64,000 nucleotides of DNA from assembly GCF_002356115.1 (NCBI RefSeq), contig NZ_AP014836.1, forward strand, positions 1,313,001-1,377,000, in the 5' to 3' direction. The DNA comes from Candidatus Nitrosoglobus terrae. GTDB lineage: Bacteria > Pseudomonadota > Gammaproteobacteria > Nitrosococcales > Nitrosococcaceae. Positions 1-64,000 of this stretch are shown here, in pieces. The notes beneath the pieces were generated by a model. It was not told the origin of the DNA and searched no databases. It saw only the letters and a program-made list of their open reading frames with translations. The position numbers and the translations under genes were made by a program. Position 1 is the first letter of the stretch; each line of letters opens with the position of its first letter.

Positions 1-949
1 ATGCATTTTCAGTTAACCTGGCGACAAAACGTAGTGGTGTACGATCCCATGGAGTAAACCGTGGTATCTGGTAAAGATCCACCCCTTGGCGAGCGGCTCC
101 CCACGCTGTAGTCACTGCTGCTTTATAGCCAGCTGCCCTTACCATCTCCACGTGCTCCCGCCTAAAATCTATACCTGGCTTTCCATTGGGGTAAGCAAAA
201 AGATCAATAGGCTCACCTAGTGTTTCCTCCAGTTCTTTTTTGTTAGAGATAATTTCTTCCTGTGCTCTCTCAAACGATAAGCAGGATAAAATAGGATGAT
301 TACGAGTGTGCCCGCCAATCTCCATCCCAGCTTGGCGAAGGGTCACTATATCAGAGCGATTCATCATGGGGCTATTTAAAAGCGGATTACCTGCCATTTC
401 AAGTATATAAGCTGCTATCTCCTCTCGCCGATTAACTTCATCTGAATATTTTAGCTGAGCAATAAGCGCTGTAGCCGCCTGTCGACGAGATTCTAATGTA
501 GTCAAATCATAGCAACCCAATTCCCGCTCTCTCAAATCTAAAATTGATCCTGAAGCTTGGCCTATCGCATCGATCACGGTATCATTCCACATCCGTCCGC
601 CATCTAGATGCCCCGAGGCAATAAAAAAACTAGCGCATAAACCATGACGTTGTAGTATCGGTAGGGCATGGGTTACATTATCTTGATAACCATCATCAAA
701 AGTCACACAAAGTGCTCGTCTTGGAAGACCGCCTTGATGTAAACATTGTATTGCTTCAGTAAGCGGTAGCACAGAAAAATACTGCTTTATAATTCTCATA
801 TGACCTTCAAAGGCTTCCGTATCCACTTCCCCTCGCCGTAGTGGATCGGGTTTAGGAAGCACTCGATGATAAATCAGCACGGAAAGTCGAGAACCACCTG
901 GTAGGTTAAGAATTTTTCCTATCCAAATTTCAAAGAGATCTATCTTCAT
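1..949 (-). CDS. Polysaccharide deacetylase (NodB fold), 3' end outside window
   Basis: Reading from an ATG at 949 leftward, the frame stays open to the window edge, giving about 316 residues of a carbohydrate esterase 4 protein. The NodB signature TFDDGYQDN (first catalytic Asp and metal Asp) is near residue 85. The second metal motif GGHTRNHP (HxxxH) is near residue 215. After it, FAYPNGKPG and a proline-rich C-terminal part (IPRFTPW) match the usual end of the family. No signal peptide is obvious, so action on a lipid-linked or nascent polysaccharide in the cytoplasm or at the membrane is likely; the exact substrate is not readable. It lies just downstream of a decayed methyltransferase gene on the same strand, probably a former operon partner. 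It differs from the XrtA-type deacetylase at 16585. Family call firm, role inferred. Confidence 0.85.
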   Translation of the reverse strand, partial: MKIDLFEIWIGKILNLPGGSRLSVLIYHRVLPKPDPLRRGEVDTEAFEGHMRIIKQYFSVLPLTEAIQCLHQGGLPRRALCVTFDDGYQDNVTHALPILQRHGLCASFFIASGHLDGGRMWNDTVIDAIGQASGSILDLRERELGCYDLTTLESRRQAATALIAQLKYSDEVNRREEIAAYILEMAGNPLLNSPMMNRSDIVTLRQAGMEIGGHTRNHPILSCLSFERAQEEIISNKKELEETLGEPIDLFAYPNGKPGIDFRREHVEMVRAAGYKAAVTTAWGAARQGVDLYQIPRFTPWDRTPLRFVARLTENA

Positions 950-990
950 TATCTATAATACGACTACATATTAGGCAATTTGCCTACCTA

Positions 991-1481
991 CTAATGCTCC
1001 CCCTGCAAAGCAGCAGGAAGAGAGGGTAATTTCTGTTTAATACTAACACTCTTAAAATGCCCAAGGTTTTCAATATTAGGTTTAGATGTGGTAACGATGA
1101 TGCCATCCTAGCCGTAACAGCTTAACGCCTCGCGAAATCGGAATATGTCTTTAATATATCTGTAGCGAAAGGCTGATTCAAACTAACGACTACAAAGGGC
1201 ATCTTGCCATGAAGTCTGAAGTTCTTTTCGACAATACCGATAGCTAATGCTTAGTATCCTAATTTTGTCAAACGCACCAACATAGCACCGTTACCGGCCT
1301 CAACATCAAGTACCTATCCTCCTTCAAGAATATGGTACTGAATTACTATTTCTAAAAAACCATGCAATCCTTGAATTGCATGGACAGGTAGTTCCTCAAA
1401 GGTTTCCCCTCGGTATTCTTTGCTCATCACCTGACGGTAAGAATTCACTAGTACTGTATCCTGATCTCTAAAATTCTTCAT
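991..1481 (-). pseudogene. Class I SAM-dependent methyltransferase, inactivated
   Basis: From an ATG at 1481 the minus strand encodes a recognisable methyltransferase N-terminus (MKNFRDQDTVL, then EEYR-like and LEGG). In-frame stops follow: TAG immediately before the motif I relic VLDVEAGNGAMLVRL, TAA just after LTKLGY, and TAA near 1122-1124. A shifted frame then carries the C-terminal part (IIVTTSKPNIENLG) and ends with TAG at 991-993. The motif I Gly-rich loop and the TPNIENL-type strand are typical of the family. Several stops plus at least one frameshift, and a total length well under the usual 200-240 residues, argue for decay with internal deletion and not for sequencing error. It was probably co-transcribed with the deacetylase at 949. 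Confidence 0.75.
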
Positions 1482-1549
1482 ATCTTCATATTTTTACTTT
1501 AATATTACCGCCATTATCGCCTTTTTCATAATTACTTATGAGGCTACAA

Positions 1550-2530
1550 ATGTCTAACTCGTTTTTCACCGCTTTTCATCAGTACACTCGGCGCCAACTT
1601 GGTACCATACTTGCTAAAGTAGGATTTAGATACACCAGCTATTATCAAAAGCAGCGCGCCATAGAACGACTATCTACCATTGCTGAAGGCATTAGATATC
1701 TGGAGCATTCAAGCACAGATAAAACACAACCCTCCTCGGAAGAGGCTCCTATCTTTATTTTCTCTGCCGGTTGGCGCAGCGGCTCTACCCTCCTTCAGCG
1801 CTTAATTTGCTCTAGCGGGAACACGCTTATTTGGGGTGAGCCATACGCTCATTGCAACTATATTCAAACTCTCGCCTCAACTTTACAGCCTTTCAATCAG
1901 AAATACCCACCAGAGCATTTTTATTTAAAAAATACCCCGCAATTAAAAGATCTATCTGCTGCCTGGATTGCCAATCTCTACCCAGAATCCCATCACTTGA
2001 AAGCGGCCCACCTACAATTTTTTGACTACCTTTTTGCTCAACCTGCAAAAGCGGCAGGAGCACAGCATTGGGGGCTTAAGGAAGTACGCCTTAATACCCA
2101 ACACGCTTTATATCTTAAATGGCTCTACCCAAAAGCTAAGTTCCTATTCTTATACCGAAACGTCTATAATGCTTATCGCTCCTACAAAGGCCTAACTTAT
2201 TATGCGGCTTGGCCTAATCACCCTGTACCAAACGCCTATACCTTTGCTAAATTCTGGACTCAGCTTGTTCAAGATTATTTACAAAATGCTAAACATATTG
2301 GTGGAGTACTAATACCCTTTGAAAAATTGACTAGTAGCTGCTATGAAATAAATCAGCTAGCCGAATATCTCAATCTTGAGTTAGATAGCAACGTACTATC
2401 TCGACGCATCACGGGGCATATAGGGATTGATGCCATACCTAGGCATCTCTCTTGGTATGAGTTAATGATCATCCGTCAAATCGCAGGTTCAGTAGCAAAA
2501 CAACTCGGTTATAATCCAACGAATCATTAA
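1550..2530 (+). CDS. Sulfotransferase family protein
   Basis: About 326 residues. The PAPS 5'-phosphosulfate loop WRSGSTLLQRL lies near residue 75 and the 3'-phosphate motif FLYRNVYNAYRSYKG near residue 200, with the Arg and Ser in the expected places. These mark the P-loop sulfotransferase fold, which moves sulfate from PAPS to a hydroxyl or amine, here probably on a glycan or small metabolite. An upstream in-frame ATG at 1538 exists, but GAGG at 1540-1543 sits six bases before the ATG at 1550, so I take the latter as the start. It is the only plus-strand gene in this part of the exopolysaccharide region and is flanked by decayed sequence on both sides, as expected for an accessory decoration gene. 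Substrate unknown. Confidence 0.75.
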   Translation: MSNSFFTAFHQYTRRQLGTILAKVGFRYTSYYQKQRAIERLSTIAEGIRYLEHSSTDKTQPSSEEAPIFIFSAGWRSGSTLLQRLICSSGNTLIWGEPYAHCNYIQTLASTLQPFNQKYPPEHFYLKNTPQLKDLSAAWIANLYPESHHLKAAHLQFFDYLFAQPAKAAGAQHWGLKEVRLNTQHALYLKWLYPKAKFLFLYRNVYNAYRSYKGLTYYAAWPNHPVPNAYTFAKFWTQLVQDYLQNAKHIGGVLIPFEKLTSSCYEINQLAEYLNLELDSNVLSRRITGHIGIDAIPRHLSWYELMIIRQIAGSVAKQLGYNPTNH

Positions 2531-2991
2531 ACTAAGGCTGAAAAACAGGCTAGATTACCTTCCTATGGCTGAGGTAATTAAATTCTTCCATGACGACGGC
2601 ATAAGCTAACCAATGCAGAGCCTAAATAGCTTCCCTTTATTTGAGGGCAGCTATCCGCTGTGGTACAAAAACCAAATCTGGTTCTAAGGCTAGATTTTAC
2701 CAAAGATTATTATTCTCGTCTTATATAGAGGCAGACGCTCATTAAAATCTCCCGTTTGCTCAAAAAGGGAATAAATAACCAACATTATGCTTCCAAGCAA
2801 CGTGGTGGCTAATCGCTAATTCCTCCGGCCAATTAAGTCACGTAGTTATATCATTTTTTCCAAAGCTTCAGCGACGATCCAGCCATAAAAGGCTTATCTT
2901 GATATAGGCAGCTGATTTTGATTATAAGAAATAGCCACTAAAACCCGATCCGAAAATGCGCTAGATATTTTATTGACAGATTACTCTCCTC
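2531..2991. other. Gene-poor stretch with a possible decayed minus-strand gene
   Basis: No intact gene. On the minus strand, reading left from about 2984, one frame gives protein-like segments separated by stops: ISSAFSDRVLVAIS, then AFYGWIVAEALEKM, then LATTLLGSIMLVIYSLFEQ and FNERLPLYKTR. At least four in-frame stops interrupt it. It lies just 3' of the flippase gene on the same strand, so it may be the relic of a further cluster gene. I cannot name a family, and chance is not excluded. Confidence 0.3.
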
Positions 2992-4446
2992 TCACAGCAT
3001 TGCAGCAGAATTTTTTCGGAATGCACGCAATGCATGGGTTATTTCATCCGCTAAAGGATGGTGAACTACCCATAAAGCAATTATCCATGCCCCTGCTGCC
3101 CCTAGAGCGGTTATTACAAACTCATTTACTGAAACATCCCACAGGTTATCATAGGCAAACCATAGGGGCATAATAGGTAGGACACTTACCAAAGTTACCA
3201 ACATGCTCTTACTAAGTGATTGAAGATATCCCGCTATATCAATGCCAAGAAGTTTTTGTAACGATCTGATCCATAGGAGAATCTGGATAATAGTGGCGGC
3301 TATTAAACCTAGGGCGGCAGCCTTTAACCCGTAAGGAACAGTAATTATTAATATAGCAAGTTTAAAAATACCACTAATAATATTAATACGTAGTGTTACC
3401 CCTGGATTACTTAGTGCAACAGCAAGTTCTTGATTAAGGGAGAACAAAATCCGTAAGACACCCATAAAGCAGAGAATCTCAGCAATGGGTACCGAAGATA
3501 CCCATTGAGGGCCATACAGTAACCGAATCACGGGTCCAGCCAGAAAAAATAGACACCCATAAAAAGGCCAGGCTAATCCTGTTACATAAGTCAATGCTTG
3601 CAAATAATGATATTTAATACTTTTTCCTTGACGCTTATGCTTAGAAAAATAAGGTAATATTACCGGACGGATAGAAGCTAGAATAACTTGCTCAAATATC
3701 TGGATAGTACCGACTGCGCGCCCGAATAGACCCACTGCATTAACATCCTGTAGTTTACCAATAACCAATTCAGGAGAACCCTCGCTTATCTCACGGGCAA
3801 TACTTGCACTCATTGCTTTTGACGAAAAAGAAACTACAGAACGCCCACCATGCATAGAGGGGCGTAGCGGGGCTATTTCAGGACGAAAATAGGCAACCAC
3901 CATCACCATAGCAAGCGTACCTGCGACTTGCGACCAAGCCATACTCATATAACTAAAACCTGTTAACGCAAGAGTAAGTACGGTTATAAACCGGGTTATC
4001 TGGGCGCTCATATGCACTAAATAAATACGCCCAAAACTCATTTCACGGTGCCAATAAGCCATGACTACAGTACACAATGGCAGCAGAAAGAAATTAGCTG
4101 ATAAAACTAATACTACTTTATATACTCCAAGCTCACCGTAGAAATTCGCCAGAGGTTGAGCCAACATAACAAGCACTAACCCTAATCCTGAGGCTACCAG
4201 TAAGGTAATCCCTTGAGCTGTCTGCATTTTCTCTTTAGTCAGCTCAGAGGTGCAAATGATATACTGGCTAACACCAAAATCTCGTACTGAATCAGCAACC
4301 CTCACTAATACCATACCAATAGAGAAAATGCCTATTTCTTGAGGGGTTAATAACCGCGCAATAATTACCGTAGAGATGATCATTAAAACCATCGAAGAAC
4401 CGCGCTCTGCTGTTGAAATCAGTAAGCTCTTACGAACGCTAGCCAA
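2992..4446 (-). CDS. Polysaccharide flippase, Wzx/MATE-like
   Basis: 484 residues with about twelve to fourteen hydrophobic segments over the whole length, and the pattern of the oligosaccharidyl-lipid flippase family: an N-terminal SLLISTAERGSSMV segment, then LLTPQEIGIFSIG, where a Pro-x-Glu-x-Gly turn after the first helices is common. It should carry undecaprenyl-linked repeat units from the cytoplasmic to the periplasmic face of the inner membrane. It is the most distal intact gene of the minus-strand exopolysaccharide cluster, separated from the CapK-like ligase by 132 bp. Together with the Wzz-like and Wza-like proteins near 21-23 kb it makes a Wzx/Wzy-type export route plausible. No Wzy polymerase is recognisable among the genes here. 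Family call good, substrate unknown. Confidence 0.85.
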   Translation of the reverse strand: MASVRKSLLISTAERGSSMVLMIISTVIIARLLTPQEIGIFSIGMVLVRVADSVRDFGVSQYIICTSELTKEKMQTAQGITLLVASGLGLVLVMLAQPLANFYGELGVYKVVLVLSANFFLLPLCTVVMAYWHREMSFGRIYLVHMSAQITRFITVLTLALTGFSYMSMAWSQVAGTLAMVMVVAYFRPEIAPLRPSMHGGRSVVSFSSKAMSASIAREISEGSPELVIGKLQDVNAVGLFGRAVGTIQIFEQVILASIRPVILPYFSKHKRQGKSIKYHYLQALTYVTGLAWPFYGCLFFLAGPVIRLLYGPQWVSSVPIAEILCFMGVLRILFSLNQELAVALSNPGVTLRINIISGIFKLAILIITVPYGLKAAALGLIAATIIQILLWIRSLQKLLGIDIAGYLQSLSKSMLVTLVSVLPIMPLWFAYDNLWDVSVNEFVITALGAAGAWIIALWVVHHPLADEITHALRAFRKNSAAML

Positions 4447-4578
4447 TACTTATTTTCTCCACTTTTGAAAACTTCTCATCATAAATAAAAATATAAATAA
4501 AAAAGGTGCTAGAAGCCTTTATTGAAGTATTTTCACAGAATCAAAACTCTTGATTAATTTTTAAAGAAAGCGCCATAA

Positions 4579-5940
4579 CTATGGGTGTGTTATTACATGG
4601 CTTACAACATAGCGAAATTTACCTGAGCGCTCAGGAGGTATTTCCGTAACTAAATTAACAATCACAGAAACCTCTTTACCAAGGCGATCTTGAAAACCCC
4701 GCCGAATCAGATCTCCCGTAAGATTATCGTATTTTTCTGTAGGAATTACTAACACTCGTATCTCAGCTTTACTTTCTTGAATAATCTTAAATGATCTCAC
4801 TCCTGAAAGATCCCGCAAAACATAGATTAGAGCTAACCCGTGCATTACAGTTCCATCTAAGGCCACAATAAAATCGGTAGTTCGCCCCTGGATTTCTTTA
4901 ACTACGGGAAGAGATCGTCCACAAATGCATCGTTGATCATCAAAAGCGGCTATATCTCCAGTACGGTAACGGATGAAGGGAAACCCATTAGTGGCAAGAT
5001 GGGTAATGACTATCTCTCCTGAATCGCCCATTGGCACGGATTTTCCTTTATGGTCGATAAGCTCCACGACAATATCCTCAGCCATAATATGCAGGCTGCC
5101 GGCCTGACATTGATGGGCAATAAAACCTGCATCACGCCCACCATATCCATTTGCTACCGAACACCCAAACACCTCTTCAATAAGGAGACGCTGATTATTA
5201 TAGAGGCGCTCTCCCGTGACAAAAGCTACCCGTATACCCAGAGTATTCATCTGCGCACCATACTCTTGTGCATGCCTTGCAACATGGGCAATAGCGCTTG
5301 GATAGCCAAATAGCATTTTTGGGCACAGACGCTGAATTTCAGCGATAAAATAATCTAAATTATGCTTAGACATCTCAAATGCCGGCAGTAAGCGGCTACG
5401 TAGAAGATGATCCCGCCATTTTCGCAGCCGATCTTGACTCTTAAGCTCTATTGGCGATCCCCATATGACAACTTCTGGATCGCCAATATCCACTCCCCAC
5501 CATCGAGTTGCTCGCCATTTAGCAGCCACGTCATGGCTAACCCTATCTTTACTAAGATAAAAAATAAGCGGTTCACCCGTTGAGCCACCGGTGTTAAACG
5601 GCATTAAGGTATCTATATTATCTGCTTTAAGCTTTAAAGCATACTCGCGGATCGTCGATTTATCTAATAAAGGGATTTGTTGAAGATCTTGAAGGCTAGT
5701 TAGCTGCTCTGGCAAAAACTTTATCTGGTGAAATAAATCTCGATAATAAGGCGCATGTAATTGTGCTTCTTTGAGAAATACTCGTAGCCGTTCAATACGA
5801 AGAGATTCAAGCTTCTCAGGGGGCAGCCATTGTGATTTTTCTAGCCGTTTAAGAATTTGCGTAGTGGTATGACCTTTAAGCCGCTCATGCAAAGGAAATA
5901 ACGCAGAAGCTACTAGCTTTGTATACAAGCTACGCTGCAC
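4579..5940 (-). CDS. CapK/PaaK-like adenylate-forming enzyme (phenylacetate-CoA ligase family)
   Basis: 453 residues. The AMP-binding P-loop TGGSTGEP is near residue 117, followed by NGYGGRDAG and YRTGDIA, the usual order in phenylacetate-CoA ligase and CapK proteins. A Cys pair (CICG) sits just after the YRTGD segment. The family activates a carboxylate as an acyl-adenylate or CoA thioester. In capsule clusters CapK-like members are common, but their substrates are mostly unproven. The start overlaps the end of the upstream glycosyltransferase by 11 bp, so the two genes are translationally coupled. In this setting the enzyme could supply an acyl group for decoration of the exopolysaccharide; that is inference. 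Confidence 0.85.
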   Translation of the reverse strand: MQRSLYTKLVASALFPLHERLKGHTTTQILKRLEKSQWLPPEKLESLRIERLRVFLKEAQLHAPYYRDLFHQIKFLPEQLTSLQDLQQIPLLDKSTIREYALKLKADNIDTLMPFNTGGSTGEPLIFYLSKDRVSHDVAAKWRATRWWGVDIGDPEVVIWGSPIELKSQDRLRKWRDHLLRSRLLPAFEMSKHNLDYFIAEIQRLCPKMLFGYPSAIAHVARHAQEYGAQMNTLGIRVAFVTGERLYNNQRLLIEEVFGCSVANGYGGRDAGFIAHQCQAGSLHIMAEDIVVELIDHKGKSVPMGDSGEIVITHLATNGFPFIRYRTGDIAAFDDQRCICGRSLPVVKEIQGRTTDFIVALDGTVMHGLALIYVLRDLSGVRSFKIIQESKAEIRVLVIPTEKYDNLTGDLIRRGFQDRLGKEVSVIVNLVTEIPPERSGKFRYVVSHVITHP

Positions 5941-7045
5941 CTGATCCCGCCTGACTTAAGTTATATCTATCATCGGTTGTTGAATAGCCATAAGCGGCAA
6001 ATAATTTTGGCCGCACTGAATCCCATTGAAATTGCCGTACTTTATCCAAACCCGCAGAGATGATCCTATTCCGAAGATCAGCGTTTTTTAATAGCTCTAT
6101 AATACAGGCAGCTAAAGCCTCAGCATCCCTTAAAGAGGTAAGAAGCCCATCGATACGATGGGTGATTAAATAAGGAATACCCCCAGCAGCAGTACTCACA
6201 ACAGGTACGCCACTTGCGAGTGCTTCTAAAATCGAAATAGGCATATTATCAACCAAGCTGGTATTCAATACTATATGAGCAGAATCATAAAGATTCGCCA
6301 TAGAATCGTTATCAATTCTACCTGTAAAGTAAATGCTATCGGAAAGTTCTAACTCATGAGCCAAAGCTTGTAATGACTCTAACTCAGCTCCTGACCCTGC
6401 AATCGTCATTCGAGCCGTAGGAAACTGACGATGTACTGCTTTCAGCGTATGTATAGCGGTAGGAATATCATAAATGGATTCTAAATTCCGAGAGACAACA
6501 ATATGCGGATCAGTAGTAGCTAAATTTTTAGATCGCCCCTGTGGAGAGAATCTCGACAAATTAATAATATTAGGCACAATTGATACTGAGAATCCATATC
6601 TAGAAAAGATATCCTCAAGAAACCCCGAGGGTACAATAATCTGATTAACCCGCTTTAGGGTAGATCGAATCCAGCGAAATGATCTCTCAAAAAATACCCC
6701 AGCTTCTCCTCCCCGATAATTCAGAACAACACGCACCCCATGCCAAGAGCCAATCCATATAGCAGGCGCTGCAAAAAGATACCAAGACCAACCAGAGTTT
6801 CCCATAATATGAAATACATTCACCCGTCCTGATACTCTCCATAGTTGGAATAAATAAGGCAACAAACGCGCTATTGCCCTTAAACCATGAAACTGGCTTA
6901 TCCACATTGGATGATAAGGGGCGTTCACCTGGATCAACTCAACTTGGATATTTGACTGACGTAGCAAACTGGCCAGCTGCAAAGTCTGATTTGCCATACC
7001 ACCGCTCGGCGGAGGTAATGGACCAATCAAGCCAATCTTAAGCAA
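5930..7045 (-). CDS. Glycosyltransferase family 4 protein
   Basis: 371 residues with the GT-B plan. The N-terminal domain begins KIGLIGPLPPPSGGMANQ, a Gly-rich loop typical of GT4 enzymes. The C-terminal nucleotide-sugar site contains VSTAAGGIPYLI and, before it, SILEALASGVPV, the E-x7-E-type acceptor/donor motif region. It is a cytoplasmic or membrane-associated retaining glycosyltransferase that would add one sugar to the lipid-linked repeat unit. Its 3' end overlaps the CapK-like gene by 11 bp and its 5' end is 13 bp from the next glycosyltransferase, consistent with one operon. It resembles none of the exosortase-specific glycosyltransferase subfamilies closely enough to name. Donor and acceptor are unknown. 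Confidence 0.85.
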   Translation of the reverse strand: MLKIGLIGPLPPPSGGMANQTLQLASLLRQSNIQVELIQVNAPYHPMWISQFHGLRAIARLLPYLFQLWRVSGRVNVFHIMGNSGWSWYLFAAPAIWIGSWHGVRVVLNYRGGEAGVFFERSFRWIRSTLKRVNQIIVPSGFLEDIFSRYGFSVSIVPNIINLSRFSPQGRSKNLATTDPHIVVSRNLESIYDIPTAIHTLKAVHRQFPTARMTIAGSGAELESLQALAHELELSDSIYFTGRIDNDSMANLYDSAHIVLNTSLVDNMPISILEALASGVPVVSTAAGGIPYLITHRIDGLLTSLRDAEALAACIIELLKNADLRNRIISAGLDKVRQFQWDSVRPKLFAAYGYSTTDDRYNLSQAGSGAA

Positions 7046-7058
7046 TATCTTTAGCCTC

Positions 7059-8273
7059 TTATCTATCTATAAGACGGGAATATAATGAAGCATACTTCAT
7101 CACGCTTTGCGTCCAAGTTCGCTCTGTCTCTACGAAAGCACGACCTGCCTCACGGAAAGCATCCCAACAATGAGGACTCCCGAGTAAAGCTATAATCGTA
7201 GAGGCCAACGCCTCTATATTTCCAGCTTTAAAGAGAGAACCAGTCTGCCCATCTCTAATCAGCTCTCGATGCCCGCCCACATCAGAAGCTACAACAAGCT
7301 TTCCCTGAGCCATCGCCTCCAGTGGTTTAAGAGGAGTCACTAGATCTGTAAGTCGCATCTGAAGGCGTGGGTAGACGGCAATATCCACTAAATTATAGTA
7401 GCGATATATTTCCGTATTTGGTACCCGACCAGTAAAAATCACCTTATCAGTTAGCCCTAACTTTAGAGCAAGCCGTTGTAAATGTTTACTCTGAGGTCCC
7501 CCGCCAGTCAACAACACTCGAGCATTTGGATATTCTTTTAGAATCTTTGGGAAAGCTTGTAATAATAGATCCAATCCTTCATAAGCGTAAAATGAACCTA
7601 GAAACCCTAAAACTAATTTCCCTTCAAGCCCTAGAGAAACTCGCAGCTGAGAATCTTCAAAATAACTATAACGAAACTGTTCAACATCAACTGCATTAGG
7701 TACCACAATAATTTTTTCTGACGGAACATCCCGCTCAATAATCTCACTCCGGAGTCCTTCACATATAGTCACAATACCATCTGCATGGGTTAATACCTGA
7801 GTTTCTAAATTTCGGGATAAGCGATAACGTATTCCCCATGCTTGATGTTTTCCATGATCTACGGCAGCATCTTCCCAGAAGGCTCGTACTTCATAAACTA
7901 CGGGTATCCCAAATTGTTTGGCAGCACGAATAGCAGCCTTACCATTTAGGGCGGGTGAGTGAGCATGTATAATATCAGGTTTTATTATTGGAATTAATTT
8001 TAGTAGCCTATATTCTAATGCTTTAATAACCACCCATTGCCGTAGAAGAGGAATTTTATCTACCCTACTTAATGGATCTAAGACCCGAAAAAACTCAAAT
8101 CCATCAAACTCTTCTTTTTCTACCACTTTGCCTGCAGCTACATTATGCTTAGGACTAGTGACATGAAAAGTTTCCCAGCCCAAGGCCCGTTGTTGTTTGA
8201 GGATAGACCAAGTACGAAAACTATACCCGCTTTGAAGTGGTAGAGAGTGATCAAGGACATGGAGGATTTTCAT
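7059..8273 (-). CDS. PEP-CTERM/exosortase A-associated glycosyltransferase (TIGR04063-like)
   Basis: 404 residues. The start MKILHVLDHSLPLQSGYS with FRTWSILKQQRALGWET is the signature of the exosortase A-associated GT4 subfamily usually named Daro_2409-type. The C-terminal half has LGFLGSFYAYEGLDLLL and KPLEAMAQGKLVVASDVGGH, the GT4 donor-binding elements with a conserved Glu. It would extend the undecaprenyl-linked exopolysaccharide unit in the cytoplasm. Its place between the amidotransferase and another glycosyltransferase is typical of XrtA loci. Subfamily call is by recognition of the N-terminal sequence and context; the sugar it transfers is unknown. Confidence 0.85.
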   Translation of the reverse strand: MKILHVLDHSLPLQSGYSFRTWSILKQQRALGWETFHVTSPKHNVAAGKVVEKEEFDGFEFFRVLDPLSRVDKIPLLRQWVVIKALEYRLLKLIPIIKPDIIHAHSPALNGKAAIRAAKQFGIPVVYEVRAFWEDAAVDHGKHQAWGIRYRLSRNLETQVLTHADGIVTICEGLRSEIIERDVPSEKIIVVPNAVDVEQFRYSYFEDSQLRVSLGLEGKLVLGFLGSFYAYEGLDLLLQAFPKILKEYPNARVLLTGGGPQSKHLQRLALKLGLTDKVIFTGRVPNTEIYRYYNLVDIAVYPRLQMRLTDLVTPLKPLEAMAQGKLVVASDVGGHRELIRDGQTGSLFKAGNIEALASTIIALLGSPHCWDAFREAGRAFVETERTWTQSVMKYASLYSRLIDR

Positions 8274-8325
8274 TCTTAACTTAAGCCCACTTCAAGGCTA
8301 ATTTTAATTACGAACGCTAATAGCC

Positions 8326-10266
8326 TTATACCACTTTACGAAACGGACTCTCAGACTCATGAGTTATAGCGCTTTCCCCTTTAAGAGTTTGTCGTAAAAA
8401 TGCCTCAAACATCAAAAGAGACCAAATAGGTGCACTATAATCTCGTAATCCTGATAAATGCTGATCAACAAGCCGTTGCAGAGATTTCATCTCAAAAAAA
8501 CCAGTTTCAGTTAAATTTCTTCCAGTAACCACCGTCCGTACCCGTTCACGTAATGGTCCTCGAAACCAAGCTGCAAGGGGTACTGCAAAGCCCATTTTCG
8601 GCCGATACAAGATCTCATCCGAAAGATAAGGGCGTAAAGCTCGTTTAAATATATATTTACCTTCCCCGCTTTGATATTTAAGGCTAGGGTCAAGCGTCCC
8701 AACCCACTCTACAAGTGGATGATCTAATAACGGTACCCGTACTTCAAGCCCATGGGCCATGCTCGCCCGATCTACCTTAGTCAGGATATCTCCAGGTAAG
8801 TAAGTCTTCATATCTAAGTACTGTACCTGCAACAATGGGTGCTTAGGTCCATGGCAGGCATGCTCTTTTAAAACCTCCAGTGCGCTATAGCCTTGAAGAT
8901 CACGGCGCATATCTTCACTGAAAAAACTATTACGTAATCCCTCCGAGATTATCGCTACACTGTGAAAGTAAGCTTCAACAGTATCTCGTGCTAGTGCCTG
9001 AAAAGTGGTTTTAGCACGAAAAACGCGAGGAGCCCAATCCAGCTTGGGATAAATTCGCCCAAGCCTACCAAATAACGGTCGTCGTAAACTTAATGGTAAT
9101 AAATCACGTATTCGCTGCTCATGTAAGTGCCACCGGTAACGTCGATAGCCTGCGAAAAGCTCATCCCCTCCATCGCCAGATAAGGCAACTTTTACTTGTT
9201 GGCGAGCAAGCTCACAAACCCTATAGGTGGGAATTGCTGATGAGTCAGCATAAGGCTCATCATAAATTCCAGCTAAGCGATCAACCAGCCCAAAATCATC
9301 CTGATTCACCTGAGCATGGTAATGATCAGTACCATAGCGATGGGCGACTTGCTGTGCATAATTAGACTCATCAAATGCAGGGTCTGAAAACCCAATTGAG
9401 CAGGTATGTACCGGTTTATCCGAAAGCTGAGCCATCATCGCTACAACAGCACTGGAATCTACGCCTCCAGAGAGAAACGCACCCAGAGGTACGTCTGCAA
9501 TCAATCTAATATCGACCGCTTCACGAATCTTCTCAACTAAAGTCTTTTCTATGGTTTCTTCTAACTCTAATGCTCTTGGCTCAAAAATGGCATCCCAGTA
9601 TTGTCGTGGTTCTGGTATTACTGATCCCCGACATAACGTCAGCGTATGCCCCGGCGCTAACTTATGGACGCTAGAGAAAATAGTACGTGGATCTGGAATA
9701 TATCCAAAGGCAAAGTAATCTTCTACTGCTAAAGGATCAAGATGACGAGGTAAATCTGGGTGTACTAATAACGCCTTAAGCTCAGAGCCAAAAACTAAAC
9801 GCTTATCGGGCAGTAGTCCATAGTAAAGTGGTTTAATGCCTAATCTATCCCGAGCCAGAAAGACCGTTTCCTGTTTCCGATCCCATATAGCAAAGGCAAA
9901 CATGCCCCGGAAGCGATGTACACATTTCTCTCCCCACTCCTCCCAAGCGTGGACTATAACCTCTGTATCACATCGGGTGCGAAAAATATGGCCACGACGA
10001 CTCAGATCATCCATTAGCGCCTTAAAATTATAGATCTCACCATTGAAAATTACCCAAACTGTACCATCCTCATTACTCAATGGTTGATGACCAAAGGATA
10101 AATCAATGATAGAAAGACGGCGATGCGCAAAACCAATACCCGATTCAATATGAATGCCCCTATCATCTGGTCCTCGATGACTCTGAATATCATTCATACG
10201 AGAGAGAATGTCAGCGTCAATAGGACGGCGCTCGTAGAGATCAAAAATACCTGCTATGCCACACAT
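8326..10266 (-). CDS. XrtA-associated amidotransferase 1, asparagine synthetase-like (TIGR03108-like)
   Basis: 646 residues. The N-terminal class II glutamine amidotransferase domain begins with the nucleophile Cys2 (MCGIAGIF) and includes RGPDDRG near residue 31 and NGEIYN near 75. The C-terminal synthetase domain carries the ATP pyrophosphatase loop SGGVDSS at residues 266-272 and SGDGGDELFAGY. All catalytic elements are present. Asparagine synthetase-like enzymes of this clade are a constant part of exosortase A loci and are thought to amidate a sugar acid or similar group of the exopolysaccharide, not to make free asparagine. It stands 52 bp upstream of the glycosyltransferase and 67 bp from the 2-epimerase gene. 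Family call firm; substrate inferred from context. Confidence 0.9.
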   Translation of the reverse strand: MCGIAGIFDLYERRPIDADILSRMNDIQSHRGPDDRGIHIESGIGFAHRRLSIIDLSFGHQPLSNEDGTVWVIFNGEIYNFKALMDDLSRRGHIFRTRCDTEVIVHAWEEWGEKCVHRFRGMFAFAIWDRKQETVFLARDRLGIKPLYYGLLPDKRLVFGSELKALLVHPDLPRHLDPLAVEDYFAFGYIPDPRTIFSSVHKLAPGHTLTLCRGSVIPEPRQYWDAIFEPRALELEETIEKTLVEKIREAVDIRLIADVPLGAFLSGGVDSSAVVAMMAQLSDKPVHTCSIGFSDPAFDESNYAQQVAHRYGTDHYHAQVNQDDFGLVDRLAGIYDEPYADSSAIPTYRVCELARQQVKVALSGDGGDELFAGYRRYRWHLHEQRIRDLLPLSLRRPLFGRLGRIYPKLDWAPRVFRAKTTFQALARDTVEAYFHSVAIISEGLRNSFFSEDMRRDLQGYSALEVLKEHACHGPKHPLLQVQYLDMKTYLPGDILTKVDRASMAHGLEVRVPLLDHPLVEWVGTLDPSLKYQSGEGKYIFKRALRPYLSDEILYRPKMGFAVPLAAWFRGPLRERVRTVVTGRNLTETGFFEMKSLQRLVDQHLSGLRDYSAPIWSLLMFEAFLRQTLKGESAITHESESPFRKVV

Positions 10267-10333
10267 ACAAGAGTTTTGAAAAGTTATTTTTTCCTGAAAA
10301 CCACCCTATTATTGTTAGCGACCTATTTCCATC

Positions 10334-11470
10334 TTACTTTAGATCATCTAACCAACCCAACATAACATCTCGAATTCTAAAGGCAGCTTTTCCATCCCAA
10401 AACTCTGGAATACGGCCAGATTTCCCGCCTGTAGCTAAAATATCATCAACAATTGAAAGTACTCGTTCCAAAGCAATACCTGCGACTGTATTCGTTCCTT
10501 CTTCTACCGTAATAGGACGTTCCGTATTATCGCGTAAAGTGATACAAGGAATCCCCAAAGCAGTGGTTTCTTCTTGTACTCCTCCAGAATCTGTGAGTAC
10601 TAACCGAGCTTTCTTTAGTAATCCAAGCATCTCTAAATAACCTACTGGAGGGATAGGGAATATCCCCGGGATTTGTGCTAATTTTTGACGTAAACCACTT
10701 CGATCAAGCGCTGCATTTGTACGGGGGTGCACTGGAAAAACAATCGGGATACGCTCACTAATTTGCTGAAGTAGCAGAATTATACGCTGTAAGGTAGTAA
10801 TTTCATCTACATTAGATGGACGATGCAAGGTTAATATTGCATAGCCTTTAGCACAGGATTCTACCGCACCCTCTCCTCTAGATTTCATCAGTGTTTCTTT
10901 GGCTATAACTGCCTTTGAGCAATGATTAAATAGGCTATCAATCATAACATTGCCGACAAAGTGAATACGATGATCTTCTACACCCTCTCGCAATAAATTT
11001 CCCCTAGCCGACCGTTCAGTGGTAAACAATAGCTGGGCCAGCTGATCAGTTAAGACCCGATTTATCTCCTCTGGCATACTGCGATCAAAGCTGCGTAAAC
11101 CTGCCTCAACATGAATAACAGGGACTTGTTTCTTGGTAGCTACCAACGCGCAGGCAATGGTCGAGTTAACATCCCCGACCACTAATACTGCAACTGGATC
11201 TGTTGTTTCTATTATAGGTTCAAAACGTTGCATGATTTGCCCAGTCTGCCAGCCATGGCTACCGCTGCCAACTTCAAGATTAATATCCGGCTTAGGTATG
11301 CCCAGTTGCTGAAAAAATAGCAACTGCATGGCTGCATCATAGTGCTGCCCAGTATGTATTAAGCTTAAGGGTGCCAAACCATCAAGTGCTGCCATAATCG
11401 GTGCAATCTTCATAAAATTAGGCCGAGCACCCACAATACACATCACTGTTTTTTTAGGCAGACTCATCAC
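10334..11470 (-). CDS. wecB: UDP-N-acetylglucosamine 2-epimerase (non-hydrolysing)
   Basis: 378 residues, the usual length. Signature elements are in order: VGARPNFMKIAP near the N-terminus, TGQHYD, EAGLRSFDRSMPEEINR (catalytic Asp/Glu region), HPRTN and DSGGVQEE near residue 290. The enzyme interconverts UDP-GlcNAc and UDP-ManNAc in the cytoplasm, so the exopolysaccharide probably contains ManNAc or a sugar derived from it such as ManNAcA. No UDP-ManNAc dehydrogenase is seen in the window, so either ManNAc itself is used or the dehydrogenase lies elsewhere. The gene is 35 bp from the upstream glycosyltransferase, consistent with one transcript. Confidence 0.92.
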   Translation of the reverse strand: MMSLPKKTVMCIVGARPNFMKIAPIMAALDGLAPLSLIHTGQHYDAAMQLLFFQQLGIPKPDINLEVGSGSHGWQTGQIMQRFEPIIETTDPVAVLVVGDVNSTIACALVATKKQVPVIHVEAGLRSFDRSMPEEINRVLTDQLAQLLFTTERSARGNLLREGVEDHRIHFVGNVMIDSLFNHCSKAVIAKETLMKSRGEGAVESCAKGYAILTLHRPSNVDEITTLQRIILLLQQISERIPIVFPVHPRTNAALDRSGLRQKLAQIPGIFPIPPVGYLEMLGLLKKARLVLTDSGGVQEETTALGIPCITLRDNTERPITVEEGTNTVAGIALERVLSIVDDILATGGKSGRIPEFWDGKAAFRIRDVMLGWLDDLK

Positions 11471-11505
11471 TTTACTTCTTGTTATTAGTTATTTATAGCT
11501 AAATT

Positions 11506-12696
11506 TTAAGTCTGAGCTTCTAGTAAAGAATCATATAATGCAGTATAGCGAGCTACCATGGATTTAATCCCAAATTTCTCTTCAGCGCGCTGGCGTGCTG
11601 TATGACCATGCATTCTTATCAATTCTCGATTATCAACATAATTGACTAAAGCTCCCGATATAGCTTGGGGATCAGCGGCAGGTACCAAAACCCCAGTTAC
11701 AGAATCTATCACTAATTCTGGATTTCCTCCTACATGGGTGGCCACTACAGGTAAACCTGTTGCCATGGCCTCTAATATAGTGTTGGAAATTCCTTCTGCT
11801 AACGAAGGCAAAGTAAATATATCCATAGCTTGTAACAATACGGGTATATCGTCACGATCACCTGCTAACCAAACAAGATGAGTAAGATCTGACTCTGCAA
11901 TAAGGGCTTCAATCTTAGGATGCAGAGATCCAGCGCCTACAATAACAAGTCGTAAATAATTTTTACCACTTGGTATTTGATTCACTAATTTTACAAAAGC
12001 GTGCACTAAAGTAACTTGATCCTTAATAGGTTCAAGCCGGCCAACAGTCCCAATTACTAAACTGTCTTCACTGGCAAATCCTGTGGGTAATACTGAGAGA
12101 TCTCGCTTAGGATAAAAACGTTCTGTGTCAACACCATTACAAATAGGATTGATACGGGAAAGTGGTACATTTACTCCTTGATGTAAATAGTTAGCAATAT
12201 GTTGTGATACCGCAATATATTGATGTATTAACGGTTGATGTAAGCGACGTAACCAGCGATAGCGCCAATTTTTTCCCTCCGGATCCTGAACATCCCAGCC
12301 ATGCTCACCATGAATGCGTGCTCTTACTCCTGCTAGTGCAGCAGATCCTTGCATTTCCAAGGCCGCAAGGTTCCGCGTATGAATAATGTCAGGTTTAATA
12401 TTACGTATCAGCCGCCAAAATCGAAAGTAAATGGCTATATCCTTCCCTTCTCGTTTATGCAATGCATAGATAGGCAAATTAGGCTGTTGAATACGCTGAG
12501 CAAAAATTGATGAGAAATCTCGCAGGCAAATGATAATATGCTGATACCTATCAGCAGTATGATTAATCAGATTAACAAGCCCATTTTCTAAGCCACCTAT
12601 TTGCAACCGGAAGATCACATGGGCAATCACGGGTCGATTTTTATGGTTAAAAACCACAGCATAGGGCTGACCTCTTCTTAGAGAAGATACAATCAT
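11506..12696 (-). CDS. PEP-CTERM/EpsH1-associated sugar transferase (TIGR03088-like)
   Basis: 396 residues. The N-terminal HVIFRLQIGGLENGLVNLI, then DIIHTRNLAALE and RIHGEHGWDVQDPEG, define one of the two XrtA-linked GT4 subfamilies. The donor site is visible as IGTVGRLEPIKDQ and FTLPSLAEGISNTILEAMA. It sits 17 bp downstream of the exosortase gene, as in other exosortase A loci. It probably transfers a sugar to the growing lipid-linked exopolysaccharide unit on the cytoplasmic face. The start at 12696 gives a short extension ahead of the conserved part; a later start near the HVIFRLQ segment is possible. Sugar specificity unknown. Confidence 0.87.
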   Translation of the reverse strand: MIVSSLRRGQPYAVVFNHKNRPVIAHVIFRLQIGGLENGLVNLINHTADRYQHIIICLRDFSSIFAQRIQQPNLPIYALHKREGKDIAIYFRFWRLIRNIKPDIIHTRNLAALEMQGSAALAGVRARIHGEHGWDVQDPEGKNWRYRWLRRLHQPLIHQYIAVSQHIANYLHQGVNVPLSRINPICNGVDTERFYPKRDLSVLPTGFASEDSLVIGTVGRLEPIKDQVTLVHAFVKLVNQIPSGKNYLRLVIVGAGSLHPKIEALIAESDLTHLVWLAGDRDDIPVLLQAMDIFTLPSLAEGISNTILEAMATGLPVVATHVGGNPELVIDSVTGVLVPAADPQAISGALVNYVDNRELIRMHGHTARQRAEEKFGIKSMVARYTALYDSLLEAQT

Positions 12697-12713
12697 TGAT
12701 TTTATGCTTTTCT

Positions 12714-14288
12714 CTAATTTTGCTTACAAGCAAGCATGGAACTAGGCACTGAAATTACTGGCATACCATTTAAAAATTTTGATAACAACGCGCGAGCCTC
12801 CTCTATCTCACTATCATCTTGGCTATCGGCAGCTACTGCAATAAGCATAGAACCTCTAGTTTGCTGAGTTAGGTGAGCCCAAGATTCAAGAAATTTAGCT
12901 TTTATAGGATTTATCGCCAATTGACCTGCAATATCATACCAATGCCAGACTACACGTACTGTATTAGCGGAACGCATTACAGTTTCATGAACCTGAAAAT
13001 CGCTATTATCTAAAGAAACTACGCGATCATTTTCCGCTATTCGACGCCATCTCTCCTCATCATAAAGATGATTCTGAGAGCTAACAAGTTCAACCCCTTG
13101 GTGTTCCTGTGCGTAATAGATCACCAGAAGCTGCACCGAGTTGCCATCCGACAGATAGGTGCGACGGATACTTTGATCCATCTGTAGAAAATTGGGCTCC
13201 CATATATCTACCGGAGTCGAAGGACCCACCCAATTGTATTGCCCATTAGGAATGGATATCGCGCAATCAGTAGCAAACTTTTGGGGTTTTAATAGCGCAC
13301 TGCTACCTACAGGGCCTACCCCCGCTATTATTAGGAGGATGATACTCGTTAGAATTAATTTTCTGATTAAATAAGGATTATTGTCTCTAACAGAGCTAGG
13401 CTGCTTTTTAGCTAATGAAACTCCACTGTTGTTGTGATTAATTTCACGCCAAAAAGATCCAATCCAAAAAAGTAAAAACATGACAATACCAAAAAAAATC
13501 CATCCGTAAATAATATGATCTACTCCGGTAGCAAGTTTCATATTACTTAGATGAGCCAGCATTATAATACCGTATGCACGAATACCGTTAGCAATAATAG
13601 GCACAATAACAGCGGCAATAATAAATAGCGCTCGACGCCAATAGCTATAATAATTCAGATAGGCGTAGAGCGTACCAAGAGCAACTGAGGCAATCAGATA
13701 ACGCACGCCGCTACAGGCCTCTGCGACAACGAAAGTCCCAGATGGAATCACTAAATAACGCCCTTCCCAGTAAACGGGTATTCTACAGAATTGTAGGCCT
13801 TTAACAGCAAAAGCGGCTGTAAAATCTTGTAATGGTGGGATTAATGCTTCACCTAGAGGTACCGCAAAAAACAAATATGCAAGCGGAAAGGCAAGTGCAC
13901 GCACCACCTTATCTCCAAGCATTCCCCATACCATCACCAAAAGCATAGCCATTAACAGTAGTTGTTTAGCAAATAGCACATCAGCAGCCTTAGCAAACAA
14001 CCATCCTATGGTTAATAGCAGCATTGGTAACGCAGCAATGAGTCGAGGCCTTGGCTGAAGCTGACGAAGTATTTCCCGTCGTGTCCAAATCATATAGGCA
14101 CTGATCGGGAAAACAAGCATACCATGGGCAAAAGTCTCAGAACGCCACCAAATAGCCGTGATAGAAGTTATAGTACTAAAATAAAGTAGCAATAGGCTTA
14201 TAAGTGCTAGACTGGTAACTCCTGCCGCTAATGTCCAGCCAGAGACCCAATCTAATCGTTCTTTATATCCTTGCATCACAAAACTCAT
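12714..14288 (-). CDS. xrtA: Exosortase A with fused EpsI domain
   Basis: 524 residues. Residues 20-280 are the exosortase core with about eight membrane helices. The proposed catalytic triad is intact: Cys192 in AEACSGVRYL, Arg237 in ANGIRAYG and His258 in GVDHIIYG. Residues about 310-524 form an EpsI-type periplasmic domain after one more helix; this fusion is normal for the EpsH/XrtA branch. The enzyme is predicted to cut PEP-CTERM proteins at the inner membrane near the Pro-Glu-Pro motif and pass them on for surface attachment. It overlaps the upstream glycosyltransferase by ATGA (14285-14288), a tight translational coupling. The PEP-CTERM protein at 30176 is its only substrate within the window. 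Assignment is firm from motifs and neighbours. Confidence 0.93.
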   Translation of the reverse strand: MSFVMQGYKERLDWVSGWTLAAGVTSLALISLLLLYFSTITSITAIWWRSETFAHGMLVFPISAYMIWTRREILRQLQPRPRLIAALPMLLLTIGWLFAKAADVLFAKQLLLMAMLLVMVWGMLGDKVVRALAFPLAYLFFAVPLGEALIPPLQDFTAAFAVKGLQFCRIPVYWEGRYLVIPSGTFVVAEACSGVRYLIASVALGTLYAYLNYYSYWRRALFIIAAVIVPIIANGIRAYGIIMLAHLSNMKLATGVDHIIYGWIFFGIVMFLLFWIGSFWREINHNNSGVSLAKKQPSSVRDNNPYLIRKLILTSIILLIIAGVGPVGSSALLKPQKFATDCAISIPNGQYNWVGPSTPVDIWEPNFLQMDQSIRRTYLSDGNSVQLLVIYYAQEHQGVELVSSQNHLYDEERWRRIAENDRVVSLDNSDFQVHETVMRSANTVRVVWHWYDIAGQLAINPIKAKFLESWAHLTQQTRGSMLIAVAADSQDDSEIEEARALLSKFLNGMPVISVPSSMLACKQN

Positions 14289-15508
14289 TGGTAACCTCCT
14301 CTAGCATGGCGACTATTGAGTAATTCCCCAAAACGTTCAAGATGGCTATTCCAGCAATAATTTTGCAGAACATGCCTCCGTCCAGATAAACCTGCACTAG
14401 ATTCATCCCCATTTACCAGCAGATTTATTGTTTTTTCCTTTAATTCTTCAGGGGTTATACCGATTAGATAGCGACATATCTGTGGTAAATCAATACCTTC
14501 TTCAGCCTCCGGAGTTGCAATGACGGGCCGCGCCATAGCCATAGCTTCCAGCATTTTATTTTGAACCCCACGGGCAATACGCAGCGGTACTGCTACTATA
14601 TAGGCATGGGCCAAATAAGGACGAACATCCGTAACCGTACCCGTTACATAGACCTGAGGATAAGCTGCAAGACGACGAACTGCCTTAGTTGGCTGTGCAC
14701 CAACGATATAAAAACAGGCTGAAGGAACTACTTCCAAAATTTTCAGAAAAACTGATTTAACAAACCAAATAACCGCATCAACATTAGGGCGATAATTCAT
14801 TGCTCCAGTAAACACAATGACTTGCTGATTAGACTCATAAGGAGAGGGATAATGTCGATCGGGTGAGAAAAAATCAGTATCAACCCCATTCGAAACATAA
14901 GCAACTCGATGGGCTACCTCTGGGGCTAAGCGACAAAATAGCTTAGCTTCGGCTTGAGAAACAAATACAGAAGTCTTTACTTGAGCAGCTATCTGTCGTT
15001 CAAAAGCCAACAATGTACGTGCTTCACGACGGTAGATCCATGAAAAAGGAGGCATAGATGCTCTGCTATAGATGCGCCACTTCTCTGAATCTACATCAAC
15101 AAAATCCACTATAATTGGAATTTCCGGCGAAAGAATAGGTAGATACTGCGCCATCGTAGAGGAGAATATCACCACGCCTTCTAACGAGTACCGCATAGCA
15201 ATATCTTGTACCCATTGTTTCATATGCCGATCTTCATAATAAGACAAGCCAAGAGGCTTCCCAATTATAAGCCCTTTCAAAGAGCGGGCTAGCGCTAACC
15301 TAGGCGATAAAGGTCGTAAAAACACCTCACCTGTACATAATTTCTGCAGATCAGTAGTATATTTCCAATCGGAGCCATCATCTACAAAAGCCCCCATATG
15401 TACACGATAGCGCTGAGCAAGGAAGTGCAATAAGTGATAGGAACGTATTTTATCCCCCTTATTGGGCGGGAACGGTATTCGGTGTGCAAGAAACAGTAAA
15501 TCACCCAT
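14285..15508 (-). CDS. PEP-CTERM/EpsH1-associated sugar transferase (TIGR03087-like)
   Basis: 407 residues. The N-terminus LFLAHRIPFPPNKGDKIRS followed by HLLHFLAQRYRVH is diagnostic of the second XrtA-linked glycosyltransferase subfamily. GT-B donor-site features follow: VFTGAMNYRPNVDAVIWF and VQNKMLEAMAMARPVIAT. It overlaps the exosortase start by four bases and lies eight bases after the FemAB-like gene, so it is in the core of the operon. It is a cytoplasmic glycosyltransferase for exopolysaccharide assembly; donor and linkage are unknown. Confidence 0.88.
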   Translation of the reverse strand: MGDLLFLAHRIPFPPNKGDKIRSYHLLHFLAQRYRVHMGAFVDDGSDWKYTTDLQKLCTGEVFLRPLSPRLALARSLKGLIIGKPLGLSYYEDRHMKQWVQDIAMRYSLEGVVIFSSTMAQYLPILSPEIPIIVDFVDVDSEKWRIYSRASMPPFSWIYRREARTLLAFERQIAAQVKTSVFVSQAEAKLFCRLAPEVAHRVAYVSNGVDTDFFSPDRHYPSPYESNQQVIVFTGAMNYRPNVDAVIWFVKSVFLKILEVVPSACFYIVGAQPTKAVRRLAAYPQVYVTGTVTDVRPYLAHAYIVAVPLRIARGVQNKMLEAMAMARPVIATPEAEEGIDLPQICRYLIGITPEELKEKTINLLVNGDESSAGLSGRRHVLQNYCWNSHLERFGELLNSRHARGGYQ

Positions 15509-15516
15509 AGAACTAT

Positions 15517-16578
15517 TTACCCAAGATTGCGTGCAATTCTAGGCCCTATCAACCAAGTAAGGGGAATGGGTAGTCGCTGCCAAGCTTTAACAAAGAAGCG
15601 ATAACGTGGGTTAAGGGGATTTTTTTCTGGTATCTTATTGGCTTTAATCAGTTTATATTCATAGTGTAGCGGCTTAGGCTCAAACCCCCAATGAGTTTTA
15701 AACCGATAGGATCCCGTATTAAGCTTGCTACGCCCATAGTCAAACATCTGTATGCCTCTTTCAGAAGCCCGTCGCATTAGCTCCCAGTACATAAAATCAT
15801 TCGCTTTAAAGTCCCTAGCGCTTGCAATCCCTCCTCCATAATAAGGAAGGACTTCATCACGAAAATAAAAACTCATCACACTGCTTACTGGACGCTCATT
15901 GTGAAGAATCGTCAACACTTCACAGCGATCACCAAACACCTTCTTCAGCACTTTAAAATAATATTTCGGAAAAACTGGCGTACCCAAATTGCGTACACTT
16001 TCAGAATACATACGAAAAAAACGTTCTATATTATCTGTATCAATTACACTGACTAATCCTGATTCTATCCCTTTACGCACTATCGCTCGTTGCTTACGTG
16101 GAATTGCTCCTAGATTTTTTTCTGGATCAGGATCAATAGGTTTGCGAAATGTCACATAAAGATCAGATCTAGGCCAATTTGGATAACGGGGCTGAAGATT
16201 ACGTAGCTCCAGATAATCTACGCCTAAATGCCAAGCTAACCTGCCGGCAGCTGCTTCTAAAGCTTGACAAGCTTTTTCAGATCCTACGGCTCCCCCATAA
16301 ACACAAAAAGGTGTTGATATCAGCGCATCTCCAAATAATCGGCTACGAACGCGCCCTAAAGGCAATATCCCTATAATTTTTCCATCCTCTTCTGCATAAA
16401 AATAATAAGTTTTATGCTGATAAACTTGCTCAAGCACTTCTCTCCAGCCAGCTAAGTGGAAAAAGGTTGCCTCTGGATGAGCCTCCACAAACTCATCCCA
16501 GCGGATTTCTTCTGCTTTAGTTAAAGTGCAAACCCTTAAAGAAGGCTCTTTGCTTTTTTGAGCTATAGTATTAATCAT
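15517..16578 (-). CDS. FemAB-related protein of the XrtA/PEP-CTERM system (TIGR03019-like)
   Basis: 353 residues with the paired GNAT-like fold of the FemAB family. Visible elements are FVEAHPEATFFHLAGW near residue 30, YGGAVGSEKAC and, in the second half, PYYGGGIASARDFKANDFMYWEL and FDYGRSKLNTGSYRFK. FemAB relatives transfer aminoacyl or acyl groups. The exosortase-linked clade always occurs in these loci, probably for modification of the exopolysaccharide or of a linked component; its reaction is not established. The gene is six bases from the deacetylase and eight from the glycosyltransferase, so co-transcription is near certain. Confidence 0.88.
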   Translation of the reverse strand: MINTIAQKSKEPSLRVCTLTKAEEIRWDEFVEAHPEATFFHLAGWREVLEQVYQHKTYYFYAEEDGKIIGILPLGRVRSRLFGDALISTPFCVYGGAVGSEKACQALEAAAGRLAWHLGVDYLELRNLQPRYPNWPRSDLYVTFRKPIDPDPEKNLGAIPRKQRAIVRKGIESGLVSVIDTDNIERFFRMYSESVRNLGTPVFPKYYFKVLKKVFGDRCEVLTILHNERPVSSVMSFYFRDEVLPYYGGGIASARDFKANDFMYWELMRRASERGIQMFDYGRSKLNTGSYRFKTHWGFEPKPLHYEYKLIKANKIPEKNPLNPRYRFFVKAWQRLPIPLTWLIGPRIARNLG

Positions 16579-16584
16579 CTGGAT

Positions 16585-17433
16585 TTAAATTTTTGATGCA
16601 AACACTCGATCCATGCGATCCCATTGGAAATCTTTTAGCAATTGTAATAATCGCTGCTCCATATGCTGGAGATTAAGATAATGTCGAACACGCGTTTTTA
16701 TATTAATTCCTTGCTGACGCGGTTGATCAGGATCGATTTCCCAAGGATGGAAATAAAAAATACTGGGCTGATTATCATGCTGATTAACTCTACGTAATGC
16801 CCAGCGAAATAAATGATAGGGAAGAAGACGAAAATATCCTCCTCCTCCACAAGGAAACTTATAGCCAAATATCTCTACGGTAGTTACAGGAATCTCAAGA
16901 ATAGGGGCTTGTGTAGATCGAAAGGCAAAACGAGGCGCTTCCGGCATACCGTAAAGATCATGGTAGATGGGGTAAATGCTCGAACTATAACAATAGCCTA
17001 CTTCTGCTAATACCTCATGTGCCCACAGATTATCTCGACCAATAGAATAACTTGCTGCACGATATCCCACCACTGGAGTACCTGATAGATCTTCTAATAA
17101 CTTTCGGGTACGCAATACATCTTCTCGAAAGCTCTCTTGATCCTGCGCGGTTACTCTTACGTGGGAAAACCCATGGGAGGCAAGCTCATGGCCTGCGGTT
17201 ACAATACGCTGTATCAGAGCAGGATAACGCTCAGCTACCCAGCCCAACATAAAAAAAGTACCATGTACCTCATGATCCGCAAAGAGCTGCAGTATCCGGT
17301 CCGTATTTTGCTCAACACGGCATGGCAAGGAATCCCAAGAACTACGGGTAACCACCGTTTCAAAAGCGGATACCTGAAAATAATCTTCCACATCCACCGT
17401 CATTGCATTAGTGATTGGGTTGAGTTGTTCCAA
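16585..17433 (-). CDS. XrtA-system polysaccharide deacetylase with DUF3473 (TIGR03006-like)
   Basis: 282 residues. The conserved start TVDVEDYFQVSAFE (residues 12-25) carries the metal/catalytic Asp residues of the NodB fold in the form typical of this exosortase clade. SHGFSHVRV (His87, His91) is the second metal motif, and the C-terminal YFHPWEIDPDQPR is the DUF3473 hallmark. A start at residue 11 is possible, since conservation begins there. It would remove N-acetyl groups from the exopolysaccharide, altering its charge. It is the first gene of the FemAB-glycosyltransferase-exosortase run; a gap of 267 bp separates it from the outer-membrane protein gene upstream. Confidence 0.9.
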   Translation of the reverse strand: MEQLNPITNAMTVDVEDYFQVSAFETVVTRSSWDSLPCRVEQNTDRILQLFADHEVHGTFFMLGWVAERYPALIQRIVTAGHELASHGFSHVRVTAQDQESFREDVLRTRKLLEDLSGTPVVGYRAASYSIGRDNLWAHEVLAEVGYCYSSSIYPIYHDLYGMPEAPRFAFRSTQAPILEIPVTTVEIFGYKFPCGGGGYFRLLPYHLFRWALRRVNQHDNQPSIFYFHPWEIDPDQPRQQGINIKTRVRHYLNLQHMEQRLLQLLKDFQWDRMDRVFASKI

Positions 17434-17700
17434 ATAAAAACTCCCTAAACAGTACCTACTAAGAATAGATGAATAACATTAGCAATTCTCTCGTTTCAAA
17501 ATCACTCAGAAGTCTTAATTTTTATGCCTATCCCAAGATAAAACCAAAACAAGAGAGCATCTCAGCGCTCGATATTTTTCTACTCCTTCTCCTTATAGAT
17601 AATGCTATCAGCCATCAAGGGGTACAACCATCTTAAAGATATGTATCGGCTTTAATCATCCAGACATGAGCTTTAATCAATAGTTATTTAATAACTCATT

Positions 17701-19719
17701 TCAGAATCGCATAAATACCATAGCGGTAACCATATTCAAATTAAAATTACGACTAAGGTCATTCGGATTATTAGCATTTGTAGCTGTGCTCTGATTACTT
17801 CCCGCCCCACCTCCTTGCCCATAAACATACTCCAACATTAGGCTCACATCTGGACCGAGTCTATGTCCTACTCTGAGAAATGCATTCCATAGATTAGTGC
17901 TACCCATACCAGAGTTCTCAGAGGAAGAAGGAGGTATCGAAGGAGAGGAAGAGCTTAAAAATTCGGGAAAAGAAGCATGCATCAACATACCTCCAAACAT
18001 AATATTGGTCTTCCGAGAAAAATTCCAAGCCACAAATGTGCTCCCACCTTGTAATTGTTCTTTAAAACCATTTCCTTGAAATTGGCGATCTACATCAAAT
18101 CCATCAATCATAAATCGGATTTTCTTGGTTAGCCTATGGGACCAGAACAATATAGTATTCGTGCTTAAAAAGGTTTCTCCCGCCAGAGATAGAGACGGTA
18201 AAGTGATAATTGGCCCGCTATTTGTCGCTCCGGTCTGTGCAAATAATAGCTGATCAAAGGTAAAAAGCGCCTGGCTATAACTGGCTCCAAAAGTATTACG
18301 CTTTGTACTATAGCGAGCCGTGACAAAACCCGTAGTGCCAAAAAAACGCTGCCCACCACCACCCGAAATAAAAGTTCTACGAGTTGGCTGATAGGAGAGT
18401 CCTACCGTCCATAGTAGCCCGCTGTTTAACCTATTTCCAATACCTCTCTGAAAGCTGTTATCCTCGTAACCCGCTATTCCAAAAAGTGACACTTTTTGAA
18501 AAACACGCATTTGACCCCTAAAATAATTCATATCGAACTGAGTGCTCGGCTCATTACCATTATGATGCAAATAATATTGGTTAGTGAAAAACATCCAAGT
18601 AAAACGGTTAAAGCTTGGACCACTTTGAATCGTTCCATTTACCCTATCTGCGCTGGTTCCAGATAAATTCGCTGGAGCCACTAGAACCTCTTGGCGCCCA
18701 TAATTTAATCGGAATCTAGCGCTATCTCCCCATCGCCAACAGCCGGAGACCATTGGCTCCGCAGTCAATACAGTATCGATATTGTTGGCACCCGCTACAT
18801 TTCCTGTTCCACCAAACCCACCGCCCATGCCACCACCGCCCATGCCACCCATACTCATGCCGTTGCTACCACAGCTTCTGCCGCCAAAGCCACCGCTCAT
18901 ACCCGTCATACCCATACCGCCCATACCGCCCATACCGCCCATACCGCCCATACCACCAAAACCGCCTCCTCCAAAACCGCCTCCTCCAAAACCGCCTCCT
19001 CCAAAACCGCCTCCTCCAAAACCGCCTCCTCCAAAACCGCCTCCTCCAAAACCGCCTCCTCCAAAACCGCCTCCTCCAAAACCGCCTCCTCCAAAACCGC
19101 CTCCTCCAAAACCGCCTCCTCCAAAACCGCCTCCTCCAAAACCACCACCACCAAGCCCACCTAGACCACCAAGCCCACCGCTGCCAAGGCCGAAGCCGCC
19201 ACCACCAAAGCCAAAACCACCTTCACCGAAACTACCAAAACTACCTAATGGCGTACCAGTAGATAAGTTAAATATCTGAAAAGCTGACGTTCCAAAATTG
19301 AAAACGAGATGATTTTTAATTAACTCTGCGCCCGCTATGCCAAAAAGCCGATGAAAAATCCTATCTGTACCTTCGTTATCAAATATAAGGTTTTCCATAA
19401 AGTAGGTTGCCCCTATCCGAAACCGCCCGCCGCTACGGCTAAAAGATAAGCCTGGTATAATTTGTGTAATAAAATTGCTTTGGCCCCCACCCGATGACAG
19501 GGAAGCGGAACTATTTAAATAAGTCTCTCCTGTAACCAGCATAGGCCTAAATCGCCATTTTCCATTAGCAGTTTGATTACCAGCAGCAGGAGCTGCGGTT
19601 GCATTAACTGCTGTTTTATTAGCAGGAGCCTGATTAGCTGGGGCTGCATTAGCAGAAATACTAAAAAATAAAAACCCTGCACCTATAAAAAGACCAGAGT
19701 AATCCTGTATCCGCACCAA
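17701..19719 (-). CDS. XrtA-associated outer-membrane beta-barrel protein with Gly-rich insert (TIGR03016-like)
   Basis: 672 residues from a TTG start at 19719 (GTG at 19716 is an alternative; AGGA lies five to eight bases upstream). A signal peptide ends near SISANA, followed by an Ala/Pro/Asn-rich linker. Residues about 70-155 and 335-672 alternate short polar and aromatic strands and end in MVFMRF, a C-terminal Phe as in outer-membrane barrels. Between them lies a Gly-rich insert of about 150 residues with 13 GGGGF pentapeptides and several MGG tripeptides. Without the insert the protein has about the size of the PEP-CTERM-associated outer-membrane family. It precedes the tyrosine kinase as in other XrtA loci. 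A role in exopolysaccharide export is inferred; the insert could form a flexible surface loop. Confidence 0.82.
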   Translation of the reverse strand: MVRIQDYSGLFIGAGFLFFSISANAAPANQAPANKTAVNATAAPAAGNQTANGKWRFRPMLVTGETYLNSSASLSSGGGQSNFITQIIPGLSFSRSGGRFRIGATYFMENLIFDNEGTDRIFHRLFGIAGAELIKNHLVFNFGTSAFQIFNLSTGTPLGSFGSFGEGGFGFGGGGFGLGSGGLGGLGGLGGGGFGGGGFGGGGFGGGGFGGGGFGGGGFGGGGFGGGGFGGGGFGGGGFGGGGFGGGGFGGGGFGGMGGMGGMGGMGGMGMTGMSGGFGGRSCGSNGMSMGGMGGGGMGGGFGGTGNVAGANNIDTVLTAEPMVSGCWRWGDSARFRLNYGRQEVLVAPANLSGTSADRVNGTIQSGPSFNRFTWMFFTNQYYLHHNGNEPSTQFDMNYFRGQMRVFQKVSLFGIAGYEDNSFQRGIGNRLNSGLLWTVGLSYQPTRRTFISGGGGQRFFGTTGFVTARYSTKRNTFGASYSQALFTFDQLLFAQTGATNSGPIITLPSLSLAGETFLSTNTILFWSHRLTKKIRFMIDGFDVDRQFQGNGFKEQLQGGSTFVAWNFSRKTNIMFGGMLMHASFPEFLSSSSPSIPPSSSENSGMGSTNLWNAFLRVGHRLGPDVSLMLEYVYGQGGGAGSNQSTATNANNPNDLSRNFNLNMVTAMVFMRF
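18916..18951 (-). repeat. 9-bp tandem repeat coding for Met-Gly-Gly
   Basis: Four exact copies of the minus-strand unit ATGGGCGGT, in frame, within the Gly-rich insert of the outer-membrane protein. They are followed by diverged MTGM and MSGG segments. The array adjoins the 15-bp repeats. Confidence 0.9.
18961..19140 (-). repeat. 15-bp coding minisatellite, 12 identical copies (Phe-Gly4)
   Basis: Twelve consecutive identical 15-bp units, TTTGGAGGAGGCGGT on the minus strand, each coding Phe-Gly-Gly-Gly-Gly. They start after a GGTGGTGGTGGT segment and end at a diverged copy. Not one base differs among the copies, even at third positions, which points to recent expansion or homogenisation. Because the unit is a multiple of three, copy-number change keeps the reading frame and would only lengthen or shorten the loop. 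Confidence 0.97.
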
Positions 19720-19757
19720 AAAATTCCTTTATAAGCAAATGCCTGATATCAAGTCCA

Positions 19758-20645
19758 TCATGAATAATTATAATTATTAGAGAGTTTACCGTAATATGAA
19801 GATCCCCATGGTCGCTTTCCTTTATTCATAATCATCCAAACTGATTTAGTTTCATCTAAGTGGGAAACTGCCTCTTTAACAGCAGTCTGTGGTGTACGTC
19901 CAGATTCGACAACTAGCACTACTTGTCCTACGAGATGAGCTAACACGCTAGATTGACTAGTAGCAAGCAAAGGCGAGCTATCGATAATAATAATCCGCTC
20001 TGGATAACGTTTAGCGATATTATTTGCAAGGGCTGCCATCTGGTAGCTAGCAAGCATCTCTGTTGATAAGGGATGGGGGCGCCCTGATCCTACAACACGA
20101 AGATTAGCGATATTGGTACGTACCATCACATCAGCTAAATCCACACTACTCTCCATAAGTACTTCCACCAAACCAGATTTCTCTCGAATGTTAAATATAC
20201 GGCTGAGCTCTGGTTTAATCATATCTGCATCTATTAAAAGCACAGTATGATCGTACTCCATGACTATACTCATGGCTAAATTAATTGCAGTAAAAGTTTT
20301 CCCCTCTCCTGCCAGTGCGCTGGTCACGAGAATTAAATTGTTATGCTCATCGGCTGGGAGACTGCGATCAAGAGCTCTTTTTAAAAGAGGTCTTTTTATC
20401 CTACGATACTCCTCTGCAATTTGGCTCCTAGGATCATCTGGCGTAATAAAGCCTTTTTCGCTAAGTATTTTCAGGTCTAAATCCACAAAAAATCCTGTCT
20501 TTCGACGATTAGATGATACCTGAGCGCTGGCCAACTTGCGATCCACTGCATCCAAGGATAAGGGATTTACCGTAGGGGCAGCTCCTTCGCTACTGCTACT
20601 AGCTGTCCCTATCTGATTCATTGCTTTTTCGATACTATTATTCAT
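19758..20645 (-). CDS. XrtA-associated tyrosine autokinase (TIGR03018-like)
   Basis: 295 residues, a cytoplasmic BY-kinase with no membrane segment. Walker A is SALAGEGKTFTAINLA near residue 110, Walker A' is LLIDADMIKP, and Walker B is IIIDSSPLL. The C-terminus (SSYYGKLSNNYNY) is a short Tyr cluster, the usual autophosphorylation tail. It partners the Wzz-like protein encoded at 21061 to control chain length and export of the exopolysaccharide, as Wzc and CapB do. A 415-bp gap separates the two genes, unusual for this pair. Conserved residues all appear intact. Confidence 0.9.
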   Translation of the reverse strand: MNNSIEKAMNQIGTASSSSEGAAPTVNPLSLDAVDRKLASAQVSSNRRKTGFFVDLDLKILSEKGFITPDDPRSQIAEEYRRIKRPLLKRALDRSLPADEHNNLILVTSALAGEGKTFTAINLAMSIVMEYDHTVLLIDADMIKPELSRIFNIREKSGLVEVLMESSVDLADVMVRTNIANLRVVGSGRPHPLSTEMLASYQMAALANNIAKRYPERIIIIDSSPLLATSQSSVLAHLVGQVVLVVESGRTPQTAVKEAVSHLDETKSVWMIMNKGKRPWGSSYYGKLSNNYNYS

Positions 20646-21060
20646 AAGGTATTCCTTGGTTTTTCTTTTCGTCAGCCTATCTGCAGTAGCTCGGAGGGTT
20701 CATTTTAAGTAGGGTTTATTTTAAAAAGCTTCTTAGGGTTTAAAGATTATTGATAAGAGGGGTAATACTTGCAGTCTTAAATAAATTCTTCTACTGGATC
20801 CTACTCAATTTAGCCCCTCCTCACGCTCTTTGATCTTAATAAAGCACTTTAAGACTCAATTCTAAGCTTAGCATTAAATTATTTTTGAAGCGGCTTTCTT
20901 CAGGAAGGAGTGGATAAAATCTGAGTTTATAAATCTTCATACTTACCTTATTAAAAAATACAAGATAAGCCAGCAAGAAAAACACTAATATTATAGTGCT
21001 TTTTCACTTTGAGCGATTATACGTTATGGTATTGTTATACGCTCTACGGATTAAAAATGG
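20646..21060. other. Intergenic gap inside the exopolysaccharide operon
   Basis: 415 bp between the chain-length gene and the kinase gene. No coding frame, repeat or clear terminator is visible. The kinase may have its own promoter here, but I cannot point to one. Confidence 0.4.
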
Positions 21061-22698
21061 TTAAGAAACCAATTTCTTAACCATACTGAATAATTGAATA
21101 TTAAATAAATAATTTGCTATTAATAATCCATACCCAGCTACAAGAACACCCAACGCAGAAAAGAAATATATTATATCAGCTCGCTTTTTTCGTAGATCAC
21201 CACCTGATATCGCTACTGACACGATTCCTAAAACGGGAACTCCAGTTGTATCTTCTAAGTTTTCACGAGTGTAAAAAACCAGCTTTAACTGAGATAGAAG
21301 AAACGCAAAGGCTGCCCCAGCACCTATAGCGACAAATAAAACTGCTGTTATTAATAATGGCCGTTTTGGACTAGAGGGTATCACTGGCTCAGTAGGAGGA
21401 TCCACGATCCGAAATTTAACATTTTCCGGCGACTCATCTACATTTCCCCCTATCTTTGCTGACTCCCGGCGAGCAAGTAGTTGCTCATAATTTTTTTTAT
21501 AAACCCCATAATCTCGCGTTAAAACAGCTAACTCCACTTCCACCTTAGGGATAGTATCCACAAGTTCCCGCAGATGAGATACGCTCTTATCTAAGGCATC
21601 AATTCGAGCTTTCTGTGTCGCTATCTCGGCATCAGCTTCAGCCAAAGAAACCTGCATTTGCTGATAATAAAAATTACCCGCTAGCGGAGAAAGATTAATC
21701 TCTGGCTGATATTTTTCTGCTTCACCCCCACTAGCATCATTCATTTTATTGTTAGCTGAATTTTTCGATGGAGATTCATCTTTTTTCCTACGTAACATCG
21801 CAATTGTTTCTTTAAGCGCCGTAACATCTGGATGTTTATCTGTATACTTAAGTAATGCCTCATTTAACTGCTCTTGCAGTAATTGAATACGCATATCACC
21901 AGCCCCGGTAATAGAGCCTATAGGATCTTTAATTGAGCCAGCCTCATAAGAAGAGCCAAACCCGATAACTGGTGCCTCCCCACCTAATTGACGCTTAATT
22001 GCTTCCCTACGGCTTTTCGCTATATTAAATTTGGTATGAGCGTCCTCTAGCTTCTCCAGCTCTCCTTGTAATCGCTGATAATAATCTCCTTTTTCACTTG
22101 GCATTAACCCCACATGCTCACGTTTAAAATCCATTAACTCTTTTTCGGAAGAATTAAGTAATTCTTCATATACTTTTATCTGCTGTTCAATAAACTGCCT
22201 AGCATTAGTACTATCGCTTTGGGAAGATCCCAACGTTTTTTCTACAAAGATATTTAATATGGATTGCACTACACGTCGAGCAAGCTGTGATTCAGAAGCT
22301 TCATAAGAAATTTGATATAAATTATCTTTGCTTACTTGCAGCTTGATAGCTTGTTTCAGCTCCTTCAGCAGGATTTCTTTCTCCTTTGGCGTTTTAATCG
22401 ATAAATCCATGTCCGTTTGTTGTATGACTTTGTCTAGGTTAGGCTGACTTAATAAAGTCTGAGTCATAATTGAAAGACGCTGCTCTACATTAGGCTGAAC
22501 TGCTAAACCACTTAGAAGGGGGCGTAATAAAGATTCAGTATCCACATAAACACGGGCTGTAGACTCGTATTTATTAGGCATATGAATTACATATGCCCAA
22601 CCCACGATAGCAATTACCCATGCCCCTAAAATGCCATACCAACGATAATGTTGGATTCCACACCAATAGCCATATATCTGTGACCAAATCTTATCCAT
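21061..22698 (-). CDS. XrtA-system polysaccharide chain-length determinant, Wzz family (TIGR03007-like)
   Basis: 545 residues. A first membrane helix lies near residues 20-38 (ILGAWVIAIVGWAYVI), then a large periplasmic region rich in charged coiled coil (about 140-420). A Pro-rich PSSPKRPLLIT motif precedes the second helix near 445-465, and another helix lies near the C-terminus (about 510-530). This is the Wzz/GumC co-polymerase plan in the longer exosortase form. It sets polymer length and bridges to the outer-membrane exporter, and needs the separate BY-kinase at 19758. The start is ten bases after the exporter gene stop, so the two are co-transcribed. Confidence 0.9.
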   Translation of the reverse strand: MDKIWSQIYGYWCGIQHYRWYGILGAWVIAIVGWAYVIHMPNKYESTARVYVDTESLLRPLLSGLAVQPNVEQRLSIMTQTLLSQPNLDKVIQQTDMDLSIKTPKEKEILLKELKQAIKLQVSKDNLYQISYEASESQLARRVVQSILNIFVEKTLGSSQSDSTNARQFIEQQIKVYEELLNSSEKELMDFKREHVGLMPSEKGDYYQRLQGELEKLEDAHTKFNIAKSRREAIKRQLGGEAPVIGFGSSYEAGSIKDPIGSITGAGDMRIQLLQEQLNEALLKYTDKHPDVTALKETIAMLRRKKDESPSKNSANNKMNDASGGEAEKYQPEINLSPLAGNFYYQQMQVSLAEADAEIATQKARIDALDKSVSHLRELVDTIPKVEVELAVLTRDYGVYKKNYEQLLARRESAKIGGNVDESPENVKFRIVDPPTEPVIPSSPKRPLLITAVLFVAIGAGAAFAFLLSQLKLVFYTRENLEDTTGVPVLGIVSVAISGGDLRKKRADIIYFFSALGVLVAGYGLLIANYLFNIQLFSMVKKLVS

Positions 22699-22708
22699 AG
22701 CTTATTCC

Positions 22709-23344
22709 CTAAAAAAATGACTCCGGAATAATTAATATATCGCCTGGTAACATTTGGATATTAGCCGTGATATCTCCACCCTTAACTAAATCATCTATCC
22801 GCACTCTAAATTGTCTTGTTTTGCCATTTACAACCCGTACAAGGGTCGCACTATTACCTGAAGCAAATTCTGTAAGTCCGCCTACTGCGATCATTACATC
22901 TAACAGACTCATATTTTCTTCATAACTCAATGCTTGAGGATCTGTTGCTTCGCCAACAACCCGAATCTGTTCTTTAAAGCGGCCAACAAACTCGCTTACC
23001 ATAACCGTAACAATAGGTGTTCTTACATAATTGGACAGAAGTTTTTCTATATCACGAGCAAGCTCAGTGGGTGTTTTACCACTTGCCTGTAGATCATCAA
23101 CTAAAGGTGAGCTAATACGCCCATCAGGGCGAACAACAATACTGCTTGAAAGCTCTTGATTTCCCCAAACAAATATGGCCAACTCATCCCCAGGACCAAT
23201 CACGTAATAAGGAGATTCACCCTCTTGAATAGCGACAGCAGGGGCCAGTGGTCTAGCGCAGCCATAAAATAAAGTACTCATTGCAACTATTCCAATAAAA
23301 AACATGGGTGAGAACCAGAAAAATTTACGAGCTTGAGGGTACAT
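22709..23344 (-). CDS. XrtA-system polysaccharide export lipoprotein, Wza-like (TIGR03027-like)
   Basis: 211 residues. A lipoprotein signal ends at STLFYGC, so the mature protein would be lipid-anchored in the outer membrane. YVIGPGDELAIFVWGNQEL is the start of the polysaccharide export domain, DLQASGKTPTELARDIE continues it, and an SLBB-type domain follows near residues 120-200 (IRVVGEATDPQAL). It lacks the long C-terminal part of full Wza, as usual in this clade. It is the first gene of the long minus-strand cluster, so the main promoter should lie within 23345-24100. Confidence 0.9.
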   Translation of the reverse strand: MYPQARKFFWFSPMFFIGIVAMSTLFYGCARPLAPAVAIQEGESPYYVIGPGDELAIFVWGNQELSSSIVVRPDGRISSPLVDDLQASGKTPTELARDIEKLLSNYVRTPIVTVMVSEFVGRFKEQIRVVGEATDPQALSYEENMSLLDVMIAVGGLTEFASGNSATLVRVVNGKTRQFRVRIDDLVKGGDITANIQMLPGDILIIPESFF

Positions 23345-24100
23345 TATTATAATTAACCTTATCTCTTAGTTTGCGAGAGCAATATCCTTTAATTTTATAA
23401 CTATAAGAATAAAAACTATGTATTCCTATAATATTTAATTTCAAAACTAATATTATTGGCTAATACTTTGATTACTTTATTTAAAATTAAGATACTGAAG
23501 ATGTATATGTTACGAGGATTATGTATGGCAGATTAAGACTAGACTCTTCTCCTTACTAGGAAAATAGCTTATTCACATCAGATAATTATCAGTTCATACT
23601 ATATTTTATCTCATAGCTTTTTATTGAGTATAAAGACTCAATTACTTCCCAAAACAACCTTATAAGCACAACAGTAGATAAAATCTCTATCCCTAATAAT
23701 CTAGGATTTTTTGACCCTATATATAATCGACCTGGGCTTATATCTATACTGCCAAATCTATTTATAATACCTATCAATTCACATGCAGCTAAATGGACTT
23801 TTTACATTCGATTCATCCTTCTTTAAAGATACGGCGAAATATTATACATAAATAGAGAGAACAGCAGCTAAGCAACTTAAGAAATACGCAATTAGCAACA
23901 CTATTAAAAATTATAAATATTTAAAAAACTACTTAACTTAACTAGTTAAGGCTTTAATAAAAAAACATACAGCAGAATATGAATCTAGAGCACATTCGGC
24001 TAGATTATAGTTAATTTCTACACCTATAGTGATAAATTTTCGTCAAGCTACGCCGATATGCTCGTAGATATATTCTATAAGTTTAGTACTGAGGCCACCT
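23345..24100. other. Divergent intergenic region between exopolysaccharide cluster and prsT
   Basis: 756 bp, very AT-rich, separating the minus-strand cluster from the plus-strand TPR lipoprotein gene. It should contain both promoters. I searched by eye for the GG-N10-GC sigma-54 pattern on both strands and found no convincing match. A 62-codon minus-strand frame at 23589-23777 begins with TTG and has no visible ribosome site. GAGG at 24091-24094 serves prsT. Confidence 0.5.
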
Positions 24101-26902
24101 ATGTTTAATAATTTATCAACAAACCCTATCGCGCTCTGCTTATTATTATTAACCGCTACACTCTTATCTAGCTGTGATAATAGCGCTAACCTTACTCCTG
24201 AGGAGTATATTTCCCGCGCTAAAGCGTATCAAAACAAAAACGAAATGAACGCAGCTATCATTGAGCTAAAAAATGCACTACAAAAAGCGCCCGATAACAT
24301 ACAAGCCCGCTGGCTATTAGGTAAAGCCTATGTAGAGATTAATAATGGCACCGCTGGTGAAGAAGAATTACAACGATCACTTAAGCTGGGGCTTACCCCA
24401 CTGGATGCTGCTATCCCACTTACTCAAGCCAGGCTTTTACAAGGAAAATTTAAGGAGGCCATCGATCACTTAGCCGATTATCCAGATGTATCCAATCTAT
24501 CTAAAGATGAGCAGGCACAACTACTAACACTGCAAGGAAATGCTCATTTTGGGCTAAATGATCTGGGGAAAGCAGAAAAATCCTATAGCTCTGCTCTAGC
24601 TATTAAAGCTGATGAATCAAAGGCTATGTTAGGAGAAGCACGGGTTGCAATGGTTCAAAATTCTTTTGATGAAGCCCGAAAATGGATTAATAAAGCCCTC
24701 CAAACCACACCTAATTTCGCACCCGCTTGGACTCTGTTGGGTGATTTAGAACAGTCTCAAGGAAATACTAAGGAAGCTGAACAGGCCTATGGAAAGTCAA
24801 TTGCCCAGCAAAATAACCTTGATGTTCTGATTAATAGAGCTTTAATGCGTGTCTATCTTAATGATTATGAAGGAGCAACCAGTGATATAGCCACCCTCAA
24901 CAAGCAGGCACCTAATCATCCAAACACGGGTTATGTTCAAGGACTCATTGATCTTCAGCAGAAAAGATACACTGAAGCTCAAATCAATTTTCAAAAAATG
25001 CTGAACTATAACTCAAACTACATGCCAGCTCTTTTCTATTTAGCGACTGCTGAGTATATGCAAGGCCAAACTAAACAGGCTGAACAGCATTTAACTCAAT
25101 TTCTAACTCGTCTTCCCCAATCCGATCCGGCAGCAAAACTTTTAGGAGAAATACGTGTTAGAAAAGGAGATTACGCTGGGGCTAGCTCCGTACTTAACGA
25201 TATACTGGCCCGAAACCCTAATGATGCACAGGCATTAACCTTAATGGGGGATGCTGCTCTAAGGCAAGGAAAACCTAAGGAAAGTGTCGATTATTTTCAA
25301 AAAGCGGCTATCCAAGAACCTACATCTGCTTCGGCCTATATGAATTTAGGGATAGGTTTAGGGCTTTTGGGCGCGCATGAACAAGGAATAGAAGCGCTGA
25401 AAAAAGCAACAGAGTTAGGGCCTCAAACGCCGCAAAACGATTCTCTCTTAATTATAGGCTATTTACAGGCTCATGAATTTGATAAAGCTATCATAGCCAG
25501 CCAGCAAATGCGAGAGAAATATCCAAATAGCGCAATCCCCCTAAACTTAATAGGTGCTGCTTATCTTGGAAAAGGCGAGGAGGCTAAAGCTAAAGACGCT
25601 TTCCATGAAGCTCTAAAGATTACTCCCGGTGATTCCAGTGCTGCTCACAATCTTGCTAACCTTGAAATTCAAAAAGGTAACCTTAAAGAAGCGGCTGCTT
25701 TATATCATCAAGTGTTAAAGTATAACCCTGACGATGCTCAAACTCTGATACGGTTAGCTGCCCTTGAACAACAAGAGGGAGATATTCCTAAAGCTAAAGC
25801 ATTAATTGAGCAAGCTATGGAAAAAAACCCTCAAGCATTGGAACCCAGAATCCTGCTTGGAGAATACTACCTTCGAAACAAGCAGCCCCAAAAAGCCTTA
25901 GATACCCTCTCGGACATACAAAATACTTATCCGAATAACCCAGCCTTAGTAGCGCTCACTGGAAGAAGCCAATTAGCTCTAGGAGAATCTAACGTCGCTT
26001 TAAAATCATTTCAGAAATTGGCTAAGTTACAGCCAGAATCAGCATCGGCTCATTACGAGCTAGCACGCGCCTATAATGAAACAAAACAACCTACTAAGGC
26101 CCGACAAGAGCTAGAGAAAACGCTAGCCTTAGATCCAAATCATCCGGAAGCTAGGTTTGTTATGGCAAATATATTCATACGTGAAGGAAAGCTAGAAGAT
26201 GCCCAGCAGCAAACCCAAATGCTCAAGAAAATGAACCCAGATGCACCTCCGGTGGCAATTCTTGAGGCAACAATTGCTCTGCAACAAAATCATCCCCAAC
26301 AAGCAATAGAAATCTACCAACAAGCAAGTAAACGCTTTCCTAATAGTAACTACTGGCCTCTTCAGCTAGCTAAAATTCAGCAGCAAACAGGGCAATCAGA
26401 AGCTAGCTTAGCGACTTTGGAGGCTTGGCTTAAGACACATCCAGATGATTTTCTGGTCAGATTCACTGTAGCCAGTAACTACCTTTTCCTAGGACAACAC
26501 GATCAAGCACAATCACAGTTCACTAAGCTGTATGAACAGGCACCAGAAAATGTACCTGTGCTCAACAATTTAGCTTGGCTTACCCGTAAAGAGGATCTAA
26601 CAAAAGCATTAGGATATGCCCAGCAGGCAGCAAAATTAGCACCGGATAATCCAGAAGTCATGGATACTTTGGGTACTATTTTATTAGAAAAAGGTAATAC
26701 CCAAGAAGCGCTGCGGTTATTTAAAAAAGCAGCCGACCAGCTGCCTCAAAGCCAAGATATTCAATTTCATTTAGCCCAAGCGCTTATTCAAACTGATAGC
26801 GTGGAAAAAGCAAAGAAAATACTACAGAGTTTATTATCTAATGATCAACCATTTCTAGAGCGTGATAAGGCGCAAGCATTACTTAAAAAATTAGGAGGGT
26901 AA
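24101..26902 (+). CDS. prsT: PEP-CTERM system TPR-repeat lipoprotein PrsT (TIGR02917-like)
   Basis: 933 residues. A lipoprotein signal ends in TLLSSC (lipobox), so the mature N-terminal Cys is lipidated. From about residue 35 to the end the protein is made of degenerate 34-residue TPR units with recurring A-x-x-x-P-x-N/D and LG-x-A-Y-x patterns, perhaps 20 or more. Members of this family accompany exosortase A and are proposed to act in surface display or exopolysaccharide assembly as protein scaffolds. It starts at ATG 24101 with GAGG six bases before it. It stands alone on the plus strand and is followed by a strong terminator-like structure at 26974-27000. Confidence 0.92.
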   Translation: MFNNLSTNPIALCLLLLTATLLSSCDNSANLTPEEYISRAKAYQNKNEMNAAIIELKNALQKAPDNIQARWLLGKAYVEINNGTAGEEELQRSLKLGLTPLDAAIPLTQARLLQGKFKEAIDHLADYPDVSNLSKDEQAQLLTLQGNAHFGLNDLGKAEKSYSSALAIKADESKAMLGEARVAMVQNSFDEARKWINKALQTTPNFAPAWTLLGDLEQSQGNTKEAEQAYGKSIAQQNNLDVLINRALMRVYLNDYEGATSDIATLNKQAPNHPNTGYVQGLIDLQQKRYTEAQINFQKMLNYNSNYMPALFYLATAEYMQGQTKQAEQHLTQFLTRLPQSDPAAKLLGEIRVRKGDYAGASSVLNDILARNPNDAQALTLMGDAALRQGKPKESVDYFQKAAIQEPTSASAYMNLGIGLGLLGAHEQGIEALKKATELGPQTPQNDSLLIIGYLQAHEFDKAIIASQQMREKYPNSAIPLNLIGAAYLGKGEEAKAKDAFHEALKITPGDSSAAHNLANLEIQKGNLKEAAALYHQVLKYNPDDAQTLIRLAALEQQEGDIPKAKALIEQAMEKNPQALEPRILLGEYYLRNKQPQKALDTLSDIQNTYPNNPALVALTGRSQLALGESNVALKSFQKLAKLQPESASAHYELARAYNETKQPTKARQELEKTLALDPNHPEARFVMANIFIREGKLEDAQQQTQMLKKMNPDAPPVAILEATIALQQNHPQQAIEIYQQASKRFPNSNYWPLQLAKIQQQTGQSEASLATLEAWLKTHPDDFLVRFTVASNYLFLGQHDQAQSQFTKLYEQAPENVPVLNNLAWLTRKEDLTKALGYAQQAAKLAPDNPEVMDTLGTILLEKGNTQEALRLFKKAADQLPQSQDIQFHLAQALIQTDSVEKAKKILQSLLSNDQPFLERDKAQALLKKLGG

Positions 26903-26973
26903 CTTATTATATAATAGCTGTTACTGCTCTCCAGCCCAAATAAGTTGAGGACAAGGGTTTCGTTTGAGAATTA

Positions 26974-27000
26974 CTAAAGCTTTTAGCAGCTTAGATTTTT
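26974..27000 (+). terminator. Rho-independent terminator of prsT inside a larger inverted repeat
   Basis: The stem CTAAAGCT / AGCTTAG (26974-26981 with 26988-26994, one bulged A) is followed after one base by five T. It is nested within an 11-bp perfect inverted repeat, GAGGACAAGGG at 26947-26957 and CCCTTGTCCTC at 27009-27019. The position fits the end of prsT. Confidence 0.65.
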
Positions 27001-27037
27001 CTTACTTTCCCTTGTCCTCTATACAAAGCTATAGCTA

Positions 27038-28069
27038 TTATTTTATTGACCGTCGCATGGATCTAACAGGTTCTGTTTCACAATAGCCAATGCGTAATAA
27101 CATATATAAAAAGCTATCTGTAATGTTTAGCTCAGATTGTAGCTGACTCTTCAAGTCAGTAAGCTGCTGTGATAAGACCGGCGGGATCTGTTTCTCCCTT
27201 AGTCGATATAATTGATCAGAAACCACAAAGATAGGCTGAATACTTAAACCAAGCTCATTTAATCTAATCCAAATTTTTTCCATCAACTGACCGGTCTTAA
27301 TGGCCGACTCAGTGTCTAATGGGGCAATCAGCCCCACTAAGGCTGAGGAATTTTTAATATTTGCAACCTCCATTTTTGCAATCAGCTTATAGGCACCAAA
27401 TTTATTTAAAACCCTCATGCGCGCCCATGATCTTATAATCCTCAGAAAATACTTACCGCCAAAAGGTAACCCAAGCGTATTTACATCTAACCCTTCGTTA
27501 GCAGAGACTTCCCTAGGCGTAAACTTAAGGCTTTGGCCAAACCATTCATGAACACTGGGTGTTTGAAAGCGAACCTCAGAAGCAGCCCGAATCCATTCAG
27601 ACCATTGATTTAACTGTTCTTTCTTTTGAAATAATAAAACTTGGCAAGTAGCATTAGAGAAGCTTAACATCTCATGGACAACCCTATCGGGTAACGCTTT
27701 TTTAATAAAGGGTAAACGGTTGGTACACCTCGTAAATAACGGGTGAGCTCTAGCATTTTCTGGAAGTCCAGTAGGCATCCCAGCAAGATAAAAGACTGCA
27801 CATTTCCCAGTCTCTGAGCATAAACAATCACTATAATCAATTTTTACACTAATCCAGTTTGCTGCCTGAAGAATATTCTCTATAACAGCGCCAATAGCCA
27901 GCAAAATGGCAGGGTGGTATATATCAAAACAACTGGGTTTTATTTTTTTTAAGTCTATAAATAATTCAATACTTTGCTCGCTTAAAACAAATTCCCAAGG
28001 CTGGGAATTATCTGCTGAGGGCGCAGATTGGCCAGCGCTAGCTAAATATTTGATGAGTTCAGGTATCAT
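27038..28069 (-). CDS. Nitroreductase-like flavoprotein (Acg/MoeY-type)
   Basis: 343 residues. APSADNSQPWEF near residue 17 is the FMN-phosphate/ribityl motif of nitroreductase-like folds. A second half contains TGQLMEKIWIRLNELGLSIQP, the helix and strand that close the flavin site. The distance between the halves is long, as in the two-lobed single-chain relatives (Acg of mycobacteria, and the domain fused to ThiF in MoeY-like proteins). It presumably reduces or oxidises an organic substrate with FMN; the substrate is unknown. It is divergent from the methyltransferase and ThiF-like genes 98 bp away, and the three may form one small pathway. Family call fair, pathway speculative. Confidence 0.7.
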   Translation of the reverse strand: MIPELIKYLASAGQSAPSADNSQPWEFVLSEQSIELFIDLKKIKPSCFDIYHPAILLAIGAVIENILQAANWISVKIDYSDCLCSETGKCAVFYLAGMPTGLPENARAHPLFTRCTNRLPFIKKALPDRVVHEMLSFSNATCQVLLFQKKEQLNQWSEWIRAASEVRFQTPSVHEWFGQSLKFTPREVSANEGLDVNTLGLPFGGKYFLRIIRSWARMRVLNKFGAYKLIAKMEVANIKNSSALVGLIAPLDTESAIKTGQLMEKIWIRLNELGLSIQPIFVVSDQLYRLREKQIPPVLSQQLTDLKSQLQSELNITDSFLYMLLRIGYCETEPVRSMRRSIK

Positions 28070-28167
28070 AATTCTAAAATCCCAATAGTGTTTTTAATTA
28101 TCTAGGATAGTCGTGTTTAATCTTAGCAAAACACTCGCTCCAAGACACAACATAAGGAATTAAAATA

Positions 28168-29217
28168 ATGACACCTCAACAACCTTTGGACGATCTAGAT
28201 CTTGACTCATTTTTCTTAATTTTCGCCGGACATAGCGCCTTTCAGCTCCTTTGGGCAGGGGTTGAGCTTGGGCTTTATGATGTATTATCAAAAACCCCGG
28301 AAAGTTCTTTTGACGACATTTCCTATGCCCTTCATTTGGAACCGCAACCTACCCGAGTATTGCTCACCGGTTTAACTGCTTTGCGGGTTATCAAAAAAAA
28401 TAATGAAAAATACACCAATGCAGCACTAATTGAGGAAATACTGGTAAGCGAAAAACCAAACTCATTTGCCCCTGTTTTAGGCTGGCAACGTTATATTGTC
28501 TACGAGGGGTTAATTGATTTTGTTGAATCCCTTAAAAAAAACAGTAACATCGGCCTCAATCGTTTTCCTGGACAAGGCAATACTCTTTATGAACGCCTCG
28601 CCAGCGATCCCTTTAGAGAAAGGGTCTTTCAAGACGCTATGAGCGCTTTATCCCATCAAGCTAATTTCTGTCTACACAATTTAGAAGCGCTAAAAAACAT
28701 AGGACATATCGTGGATGCTGGCGGGGGGGGGGATGGCACAAATGGGATTTCACTCTGTAAACACTACCCCAAAATAAAGGTCAGCATTTTTGACTCTGAA
28801 TCAGTGTGTAAAATAGCTACACAGCATATTGAAAAAGAAAACTTATCAGAACGTATAAAAACATGGCCAGGTAATTTCCTCTATGATCCTTTTCCAGAGA
28901 ATATAGATGCGGTTCTATATGCCCATATCTTCACCATCTGGTCGCCTCAAACAAATTTAGCCTTATTGAAAAGAACCTACGAAGCCCTGCCTAAAGGCGG
29001 GAGTGTCATTATTTTTAACATGATGGGCGCTGACGATGATAGTGGTCCCATCAGTACTGCCCTCGGATCACCCTATTTTCAAGCAATTGCAACCGGTGAA
29101 GGGATGCTCTATTCAAAAGCTGATTATGAAAAATGGCTTAAAGCATCTGGTTTCTCAATTATCGAAAAGCATGATCAACTCCCACTTAATCATGTAATAC
29201 TGATAGGTAAGAAATAA
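28168..29217 (+). CDS. O-methyltransferase-like SAM enzyme with dimerisation domain
   Basis: 349 residues. Residues 10-100 form a winged-helix dimerisation domain (AFQLLWAGVELGLYDVL), as in hydroxyindole O-methyltransferase relatives. The Rossmann domain follows, with motif I HIVDAGGGGDGTNG near residue 185, the acidic strand KVSIFDSE, and SVIIFNMMGADDD plus GEGMLYSKADYEKWLKASGF near the C-terminus, typical of the family. The motif I codons include a run of ten G (28723-28732), so the frame is exposed to slippage. It is followed 27 bp later by the ThiF-like gene, so the two are probably one transcript. It likely methylates a small molecule. Confidence 0.82.
   Translation: MTPQQPLDDLDLDSFFLIFAGHSAFQLLWAGVELGLYDVLSKTPESSFDDISYALHLEPQPTRVLLTGLTALRVIKKNNEKYTNAALIEEILVSEKPNSFAPVLGWQRYIVYEGLIDFVESLKKNSNIGLNRFPGQGNTLYERLASDPFRERVFQDAMSALSHQANFCLHNLEALKNIGHIVDAGGGGDGTNGISLCKHYPKIKVSIFDSESVCKIATQHIEKENLSERIKTWPGNFLYDPFPENIDAVLYAHIFTIWSPQTNLALLKRTYEALPKGGSVIIFNMMGADDDSGPISTALGSPYFQAIATGEGMLYSKADYEKWLKASGFSIIEKHDQLPLNHVILIGKK
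28723..28732 (+). repeat. Ten-G homopolymer within a coding region
   Basis: A run of ten consecutive G, in the SAM-binding loop of the methyltransferase gene. Given the AT-rich surroundings it stands out. Loss or gain of one base would shift the frame and destroy the enzyme. Confidence 0.95.
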
Positions 29218-29244
29218 AGCAAAAATATTGAATAGGTAAAGCTC

Positions 29245-30114
29245 ATGACAAATTTTGATTATGATACCGCTTTTATGAGAAACCGAGGGTTTATTAGCCT
29301 CAGTGAACAGCAAAAACTTAAGCAAAGCCGAGTAGCGATTGCTGGATTAGGAGGCACTGGGGGTGCTCAATTAGCGGCACTGAGCCGACTTGGAATAGGG
29401 CGCTTTAATCTTGCCGATCTGGATGAATATGAGCTGAAAAACTTTAATCGCCAGTATGGGGCCACTATGAAAACGCTGGGGGAGCAAAAAACCACTGTAG
29501 CTCAAAATATCGTGCAGGATATTAACCCCGATGCATGTGTAAAAATTTTTGACAGTGGTATCCACTCTGGCAATATAGAGTTGTTTCTTGAGGAGGTGGA
29601 TATTGTGGTTGATTCACTGGATTTCTATTGCTTTAAGGAACGATTTCTTCTTTATGCTGCAGCCAAAAAGAAAGGCTTATGGGTATTGACCTCCCCTCCG
29701 CTGGGTTTTGGTTTTACGTTACTGTGCTTTGATCCAACCGGAATGGGGTTTGAAGAGTATTTCAACTTTAACCCTCATGACAGTGAGTTTGAGTTATCGG
29801 CAGCATTCATCGCTGGGCTTGCCCCTAAAGCCTATATGTTTCGATACCTCGATCAAGCTGGGCTTGATATCGACAACCACCAGTTACCCTCTGTTTCCCC
29901 CGCCCCTTTTATAATTGCTGGCGTGATTGCGACCCAAGTGTGTAACCTGCTCTTATCCAAGGTAAAACCGGTAGCGGTGCCTACTGTCATTCAATATGAC
30001 GCTTTACTTCACATCTATAAAAAACACCAGCTTAGATGGGGAATGAAGGGGCCACTACAACGGATCAAAAAAATGATCTTGCAGGCTAAGCTACGTAAAG
30101 CAAAGCCCCACTAA
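29245..30114 (+). CDS. ThiF/MoeB/E1-like adenylyltransferase family protein
   Basis: 289 residues. The nucleotide loop AGLGGTGGAQLAALSRLG is near residue 33, followed by NLADLDEYELKNFNRQ (acidic strand plus the Asn-x-x-Arg catalytic Arg) and GEQKTTVAQNIVQDINP. VDSLDFYCFKER is the strand around the ATP site. These are the core of E1-like enzymes that adenylate a C-terminal carboxylate. The CxxC zinc pairs of MoeB and ThiF are missing, and no clear catalytic Cys loop can be named. The C-terminus is basic and helical (RIKKMILQAKLRKAK), perhaps a membrane or protein contact. The gene pairs with the methyltransferase, and the nitroreductase-like gene is divergent. Target unknown. Confidence 0.82.
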   Translation: MTNFDYDTAFMRNRGFISLSEQQKLKQSRVAIAGLGGTGGAQLAALSRLGIGRFNLADLDEYELKNFNRQYGATMKTLGEQKTTVAQNIVQDINPDACVKIFDSGIHSGNIELFLEEVDIVVDSLDFYCFKERFLLYAAAKKKGLWVLTSPPLGFGFTLLCFDPTGMGFEEYFNFNPHDSEFELSAAFIAGLAPKAYMFRYLDQAGLDIDNHQLPSVSPAPFIIAGVIATQVCNLLLSKVKPVAVPTVIQYDALLHIYKKHQLRWGMKGPLQRIKKMILQAKLRKAKPH

Positions 30115-30134
30115 GCTAAGCTTAGTAGGGCTTT
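30102..30134. terminator. Bidirectional terminator-like hairpin
   Basis: AAAGCCC-C-ACTAAGC, a three-base loop, then GCTTAGT-A-GGGCTTT: two 7-bp perfect blocks with one internal mismatch. It covers the last codons and stop of the ThiF-like gene and lies between convergent genes, so it may end both transcripts. Confidence 0.65.
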
Positions 30135-30175
30135 ATATTAGTAAGATAAAAGCTTACGTATGTTACGAGCTGGCG

Positions 30176-30949
30176 TTATGCTTTTTTACGACGCACTGAT
30201 GAAGAAGCCGCTAGCCCAAGCAAACCAATGCCTAATACCGCTAATGAGCTAGGCTCAGGTACAGTTTTCAGAGTCAAGCTACCACTGACCGCATAACCAT
30301 TAGTTGCGCCACTATTAAAGATACTCCCTAAAGAAATAGGGTTATTACCTACATTGCCCAGCTGGCTACCGCCAGTCGCCTGTAAAAATCCCGAGCCAGA
30401 ACCTGCTGTAATTTTTTGCAGTGATCCACTATTGATAAAAGATTGCAAGACAACGTCTTGGGTACCGTTGCTACCCACCAAACCCCCAATAGGAGCGCCA
30501 ACAGCACTTAAAAAGAGGCCTGTTGAAGTACCTGTGATAGTGCTCTGATCCTGACTAAAGCTACCCGTTGGCTTAATACGGCTATTAGAAGTATAGATAT
30601 TAAGCGCACCACCCGTAAACAAAATTTCAATAGGCGCAGTTGTTCCGCTTATAGTATCAGTCCTAAAGCTATCAAAGGTTATATTCAGAAATTCGCCACC
30701 ATCACCAGACTGCCACACCGTATTACCATTAACGTCATTAATGGCATTTACATACCCTACGCCCTCAAGCATATCACCCATCTGTGTAACAGGTCCCTTG
30801 CCATCGGTAGCCGCTGTTCCTTCATAAATAGTTGAAACTGTAAAAGAGCCGCCTTTGGGGATAGAAGGAATAGCCCAGCTCACATTAGCCCATAAAAAAG
30901 CGTTGGCAAGGACAAGAATAAGTTTAGTTTTAAAGCTCATTGCATTCAT
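30176..30949 (-). CDS. PEP-CTERM sorting domain protein
   Basis: 257 residues from ATG 30949; GAGG lies ten bases before this ATG, whereas the TTG nine bases upstream would be too close to it. An N-terminal signal peptide (LILVLANAFLWANVSWA) leads to an export-ready secreted protein rich in Gly, Ser, Thr and Asn with little Cys. The C-terminus has VPEPSS, a hydrophobic helix (LAVLGIGLLGLAASS) and a basic VRRKK end: the three-part PEP-CTERM signal recognised by exosortase. It is the only such protein in the window and is probably a surface or matrix protein processed by XrtA. A sigma-54 promoter stands at 30989-31005. The body has no recognisable domain. Confidence 0.93.
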   Translation of the reverse strand: MNAMSFKTKLILVLANAFLWANVSWAIPSIPKGGSFTVSTIYEGTAATDGKGPVTQMGDMLEGVGYVNAINDVNGNTVWQSGDGGEFLNITFDSFRTDTISGTTAPIEILFTGGALNIYTSNSRIKPTGSFSQDQSTITGTSTGLFLSAVGAPIGGLVGSNGTQDVVLQSFINSGSLQKITAGSGSGFLQATGGSQLGNVGNNPISLGSIFNSGATNGYAVSGSLTLKTVPEPSSLAVLGIGLLGLAASSSVRRKKA

Positions 30950-30988
30950 GGTATTCAATCCTCGGAAAATGAAAGGTAATAATACTTA

Positions 30989-31005
30989 TGCAATAGATAG
31001 GCCAA
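30989..31005 (-). promoter_or_regulatory. Sigma-54 (-24/-12) promoter of the PEP-CTERM gene
   Basis: On the minus strand the sequence is TTGGC, seven bases, TTGCA: GG and GC are separated by exactly ten bases, and TGGC plus TTGCA fit the consensus. The predicted transcript start is near 30979, about 30 bases before the ATG at 30949. PrsR, encoded at 32893, has the GAFTGA loop of sigma-54 activators, so it is the natural regulator. Confidence 0.75.
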
Positions 31006-31744
31006 TATTAAATTTTAATGATAAAACAATAAGATATAAATAATAGAAAATTCTAATGATTTTATTTAATCCTAATATGTAAAGAAACATGACAGTTAAA
31101 ACCCTGCAAATAGAGTAAGAAAGTAATTTTACAGCAGAATATTTGTATTTAAACTATTGTTTTAAAACATAAAAATAAAAAATAAACCTACCTATGGCTA
31201 CTCAAAAAATAATATAAAATTTTTTGACACATACCGCAGATATCCCACCCTATTTATGTTACTATGCACTTGAAAATTAGAGACCTATCTGGCTTTGCAG
31301 ATTAAGATAAAATCGGCAGCTGCTTTCTAGCAGCCACTATTAGCTGGTTTTAGTAAGGCTCAACTATGAGAAAGGTAATTAAATGATTTTGAAGGTTTGA
31401 GTATTAAACAAGTACCCTGCCCAAACAAAACAGCGATTAATAGCAGCCTGTATCAATTCAGGTGGCGATGCTTTCTTATTTATTCATATAGATATCACGA
31501 TAGAGAAGTTACATTTAGATTTGTATAACTAACTGTAAAAGGAAATACGTCTTGTTAACAATATCAACTAAAAAATATAGCCAACCCTATAGATATTCTC
31601 CTCTACTAGATTCTGTCTTTTCAAAGAATTATCCCTGTCTTTGCACTTAAACCATAGCCGAAGCACAGTGCATTTCTAGTTTAATTTAAGAAAACCGATG
31701 AATCCTAGTTATCCACTATGAGTAGCCTATTAAGCTGCTCTAGT
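31006..31744. other. Intergenic region upstream of the PEP-CTERM and acyltransferase genes
   Basis: About 740 bp, strongly AT-rich, with no supported gene. GCTGCT at 31319-31324 and AGCAGC at 31329-31334 make a small perfect hairpin with no clear T-run. A short plus-strand frame near 31425-31530 (QRLIAACINSGGDAFLFIHID) looks protein-like but has no start or match I recognise. PrsR enhancer sites would be expected here but I cannot define them. Confidence 0.35.
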
Positions 31745-31776
31745 TTGAATAATCAGGATTTTAAGCATCTTATAAT
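31745..31776 (+). promoter_or_regulatory. Possible sigma-70 promoter of the acyltransferase gene
   Basis: A perfect -10 hexamer TATAAT at 31771-31776, 24 bases before the ATG. The best -35 candidate is TTGAAT at 31745-31750, but the 20-base spacer is longer than usual. GGTGAGAG at 31783-31790 serves as ribosome site. Confidence 0.3.
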
Positions 31777-31799
31777 TCATCAGGTGAGAGAGAAAAATC

Positions 31800-32711
31800 A
31801 TGCATATTTCCACTTATCATCCGCGCAGCTTTCAGCAAACAGCTAATAGTAACCTAGAATTATCCCGTATCCATAGATTTTTTTTACAGCATTTTGAGGT
31901 ACTAGAAGCCAATAGCTCACCTCATCTATTAAATGAGGTGTATACTTTACGCTATCAGGTGTATTGCCTTGAAAATCCTTTTGAGGAGGCTAATCGTGTC
32001 TATCGCCAAAAAGAAAGGGATATATTTGATGAGCATGCTTTACATATCCTGATCCGCCATAGAAATACGGGCGAATCTATTGCAACTGCTCGACTAGTAC
32101 TCCCTAATCCTTCTAATTCTCGCTATCAATTGCCCCTCGAACTTCACTGCACTACCCTACGTAAAGCCGCCTTAAAGCATTTAAGAAATTCAACAGTCTA
32201 TTCACCCGCAGAAATTTCTAGGCTTGCAATCTCAAAAAACGCTAAACAGCAGATTATAGATACGCTTCCAAAACTGATAGGGCATATTAGAAAATTAACC
32301 GACAATCAGACTTATTGGAGTCGCTTACTTCACTCCCACCTGACCTTAGAGCTGCTGGCGGCTGCAATGAAATTGAGCTATAAGCATGGAATTACTCACT
32401 GGTATTCACTTGCCACACCAGCACTCATCAGAGTTTTAAATCGCTTTGCATTTCAACTTACCCCTATTCATCCCGTCATTGAGCATCGGGGCAAGCGCTA
32501 TCCATGTTTAAATAATTTAAAAATCTTATTGGCACATACCTACCAAGAGTGCTCCGAAGCTTGGAACATCTTAACCAGCAACGGTGCCTTATGGCCTGAT
32601 TCTATCCATAACGTGCTATCAGAATCAGAGGAACATGGAATTAAACCCAGCTTATCTGAGCTGTTTTTTAACCATAGTAAAGCGCCTGTAAAAAGTATGG
32701 CTTTAAGCTAA
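31800..32711 (+). CDS. PEP-CTERM/exosortase system-associated acyltransferase (TIGR03694-like)
   Basis: 303 residues, a GNAT-like fold related to acyl-homoserine-lactone synthases. Elements seen: NEVYTLRYQVYCLENPFEEAN near residue 45 (the RYxVY start of the family), ESIATARLVLP near residue 88 and SPAEISRLAIS near residue 140, the Glu-x-x-Arg acyl-binding strand. It is a cytoplasmic protein of unproven reaction; its clade is restricted to genomes with exosortase. The product might be an acylated amino acid used in exopolysaccharide or protein modification. No LuxR-type receptor gene is near, so a quorum signal is not supported. Confidence 0.88.
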   Translation: MHISTYHPRSFQQTANSNLELSRIHRFFLQHFEVLEANSSPHLLNEVYTLRYQVYCLENPFEEANRVYRQKERDIFDEHALHILIRHRNTGESIATARLVLPNPSNSRYQLPLELHCTTLRKAALKHLRNSTVYSPAEISRLAISKNAKQQIIDTLPKLIGHIRKLTDNQTYWSRLLHSHLTLELLAAAMKLSYKHGITHWYSLATPALIRVLNRFAFQLTPIHPVIEHRGKRYPCLNNLKILLAHTYQECSEAWNILTSNGALWPDSIHNVLSESEEHGIKPSLSELFFNHSKAPVKSMALS

Positions 32712-32892
32712 ATTTACCCAAAACGCTGGGTAATAATAATTACAATAGCCTATTTTCTAAATTTTTATAAAACTGGATAAGAAGAGATAAGAGCATTGTA
32801 TTACTCTAAATCAGTGAGCTTAGTTTCCCAATACTTGTATAACTTAGTGAATATTCCAATTATCTATAACCTAAGATAGCTACTATGCTTCT

Positions 32893-34242
32893 TTAGCTAC
32901 GCATCTCATATTTATCCAGTAATGCATATAATGTAGGGCGGGTGATTCCAAGCAACTCAGCAGCCCTTGATAAATTGCCATTTACAATAGCCACCGCTCG
33001 GGATAGGGCCTCACGCTCACTATGCTCCCGTATTTGGCGTAAATTCAATGATAAATTTTCCTGCTCTACTGAAATGGATAAACCCAAATCTTTCGCCGTA
33101 ATACGGCTACCCTCTGCCATTACAACAACCCGTTTGATGCAATTCTCAAGCTCCCGCACATTACCAGGCCAAGAATATCGCTCAATGGCGGTCACAGCAT
33201 CATCGGTAAAACCTCTAATCGCTTTACTATAAGTTTGTGCAAAGCGATCAAGTAAAACCCGAGCAATAGCTACCGCATCACCTAAGCGCTTTCGTAAAGG
33301 CGGAAGGGTAATAGTAATTTCAGAGATTCGATAATAAAGATCTTCTCGAAATTGGTCTAGGCTAATAAGCTTTTCCAGATTCTGATTGGTTGCGCAAATA
33401 ACGCGAGCATTTACTGGAATCTCCTCCCGCCCCCCTACTCGTTCAATGACTCGCTCCTGTAAGAATCGCAACAGTTTAGCTTGTAGACCTTGGGGTAAAT
33501 CTCCAATTTCATCTAAAAATAACGTTCCCTTATCAGCATATTCAATCTTACCGCGGTTTTGTCGAACAGCGCCGGTAAAAGCGCCTTTTTCGTAACCAAA
33601 TAGCTCGCTCTCTAAGAGATTTTCTGGAATAGCAGCGCAATTAATAGCTAAAAAAGCCTGATTATTGCGATGACTCATTTTATGTAAAGATCGAGCAATG
33701 ACCTCTTTCCCAGTACCACTTTCACCTAAAATAAGCGCAGTCACATCTGTAGGGGCAATTTTCTCAACCGTATGGCAGACTTTCATCATCTCGGGACTAA
33801 CCGCAATAATCCCCTCTAAAGGAAACCGATCGGCCCGCAAACACCGATTTTCCATCTCTAGCCCATAAAGCTGATAAGCTCTATCAATGATGAGCTTAAG
33901 CGTGCTTGGATCAATAGGCTTTGAATAAAAATCATAGGCACCCGCGCCTACTGCCCGCACTGCATGCTCTCGGCTATCGTTCCCAGTAATAACAATAATT
34001 TTGGTATAAGGCGCAATAGTTAAAATTTCTCGTAAGGTTGCCATACCCTCACTAACCCCACCAGGATCTGGTGGCAAACCAAGATCTAAAGTCACTACCG
34101 GTAGCTCATGGCGACGCACTAGCGCAATAGCTCCTTGACGATCTTCCGCCGTTGCAATTTCATAATCGGAAAATGACCATTGCAATTGCTTCTGCAATCC
34201 AAGATCATCTTCCACAATCAAAAGATTTTTTTTATCGCTCAT
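32893..34242 (-). CDS. prsR: PEP-CTERM response regulator PrsR, sigma-54 activator (TIGR02915-like)
   Basis: 449 residues. The receiver domain (1-120) has the acidic pair in VEDD near residue 12, the phosphoacceptor Asp53 in TLDLGLPPD and Lys108 in YSKPID. The AAA+ domain has Walker A GESGTGKE at 173-180, the sigma-54 contact loop GAFTGA at 220-225 and Walker B LFLDE at 241-245. A Fis-type helix-turn-helix ends the protein (ELLGITRPTLYALL). It should be phosphorylated by PrsK and activate sigma-54 promoters such as the one at 30989-31005. Its start overlaps the end of prsK by four bases. All key residues are intact. Confidence 0.95.
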   Translation of the reverse strand: MSDKKNLLIVEDDLGLQKQLQWSFSDYEIATAEDRQGAIALVRRHELPVVTLDLGLPPDPGGVSEGMATLREILTIAPYTKIIVITGNDSREHAVRAVGAGAYDFYSKPIDPSTLKLIIDRAYQLYGLEMENRCLRADRFPLEGIIAVSPEMMKVCHTVEKIAPTDVTALILGESGTGKEVIARSLHKMSHRNNQAFLAINCAAIPENLLESELFGYEKGAFTGAVRQNRGKIEYADKGTLFLDEIGDLPQGLQAKLLRFLQERVIERVGGREEIPVNARVICATNQNLEKLISLDQFREDLYYRISEITITLPPLRKRLGDAVAIARVLLDRFAQTYSKAIRGFTDDAVTAIERYSWPGNVRELENCIKRVVVMAEGSRITAKDLGLSISVEQENLSLNLRQIREHSEREALSRAVAIVNGNLSRAAELLGITRPTLYALLDKYEMRS

Positions 34243-36329
34243 GAAACCGCCTTTTTCAGATCTGTTATCTGGCTTTTCTCTATTTTACTTTTAGGCACTT
34301 TCAATATAAAACAGGTTCCTTTACCTAGGGTGCTATGAACCTCCATTTCTCCTCCAATGGTGTGAATATATTCCCGGGTCTCAAAAACACCAATACCCAT
34401 ACCTGTCAGCCCCTTAGTACTATCAAAGGGACGAAATAAGCGCTCCCGAATAAATGCGGAATCCATACCCTGGCCAGTATCTTCAATTTCTATTTGAATC
34501 CATTCTTTTTTATCCTTTATTCGCAAAATAACCCGTCCTTCAGCAGACGTAGCTTCTTGGCTATTCTGAATCAAATGCCCTAAAACAGCACCGAATCGAT
34601 CTCTATTAGCATGTATATTAAAAATAATCCCCCCTTCCTCCTCTAGCTCTGGCAATGGCTGGCGAGCAGCGTAACGAATCACCAGCTCTTGGGCTAACAT
34701 TCCTAAATCAAAATGCTCCTGCTGCTCACTCTTACCTGCGCTACGAAGCTGACTCATAAGCCGTTGCATACGTTTAACCGCATGCTCAATAGTTTGTAGT
34801 GCATCATCAATAAACTTTGGATTATGCTTATGATGGCTAGCATTACTTACCAATAAAGATAGCTGGGCAATTAGGTTTTTTAGATCGTGGATCACATAAG
34901 CAGAAAAACGATGAAAAGCAGCAAATTGTTGAGCTTCAGCCAACTGCTTGGCAGCTTCTTGATAGGCTAAATGGCTAGCAACTTGCCTACCAACAGTACG
35001 CAAAAGATCCCGATCTTCCCAACCTAAAGTGACCCCAGCCTGAGATCGGGCTAAAACTAAAAAGCCAATCAATAGCTCCCTATGAATCAAAGGAACAACA
35101 AGCCAGAGATTTTTAAAGTTAGCAAACCAAGCAGGCATAGCTACAGTATGAGCCGCTGATCCTTTGGCTCCTTCTTCTATGATCCACTCTTGTTCGCATA
35201 AAAGGGAAATAAATGATGAATGCATAGACTCCGAAATACTTTCAGGAAAAGGAAGATTCCAACTATAAATCGGCACATAATGCTTTTCCTTTAGCTGCCA
35301 TAAGATTCCTGCTGGACTCTCTACAATCTGAGCCATTGCTCGAACAATGCGTTCCCCTAGAGGAGTTGAAGAATCCTCTGACAGTAAAGTAATCAGGCGC
35401 AACCATTGATCGCGATAATCATATTTATAGTTAAAGAAATGCTTACTAATAAAAACCCTTAGTTTAGCCTTTAATCGATCAGAAGAGAGTAAGGATAAAA
35501 ATAGTAATCCAGCCGCAAAGAAAAATACGGCTTGAGCTAAAACTCCCCAAGATTCACCAAAATAACGAACATAATAGCCAGCGCTGGCCATGGCTAATAA
35601 ATATAGCCCTGCCCCTAAAAAAGTAGCAGTATGAAACACCATCCATCGAGACACATAAACATCAGGTGACCATTGAAGATTACGCGCTGCTGAAACCGCG
35701 ATAAAAGGAACCACTATGGCATTTACTAACCCACGAGCAAACCATACCCCAGCATCGATTGCTTGCAATAACAGAGCGTCCGTGTAGAGAAAAAAATCAT
35801 AAATAAATAACCCGCCAAGACCTAGACATAGGTATTTAACTGCCCATCGCTTCTCTCGGGGAACAGATCGTAGTAACTGCTCTACCAACATTAAACCAAT
35901 AATGGCAAATGATATTTGCCCTATCAGTACAGTTTTATAGTTTAGGAGGCTAGCGAAATTTCCTGATAGAAAAAACTCCCCTAACAATATTCCTATTTGT
36001 AAGGAGACTAAAATAAAAATTAGTAAAGCAGTTCTACGAGCAAGGCTTTGAATTTTATAATCAAAGCTAAAACCTAGCGCCTGAAGAAGAAAAGCATACC
36101 AAGCACCATCTCGAAGAGTCTCCATGATTTGAACCCAAGGAGGTAAAAAATCACTCACATAAGAAGCATAGGCTGAAACAGCAAGCCATACCGTATTTAT
36201 TCCCACCGCAGCTAGCAGTAATCCACCTGAGCGACTCTGGCCACGATAACCAATCACGAGCACTATAAATAGCACTGTAAAAGAGACCGCGCCTACACCA
36301 TAGCTAATCAGTCCTAGATTAGTGCCCAT
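34239..36329 (-). CDS. prsK: XrtA/PEP-CTERM histidine kinase PrsK (TIGR02916-like)
   Basis: 696 residues. About eight to ten membrane helices occupy residues 1-290. A GAF-like domain follows (about 310-465). The kinase core has phosphoacceptor His in VIHDLKNLIAQ (near residue 481), the N box HLIQNSQEAT, G1 EDTGQGMD and G2 GMGIGVFE. The multi-helix sensor plus GAF is the standard PrsK layout. It senses an unknown membrane or envelope signal and phosphorylates PrsR. It overlaps prsR by four bases and is 23 bp after the sugar-transferase gene, so the three are co-transcribed. Confidence 0.94.
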   Translation of the reverse strand: MGTNLGLISYGVGAVSFTVLFIVLVIGYRGQSRSGGLLLAAVGINTVWLAVSAYASYVSDFLPPWVQIMETLRDGAWYAFLLQALGFSFDYKIQSLARRTALLIFILVSLQIGILLGEFFLSGNFASLLNYKTVLIGQISFAIIGLMLVEQLLRSVPREKRWAVKYLCLGLGGLFIYDFFLYTDALLLQAIDAGVWFARGLVNAIVVPFIAVSAARNLQWSPDVYVSRWMVFHTATFLGAGLYLLAMASAGYYVRYFGESWGVLAQAVFFFAAGLLFLSLLSSDRLKAKLRVFISKHFFNYKYDYRDQWLRLITLLSEDSSTPLGERIVRAMAQIVESPAGILWQLKEKHYVPIYSWNLPFPESISESMHSSFISLLCEQEWIIEEGAKGSAAHTVAMPAWFANFKNLWLVVPLIHRELLIGFLVLARSQAGVTLGWEDRDLLRTVGRQVASHLAYQEAAKQLAEAQQFAAFHRFSAYVIHDLKNLIAQLSLLVSNASHHKHNPKFIDDALQTIEHAVKRMQRLMSQLRSAGKSEQQEHFDLGMLAQELVIRYAARQPLPELEEEGGIIFNIHANRDRFGAVLGHLIQNSQEATSAEGRVILRIKDKKEWIQIEIEDTGQGMDSAFIRERLFRPFDSTKGLTGMGIGVFETREYIHTIGGEMEVHSTLGKGTCFILKVPKSKIEKSQITDLKKAVS

Positions 36330-36352
36330 AGCATGTATTCATAAGGGTAGAT

Positions 36353-37753
36353 TTAGCGAGCGCCTTTCCCGATAACCACTACTTCAATGGTTTGTAACAA
36401 GATCATAAAATCTAAAAAAAGGCTATAATTCTTGACGTAATAAAGATCGTACTCAAGCTTTTCAAAAGCATCCTTTTCTGTACTGCCATAGGGATAACAA
36501 ATCTGAGCCCACCCTGTTAACCCCGGCTTGACTCGATGCCGCTCGCTATAATAAGGTATTTTTTTAGCTAAAATTTCCACAAACTCTGGTCGTTCAGGCC
36601 TTGGCCCTACAAAGCTCATCTTTCCTTGAAGGATATTAAAAATTTGTGGCAGCTCATCGATTCGTGTACGCCGCAACCATCGTCCAACACGAGTAATACG
36701 AGAATCGCCACTGGTGGCCCAACGGGCTTTTCCATCAGACTCTGCGTTTTGAAGCATCGTACGGAATTTAAAAATATTAAAAAACTTACCCTGCTCCCCA
36801 ACACGGTATTGACGATAAAATACGGGGCGACCACTTTCAGTTAAAATCGCGATTACTGCAAATAGCATTAGCGGCGAGCACAAAATAAGTAGTACCATGC
36901 TGACAATCACATCAAAAATTCGCTTACTCACTTGCCGTGAAAAATCACGATGAAAGCCAGTGGAAAATACCAGCCAACTGGGGTACATCACATCGATCTT
37001 TATTTTACTAATTGTTTGTTCAAAAAAATCAAGCACATCTGTAATGTCAACTCCAGCTAAGCGGCAGCTTAATAATTCATCTACAGGGAGATTCTCTTTA
37101 CCCTCATCGGCTGCAACTACGATCTCATCAATACCTTCACGCTTTACATATTGCTGCAAAGAAGGCTCTACCTCAATTAATTGCTCATTCGGAATCAGAA
37201 CTGACTCCCCCGATAAAGGAGCGTAGCCCACAATATCAATTCCAAGCCGATCAGATCGGCGACGTAGTGTCGTACCGATGGACATAGCTCGTTTACCCGT
37301 CCCCAATATAAGAAATCGCCGCTTCAGGCCCTTTATTTCCATTATGTAGGCAAAAAGCTTTCTAGCGAGCAATAACGCAGAAAGGGTAATCATAAAACTA
37401 AGCGCAAGAATACCTCGCCCCATATAAAATTCAGGTACTATATAAAAAGCGGCTACCATTACTAACCATGAGGCTAACAGTGCTACTATCAAACGGTTGA
37501 AAATACCAACGAATCCATAGCGCTGACGACGACGATAAAGCCCAGATGCAATCAGAGAAATAGCTACTATAGCTGTGTAACCTACTGCCTTAAGCCATAC
37601 AACTCCCAGATTTTCTTCGATAATCTGATGTTCCCCAGTAAAACGGATATAGGTTGCTAACCAAGGACTAGAAAACAAAATAATTAGCTCAAAAAAAGCA
37701 AGGATCAAAAAAGCGTCTTTAACATAATGATTGAAAAAGCGAACAGTATTCAC
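36353..37753 (-). CDS. Initiating undecaprenyl-phosphate sugar transferase of the XrtA system (TIGR03013-like)
   Basis: 466 residues. Four or five membrane helices (about 10-135) and a CoA-binding-like domain (about 145-240) precede the bacterial sugar transferase domain. The latter begins after a further helix near 285, with YRQYRVGEQGKFFNIFKFRTM and RRTRIDELPQIFNILQGKMS, the catalytic Asp-Glu segment, and VGPRPERPEF. It transfers a sugar phosphate to undecaprenyl phosphate at the inner membrane, the first step of exopolysaccharide synthesis. It is the first gene of a prsKR operon, with its own promoter region in 37754-38326. Confidence 0.92.
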   Translation of the reverse strand: MNTVRFFNHYVKDAFLILAFFELIILFSSPWLATYIRFTGEHQIIEENLGVVWLKAVGYTAIVAISLIASGLYRRRQRYGFVGIFNRLIVALLASWLVMVAAFYIVPEFYMGRGILALSFMITLSALLLARKLFAYIMEIKGLKRRFLILGTGKRAMSIGTTLRRRSDRLGIDIVGYAPLSGESVLIPNEQLIEVEPSLQQYVKREGIDEIVVAADEGKENLPVDELLSCRLAGVDITDVLDFFEQTISKIKIDVMYPSWLVFSTGFHRDFSRQVSKRIFDVIVSMVLLILCSPLMLFAVIAILTESGRPVFYRQYRVGEQGKFFNIFKFRTMLQNAESDGKARWATSGDSRITRVGRWLRRTRIDELPQIFNILQGKMSFVGPRPERPEFVEILAKKIPYYSERHRVKPGLTGWAQICYPYGSTEKDAFEKLEYDLYYVKNYSLFLDFMILLQTIEVVVIGKGAR

Positions 37754-38326
37754 TTTTATTGTCCTATAGGTTGATAATAATCATTTCTCTTCATACGAAA
37801 TTTTAATACCAGCAATATTTTTCGTACTCAGCCTAGAAAACTTGAATTAATTTATAAATAACCCTAACTAATAAAACCTAGCTATCAAGTTAATCTGGTT
37901 TTATTCTAGGAGGTTAATTACAGCACAAATACCTAAAAATATATCCCCAATCATAAGGTAAAAATTGGTGCTCGCCCACATTACTTTCAATACGCTTGTC
38001 TATTCATTGGTACTGAGTTATCGATTTTAGATAATAACTACATTAATCACGAACTATTAAAACCATCCTCTTTTTTATGCTTAAACTGTGATCTATTTCT
38101 CATATCAACTTTTATTAAAAAACTTTAATAGATGTACTATTAGAATAGATTTCAATTTTTATCTTTTATTAATTATGGAAATATCCCCTAGGTTGAGTGA
38201 TCTAACCCCCTTTATCATCATAAAACCCTTGAATATTTATTGCCCCGGATTAAAGACTGGCTAATTAATCAATAAAGCTAAAGAAAGCATTTATTGAACC
38301 GAATCCCCTTATCTCAGGAGGGGCAT
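37754..38326. other. Divergent intergenic region
   Basis: 573 bp between the sugar-transferase gene and the WYL-like gene; AT-rich, no gene. A partial Fur-like box (TGATAAT, one base, ATCATTT) lies at 37772-37786. No other motif stands out. Confidence 0.4.
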
Positions 38327-38938
38327 ATGAATAAGCAAGATCGACTAAAAAAAGCAATAGAGAGGGGAGAAGTATTAAAAATAATATATTACGATGGAGG
38401 TCAATCTGGGGTTTTTAGATATATTTCACCACTTCAAATCGAGAATGGAAAAATTAGATCACACTGCTATTTATCAAAAAATATTAAATTTTTTAATATC
38501 AATCAGCTTACAATTGTAGAAAAAAATAACAGCTCAAAAATTAAACTATGGAATTCTGATTTTAAAGAAAACCTCTACTATGAATCTGTTTCTGATTTCA
38601 TTAACAAGGAAATTATTACCCTTACTCAACTTGGGTGGTATATCGCCAATGATAAAGATCAAGTTTTTCTATATAGTAAACCTAATAACAGGTACTTATA
38701 TAGCAATAACTATGCTGACATATGGTTAGTGCAGCAAAAACACATAAATAAATTAAAGATTAATAACCCTAATGGGATGCCAGTATATGGGGCTAATAAG
38801 AAAATGCTTTGGGATGTTGGGGGTAGAAATCGGAATACTAAGACTTATAAAATGTTAGATAAAGCAGCAGGTCAATTTATGAATCTGGCTAGATTACTTG
38901 CCCCCAAATTAGAAGACATGATTATTTATGGCAATTAA
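38327..38938 (+). CDS. WYL-like domain protein of unknown function
   Basis: 203 residues from ATG 38327. AGGAGG at 38316-38321, five bases before it, decides this start; the in-frame TTG at 38294 has no such site. Residues 1-65 (LKKAIERGEVLKIIYYDGG, then FRYISPLQIENGKIRSHCYL and IKFFNINQL) follow the pattern of WYL domains, which bind nucleotides or nucleic acid in regulators of defence and phage genes. There is no helix-turn-helix. The rest is Lys- and Asn-rich without a known domain. Base composition is more AT-rich than the exopolysaccharide genes, suggesting acquisition. It stands alone before the tRNA. Confidence 0.6.
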   Translation: MNKQDRLKKAIERGEVLKIIYYDGGQSGVFRYISPLQIENGKIRSHCYLSKNIKFFNINQLTIVEKNNSSKIKLWNSDFKENLYYESVSDFINKEIITLTQLGWYIANDKDQVFLYSKPNNRYLYSNNYADIWLVQQKHINKLKINNPNGMPVYGANKKMLWDVGGRNRNTKTYKMLDKAAGQFMNLARLLAPKLEDMIIYGN

Positions 38939-39031
38939 ATTACTTTTAATAACAATAAAAACTATAATTCTTAGTAAATTGTTATTCTTTAAATATTTTA
39001 AGGCTTGTATAGATATGTATATAGATAGGAT

Positions 39032-39108
<77 letters not shown>

Positions 39109-39121
39109 TTTAACCTTAAAA

Positions 39122-39150
39122 ATAATACCTGTTTCTAAGCTTGTCGTCCA
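39122..39150 (-). promoter_or_regulatory. Sigma-70 promoter of tRNA-Arg
   Basis: Minus-strand -35 TGGACG (39145-39150), a 17-base spacer and -10 TATTAT (39122-39127). The start would be near 39115, about seven bases before the mature 5' end. Confidence 0.55.
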
Positions 39151-39556
39151 CGTCTCTAGCAAAAAGTTTATTTATTAACAAGTTTTTATATCACTAGGAT
39201 TAGTAAAATCTGATTTTTATCAGCTTAAAAGTATTTACTGCTATCTATAAAAATTCTGATGTAGATGCATATAGATCTCATCAAATAAATTACTGAATTT
39301 TTTAATGACTTTGCCTAAAATACTCATCATTTAAAATTTAGATGCAAAAACTCATAGCGCTACTCAAACAAAATAGGGTAGCTACGATTAGTATGAAATA
39401 TTTGTATAACAGTAATTTATAAAGAGAATTAATTTATCTTTTGCCTTTGATCCAGTAAGCCAGCACTGAGAATGGATATTAGATAATAATCTTCCTACTT
39501 GTGAATAAAAAAATAATCTTGCTACTTAAAAAGTGATTTAATTTAAGGAGGCTGTC
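39151..39556. other. AT-rich intergenic stretch
   Basis: About 400 bp with no gene or repeat I can support. AGGAGG at 39546-39551 belongs to the following small gene. Confidence 0.4.
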
Positions 39557-39721
39557 ATGAAAAATTTCACTACTATTATCTGGGATTTAATCTTAGCCAT
39601 TATTGGCGCAACCATTGTGATTGGACTTATTTTCCTTTTTGTAAAATTTTATCTTACTCCAGTGGGTTATTCATGGAAAAATTTCTTTTTCCCTACATCT
39701 ATAATTTGCTTACGTTGTTAA
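39557..39721 (+). CDS. Small membrane protein, 54 residues
   Basis: ATG at 39557 follows AGGAGG by five bases, an optimal ribosome site, and the frame runs to TAA at 39719-39721. The peptide begins MKNFTTIIWDLILAIIGATI, has one continuous hydrophobic helix (about residues 7-32, ending IFLFVKF), a short polar loop and a Cys-x-x-x-Cys end (ICLRC). Length and one-helix shape suit a small membrane-regulatory or stress peptide. I do not recognise a family. The near-perfect ribosome site is the main argument that it is real. Confidence 0.6.
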   Translation: MKNFTTIIWDLILAIIGATIVIGLIFLFVKFYLTPVGYSWKNFFFPTSIICLRC

Positions 39722-39765
39722 ATGCAAAACCTCCTAAATATATCAACCCAAAGTTAGTTTAACAG

Positions 39766-39781
39766 CAAGATCTATATCTTG
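39766..39781 (+). terminator. Small hairpin, possible terminator or element end
   Basis: CAAGAT, loop CTAT, ATCTTG: a perfect 6-bp stem 45 bases after the small membrane gene. No clean T-run follows. It could instead be the left end of the element discussed at 39849-40029. Confidence 0.3.
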
Positions 39782-39848
39782 ATCTTAGCTACCTTCAAAT
39801 GATCACAAAATGAAACCTGCTTTAAAATAGAATTATCAAACCAAGCTA

Positions 39849-39914
39849 GCCAAGGAGCCTAGTGCTTGCCGTTACGTCTGGAACTGGGTGTTACCTACTG
39901 GTAGCGATATTTAA
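39849..39914 (+). pseudogene. Possible relic of an IS605-type OrfB/TnpB N-terminus
   Basis: A 21-codon frame ending in TAA contains ACRYVWNWVL, which resembles the conserved N-terminal segment (CRFVYNWAL type) of TnpB/OrfB proteins of IS200/IS605 elements. Nothing else of the protein is present. The match is short and could be chance, but a strongly folded segment lies right after it. Confidence 0.35.
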
Positions 39915-39938
39915 AAAGAGCATAAAGAGAGTTTGAAT

Positions 39939-40029
39939 AAGGATTGGGTAGCCTTCGCGACCTTTCCTAAAGTAAAGGTCGCCAGCGCTACACGGCAAGG
40001 ATGCCGTTAGCAAAGCATATCCAATCCTT
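39939..40029 (+). ncRNA. Branched structured element, candidate RNA
   Basis: A closed three-way layout on either strand. P1: AAGGATTGG (39939-39947) with CCAATCCTT (40021-40029), 9 bp perfect. P2 begins at the next base: GTAGC (39948-39952) with GCTAC (39987-39991), a 4x4 internal loop, then GCGACCTTT (39957-39965) with AAAGGTCGC (39974-39982), 9 bp perfect. P3 begins at the next base: ACGGCA (39992-39997), loop AGGA, TGCCGT (40002-40007). Twenty-nine Watson-Crick pairs in 91 bases with helices stacked end to end are far above chance. It may be the end of a decayed IS605-type element, a guide-RNA remnant or an unrelated RNA. Strand uncertain. Confidence 0.6.
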
Positions 40030-40210
40030 GCGATTACGACGCATAAGCGGTTAACTCCGAAAATAAATCAGATCAATACTTTCGAATCTAGGCATTCAAA
40101 GTTTTTTATAACCACTCAATTTAGGGAGCAAAAGGCCGCTAAAATAAATTAATAGCTTAATTTATATTTAGGCTAGACTTTGATTATCTACATAAACTCC
40201 TGAGGTCAAT

Positions 40211-40888
40211 ATGGACTGGAATCCAGAACAACACTATAAAAATCAAACTATCGCGGGCGAATATGATAAAAAAAGATTTTCTAGCATTGCAGGGAGGGTT
40301 TTCAATTACCTAGAGAAACGAATAATAACTAAGTGCTTCGGTGAATTACCAAAAGACAAGATCATTGTTGACGTTCCATGTGGTACAGGACGCCTTGCTG
40401 AAATATTGTTGGAGCAAGGATATAAAGTTCATGCAATAGACATCTCTGATGAAATGCTTACCATAGCGCGCCAGCGATTAGCAAAATATAGCGATCATTT
40501 TACAACAGAGGTAGGGGATGCTAAGCAGTTAGATCAGCATCCAGTCCAATACGATGCAGCCTTATGCGCAAGAGTACTTATGCATTTTCCATTAGAGCAG
40601 CAGATTCATTTTTTGCGCGGTGTCAGCAGCTTAAGTAATGGCTTAGTGGTTATCAATCATAGCCTAAATTCAAGATATCAGCGCTTTAGGCGGCTGATTA
40701 AGAAGTTATTAAAACACCAAGCATCAGTGAATTATCCAGTCACAGATGAAGAATTAAATACCCTGCTAAGTAGCGCTGGACTAAAAGAGATAAAGCGCTA
40801 CCGTATGCTTCCCATTATCAGTGAGGCTATCTACGTAGTTGCAAGCAAAGGCGTGATATCCGACGATAACCATCATCATGAAATTTAA
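40211..40888 (+). CDS. Class I SAM-dependent methyltransferase
   Basis: 225 residues. Motif I is IIVDVPCGTGRLAEIL near residue 52, followed by the acidic strand VHAIDISDEML and YDAALCARVLMHFP (motif IV region). The cofactor site is complete. A C-terminal VINHSLNSRYQRFRR and a basic stretch follow. The stop overlaps the start of the next gene (kinase-like) by 11 bp, so the products probably act together. The substrate is not readable; a lipid- or sugar-linked acceptor is possible. GAGG at 40202-40205 precedes the ATG by five bases. Confidence 0.82.
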   Translation: MDWNPEQHYKNQTIAGEYDKKRFSSIAGRVFNYLEKRIITKCFGELPKDKIIVDVPCGTGRLAEILLEQGYKVHAIDISDEMLTIARQRLAKYSDHFTTEVGDAKQLDQHPVQYDAALCARVLMHFPLEQQIHFLRGVSSLSNGLVVINHSLNSRYQRFRRLIKKLLKHQASVNYPVTDEELNTLLSSAGLKEIKRYRMLPIISEAIYVVASKGVISDDNHHHEI

Positions 40889-41891
40889 CGCAACTAATCG
40901 AAAAGCTCTAAATAAGATAACAATTTGTGATTTTATCACTACCTATCAATGTGCTTATTGCAAATCACAGAATAGCTGGCATAGCAACGCTAAAGCTGCA
41001 ATGAGAGATAACTCTGTTATTAATTATTTAATTTGTAGCCACTGCAGAAAAGAAGTCATCATAAAAGTCCCTTTTAAAGAGAAATTGCTAGAATATGATA
41101 TAAGTCAAGGGTTAAATGAGTATTTAATTCAAAGAAAGCTTGAGACTAAATACCCCCAAAGCCATCAGTTTGGAACCATCATTCCATTTGGCTATATGGA
41201 TAAATATGGGGCAATCATTATGGAAAGAATTAGAGGAGATGATCTTAAAACCTATCTCCTGAAATCTAATCACCATCTTCATACAAAAGCCCTTGGCTGT
41301 GCTGGTGCTTGGCTCAGATATCTGCATAACTCATGCCCTCGAGGATATGAAAATCAACATATTGATGTTGAAGCAAGAATTCAATATCTCGACTACACTT
41401 ATGGTAATCCACTTCGCAGAAATAAAACTGCGTATTCTGCGTTCTCTTATCTAAAGAAAGAAAGCGCTAAGATTAAGACAATATCTATTCCGGCAACCTG
41501 GGGTCATGGTGACTATAAGCCCGAAAATATCATTTATGATGGCGTAAAATATATTGGACTGGATATTCAGCTCAAAGACTACAGCGTATTTGTCTATGAT
41601 TTAGCCTCATTCCTAAATCACCTCATCATTATGGGACAGGGTATCAGATACCGTAGGATGAAATCCTGTTACTCTCAGCTAGAGAAGGGCTTTTTAGAGG
41701 GATATGGCAATATCGGTCAAGCTGATAAATATTTGCTTCATTGGATACAACTTTATTTTATGCTGTGCTACTGGGGGCGATATCAGCTTCAGAATCGATT
41801 CTTTGCCGCATACGCTAACGGGTATATCCTACCTACCCTTACAGATTTACAGGCTAAGATTTATAGTGAGCGCATATATGAAGTTGGATAA
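40878..41891 (+). CDS. APH-like kinase with N-terminal zinc-ribbon-like Cys pairs
   Basis: 337 residues. Residues 20-60 hold two Cys pairs, CAYC (25, 28) and CSHC (53, 56), spaced like a zinc ribbon. The rest is an aminoglycoside-phosphotransferase-type kinase: MERIRGDDLKTYL (hinge), HGDYKPENIIYDG near residue 210 with catalytic Asp and Asn, and IGLDIQLKDYSVFVYDLA with the Mg-binding Asp. It would phosphorylate a hydroxyl on a sugar or lipid head group. It overlaps the methyltransferase by 11 bp. The combination with a zinc ribbon is unusual to me. Family call for the kinase is good, for the ribbon moderate. Confidence 0.75.
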   Translation: MKFNATNRKALNKITICDFITTYQCAYCKSQNSWHSNAKAAMRDNSVINYLICSHCRKEVIIKVPFKEKLLEYDISQGLNEYLIQRKLETKYPQSHQFGTIIPFGYMDKYGAIIMERIRGDDLKTYLLKSNHHLHTKALGCAGAWLRYLHNSCPRGYENQHIDVEARIQYLDYTYGNPLRRNKTAYSAFSYLKKESAKIKTISIPATWGHGDYKPENIIYDGVKYIGLDIQLKDYSVFVYDLASFLNHLIIMGQGIRYRRMKSCYSQLEKGFLEGYGNIGQADKYLLHWIQLYFMLCYWGRYQLQNRFFAAYANGYILPTLTDLQAKIYSERIYEVG

Positions 41892-41996
41892 TCTCTAATA
41901 AACTCATAGAATCTGATTGAAAATCTATCTCTAAAAAACTAGCATAGTAAATATATGATAAGTATCTTTCAATTTAAGTTAAGAGCATAGATTCCT

Positions 41997-42434
41997 ATGG
42001 GCTTATTTCGTCGCCTTATAGTACGTCAAATAGTGACTGCAATCTTTTTGCTCATGGGCCTATTTACCCACGCCCAAGAAGTTTTTACCTGCCAATTGAT
42101 GGGTAACCAGCCTCAGTTTTCCTGTTGCTGCCTTCAGCCTACTGATGGCTGTGAAATGGGCGACGGATGTGGAATTCTTGAAGGTGACAACAGGACAGAT
42201 TGCTGCGAGATAAGTGTAGTAGATTTACCTAGCTTTCAAGCGCCTTCCTCTATTTCACCCCATCTGTTAATGGCATCGCTAGAGGGGCCACAACCCCCTC
42301 TAGGAATCCTTCTTTTTACCCTTAGCAATATAACTTTATCAGACCAACGTCTTACCCATTCTCAACCCTTCTCTCTTCCGCCTTGGTACTCAGGTACATA
42401 CACCTATCTTTTAACTCACCGCCTTCGTAACTAA
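41997..42434 (+). CDS. Cys-rich membrane or periplasmic protein at the head of the Cus operon
   Basis: 145 residues. A hydrophobic N-terminus (IVTAIFLLMGLFTHAQE) acts as signal or anchor. Eight Cys are packed in residues 32-70, including CCC at 43-45 and CC at 69-70, then a Pro-rich C-terminus. The cluster would bind a soft metal such as Cu(I). It lies 91 bp ahead of the cusC-like gene on the same strand. I do not recognise a named family; similar small proteins often open RND metal operons. A role in periplasmic Cu/Ag binding is inference. Confidence 0.65.
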   Translation: MGLFRRLIVRQIVTAIFLLMGLFTHAQEVFTCQLMGNQPQFSCCCLQPTDGCEMGDGCGILEGDNRTDCCEISVVDLPSFQAPSSISPHLLMASLEGPQPPLGILLFTLSNITLSDQRLTHSQPFSLPPWYSGTYTYLLTHRLRN

Positions 42435-42525
42435 CTATTCCTCTGGTTTTTCAGATTCTTAGGCGCATAACTAAGATCCACTTAAGTTATGTGAGCTTTG
42501 ATCTTCCTTTTACCGGAGGTATCCG

Positions 42526-43848
42526 ATGCTTCAGGCTATCCCAACACTCCATAGGCTGGTTTTGATTGTTGCAATGGCGACAGTAGAAACACAAATATTC
42601 GCAGCCAATCCCAATTTATCTACCGATTCACAACTCATGACAGTCACCCAGTTAGTAGAATTAGCACTTAATCGCAACCTAGGGATTAAGGCCCAGCAAG
42701 CCTCAACTGAGGCGGCTCAATATCGCATTGCCCCAGCAGGGGCTTTAGACGATCCAACCCTCAGCTATTACACTGCTCCTGGCACCCTTGTTGGCAATCG
42801 ATTTAGTGAGCAATTAGAATTTAGCCAGCCCCTACCTTGGCCTGGCAAGCTGACACTGCGTAAACAGGCTGCCCAAGAAGAGGCCCAAACCGTAGTTGAA
42901 GATGAAAAAATCTTACGCCTACAAGTCGCAACAGCAGCTAAAACCCTCTTTGCTGAATGGTTCTATGTATATCAAGCATTAGCCATTAACCAAGAACACC
43001 AAGCACTGCTAGAAGAGCTTCGGCGCAACGCTGAGGTTCAGCACGCCGCTGGACGCGTAGGACAGCAGGATGCGCTGCAAGCAGAAATAGCGCACACTCA
43101 ACTTGAAGTGGAGGCAGCGACTCTTGATCATCGCCGCCATGAGGTTCAGGCTCGAATTAATACCTTATTAAATCATCCACCTCAAGCCCAGATACCGCTA
43201 CCTGCTGATCTTCCCGAACCCATTGAACTCCCTTCGCTTACTGAACTTCAAGCGATCTCTCTACGAGAGCACCCCACGCTTGCCAGAATACGAGCGCAGA
43301 TTGCCAAAGCAATAGCTCAAGAAAAACTTGCTAAGAAAGACTTCTATCCAGATTTTCGTGTTACCACTGGCTACAACAGCTTCTGGGATAATTTTAGCCA
43401 ACGGCTAGCCCTTGGCTTCTCAATTAATCTTCCCCTTAATTATGGCGATAAACGATCAGCAGCTTTGGACGCTGCCCATGCTGATCTTCGCCGAGAACAT
43501 TGGCAACTTACCGATCAAGAAACCCAGTTACTGAGTAAACTCGCCATCAGTCGCTCAGCGGTGGAAGAGATTGAAATTGTTATCGGCGCCTATACTCATC
43601 GCCTGATACCTCTTGCGCAAAATAGCCTTAACGCCGCTCAAGCCGATTACCGCGCCGGAGCTGGCTTATTTATCACTATCATTAATGCCGAGCGTCAACA
43701 GCTACGCACTACAGAAGGATTAGTCCGAGCACGAGCTGATTACTCGCGCCAGCTCGCTGAGTTAGAACAGGGAATGGGTATCCCTCTCAATAGGCCAATT
43801 GCCCCCTCCACTCCCTACTCTCAACCTACTAAGGAGATCATCCCATGA
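42526..43848 (+). CDS. cusC: TolC-family outer-membrane channel of the Cus-type pump
   Basis: 440 residues. A signal peptide (VLIVAMATVETQIFA) is followed by two repeats of the outer-membrane efflux domain: LVELALNRNLGIKAQQAS near residue 45 and LQAISLREHPTLARIRAQ near residue 245. The long helical segments predict the periplasmic alpha-barrel. It would form the trimeric channel of a CusCBA complex. AGG-rich GGAGG lies before its ATG (TTACCGGAGGTATCCG). Its stop overlaps the start of the adaptor gene by four bases, and CusA follows. Confidence 0.85.
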   Translation: MLQAIPTLHRLVLIVAMATVETQIFAANPNLSTDSQLMTVTQLVELALNRNLGIKAQQASTEAAQYRIAPAGALDDPTLSYYTAPGTLVGNRFSEQLEFSQPLPWPGKLTLRKQAAQEEAQTVVEDEKILRLQVATAAKTLFAEWFYVYQALAINQEHQALLEELRRNAEVQHAAGRVGQQDALQAEIAHTQLEVEAATLDHRRHEVQARINTLLNHPPQAQIPLPADLPEPIELPSLTELQAISLREHPTLARIRAQIAKAIAQEKLAKKDFYPDFRVTTGYNSFWDNFSQRLALGFSINLPLNYGDKRSAALDAAHADLRREHWQLTDQETQLLSKLAISRSAVEEIEIVIGAYTHRLIPLAQNSLNAAQADYRAGAGLFITIINAERQQLRTTEGLVRARADYSRQLAELEQGMGIPLNRPIAPSTPYSQPTKEIIP

Positions 43849-45341
43849 TTCGATTCATCCGCCTGTTTACCATCAACGCTACCCTGCTAGGCTTGGGGAT
43901 TATCATTGGATTACAGCTCCAGCCATTAGCCTATCCTCAGCAAGCTGTCCCAAAACCTGTGCATCCTCAGCTACCCTATCGCTCAGGCCCCTTCCAAATC
44001 GATGTAACCATAGCACCACAAACCCCAAAGGTAGGCAAAAATACCTTAACGCTTCAGCTTCAGGATTCTAAAGGTAATCCCGTTGCCAATGCGAGTATTA
44101 AGGCTACAGCCACTATGCCCGCCATGGGTTCTATGGCCGCTATGCCCATTCCAATAGAAATGACAGCGATCAGACAAGGCTTATATCAAGGTACCTTCAA
44201 TCTGCCCATGGGAGGAAGCTGGCCCCTCACTTTAGAAATTACTACCAGTGCTGGTAAAGCTCAGCTTAGCTTTGATATGGTTACTGGACGCCTAGGGTTA
44301 CAGCTCATTTCAGGAGCTATCGCTCAAGATAAGAAGCAACAAGCAATGAAAGCTGAGGAAGTGCCGTCAAATGCCATCATGGTGGATAGCCATCGTCGCC
44401 AGCTCATTGGAGTAACAACTGATAAAGTTACCTATCAACACCTTACCCACACTATCCGTGCCGTCGGCCTAGTCATTTATGATGAAACCCGGCTAGTGGA
44501 TGTAGCCCTCAAATTCAATGCTTGGATTGGTAATCTGTACGTAGACTATGTAGGGGCTCCAGTTGAGAAGGGAAAGCCTTTATTTACTGTCTATGGCCCA
44601 GAGCTGCTCGCCACTCAGCAAGAATATTTAGAGCTTAAGCATCATCATGAACAAGGCACCCATTCCAAGGCGCTACTCACCGCATCCCGTAAACGCCTTT
44701 CTTTATGGGATATGACAGCTAGTGAGATTACTGCCTTAGCACAACGCGGCACCCCCAATGATTATGTGCCCATCCATGCGCCACGCAGCGGTATAGTCAT
44801 TACTAAAAACATTGTAGAAGGCACAGCCCGTCAAGCGGGAGAGACACTGATGCGCATCGCCGATTTATCTCAAGTGTGGGTGGAAGCTGAGGTCTACGAG
44901 GATGAAGTACCCTTGATCCAGTTGGGCATGCCAGCTACAGTCACGCTCCCTTATTTACCTAACAGGATTTTTAAAGCTAAGGTTGATTATATCTATCCTT
45001 ATCTTCAAAACACCACGCGTACTGGTCGTATTCGATTAATCCTGCCTAATCCGATGGGCATCCTCAAACCTAATATGTATGCCGAAGTTAATCTTAAAGC
45101 CGATTTAGGAAACCATCTAATAGTGCCCGAGGAAGCCGTCCTGTTTGCAGGTCAGGATCGAGTGGTATTTAAAGATTTAGGAGAGGGGCACCTAACAGCT
45201 CGCAAAGTTGAGACTGGGCAACGTAATGAAAATTACATTGAAATCCTAGCTGGGCTACAGTCAGGAGATAAAGTTGTGACTTCTGGTAATTTCCTGATTG
45301 CCTCGGAAACTCAATTAAAGACAGGCATTAAGCAATGGTAG
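43845..45341 (+). CDS. cusB: RND periplasmic adaptor, CusB-like with FixH/YtkA-like N-terminal domain
   Basis: 498 residues. One membrane anchor (residues 8-27). Residues about 48-145 form a FixH/YtkA-like domain with a Met cluster (Met91, 94, 97, 100, in MPAMGSMAAMP), a plausible Cu(I)/Ag(I) site. The adaptor proper follows: LVDVALKFNAWIGNLYVDY (barrel-sandwich), hairpin helices around 270-300, and GETLMRIADLSQVWVEAEVYE. It links CusA to CusC and may deliver metal. Overlaps: four bases with cusC, seven with cusA. Confidence 0.88.
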   Translation: MIRFIRLFTINATLLGLGIIIGLQLQPLAYPQQAVPKPVHPQLPYRSGPFQIDVTIAPQTPKVGKNTLTLQLQDSKGNPVANASIKATATMPAMGSMAAMPIPIEMTAIRQGLYQGTFNLPMGGSWPLTLEITTSAGKAQLSFDMVTGRLGLQLISGAIAQDKKQQAMKAEEVPSNAIMVDSHRRQLIGVTTDKVTYQHLTHTIRAVGLVIYDETRLVDVALKFNAWIGNLYVDYVGAPVEKGKPLFTVYGPELLATQQEYLELKHHHEQGTHSKALLTASRKRLSLWDMTASEITALAQRGTPNDYVPIHAPRSGIVITKNIVEGTARQAGETLMRIADLSQVWVEAEVYEDEVPLIQLGMPATVTLPYLPNRIFKAKVDYIYPYLQNTTRTGRIRLILPNPMGILKPNMYAEVNLKADLGNHLIVPEEAVLFAGQDRVVFKDLGEGHLTARKVETGQRNENYIEILAGLQSGDKVVTSGNFLIASETQLKTGIKQW

Positions 45342-48300
45342 CCTCTGATCAGCTCACCATTTTACAACGAATTATTGGCTGGTGCGCACGAAATTGGCTC
45401 TTAACCTTCATAGTCACTGTAGCAGCAACACTCTGGGGGTATCGCTCACTGATAAATGCTTCCTTAGATGCCATGCCTGATCTCTCAGAGGTGCAAGTCA
45501 TTGTTTACACTAAATGGGAGGGGCGTAGTCCAGATCTAATAGAAGATCAAATTACTTATCCCCTCGCTACCACACTACTTTCCATCCCTAAAGTCAATTA
45601 TGTGCGAGGGCAAAGCATGGAAGGATATTCCTTCCTTTATCTTGTCTTTGAAGAAGGCACCGATATTTATTGGGCGCGCTCACGGGTGTTGGAGTATTTA
45701 AGTACAGCACAAAATAAGGTTCCAAAAGAAGTACAGCCGACACTTGGTCCCGATGCCTCTAGCGTTGGCTGGGTATATCAATATGCCTTAAAAGACACCA
45801 GCGGCCATCACAATGTTGCCGAACTTCGTAGCCTTCAAGATTTTAAGCTTAGATATGCTTTAGCATCCGTTAAAGGGGTTGCTGAGGTAGCCTCGGTTGG
45901 GGGCTATGAAAAAGAATATCAAATTGATATTGATCCCAATAAACTAGCCTCCTTTAAAATTCCACTAAATAGAGTTATTGCTGCCGTGCGGGCATCAAAC
46001 AATCAAGTGGGCGGCCGAATGATTGAAGTCAGTGGCTATGAGCAGTCAATTCGCGGTCGAGGCTATATCAGTTCCATCGAAGATTTAAATAAAGTCGTCC
46101 TGAAAGTAAGTAAAAACGGTACGCCTGTAATTTTAGATCAAGTGGCTACCGTCCATCTAGGCCCTGCTTTTCAGTCTGGGCAAGCCGATTTAAACGGCGA
46201 GGGAGTCACCGTAGGCGGTATTGTGGTAATGCGCTATGGCGAAAATGCCTTGAGCGTCATTGCGGCAGTCAAACAGCGCTTGGAAGAACTTAAAGCTAAC
46301 CTTCCCCAAGGGGTTGAAATTGTACCGGTATATGATCGATCTGATCTCATTAAGCGGGCAACAGCAACTCTAAATCATACTTTGATTGAAGAAATGCTTA
46401 TTGTCTCTTTGATCATTACCCTCTTTTTGCTTCATGCTCGATCAGCCCTCGTGGCTATTATTACCCTACCCATTGCGGTACTACTGGCATTTATCCCTAT
46501 GTATTACCAAGGACTCACTGCCAATATCATGTCTTTGAGCGGCATAGCGGTAGCTATCGGCACCATGGTAGATGCAGCCATCGCCATGATCGAAAACGTG
46601 CATCAACGATTAAGCTTATGGCAAACCCAAAAGCTTGTTGGCCTAGCGTCCAGTCCCTCTTCCCGTACCGAGGTTATCATCAGCGCTATGCAGGAAGTGG
46701 GGCCTAGCATCTTCTTTGCGCTGCTAATTATTACTATTTCCTTTATCCCTATCCTTACCTTGGAAGGTACCGAAGGTAGGCTCTTTAAACCACTCGCCTT
46801 TACAAAAAGCTATTCTATGTTTTTTGCCGCCTTACTCTCCATAACCTTAATTCCAGCACTAGCTGTATTGGTTATTAAAGGGGCTATTCACGGCGATCAA
46901 AGCTGGCTTAATCGTACCCTAGTAGCGATTTACATACGGGTAGTTCGGCTAACCGTAAAATTTAGATGGCTTGTGATCATTGCTGCCATGATGGCGCTCA
47001 TTACCGTAGTGCCCATGTATCGAATGCTGGGTACAGAATTTATGCCGGCTCTCAATGAAGGCACGCTCCTTTATATGCCAACGACTTTACCTAGCATCTC
47101 CATCAGTGAGGCGACTCGAATTCTACAGACTATGGATCGAATGCTCGTAAAACTTCCAGAAATAGCGCAAGTGTTTGGTAAAGCGGGGCGCTCAACTAGT
47201 CCTACTGATTCCGCTCCTCTTTCTATGTTTGAAATTATGATTCAGCCCAAACCCCAGAGCGAGTGGTCTCAAGGGATGAGCTGGGATCAGCTTATCCAAA
47301 AACTAGATCAAACTATGCAATTTCCAGGAATGCCTAACATTTGGTGGATGCCGATTCAAACCCGTACTGAAATGCTGGCTACTGGTATCCGATCAGCCCT
47401 AGGTATTAAGGTATTTGGCCCTGATCTTGAGAGCATCCAAAAAACTGCAATTGAGATTGAAAACGCCCTTCAACAAGATCCACGTACTAAGCCTTATACT
47501 CGCAGCGCCTTTGCTGAACGCACAACAGGGGGCTATTTTCTCGACTTTGATATTAGCCGTGATAAAGCAGCTCGCTTTGGACTTAATATTGCCGAGGTAC
47601 AAAATATCATCGTGGCGGCTATGGGCGGTGAAGTCATCTCTCAAACCATAGAAGGACGAGAACGATATGGCATTCTGGTACGTTATGGGCGACCGTACCG
47701 AGATCATATTCAAGCACTTAAGCGGGCATTAATTTTTACTGCAACCGGTGCTCAGATTCCTATCTCTCAGGTAGCAGATATTAAATTTCGCACCGGCCCA
47801 GCGATGATTCGCAGTGAAGATGCGCAATTAGTCGGCTTTGTGAACATAGAGGTGACAGACAAAATTGGTATCGTTGATTATGTCCAAAACGCTAAGCAAG
47901 TCGTGGCTGATAAAGTTAAGATTCCTGATGGCTACCGCTTAGATTGGGCAGGGCAGTTCCAGTACTACACCCGCGCTAAAGCCAGTCTGGCAATCCTAGT
48001 GCCCTTAACCCTCTTCTTAATCTTCTTTATGCTGTATTTTCACTGCAAATCTCTTGTGGAAACTTTGATTATCATGCTCGCACTACCCTTCTCATTAGTA
48101 GGTAGCGTAGGGATTCTCCTCTGGCTTCAATACAGGATTAGTGTAGCAGTCGCCGTGGGTATGATTGCTGTTGCTGGGTTAGCAGTAGAACTTGGCGTGC
48201 TCATGCTGCTTTATCTGAATATGGCTTGGTCCCGCTATCAGGCTGAAGGTAACCTGAATACCCAATCCGATCTAACCAACGCTATCGTTGAAGGTGCCGC

Positions 48301-48544
48301 TAAACGCCTAAGGCCAAAACTGATGACTGGATTGGCGCTTTTTATCGGCTTAATACCCATTATGGAGGCAAATGGTACTGGTGCTGATGTCATGAAACGT
48401 ATTGCCGCACCTATGCTAGGCGGCATTGCCTCTTCATTGCTACTTGTCCTTATTGTATTTCCAGCTATCTTTGCTATTTGGAAAGGAAAGGCACTGCCCT
48501 CATCACCTAAACAACAGAAACCTAGATCTTGCCATACTGTATAA
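45335..48544 (+). CDS. cusA: RND heavy-metal pump, CusA-like (Cu(I)/Ag(I) type)
   Basis: 1069 residues with 12 predicted helices and two large periplasmic loops. Helix 4 reads GIAVAIGTMVDAAIAMIEN; the AIG-x-MVDAAI form without the preceding DFG is that of monovalent-cation (Cu/Ag) pumps, whereas Zn/Co/Cd pumps carry DFG-x-x-VDGAV. The first periplasmic loop begins IDASLDAMPDLSEVQVIVYT-like. It exports metal from periplasm and cytoplasm through CusC, driven by protons. Last gene of the Cus set; 45 bp before a GST gene. No CusF-like small chaperone was found, but the Met-rich domain of the adaptor may substitute. Confidence 0.9.
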   Translation: MVASDQLTILQRIIGWCARNWLLTFIVTVAATLWGYRSLINASLDAMPDLSEVQVIVYTKWEGRSPDLIEDQITYPLATTLLSIPKVNYVRGQSMEGYSFLYLVFEEGTDIYWARSRVLEYLSTAQNKVPKEVQPTLGPDASSVGWVYQYALKDTSGHHNVAELRSLQDFKLRYALASVKGVAEVASVGGYEKEYQIDIDPNKLASFKIPLNRVIAAVRASNNQVGGRMIEVSGYEQSIRGRGYISSIEDLNKVVLKVSKNGTPVILDQVATVHLGPAFQSGQADLNGEGVTVGGIVVMRYGENALSVIAAVKQRLEELKANLPQGVEIVPVYDRSDLIKRATATLNHTLIEEMLIVSLIITLFLLHARSALVAIITLPIAVLLAFIPMYYQGLTANIMSLSGIAVAIGTMVDAAIAMIENVHQRLSLWQTQKLVGLASSPSSRTEVIISAMQEVGPSIFFALLIITISFIPILTLEGTEGRLFKPLAFTKSYSMFFAALLSITLIPALAVLVIKGAIHGDQSWLNRTLVAIYIRVVRLTVKFRWLVIIAAMMALITVVPMYRMLGTEFMPALNEGTLLYMPTTLPSISISEATRILQTMDRMLVKLPEIAQVFGKAGRSTSPTDSAPLSMFEIMIQPKPQSEWSQGMSWDQLIQKLDQTMQFPGMPNIWWMPIQTRTEMLATGIRSALGIKVFGPDLESIQKTAIEIENALQQDPRTKPYTRSAFAERTTGGYFLDFDISRDKAARFGLNIAEVQNIIVAAMGGEVISQTIEGRERYGILVRYGRPYRDHIQALKRALIFTATGAQIPISQVADIKFRTGPAMIRSEDAQLVGFVNIEVTDKIGIVDYVQNAKQVVADKVKIPDGYRLDWAGQFQYYTRAKASLAILVPLTLFLIFFMLYFHCKSLVETLIIMLALPFSLVGSVGILLWLQYRISVAVAVGMIAVAGLAVELGVLMLLYLNMAWSRYQAEGNLNTQSDLTNAIVEGAAKRLRPKLMTGLALFIGLIPIMEANGTGADVMKRIAAPMLGGIASSLLLVLIVFPAIFAIWKGKALPSSPKQQKPRSCHTV

Positions 48545-48589
48545 GGCGATATAGCATAATGATATTATAATTTTTATGCCAAAAACCTT

Positions 48590-49228
48590 ATGCTGATATA
48601 TGACGCTGAAAGCCCAGCACCACGATGTTTACGCATGTTTTTATTGGAAAAGCAATTACAGCTACCAGCGGTCGCCGTAGATGTCTTTGCAGGGGAAAAT
48701 CGCCAGCCTGCTTATTTAGCAATTAATCCCGCTGGGCAGATACCTGCCCTACGCTGTGATGATGGTAGTATCCTAGCTGAATCAGTAGCTATTGCTGAAT
48801 ATTTGGAAGAGCTATACCCTTCCCCACCTTTGATTGGTAGCAGCTCCAAGGAACGAGCTGAAACCCGCCAGTGGTGGCGCCGAGTAGAACTCAATATCAC
48901 CGAGTTTATCCACAATGCCTATCATTATGCTGAAGGGTTAGCTCGATTCAAACCTCGAATTCCGGTATTACCCGAAGCCGCCGAAGGCTTAAAACAAGTA
49001 GCACAGGATCGTTTGCACTGGTTAGATAGTATGTTAGGTAACGGCCTCTATCTATGTGGTGATCGTTTCAGCGCCGCAGACATTTGGCTTTATGTATGGC
49101 TAGATTTTGGATTAGCGGTTAACCAACCATTTGATCGCAATCTTTCAAAGATTACACCTTGGTTTGATCGAGTAGCCAAGCGACCAAGCGCAACCCTTAG
49201 CCGCACCTTACTCTCAGAGATTTCTTAA
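48590..49228 (+). CDS. Glutathione S-transferase family protein
   Basis: 212 residues. The N-terminal thioredoxin-fold domain (1-80) starts MLIYDAESPAPRCLRM, with AINPAGQIPALRCDDGSILAESVAIAEYL carrying the cis-Pro and the Glu-Ser pair that bind glutathione's gamma-glutamyl group. The helical C-terminal domain ends with LYLCGDRFSAADIWLYVWLDFG, the N-capping box. It detoxifies electrophiles or handles glutathione-metal adducts. It lies 45 bp after the CusA gene and may belong to that transcript, but that is inference. Confidence 0.88.
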   Translation: MLIYDAESPAPRCLRMFLLEKQLQLPAVAVDVFAGENRQPAYLAINPAGQIPALRCDDGSILAESVAIAEYLEELYPSPPLIGSSSKERAETRQWWRRVELNITEFIHNAYHYAEGLARFKPRIPVLPEAAEGLKQVAQDRLHWLDSMLGNGLYLCGDRFSAADIWLYVWLDFGLAVNQPFDRNLSKITPWFDRVAKRPSATLSRTLLSEIS

Positions 49229-49250
49229 TAACCTGCTATCACTAACACTA

Positions 49251-49308
49251 AAATCCTAAGTTTTGCCCTACTAAGCACCTTTAGCTTAATAAATTTAGGT
49301 TAGGATTT
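49251..49308. terminator. Convergent inverted repeat, possible terminator
   Basis: AAATCCTAA (49251-49259) and TTAGGATTT (49300-49308) are a perfect 9-bp inverted repeat, 40 bases apart, between the convergent GST and secreted-protein genes. Confidence 0.35.
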
Positions 49309-50049
49309 CGCTAAGTAGCCTAGTTTTTTCAAATGCTCTATCACCGCTTCTCTGGTTTTATAAGGATAAGCCACTTTCTTTCCCTCCAGTACCCCTTCAA
49401 ATCCTTCAGATATGTCTGAGAATTTCGTTTCAAAACTATCTAAGGCTCCCCAACCAACACCCTTTGCATTAGCAAAATCCCGGGCTGAAAAAAACATAGT
49501 ATTATATAAATACCCTCGCGTCTCTAACGCTGGTATGTCTCCATTCCACCGTACAATAAGTACCATGGTTTTACCAATACCATGGCTTAATTGCACGGTA
49601 AACGCGTCTACAACCTGCGGATCGACACCCGTTTCATTACCAAATTCTTGCGGTAAAACTAGATTCTTCCCCCTCTCATCTACATAGCGTAAGCAGCCGA
49701 CCATTCCTATCTCTTCATCCCGCTCAGCTTTAAGTTCAGGTTTAAGCTCAATCCCCGGGTTAAGGTAAAAAAACTGAATACTTGACCCAGGGTTAGGAAA
49801 GTCTACTTCCAACGCTTGGGAAGCGGCGCGCACGCTACCCATGTCAGCGACTGAAACCGTATAGAGGCTAATGGCATCGGTAGAAGCTCGTGTTTCAGAT
49901 TTATAGGTAATAGCGCTACTGGGTATCTTACATATTTTGCTTAATTCATTAGCGTAAGCCTGAGGGGTTAAATACCCTAGCAATGCAATAACAAACATAG
50001 CATATACGCTAAATACCCATATTTGCTTCATTTTCAATACTGTTTCCAT
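49300..50049 (-). CDS. Secreted protein of unknown function
   Basis: 249 residues. A signal peptide (about VFSVYAMFVIALLGYL to AYAN) precedes a mature part with no domain I can name. It contains two Cys (in ISSKIC-like and MVGCLRY contexts) and conserved-looking patches: FPNPGSSIQFFYLNPG, VIRWN-like IVRWNGD and FFSARDFANAKGVGWG. The start at 50049 is supported by GAGG eight bases upstream; a start at 50031 is possible. It is convergent with the GST gene, with an inverted repeat AAATCCTAA/TTAGGATTT (49251-49259, 49300-49308) between them that may act as a shared terminator. Function unknown. Confidence 0.65.
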   Translation of the reverse strand: METVLKMKQIWVFSVYAMFVIALLGYLTPQAYANELSKICKIPSSAITYKSETRASTDAISLYTVSVADMGSVRAASQALEVDFPNPGSSIQFFYLNPGIELKPELKAERDEEIGMVGCLRYVDERGKNLVLPQEFGNETGVDPQVVDAFTVQLSHGIGKTMVLIVRWNGDIPALETRGYLYNTMFFSARDFANAKGVGWGALDSFETKFSDISEGFEGVLEGKKVAYPYKTREAVIEHLKKLGYLAKS

Positions 50050-50187
50050 CCCCTTTGCCTCAAAACTATTATTTACTACGAGGAATCACCTTTCTATAGT
50101 TTCTTCCCCATTAAAAATAAAAAGCCAAAAAATCACCTAAAATTTTTCACTGATTATAATATTACTTCTATTACCTTAAATATTACT

Positions 50188-50202
50188 AGAAATTCATTTT
50201 CA
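50188..50202 (+). promoter_or_regulatory. Weak Fur-like box ahead of the iron permease
   Basis: AGAAATT, one base, ATTTTCA: ten of fourteen positions fit the 7-1-7 Fur pattern TGATAAT-N-ATTATCA. It lies about 100 bases before the start of the cytochrome c-FTR1 gene. The match is modest. Confidence 0.2.
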
Positions 50203-50304
50203 TTTAATCTAAATAAGGTATATTTCACCCTAAGAAAAACATTCTTGCTCTCAATTAGATTAGTGAGAGGAGTTGCTACAAATCCATTATAACGGAGAAG
50301 ATAG

Positions 50305-52266
50305 ATGCAGCGTAAGGATTGCAGTTTAAAGCAGGGTTTTTATAGCTTCATGCTACTACTTACCGGATTATTAAGCTATAGCGGAGTAAGCTGTGCTGAA
50401 AATGTTGATCGCGCTGCTCAAAACGCACTACATATGCTGGATTACATTAGCGTAGATTACCCAGAGTTTATCCGCAATGGCCAAGTACTTAATCCGCAGG
50501 AATATCAAGAACAGCTAGAGTTTGCTCAAGCAGTAGTAGATATAATAGAAAATCTACCCACTCAACCACAAAAAAATACACTCATTAAACAATCCCAAGG
50601 ACTGTTAGTCGCTATTCAGAGTAAAGTCCAAGGAGAGAAAGTCGCAGTAGCCGCTCATCATTTACATACAAATCTTGTTAATATTTATCATCTTAAGATT
50701 GCCCCTCAAAGCCCGCCAGATTTAACTATTGCCAAAACGCTCTATCAAACTCACTGCGGGAGCTGCCACGGTACCGAAGGCTATGGAAATGGGCTTGCTG
50801 CCCAAAACTTAGATCCAAAACCAAGCAACTTCCATGATGAAAACCGTCAAACGCAGCGCAGTATTTATAGCCTCTTTAACACCTTAACTTTAGGAGTACC
50901 TGGCACTGGAATGCCTAGCTTTCAGCAATCGCTAAACGATGAACAACGATGGGCCTTAGCCTTTTTTGTCAGCGCCTTTCCAACTACAACTGAAGAACTA
51001 GCTTCCGGGAAAGCCCTCTGGCAACAAGGGACAGGTAAGAAATTTTTTACCAATTTACAAGCGCTCACTAGCCAAGCACCCAAAGAAATAAAAACCCAAT
51101 ATGGAGAAGATGCTTACCAAGTATTTACCTACCTACGCAGTGATCCTGCTCAGTTAGTTAATGGGAGATCACCGCTACAGCTTAGCCGTCAACGCCTAGA
51201 ACAAAGCCTTGAGGCTTATCAGCAAGGCCATCATTCACAAGCACAACAGCTGGCCGTAGAAGCCTACTTAGAGGGCTTTGAACTGATAGAGAGCAGCCTT
51301 GATACCGTAGACTCACCCCTACGGCTACGTATTGAGCAGGAGATGATGGCTTATCGGCAGCTGATCCGCCAAAAAATCCCTATAGCGATGCTGAAATCCC
51401 AGCAAGTACAGTTACAAAGTTTATTAGATCAAGCCCAAAATCGCCTTGAAAACACGCAGCTCTCCGCGACGGCCATTGCTTTTAGTGCGCTGACTATTAT
51501 CGTGCGGGAAGGACTGGAAGCTGTTCTCGTTGTGGGCACTCTAATCTCAGTATTAGTTCGTACTGGGAGGCGCGACGGGCTAGTATACGTACATCTTGGG
51601 TGGATAGCGGCTTTAGGACTAGGCGTACTCACATGGTTTATAGCAACGTACTTTATCGCCATCAGCGGCGCTAGCCGAGAAATTACTGAAGGCGTTGCAG
51701 CTTTGGTAGCCGTGATTATTCTACTATACGTAGGATTCTGGCTACACGGCAAAACCTACGCTGATAGCTGGCAGCGCTTTATTACGAAACAAGTTCAAGG
51801 TGCACTCAATAAACGTACCCTCAGAGCGCTGGCAGTACTCTCCTTTTTAGCAGTCTATCGAGAAGTCTTTGAAACCATACTATTCTACGAAGCACTATTG
51901 GCCCAAGCGGGAACTTCCGAGCAAATGGCGGTATTTAAGGGTTTTGGCGCGGGCGCGGGAATATTGGCTATCTTAAGCGGAGCTATCTTTTATTCTAGTA
52001 TCCGCCTTCCTCTTAAGCTGTTCTTCGGGGTGACATCTGCAACTATGGCTTTGCTTGCTGTGATTATGACCGGTAAGGGCATCGGCGCTTTACAAGAAGC
52101 AGGTTGGATTCCTTTAAATCCAATCGCTTTTCCTGCCATACCCACTTTAGGTATTTACCCCAGTTGGCAAGGGCTCACACTCCAAGCGTTGATCTTAATT
52201 CTAATTACTGCTGGCTTTCTCTATCAACATTATATTTCCCGGCAATCTTCAGTAAAGAACCCTTAA
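50305..52266 (+). CDS. Cytochrome c-FTR1 iron permease fusion
   Basis: 653 residues. A signal peptide ends near SGVSCA. Residues 30-145 are helical, and a cytochrome c domain follows with CGSCH (151-155) and a distal Met in GTGMPSF near residue 212. From about 390 the FTR1 permease has seven helices with the iron motif REGLE near 401 and a second REVFE near residue 523. Oxidation by the heme domain followed by Fe(III) passage is the presumed scheme of these fusions. GGAGA lies eight bases before the ATG. The His-rich gene follows after 27 bp, then the Czc set. Full-length and intact. Confidence 0.92.
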   Translation: MQRKDCSLKQGFYSFMLLLTGLLSYSGVSCAENVDRAAQNALHMLDYISVDYPEFIRNGQVLNPQEYQEQLEFAQAVVDIIENLPTQPQKNTLIKQSQGLLVAIQSKVQGEKVAVAAHHLHTNLVNIYHLKIAPQSPPDLTIAKTLYQTHCGSCHGTEGYGNGLAAQNLDPKPSNFHDENRQTQRSIYSLFNTLTLGVPGTGMPSFQQSLNDEQRWALAFFVSAFPTTTEELASGKALWQQGTGKKFFTNLQALTSQAPKEIKTQYGEDAYQVFTYLRSDPAQLVNGRSPLQLSRQRLEQSLEAYQQGHHSQAQQLAVEAYLEGFELIESSLDTVDSPLRLRIEQEMMAYRQLIRQKIPIAMLKSQQVQLQSLLDQAQNRLENTQLSATAIAFSALTIIVREGLEAVLVVGTLISVLVRTGRRDGLVYVHLGWIAALGLGVLTWFIATYFIAISGASREITEGVAALVAVIILLYVGFWLHGKTYADSWQRFITKQVQGALNKRTLRALAVLSFLAVYREVFETILFYEALLAQAGTSEQMAVFKGFGAGAGILAILSGAIFYSSIRLPLKLFFGVTSATMALLAVIMTGKGIGALQEAGWIPLNPIAFPAIPTLGIYPSWQGLTLQALILILITAGFLYQHYISRQSSVKNP

Positions 52267-52293
52267 AAGATTTATAACAACGGCTAGTAGCAG

Positions 52294-52785
52294 ATGAATA
52301 AACACTCATTAATTGGTAGCATCTGCCTACTAGCCTATCTTTTAGGCTGGTTAGGCAGTGCTCAAATGACAGTGCTACTGCTAGCCAATCTAGGGCACTC
52401 CCATAAACTATTTTTAGCCCAACAAGGCAGCGCCCTCCAAATCACCTTACACCATCCGGGCTATATAGATGATCATAACCCAGACTTAACCCTCCATCAG
52501 CATGATCTGCTAGATGAAATCATCTTTACCCTTTCTAGCCAAGATAATAGCTATGACTGTACCGACCATATTATTCATATCCCTACAGATAAAGAGCTCA
52601 TCGTAGCTACCAGTAACAACATCAACGATAAAATTAACTTATCTATAGGTTTTACGTTCCTAGCTACTATTTTTCTGTTTCCTATTTTCATCTCGAAGGT
52701 TATTGATTCCTCCTGCTCAGATCAGCTGCAACCAGATATTCCTTCAGTTCCATTACACTTACCTACTACTGTTCTTCTAAATTAA
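52294..52785 (+). CDS. His/Asp-rich small membrane protein at the head of the Czc operon
   Basis: 163 residues. Two membrane helices (about 7-30 and 123-142) flank a loop rich in His, Asp and Cys: LGHSHKLF, LHHPGYIDDHNPDLTLHQHD and YDCTDHIIHIP. This would bind a divalent metal such as Zn(II) in the periplasm. It is 27 bp after the iron permease and precedes the CzcC-like gene; a hairpin at 52808-52825 lies between. I do not recognise a named family; similar proteins occur upstream of czc genes. It mirrors the Cys-rich protein upstream of cusC. Confidence 0.65.
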   Translation: MNKHSLIGSICLLAYLLGWLGSAQMTVLLLANLGHSHKLFLAQQGSALQITLHHPGYIDDHNPDLTLHQHDLLDEIIFTLSSQDNSYDCTDHIIHIPTDKELIVATSNNINDKINLSIGFTFLATIFLFPIFISKVIDSSCSDQLQPDIPSVPLHLPTTVLLN

Positions 52786-52807
52786 GCCGTTAAAAAAGCA
52801 TTATTTA

Positions 52808-52841
52808 CCTTCTGCCTTCAGAAGGGGTTTTGTTATTTTTT
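52808..52841 (+). terminator. Terminator or attenuator before the CzcC gene
   Basis: CCTTCTG (52808-52814), loop CCTT, CAGAAGG (52819-52825), then GGTTTTG and TTATTTTTTT. The T-rich tail contains the TTG at 52830 that would otherwise look like a czcC start, which argues for the later ATG. It could regulate flow into czcCBA. Confidence 0.65.
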
Positions 52842-52895
52842 TACCTTGCTTTGACCATTACTATAACTTTATGCAGAAGATATAGAACATTTGTT

Positions 52896-54356
52896 ATGTC
52901 CGTTCAAAAACTCTCTCCCTTACTACTAGTTAGTTACTGCTTAGTATTAACCACTGGGTGTACGACTACTTATTCGGCCTCCTCTCTCTCAGCCGCAGGA
53001 ACACCTGCACTATGGAGTGAAGAGCCCATAATTAAAAATGTGATGCAAACCCCCTTAGTAACGGCAGTTAAAGAAAAATCTCAGGCTTCCCCAGTAGAAA
53101 ATAGTGAGCCTACCGGAAATATTACTTTGCAACAGATCCTTGCTTTAGTGCTCATGGGAAATCCTCAGTTGGCTGTCTTTTCGACAGAAATTCGGGCTAG
53201 AGAAGCAGAGATGATCCAAGCCAGCTTACTACCTAACCCCGTATTTAGTATAGAGGGTGAAGATCTCGCTAATAGTGCTCTCAGAGGACTTGACGGTAAT
53301 ATTATAACGAGCAAACTTAGCCAAGTGATTCTACTTGGAGGTAAACGAGTCAAGCGAATGATTGCAGCCGGACTTACCCGAGATCTTGCTGGCTGGGACT
53401 ATGAAGTCAAACGCATTGATGTGCTCACTCAAGCCGCTAAAGCTTTCATTGCAGTGTTAAATGCTCAAGAAAAAATCGCTTTGACCCAAGAGTTTATACG
53501 TTTCTCCGAGCAAATTGTCAATTCCGTGACTAAACGGGTACAGGCGGGTAAGACCTCGCCAGTTGAAGAAACTAAAGCTAAGGTAGCCCTCTCTTCGGTC
53601 AAGATTGAGCTTGCCTTAGCTGAACAGAAACTCAGAGCTGCTAAGAAACGGCTAGCTGCCACTTGGGGCAGTACAGCACCACAATTTCAGAAGGCGATCG
53701 GTCAACTACAAGCTATTTCCCCGATTCCTCCTTTAGAACAACTGGCTAATCTCATAGACCAAAACCCTGATCTTGCCCGATGGACAACAGAGCTTGCGCA
53801 ACGGCAAGCCCTTATTGAGCTAGAGAAAAGCGAAGCTATACCTGATCTTACGATCAGTTTAGGAGAAACTTATTATGCTAACGGTGCCCCTCATGTCTTG
53901 GATATTGGGGCTCCAGCCGCTTCTGCTCCGCATGCTAATGCTCTGATGGCGGGTATTTCCATTCCTATTCCTATATTCAATCGAAACCAAGGGGGAGTTC
54001 GGGAAGCTCAGCAGCATTTTACTAAGGCACGACAGGCTTGGCGAGCTACTCAAGTACAGGTAGTCGCTGACCTAAGTACTGCCTATCAACAATTAGCGGG
54101 CGCTCACGCTGAAGTTACTATACTTGAAACTGAAGTTCTCCCTGGGGCAAAAAGTGCTTTTAAGGCAGCTACCCGCGGTTTTCGTCTAGGTAAATTTGAT
54201 TTTCTAAGCGTTTTAAATGCACAGCAAACCCTGTTTGATTCTAAATTACAATACCTAGATGCCTTAACAGAATACCATCAAGCGGTCGCTGGAGTTGAAC
54301 GACTCATTGGAGAGCGACTTGAAGTGGCTGCAAGCACTGATAGCCCTGAGGGATAA
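52896..54356 (+). CDS. czcC: TolC-family outer-membrane lipoprotein channel, CzcC-like
   Basis: 486 residues from ATG 52896. The lipoprotein signal (LLLVSYCLVLTTGC) with its lipobox Cys fixes this start; the frame is open upstream to a TTG inside the terminator, which I discard. Two efflux-protein repeats follow: LQQILALVLMGNPQLAVF near residue 80 and LANLIDQNPDLARWTTEL near residue 265. LLGGKRVKRMIAAG is typical of CzcC. It forms the outer-membrane channel of a divalent-cation efflux complex. It is three bases before the adaptor gene. Confidence 0.85.
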   Translation: MSVQKLSPLLLVSYCLVLTTGCTTTYSASSLSAAGTPALWSEEPIIKNVMQTPLVTAVKEKSQASPVENSEPTGNITLQQILALVLMGNPQLAVFSTEIRAREAEMIQASLLPNPVFSIEGEDLANSALRGLDGNIITSKLSQVILLGGKRVKRMIAAGLTRDLAGWDYEVKRIDVLTQAAKAFIAVLNAQEKIALTQEFIRFSEQIVNSVTKRVQAGKTSPVEETKAKVALSSVKIELALAEQKLRAAKKRLAATWGSTAPQFQKAIGQLQAISPIPPLEQLANLIDQNPDLARWTTELAQRQALIELEKSEAIPDLTISLGETYYANGAPHVLDIGAPAASAPHANALMAGISIPIPIFNRNQGGVREAQQHFTKARQAWRATQVQVVADLSTAYQQLAGAHAEVTILETEVLPGAKSAFKAATRGFRLGKFDFLSVLNAQQTLFDSKLQYLDALTEYHQAVAGVERLIGERLEVAASTDSPEG

Positions 54357-54359
54357 TTC

Positions 54360-55583
54360 ATGAGAAACAAAACCTCATCGGCTATCTTAATAGTGATTGG
54401 GATAGGAATTGTGCTTGGATGGCGTATCCTGCAAATAGACTCTTCCCATGAAAATAATGAACAGACAGAAGATCTACAAGTTGAAACAAATAAAGAGGGA
54501 GATCCAGCGGAAGAATCCCAAATTCAAATCAGCAATCTTGAGCGTAATTATATTAAGCTCACCCCTGAAGCTCAGCGAAAGGCAGGCATTCAAGTAGAAG
54601 CAGCAGGATCAGGGATCATAAAAACCACGCTCACGCTTCCTGGAGAAATCCAGCTCAACCCTCGTCAAGAAGCCCATGTAGTCCCGCAGATACAAGGTAT
54701 TGCTATTGAAGTACGTAAATTTCTTGGAGATAAAGTCAAAAAGGGTGAGGTTTTGGCAATACTACAAAGCCGAGATCTGGCCGATCTGAGAAGCCAATAT
54801 CTCGTGGCACTGCAGCAATTGGATTTAGCCCATCAGATTGTAAATCGAGAAGAGATCTTATGGAGAGAAAGAATATCAGCTAAGCAAGACTATCTCATTG
54901 CTAAGATAGAGCTAGCCAAAGCTAAAGTCATGGTTGAGGCCGCCGCTCAAAAACTCTATGCCTTAGATTTATCTAAGGCTGATCTGGCTGAAAAAGACGT
55001 GGCGCTTTTCAGCCATTATCGACTGCTGGCCCCTTTTACCGGCGAAGTCGTTGACCAAGATCTATCACTAGGTGAGTCCGTCTCGGTTGGCACAATAGTC
55101 TGTACGATTGCTGATCTTTCTACCGTTTGGGCTGGAATCACGGTTTATACTAAAGATTTAGCCACCATTCAGCTAGGCCAAAAAGTAAAAATTAAAGCCG
55201 TAAATACTGGACTAGCCACTAAAGGCTCTATATTTTACATGGGGCCATTGGTTGGGAAGCAAACCCGTTCTGCTAAAGCTTATGTAGAAATTCCTAACCC
55301 CAAGGGGTACTGGCGACCTGGATTGTTTATTACTGCTGAAGTATTGCAGGAAGAAATCGAGATCCCGGTAACTGTCGTCCCTGAAGCTATCCAAACCTAT
55401 CAAGATCATCCCATAGTATTTGTTCAGCATGAAGGTATTTTCGAACCTCGAGAAATTATCCTAGGTCGACGAGATAGTCATTGGGTTGAGATCAGTGAAG
55501 GCCTCTTAGCCGGTGAACGGTACGTTACCCGTAACAGTTTTGTACTTAAATCCGAACTCAACAAACCTGTTGAAGAAGATTAA
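54360..55583 (+). CDS. czcB: RND periplasmic adaptor, CzcB-like
   Basis: 407 residues. An N-terminal membrane anchor (IVIGIGIVLGWRIL) is followed by a Glu/Asp-rich linker, then QVEAAGSGIIKTTLTLPGEI, the barrel-sandwich pieces (VVPQIQGIAIEVRKFLGDKVKKG and APFTGEVVDQDLSLGESV) and the hairpin between. IADLSTVWAGITVYTKDL begins the beta-barrel. It couples CzcA to CzcC in the periplasm. It is 11 bp before czcA. No metal-binding N-terminal domain of the kind seen in the Cus adaptor is present. Confidence 0.87.
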   Translation: MRNKTSSAILIVIGIGIVLGWRILQIDSSHENNEQTEDLQVETNKEGDPAEESQIQISNLERNYIKLTPEAQRKAGIQVEAAGSGIIKTTLTLPGEIQLNPRQEAHVVPQIQGIAIEVRKFLGDKVKKGEVLAILQSRDLADLRSQYLVALQQLDLAHQIVNREEILWRERISAKQDYLIAKIELAKAKVMVEAAAQKLYALDLSKADLAEKDVALFSHYRLLAPFTGEVVDQDLSLGESVSVGTIVCTIADLSTVWAGITVYTKDLATIQLGQKVKIKAVNTGLATKGSIFYMGPLVGKQTRSAKAYVEIPNPKGYWRPGLFITAEVLQEEIEIPVTVVPEAIQTYQDHPIVFVQHEGIFEPREIILGRRDSHWVEISEGLLAGERYVTRNSFVLKSELNKPVEED

Positions 55584-55594
55584 AAAAACAGATC

Positions 55595-58500
55595 ATGCTA
55601 GATCGCCTCTTAAAATTCTCTATCAACCGACGATGGCTAGTCATGTTAGCTGTCTTTGGGTTAGTTCTGTTTGGGATTTATAGCTACCACCAGCTACCTA
55701 TCAGTGCCGTACCTGATGTCTCTAATATCCAAGTCCAGATTAACACGGAAGCACTAGGCTACTCTCCCTTAGAGACAGAGGAGTTAATTACTTTTCCGAT
55801 GGAACTAGCCATGCTAGGGACACCCAAACTTCACAAAACTCGCTCTATCTCAAAATATGGATTATCTCAAGTCGTTGCTATCTTTGAGGATAGCACCGAT
55901 ATTTATTTTGCCCGCCAGCAAGTCAACGAACGCATTCAGCAAGCAAGAGGCTCGCTCCCCCTTGGGATTAGACCCCAGATAGGCCCTATCGCTACTGGCT
56001 TAGGAGAAATTGTACTATGGACTGTAGAGGCTATTCCCAGCGGGCGTAAATCAGATAAGAATCCTCATACGCTCACTGATCTACGCACCCTTCAAGACTG
56101 GGTCATTCGACCCCAATTGCTGACTGTCCCTGGGATAACAGAAATCAACAGCATTGGTGGCTATAAGAAACAATACCATGTCACCCCGGATCCCCAGAGG
56201 CTTATCGCCTATGGTTTAAATTTTCAGGATGTGATGAGGGCATTAGCCAAGAACAATAACAATATAGGCGCTGGCTATATTGAGCATGCGGGAGAGCAAT
56301 ACCTGATTCGGGTGCCGGGGCGAGTTTATACCTTTAATGAAATTGGTAATATCCAAGTAGGAATCTCTCAAGGAGTACCTATCCTGATTCAGGATGTGGC
56401 TGAGGTTTTATTAGGCAAAGAGTTACGCACCGGCGCAGCTACCCGAGACGGTAAAGAAGCAATTATTGGCACGGCGGTTATGTTGACAGGGAAAAATAGC
56501 CACGTTGTTGCTCGGGCAGCGGTAAAAAAATTAGCTGAGGTTAATCACTCGCTGATCGCAGAAGGGGTGGAGATTAAACCCTTTTACGATCGGACTGTTT
56601 TAGTAGATACGGCTATTGCCACCGTCAAAAATAATCTGCTCGAAGGGGCGGCTCTAGTCGTTACCATCTTATTTCTGCTACTGGGCAATATCCGAGCGGC
56701 GCTGATTACCGCTCTCGTCATCCCTCTTGCTATGCTCTTTACTATCGCCGGCATGATCGTAAGTGAAGTCAGTGCCAACCTAGTCAGCCTAGGCGCAATT
56801 GATTTTGGGATTATCGTTGACGGTGCTGTCGTCATTGTTGAGAACTGTATCCGCCATCTGTCAGAAACACAAGAGCAGCTAAAACGGCCTTTAACCCTAG
56901 ATCAACGCCTCAAGATAGTCTATGAGGCTTCTGCAGAAACCCTCCGAGCGCTCCTATTCGGGCAACTGATCATCATGTCCGTATATGCCCCTATTTTCGC
57001 CCTTACTGGAGTAGCCGGAAAAATGTTTCATCCGATGGCCCAAACGGTCATTATGGCCCTGCTTGGGGCTACACTCCTCTCTGTCACCTTTATCCCGGCA
57101 GCGATAGCGTTATTTATTGGTAAAAAAGTCTCAGAGAAGGAGAGCGGGCTTATCAGGCTAGCGCAAAAAGCTTATCTGCCCATCCTAAACTTCGTACTTC
57201 ATAATCGTGCCTTGATGACGACCATTGCAGTCGTCATTGCCATCCTAAGTGGCCTGATCGCCACCCGTCTAGGCACGGAATTTGTCCCTCATCTTGATGA
57301 AGGCGATAGCGCTTTGGTAGTTGTTCGCTCGCCAGGTACCAGCCTGAGCCAATCCATTGCCATGGAAAAAAATCTGGAAAAATTACTGAAAACATTCCCT
57401 GAGGTAAAAACAGTAGCCGGTCGAACAGGCACCGCCGAAGTAGCTAATGATGTAATGGGGCCAGAGCAAACCGATGTCTATGTGATGCTCAAGCCCAAGA
57501 AAGAATGGCCTGACCCAAGCCGACCCAAAGAAGATCTTGCCCAAGCGATTTCCCAGCAGATCAACGATCTTCCTGGCGGCGCTAACTATGAGGTGAGCCA
57601 ACCCATTGAGGATCGAGTTAATGAGATGCTTTCCGGCGTTAAGGCCGATGTGGCGATTAAAGTCTTTGGTGATGATAGATCAATCTTATTAGCCACTGCA
57701 GAGCAGATCGCCACTATTCTCAGGACGGTGCCAGGAGCCACAGATATACGGGTGGAGCAGATTGCAGGACTGCCGACGCTAAGTGTGAATATAAAGCGGC
57801 AAGAGCTAGCCCGTTATGGGCTTAATGTGGCCGATATTCAGGGAATCGTGCAAATTGCCATGGGCGGGGTAGCCACTGGTAAGATCTACCAAGGAGATCG
57901 TCGCTTTGACTTAGTAGTACGACTACCGGAGCAATATCGAGTGGATATTGAGACCCTAAGCCGTCTACCTATTCTGCTTCCTGCTATCCCCCCTACTCAA
58001 CAAGCACCAGGACAGGTTACCGCTCAAGCTATCGGGGCAGCTTATGTTCCCTTAAGTACGGTGGCTGAGATACAAATTCAATCTGGCCCTAATCAGATCA
58101 CACGAGAAAATGGAAAGCGCCGGATAGTGACCACTTTCAATGTTCGAGGTCGAGATCTAGGATCAGTGGTGGCAGAAGCCCAAGCTAAAATTCAAAAACA
58201 AATTATGCTTCCGGCAGGCTATTGGATTCACTGGGGAGGAGAATTTGAGCTGATGATTGAGGCGGCAAACCGCCTGACTATCGTCGTTCCTATTACGCTA
58301 CTGCTTATATTTCTTTTCTTATATAGCGCTTTCGGTAATTTTAAAGACGGCTTGTTGGTTTTTACCGGTGTTCCCTTTGCATTAACGGGAGGAATAGTTG
58401 CCCTTTGGCTACGGGATATCCCCCTTTCTATCTCCGCTGGAGTAGGCTTTATTGCCCTCTCTGGCGTAGCTGTACTCAACGGCTTAGTCATGATTACCTT

Positions 58501-58846
58501 TATTAATAAACTCTATGCAGAGGGCTTACCTTTAGATCAAGCTGTTCGGCAAGGTGCACTCACTCGCTTACGCCCGGTACTAATGACTGCCTTAGTCGCT
58601 TCCTTAGGTTTTGTACCGATGGCTATAGCGACTAGCGCAGGAGCGGAAGTACAGCGCCCCCTTGCAACGGTAGTCATTGGCGGTATTATTTCCTCGACTA
58701 TTTTGACTTTACTGCTTTTACCTATGCTCTATCATTGGGCTTACGCCACTCTATCCAGCCGGTATAAAATAACTAATAATAACAACGTACCTCCAAGCAA
58801 CCATAACGAGCCAAATAACCATAACGATAAGGGAATAGAAAAATAA
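55595..58846 (+). CDS. czcA: RND heavy-metal pump, CzcA-like (divalent type)
   Basis: 1083 residues, 12 helices and two large periplasmic loops. Helix 4 reads GAIDFGIIVDGAVVIVEN, the DFG-x-x-VDGAV form of Zn/Co/Cd/Ni pumps. The first loop begins PISAVPDVSNIQVQINT. It moves divalent ions from the periplasm and cytoplasm through CzcC with proton influx. The last 30 or so residues (after AYATLSS) are polar, Asn- and His-rich, and coded opposite the DUF599 gene, an unusual tail. Metal type is inferred from the helix motif; a test would be needed to rank Zn, Co and Cd. Confidence 0.9.
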   Translation: MLDRLLKFSINRRWLVMLAVFGLVLFGIYSYHQLPISAVPDVSNIQVQINTEALGYSPLETEELITFPMELAMLGTPKLHKTRSISKYGLSQVVAIFEDSTDIYFARQQVNERIQQARGSLPLGIRPQIGPIATGLGEIVLWTVEAIPSGRKSDKNPHTLTDLRTLQDWVIRPQLLTVPGITEINSIGGYKKQYHVTPDPQRLIAYGLNFQDVMRALAKNNNNIGAGYIEHAGEQYLIRVPGRVYTFNEIGNIQVGISQGVPILIQDVAEVLLGKELRTGAATRDGKEAIIGTAVMLTGKNSHVVARAAVKKLAEVNHSLIAEGVEIKPFYDRTVLVDTAIATVKNNLLEGAALVVTILFLLLGNIRAALITALVIPLAMLFTIAGMIVSEVSANLVSLGAIDFGIIVDGAVVIVENCIRHLSETQEQLKRPLTLDQRLKIVYEASAETLRALLFGQLIIMSVYAPIFALTGVAGKMFHPMAQTVIMALLGATLLSVTFIPAAIALFIGKKVSEKESGLIRLAQKAYLPILNFVLHNRALMTTIAVVIAILSGLIATRLGTEFVPHLDEGDSALVVVRSPGTSLSQSIAMEKNLEKLLKTFPEVKTVAGRTGTAEVANDVMGPEQTDVYVMLKPKKEWPDPSRPKEDLAQAISQQINDLPGGANYEVSQPIEDRVNEMLSGVKADVAIKVFGDDRSILLATAEQIATILRTVPGATDIRVEQIAGLPTLSVNIKRQELARYGLNVADIQGIVQIAMGGVATGKIYQGDRRFDLVVRLPEQYRVDIETLSRLPILLPAIPPTQQAPGQVTAQAIGAAYVPLSTVAEIQIQSGPNQITRENGKRRIVTTFNVRGRDLGSVVAEAQAKIQKQIMLPAGYWIHWGGEFELMIEAANRLTIVVPITLLLIFLFLYSAFGNFKDGLLVFTGVPFALTGGIVALWLRDIPLSISAGVGFIALSGVAVLNGLVMITFINKLYAEGLPLDQAVRQGALTRLRPVLMTALVASLGFVPMAIATSAGAEVQRPLATVVIGGIISSTILTLLLLPMLYHWAYATLSSRYKITNNNNVPPSNHNEPNNHNDKGIEK

Positions 58847-59388
58847 TAACCTCGCATCCCTAAAGTGTAGTGATTTGCCCCTCGTTTCAATATCTCTATG
58901 ACGGCATTGACGCTAATACCTGATTCTTGGTATTCAGCGATATTAATCATAAAGCTGGTATGGTTATAGTAGCGGATTGCTAGCACAAAATTAAAAAAAG
59001 AAAAAAAGAAATCTCCGCTCAGTATTATCAGCTTTAATAGCCACAGTATTTCATTGTTATAGCCAAAATAATTAAATAATTTAGATAACTCAGGCTGTTT
59101 CTCGACGAAAAAAGCGGCATTAAGAATACCTAAGGCAAGTAGAATCGCTGTAGAAGCCAGAAGGGTTGCGGCCATAGTCCAATTGCGTAAAGTTTGGACC
59201 GCCAGTATATCGCGCCCGTCTTGTATGATTTTTCGTACCCACAACCTGCGAGCCTGTTGCGATAACCCAATCGCAGTTGATAACGGCTGTCTTCGTATTT
59301 GCCGTAATAGCTGAACATGGTAACCCCCTAACAATATAAAGGCTAACAGTATTAATCCGTATTCCCAGTCAGGCATAAGATATATCAA
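58741..59388 (-). CDS. DUF599 family membrane protein
   Basis: 215 residues with four hydrophobic helices (about 6-20, 68-90, 115-140, 180-208), in the layout of DUF599. LLAFILLGGYHVQLLRQIRRQP lies near the start, then WVRKIIQDGRDILAVQTLRNWTMAATLLAS and the conserved SFFNFVLAIRYYNHTSFMINI. Function unproven. Its 3' end overlaps the end of czcA on the other strand by 106 bp. It lies 12 bp after corA and is probably co-transcribed, which may hint at a role in ion or membrane homeostasis; that is inference. Confidence 0.82.
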   Translation of the reverse strand: MIYLMPDWEYGLILLAFILLGGYHVQLLRQIRRQPLSTAIGLSQQARRLWVRKIIQDGRDILAVQTLRNWTMAATLLASTAILLALGILNAAFFVEKQPELSKLFNYFGYNNEILWLLKLIILSGDFFFSFFNFVLAIRYYNHTSFMINIAEYQESGISVNAVIEILKRGANHYTLGMRGYYFSIPLSLWLFGSLWLLGGTLLLLVILYRLDRVA

Positions 59389-59400
59389 AGCATATTAGGA

Positions 59401-60480
59401 TCAAAACCACTTTCGCCGCTTAAAAAATGCTAAAAGCAAGACGGCTATGGCAATCATCACTAACCATACCCCCGGATACCCATAGTGCCATCTAAGCTCT
59501 GGCATTGCCCAAGGATTATTAGGGTTACTCTCAAAGTTCATACCATAAACACCCACAATAAACGTTAGCGGAATAAAAATAGTGGCAATAATGGTCAATA
59601 CCCGCATAATCTCGTTAGTATGATTGCTAACACTAGAGAGATAGATATCTAGCATATTGCTAGTAATTTCCCGATAGGCTTCTAATAACTCCATAAGCTG
59701 GATGCTATGATCATAGCAATCACGTAAATATATTTTAGTGGCGCTACTAATTAAGCTATGCTCCTCTCGTAGTAACCCATTCACCGCCTCCCGCTGTGGC
59801 CAGAGTGTCCGCCGCAGCGACAATAATCCCCGCCTAAGCTGATGAACCCATAGCAAAGTATCTGAGGTTGGGTTGCATAAAAGCTCTTCTTCTAAATCAT
59901 CAATCTCCTCACCTACTCTCTCTAAGAGAGGAAAACCGCTATCAATGACTAAGTCAATTAAGGTATAAAATAAATAATCTATAGCATTAGATTGGATGTG
60001 GTTACCTTTTTTCCGCAATCGTTCTCTAATTGACTCGAAAGGATCCTCATTGCCATCACAAAAACTCACTATATAACGTTTATCTAAAAACAAGCTAATC
60101 TGTTTGGTAGTTATTGTTAAATCGTCCTCCATGGTCGCTAGCCCCAAAATTACAAATAGCTGATCATCATAGCTTTCCATTTTTGGGCGCTGTCCTTTTT
60201 TAGAAACATCTTCCATGGCTAACGGATGAAGATTAAGCAATGTCCCAATATTATGTAAGATCGCTGATCCCGGAGAACCTTGAATATGGATCCAGAGATT
60301 AGGTGAGTCATGAAAATAATCTTGGCATTGGCTAATATCAGCTAGCTTCTCCTCCTGAAATTCGGTGATGGTATAGCTCATTAGGTTAATTGAATGTTGG
60401 CTTTCTATACCCTCTTTTATTGCCATCAAAGTACCTGGTGGGGTACCCGGAGGAGAATAATCCTTAATAAAATAACTCAT
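59401..60480 (-). CDS. corA: CorA-family Mg/Co transporter
   Basis: 359 residues. A large N-terminal soluble domain (1-290) has LWIHIQGSPGS near residue 47 and HPLAMEDV near 75. Two C-terminal helices follow: the first ends with VGVYGMNFES, which holds the GMN ion-selectivity motif, and the second ends in KRRKWF. MPELRWHYGYP lies between them. The pentameric channel takes up Mg(II) (and Co(II)). Members with this motif are CorA or ZntB; the GMN loop and the MPEL segment favour CorA. The next gene on the strand is the DUF599 protein, 12 bp away. Confidence 0.9.
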   Translation of the reverse strand: MSYFIKDYSPPGTPPGTLMAIKEGIESQHSINLMSYTITEFQEEKLADISQCQDYFHDSPNLWIHIQGSPGSAILHNIGTLLNLHPLAMEDVSKKGQRPKMESYDDQLFVILGLATMEDDLTITTKQISLFLDKRYIVSFCDGNEDPFESIRERLRKKGNHIQSNAIDYLFYTLIDLVIDSGFPLLERVGEEIDDLEEELLCNPTSDTLLWVHQLRRGLLSLRRTLWPQREAVNGLLREEHSLISSATKIYLRDCYDHSIQLMELLEAYREITSNMLDIYLSSVSNHTNEIMRVLTIIATIFIPLTFIVGVYGMNFESNPNNPWAMPELRWHYGYPGVWLVMIAIAVLLLAFFKRRKWF

Positions 60481-60717
60481 ATTTAGCCCCCTACCTCACC
60501 ATGGATCATCTTCTGCTTACCTATATTTTATTCGCCTAAATAAATAAGTGTATTTATTATCCTTTCCATAAACCCACACACTTATTACTTCTGTACATTA
60601 AATTATTTGTAACCATACTACTAATAATATAGTGAGCCATTTATATCTACACTTACCAGATGGGATTATAATCTTAGCCCTTTAGTAAAACTGTAACTAA
60701 CTTAAGAGAGGATAATA

Positions 60718-61479
60718 ATGAAAACACTTGGAAAAATTATATTTGGAGTACTCATCACACTACTCATTATCATCAGTATTGCCTTATATTTCGCTTGGTC
60801 AAATCTTGATAGCATAGCGGCAGGGGCTATTGAAAAATATGGCTCCCAAGCCATTGGTACCCCAGTAACCGTAGGTAAAGTAGAGATCTTACTTGAGAAA
60901 GGTACAGCTCAAATCAATAACCTGACGATTGGTAACCCCCAAGGCTATCAATCAGACCATGTCATGGAAATTGGAACCATTCAAGCAGGTTTAGATATCT
61001 CTTCTCTGAAGACTAACACCATCGTGGTGAATGAAATCGTTATTGACGGTGCCGGTATTAACGCAGAAATTAAGGGGACACAAAGTAACCTTACTCAGAT
61101 TCGTGATAACTTAAAGCAGCAGGCCAGCTCTGCAGAGCCATCAGCTCAGCCGGCAGAAACAGAGACAGAAACAACAACAGAGCAAAAACCAGCAGCGCCG
61201 GGTAAAAAATTCATCGTCAAAGCATTTCGCTTTACCAATGGGCAGGCCACTGCACTTATCGATGCGGTCAATATCAAGCAGGCTATTAAAATTCCCGATA
61301 TCTCGCTTCAAGATATTGGGGCAAAATCAGGCGGCGTAGCCGGATCTGAGCTAGCGCAGCAAATACTACAGCCCGTAATTGAAAAAGTGATGGAGCAGGT
61401 GCGTAATCAAACAGGAAAACAAGCTATTGACACTTTGAAAGAAACAGGTAAAAAAGCGCTAGAGAATTTACTGAAGTAG
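60718..61479 (+). CDS. AsmA-like single-pass membrane protein
   Basis: 253 residues. An N-terminal helix (IIFGVLITLLIIISIALYFAW) anchors a periplasmic part. The pattern GTPVTVGKVEILLEKGTAQINNL, then GNPQGYQSDHVMEIGTIQAGLDI is that of AsmA/YhdP-like proteins with alternating beta strands. A Glu/Thr/Pro-rich linker follows near 140-165, and a C-terminal amphipathic stretch includes VIEKVMEQVRNQTGKQAIDTL. Function unknown; members act in outer-membrane lipid or polysaccharide homeostasis. GAGAGG precedes the ATG. It ends in a strong terminator at 61515-61540. Confidence 0.75.
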   Translation: MKTLGKIIFGVLITLLIIISIALYFAWSNLDSIAAGAIEKYGSQAIGTPVTVGKVEILLEKGTAQINNLTIGNPQGYQSDHVMEIGTIQAGLDISSLKTNTIVVNEIVIDGAGINAEIKGTQSNLTQIRDNLKQQASSAEPSAQPAETETETTTEQKPAAPGKKFIVKAFRFTNGQATALIDAVNIKQAIKIPDISLQDIGAKSGGVAGSELAQQILQPVIEKVMEQVRNQTGKQAIDTLKETGKKALENLLK

Positions 61480-61514
61480 AAGCAATAAAAAGAAGCAAAA
61501 TTTTATCCAAGAGA

Positions 61515-61540
61515 TAGGGTGCTACATCGGTAGCACCCTA
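61515..61540. terminator. Bidirectional terminator hairpin
   Basis: TAGGGTGCTAC, loop ATCG, GTAGCACCCTA: a perfect 11-bp stem (61515-61525 with 61530-61540) between two convergent genes. Confidence 0.75.
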
Positions 61541-61546
61541 CTGCCA

Positions 61547-62407
61547 TTACAAACGCCCTGCTTGAAAATCTTCCATAGCAGCTCGAATTTCATCCTTAGT
61601 ATTCATCACAAACGGCCCATAACGGGCAACCGGCTCCCGAAGAGGTTGGCCAGCAACCAATAGTAATTGTACTGGGTCAGCATCTGTTGCAGCCAGCGTT
61701 ACTAACCCCCCAGTTCCCAGTACCGCCAACTCGCCCTGAGTCACTAACTTAGCTTGGGCACTAATCTGGGCAGCTCCACCATAAACATAGACAAAGGCAT
61801 TATGATTTATAGGTAAATCAAGCTTATAGGTTGTTTTTGGCTGTAGCTTAATATCAAGATATATCGGTTGAGTAGCCACTGCCGTGATGGGTCCTTTAAT
61901 ACTGTCAACCTCACCAGCAATTACTTTAACCCAAACCCCCTCTTTTACCTTAACCTCTGGAATGGCCTCTGGGGCAATATCCTGATAACGGGGTGCCGTC
62001 ATTTTATCCCGCGCGGGTAGGTTGACCCAGAGCTGAAAACCCCATAGTAAACCATTCTCCTGTTCGGGCATTTCAGAGTGTACAATGCCACGCCCAGCGG
62101 TCATCCACTGCACGCTACCCGCAGTCAGCAATCCACTATTACCTTGATTATCCTCATGACGCATACGCCCAGCTAACATGTAAGTTACCGTCTCAAAACC
62201 ACGGTGAGGATGATTGGGAAAGCCTGCAATATAGTCATCGGCATTATCGGAATGAAACTCATCAAATAGTAAAAAAGGATCTAATTGAGATAATTCAGAT
62301 GTTCCTATAATCCGGCGTAGACGTACGCCTGCTCCATCATTGGTTAGCTGCCCTTGCACTATTTGCATCACCTCTCGCTCACTATTATTTGCCTTAGATT
62401 TCGTCAT
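61547..62407 (-). CDS. Pirin family bicupin protein
   Basis: 286 residues. The N-terminal cupin holds the metal set His66 and His68 in FPNHPHRGFETVTYML, His110 and Glu112 in IVHSEMP. The C-terminal cupin begins near residue 165 and lacks these ligands, as usual. RMRHEDNQGNSG and LLWGFQLWVNLPA are conserved pirin segments. Pirins bind Fe(II) and some open flavonoids such as quercetin; the natural role in bacteria is poorly known. It is a stand-alone cytoplasmic gene between two convergent or same-strand neighbours. Confidence 0.93.
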   Translation of the reverse strand: MTKSKANNSEREVMQIVQGQLTNDGAGVRLRRIIGTSELSQLDPFLLFDEFHSDNADDYIAGFPNHPHRGFETVTYMLAGRMRHEDNQGNSGLLTAGSVQWMTAGRGIVHSEMPEQENGLLWGFQLWVNLPARDKMTAPRYQDIAPEAIPEVKVKEGVWVKVIAGEVDSIKGPITAVATQPIYLDIKLQPKTTYKLDLPINHNAFVYVYGGAAQISAQAKLVTQGELAVLGTGGLVTLAATDADPVQLLLVAGQPLREPVARYGPFVMNTKDEIRAAMEDFQAGRL

Positions 62408-62466
62408 AATAATCCTCGCTTATAGTCGTACTCTCGGCTCAAAATACCGGCTCTTAAATGGTTTTT

Positions 62467-64000
62467 TTATCCCATATAAGCAATAGCAGCACGGGTATAT
62501 TCTAGTAGGGTTTTATTGTCTGTAGGATTAAAATGCAAGCCAATTGTTTGAGGAAGTACAGGGGTTTCCCCTGTCAGCCGATACTCTTTTGCCACGCTAT
62601 TTAGTAACCTCCCTTTATCTTGGTGTGCGAACAATATAAATAATACTTTTGTAAGTGAACGGCTTAGTTTCTTATTCTCATCTAATTGATGGATATTCAA
62701 TAGGTATTTCAAAGTTAAACTATCAAAATCATACTCTTCTACGGATTGTTGGTCTTTATACTTTGCATCTAAAATTAAAATTAAAGAAGCTGACCACCAC
62801 GGAGAGGATATTTTTATAATAAAATCTGGGCAAATATGATAATGCCCATATTTTTTTGAACCATTATTATTAGAGATATTAATTAAATCACCGCTCGCAT
62901 TCATATCATTTAGCGAAAAAATCTTAGGCTCATAGTAGAGATCTATCGTTTTATCTTCATAACTAAATGAATAAAAATTATTGACAGCCCCTTCCGGAGC
63001 TTTAGATTTCTTACCGCCAAATGGATACTTTTCGAATGGGCTATATGCTCTATACGCTCTACCGACTTCCTTTGCATTAAATTCTGTCGTTATCATCTTA
63101 TATAAACTAACCAGTACCACTATCTCGTAGATAATGGCTAAATTCTTCAACCCTAATAGTAATTCGCTTCCAACTATTTTGGGTGAAGGTGATTTTAGGC
63201 ATCTTGTGATTAATGAAAACATTTCCCTATAATGAAAATGCCTATTCACGTATGGCGTAAATCTCGGGTATATGTTTTTAATTACTTTGCTGGGGAGTAT
63301 TTTATTAAATAGATGGTGTATTTCTTTTAGTTTTTGTTGCAGGGTATCAATCTCTCGTACTTTATATTGCAATGTAATATTCATATACCCAGACATAGTA
63401 TGATCAAAGCGGACATAATCGCTTTCTCTACTCTGGGGGATATCCTGTTTATATTTTGAATATTCTCGCTTTAAATGGTTTAAAAACTCCGCTGCCTGCA
63501 GCAAAAACGAATTGATGACCCTATTCTCGTAAGTATCGGTATCTTCAAGTATTATTTCCTTTGGCACCAACGGGAGTGAATACCCCCGATTGTTATAAAA
63601 AATATTAATACCCTCATCATTACAAGGTGATATTTTATCTAAGTTAGAAAGTACCCAATAGATTGAGTCAATACCCGTTGGCTGGCCGCTCTCAGATAAC
63701 ATCATATCTGTTTTCCAAACATGCTTATGCTCTCTAGAGAATAAAGAGATATGCTCTCTTAAGAACTCGACTGTTTCTTTAATCAAGTTATATTTATTAA
63801 AATTAAACTTTTCATTATCAGAATAATCTCCTTTTATATGACTTCTTGAAAAACAAATCGCTACAGCATCCTCCACTTTAGAGGTTAAATAATCTAGCAT
63901 TTGTTTTGCAAACGTTGCATTCTCCTTTCTCGCTAAAACATTAAATCTTAATTTAATCTGCCTTTCAGTGTCATTCTCAAAACCAAGGGTAATTTCGCTT
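62467..64000 (-). CDS. DUF2357 nuclease-like protein, 5' end outside window
   Basis: The frame is open to the window edge: codons before the ATG at 63900 read EITLGFENDTERQ and FNVLARKENATFAKQ without stop, so the true start lies beyond 64000. At least 511 residues are present. The C-terminal part has the PD-(D/E)xK-type core CPDFIIK and LILDAKYKD, with Asp and Lys in the expected order. The N-terminal part is helical and Lys-rich, as in DUF2357 proteins, which often sit beside a McrB-like GTPase in restriction or defence systems. Whether such a partner lies to the right is not visible. Base use is AT-rich compared with the pump genes. Confidence 0.7.
   Translation of the reverse strand, partial: SEITLGFENDTERQIKLRFNVLARKENATFAKQMLDYLTSKVEDAVAICFSRSHIKGDYSDNEKFNFNKYNLIKETVEFLREHISLFSREHKHVWKTDMMLSESGQPTGIDSIYWVLSNLDKISPCNDEGINIFYNNRGYSLPLVPKEIILEDTDTYENRVINSFLLQAAEFLNHLKREYSKYKQDIPQSRESDYVRFDHTMSGYMNITLQYKVREIDTLQQKLKEIHHLFNKILPSKVIKNIYPRFTPYVNRHFHYREMFSLITRCLKSPSPKIVGSELLLGLKNLAIIYEIVVLVSLYKMITTEFNAKEVGRAYRAYSPFEKYPFGGKKSKAPEGAVNNFYSFSYEDKTIDLYYEPKIFSLNDMNASGDLINISNNNGSKKYGHYHICPDFIIKISSPWWSASLILILDAKYKDQQSVEEYDFDSLTLKYLLNIHQLDENKKLSRSLTKVLFILFAHQDKGRLLNSVAKEYRLTGETPVLPQTIGLHFNPTDNKTLLEYTRAAIAYMG

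Follow-up and report, generated by a model that had tools for sequence, protein, structure and literature searches.

The window analyzed here, a 64-kb stretch of the Candidatus Nitrosoglobus terrae chromosome (bases 1313001-1377000 of a 2.02-Mb genome), contains the remains of a tnpB gene immediately upstream of a strongly folded segment. A profile of family tnpB starts matched positions 39844..39939 on the plus strand (nhmmer, E 4e-17 over 64 kb), corresponding to approximately codons 17-48, and the TnpB protein match of this stretch is interrupted by one in-frame TAA. The original prediction had noted a TnpB-like piece of 21 codons at this place; the piece is real, but longer than that. Across 87 bp, it shares 79% identity with a further relic in this genome, and a homologue in genome G004 possesses OrfB_IS605 and Cas12f1-like_TNB domains. 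Further upstream, 39810..39843 (+; ATGAAACCTGC..., stop at codon 7) may represent the decayed first tnpB codons, given a pairwise alignment with the tnpB start of locus L006 that is weak and lies outside the nhmmer envelope. The remains at 39844-39939 are those of an IS200/IS605-type tnpB element derivative.

Downstream of the structured segment lie a class I methyltransferase gene (40211-40888, +) and, overlapping it, an APH-type phosphotransferase gene (40878-41891, +). Using the flanking methyltransferase for a synteny search for an empty site returned only weak matches in family relatives. Promoter-like sites were no more frequent at the locus than in shuffles, and a terminator reading was dismissed, the sole terminator-like site lying on the minus strand with three G-C pairs. 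On the upstream side, a frame of 54 amino acids (39557-39721, +) is preceded by a good ribosome-binding site (AAGGAGG); its hydrophobic product lacks a Pfam match and is possibly a small membrane protein. Another relic of a tnpB N-terminus (ATGAAGATTTATAAACTCAGATTTTATCC...) maps to 20808-20940 on the minus strand (nhmmer E 1.6e-6, high bias), between the genes 19758-20645 (-) and 21061-22698 (-), exopolysaccharide chain-length protein-like.

Folded as a 91-nt RNA, positions 39939-40029 reached -42.6 kcal/mol as compared to a shuffled mean of -21.4 kcal/mol (z -6.97; 0 of 200 shuffles as good), and were more stable than all 18,260 sampled 91-nt windows from both strands of the 64 kb. The three helices of the original prediction were all located in the sequence, with their arms at exactly the positions proposed. 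P1 (39939-39947/40021-40029, +) comprises nine Watson-Crick pairs, or 13 contiguous pairs when G-U is counted; P2 consists of 5 bp (39948-39952/39987-39991) plus 9 bp (39957-39965/39974-39982); and P3 (39992-39997/40002-40007, 6 bp) follows immediately, abutting P2 at 39991/39992 with no spacer in between. The fold of lowest energy deviates slightly from this arrangement: P1 is extended and GCUA/UAGC pairs form beneath P3, at the expense of the outer 5 bp of P2.

Origin of the helices and the right end

We compared positions 39931-39994 with two sets of sequences, namely omegaRNA 5' strands and tnpB beyond codon 44. Similarity to the omegaRNA 5' strands was not detectable (best score 16, set-level p 0.84), and P2 as such a strand was accordingly rejected. 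Against tnpB beyond codon 44, the best score was 37, a value reached by 0 of 2000 dinucleotide shuffles. Within the entire L011 locus, which holds an intact TnpB in genome G004 and was searched on both strands, the best place for P2 was the collinear one (37 versus 24 for the next best), and the top score for P2 in the rest of the 64 kb was 26. The P2 hairpin (39948..39991, +) is therefore most likely tnpB sequence, approximately codons 60-72, the strong match being to a single gene, L011, while other family tnpBs score 16-24. A profile of tnpB codons 43-110 did not match the region; it comprised two sequences only and is weak evidence either way. A putative internal-deletion junction between tnpB remains and omegaRNA can be placed at approximately 39992..39995 (+), where the tnpB-like match ends and the omegaRNA match starts.

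From this point onward, the sequence is that of an omegaRNA 3' half together with the right end of an element (39995..40060, +). An ungapped alignment of 66 bp links it to the 3' end of L035, another tnpB copy of this genome that has suffered an internal deletion (score 44; the best of 1000 shuffles reached 37). The final 36 bp also aligned to L042, scoring 56 versus 29 in shuffles. A covariance model trained on 12 omegaRNAs, with the window copy left out, returned 39953-40060 as its top match in the 64 kb (16.6 bits, E 0.022), the 3' half being aligned at high posterior confidence; the whole-genome search at E 0.1 did not report the window locus. The model's second match in the window (21668-21739, -; E 0.33) lies within a coding gene and was taken as chance. 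P3 (39992..40007, +) is the counterpart of a conserved omegaRNA hairpin, occupying the same place with the same loop type in family omegaRNAs, where the hairpin covaries; of the three helices, it is the only one that is a conserved omegaRNA helix.

Since AACTCC(A/G)A closes the family's tnpB copies and the flanks beyond it are unrelated, we place the right end at 40060. The window copy shares this end and is likewise followed by an unrelated flank, of which 40061..40076 (+; AAATAAATCAGATCAA), directly after the right end, would be the guide; no second target of this sequence rose above control in the genome. The last 28 bp (40033..40060, +) recur in the genome, with four copies at up to three mismatches, and had no copy at this threshold in five family genomes. 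As the repeat is the right end of the tnpB family, we rejected it as a separate mobile repeat. One right-end-only copy (L031 1501-1528; G000:C1:912600-912627) is found ~110 bp upstream of a gene with a gyrA-like start, and a minimal element of ~130 bp (L034/L041; G000:C1:842595, -) consists of left-end-like and right-end-like sequence with almost nothing between.

The left ends of other copies carry AAGGAG(C/T)(A/G)C. Upstream of the window relic, a left end was not recognizable (score 20 versus 26 in shuffles), and we take the missing left end next to the target motif as decay or loss; for this reason, we refer to the locus as a derivative rather than an intact element, and its mobility is doubtful. 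Equally, the conserved GAAAARCGCAG-type 5' strand, the partner of the 3' end, was not recognizable here. The best model alignment of the window copy retains 8 of 12 core pairs and breaks four, including two at the pseudoknot position; it also uses bases that would belong to tnpB if the deletion occurred as proposed. The window copy thus has the 3' strand and right end of a TnpB omegaRNA by homology, and lacks its pseudoknot and core 5'-3' pairing. Given the broken core pairs and the replacement of the 5' strand by tnpB-like sequence, it is an omegaRNA remnant and not an omegaRNA.

As for P1, its 3' arm (40021..40029, +) falls within the omegaRNA part, and its 5' arm (39939..39947, +) may originate from either tnpB or the omegaRNA 5' end; P1 pairs an arm that is probably derived from tnpB with one derived from the omegaRNA. 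Its probability of arising by chance is small (P ~0.0016 for the nine Watson-Crick pairs, 0.0003 for the 13 with G-U), yet these figures are uncorrected and, as the site was chosen from 64 kb because it looked regular, they do not settle the matter. Counterparts of the P1 arms with different letters were present in loci L074 and L088. A permutation test of P1 conservation across the family was not significant (~0.07 for all copies, 0.11 for the nearer group), and P1 was rejected as a conserved family helix. We infer that P1 and P2 arose by accident, or that template switching within a quasi-palindrome improved their pairing.

The proposal of a single coherent RNA with three conserved helices is hence not supported: the best match of P2 is to the coding region of tnpB, conservation of P1 across the family falls short of significance, and the conserved omegaRNA fold differs. 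Invoking a new small RNA, as the original prediction did among other options, is unnecessary. Its suggestions of an omegaRNA remnant or a palindrome-associated IS200/605 derivative hold for the 3' half, as 39995-40060 shares homology with tnpB elements of this genome and family, namely with their omegaRNA and right end.

A dispersed family of predicted TnpB omegaRNAs

The covariance model identified 22 omegaRNA copies in this genome (E below 1e-5), better preserved than the remnant described above, and between one and seven in each of five family relatives (E below 0.001); 57 other genomes of the order yielded none. When compared with the tnpB list from the protein search, 19 of the 22 copies were without an adjacent tnpB match. 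Similarly, eight copies in two relatives (L059, L063, L067, L070, L072, L075, L077 and L079) had no tnpB within 1.5 kb. A left end was recognizable in about half of this genome's copies, and the elements that have one measure ~155-530 bp.

The consensus fold derived from 30 matches (28 distinct) comprises four short helices between the 5' strand (GAAAARCGCAGYRAGYGA) and the 3' end, forming a scaffold of ~105 nt. In this four-helix consensus, 87.5% of cells were paired and two-sided changes occurred in 39 cells versus 13.3 in shuffles (0 of 500), rising to 70 versus 27.8 upon addition of the P3-type hairpin, with the caveat that 12 of the sequences had served to build the model to which the alignment was fitted, so that the counts lean towards the model. 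Slid versions of the consensus pairing all scored far lower. In the outermost helix, positions -5 to -3 from the end (U-C-C) pair with an upstream G-A strand. The dispersed family therefore features a conserved, covarying scaffold at the tnpB end with a helix at the position of the ISDra2 pseudoknot; by analogy, this helix is the best evidence for regarding the family as predicted TnpB omegaRNAs. Rfam, searched at gathering and permissive thresholds, returned only a tRNA in the window, and no Rfam family matched at the element.

Core pairs were kept in 44 of 44 cases in the tnpB-linked copies of relatives. For nuclease-less copies, the count was 97 of 99 (98%) in relatives versus 123 of 143 (86%) in this genome. 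A protein search of the genome detected in-family tnpB only as broken copies, none of them intact: one lacks ~55 N-terminal residues (L013/L039), one has lost a stretch and carries both a frameshift and an internal stop (L018/L009), one has its N-terminus fused to its C-terminus (L035), and relics make up further matches. Full-length tnpB genes of a different subfamily are present (L026 and L028, 44-45% identical to the query), and a contig scan for close TnpB relatives returned only four distant ones. No Y1 tnpA exceeded the threshold, with one partial match at E 2.7e-4. Judged from these searches, the TnpB/TnpA machinery of the family seems to be gone from this genome, in keeping with the lower core pairing of its copies.

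A probable deleted element and its alternatives

Taken together, the locus is very probably a degenerate, internally deleted, PATE-like derivative of an IS200/IS605-type (tnpB, IS1341-like) element. Its left part would be the decayed first ~70 codons of tnpB and its right part the omegaRNA 3' half (P3 and the 3' strand) plus the right end, a putative deletion having removed the rest of tnpB along with the omegaRNA 5' strand and the left end having become unrecognizable. In an intact element, readthrough RNA from the right end would carry ~16 nt of flanking DNA as the TnpB guide, and TnpB would cut the vacated donor site, such that the element is copied back. Intact members of this family probably work by donor-site cutting of this kind, as in ISDra2. 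The window copy is probably dead, and its guide function lost, because this copy appears to have lost the 5' partner strand of the right end. A deletion is consistent with L035, which exhibits the same kind of core deletion; against it, P1 is better than chance and would not be explained by a random junction. Of the features of a PATE-like element, a putative core deletion, the right end and dispersed sister copies were recognized, and the left end is absent from the window copy. The locus is not a new RNA class; it adds one degenerate member to an established kind of element.

Alternatively, 39935-40060 could be a complete, divergent omegaRNA with a rebuilt 5' part, in which P1 is real and P2 an enlarged variable stem, and which could still serve a TnpB in trans. 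The differing letters of the P1 arm counterparts, the low chance probability of P1 and the 8 of 12 core pairs still formed in the best model alignment all speak for this possibility. We nevertheless deem it quite unlikely, in view of the dissimilarity of 39931-39994 to omegaRNA 5' strands, the four broken core pairs including two at the pseudoknot position, the non-significant permutation test and a genome with no intact cognate TnpB.

Transposon remains might also have been exapted as a small RNA or structured leader that is now under selection, acting, for instance, upstream of the methyltransferase gene as its leader or regulator. Such a role would fit a fold whose stability no other sampled 91-nt stretch of the window attains, and mismatch-free helices next to tnpB sequence that contains stops, but the fold is a single copy with no homologue forming the same three helices, promoter-like sites do not exceed shuffles, the sole terminator-like site is on the other strand, and the downstream gene is weakly matched in relatives; we regard exaptation as very improbable. 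Hardly any weight is left for an independent palindromic repeat unrelated to IS605 (a REP, an attachment site or the end of another insertion sequence). The dispersed 28-bp repeat is specific to this genome at up to three mismatches, as such a repeat could be, but it is the 3' end of a family that follows tnpB and has IS605-type left ends, and the L035 match and the family covariance model already refute this origin. We retain the deleted tnpB element as the best explanation.

For IscB, omegaRNA loci that lack a nuclease gene have been described, and work on TnpB-driven retention has discussed PATE-like elements. Our literature search found no report linking tnpB-less MITEs or PATEs with omegaRNA, which is no proof of absence. 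The RNA of the present family resembles the ISDra2 omegaRNA (reRNA) in lying at the 3' end of tnpB and the right end, with flanking DNA as the would-be guide: in ISDra2, the right-end RNA bound by TnpB terminates in 16 nt of flanking DNA, and TnpB cleaves the vacated donor joint beside the target motif, leading to repair that restores the element (PMC8612924). In the ISDra2 pseudoknot, -5U to -3C pair with -103A to -105G (PMC10097598), akin to the family helix that joins -5 to -3 before the guide to the upstream G-A strand. Unlike the ISDra2 omegaRNA, the family scaffold is ~105 nt long and has no Rfam match at this locus, and unlike ISDra2, the window copy is devoid of the 5' strand, the tnpB gene and the left end.

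According to passages of PMC3119063, the PATEs of Haloquadratum are coding-free IS605-type derivatives that arose by core deletion, have near-terminal palindromes and outnumber intact elements. The elements described here are likewise coding-free IS605-type derivatives, probably formed by core deletion, with near-terminal palindromes and in greater numbers than intact elements; they differ from the PATEs of those passages in that the host is a bacterium and the window copy has no left end. Set beside PATEs as these passages present them, the solo copies keep a covarying omegaRNA. Halobacterium salinarum, an archaeon, has several omegaRNAs per genome that share one conserved structure with a pseudoknot and a right-end hairpin (PMC12558985). 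The present family is similar in having several copies per genome with one conserved structure, and different in its tnpB-less copies, as we found no mention of tnpB-less or non-autonomous copies for H. salinarum in that article.

Implications of the solo omegaRNAs

Starting from the window relic, the analysis led to ~22 omegaRNA scaffolds, most of them nuclease-less, in a 2-Mb genome with an ammonia-monooxygenase gene, which is also present in the two family relatives tested. Well-paired counterparts of the nuclease-less scaffolds exist in related genomes, and the family now has a covariation-supported omegaRNA model. The locus itself is a caution that a deletion junction in dead transposon DNA can yield a very stable fold.

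A bolder and rather unlikely idea is that the nuclease-less omegaRNAs (19 of 22 here) are guide-RNA-only mini-transposons that borrow TnpB in trans. They would still be maintained in relatives, as the 97 of 99 core pairs kept there suggest, and be decaying here after loss of Y1 TnpA and the cognate TnpB, with a few maybe kept as regulatory guide RNAs. Whether short elements keep a guide-RNA scaffold because TnpB acting in trans aids their persistence has thereby become a testable question, and the dispersed family of solo omegaRNAs is the part worth following.
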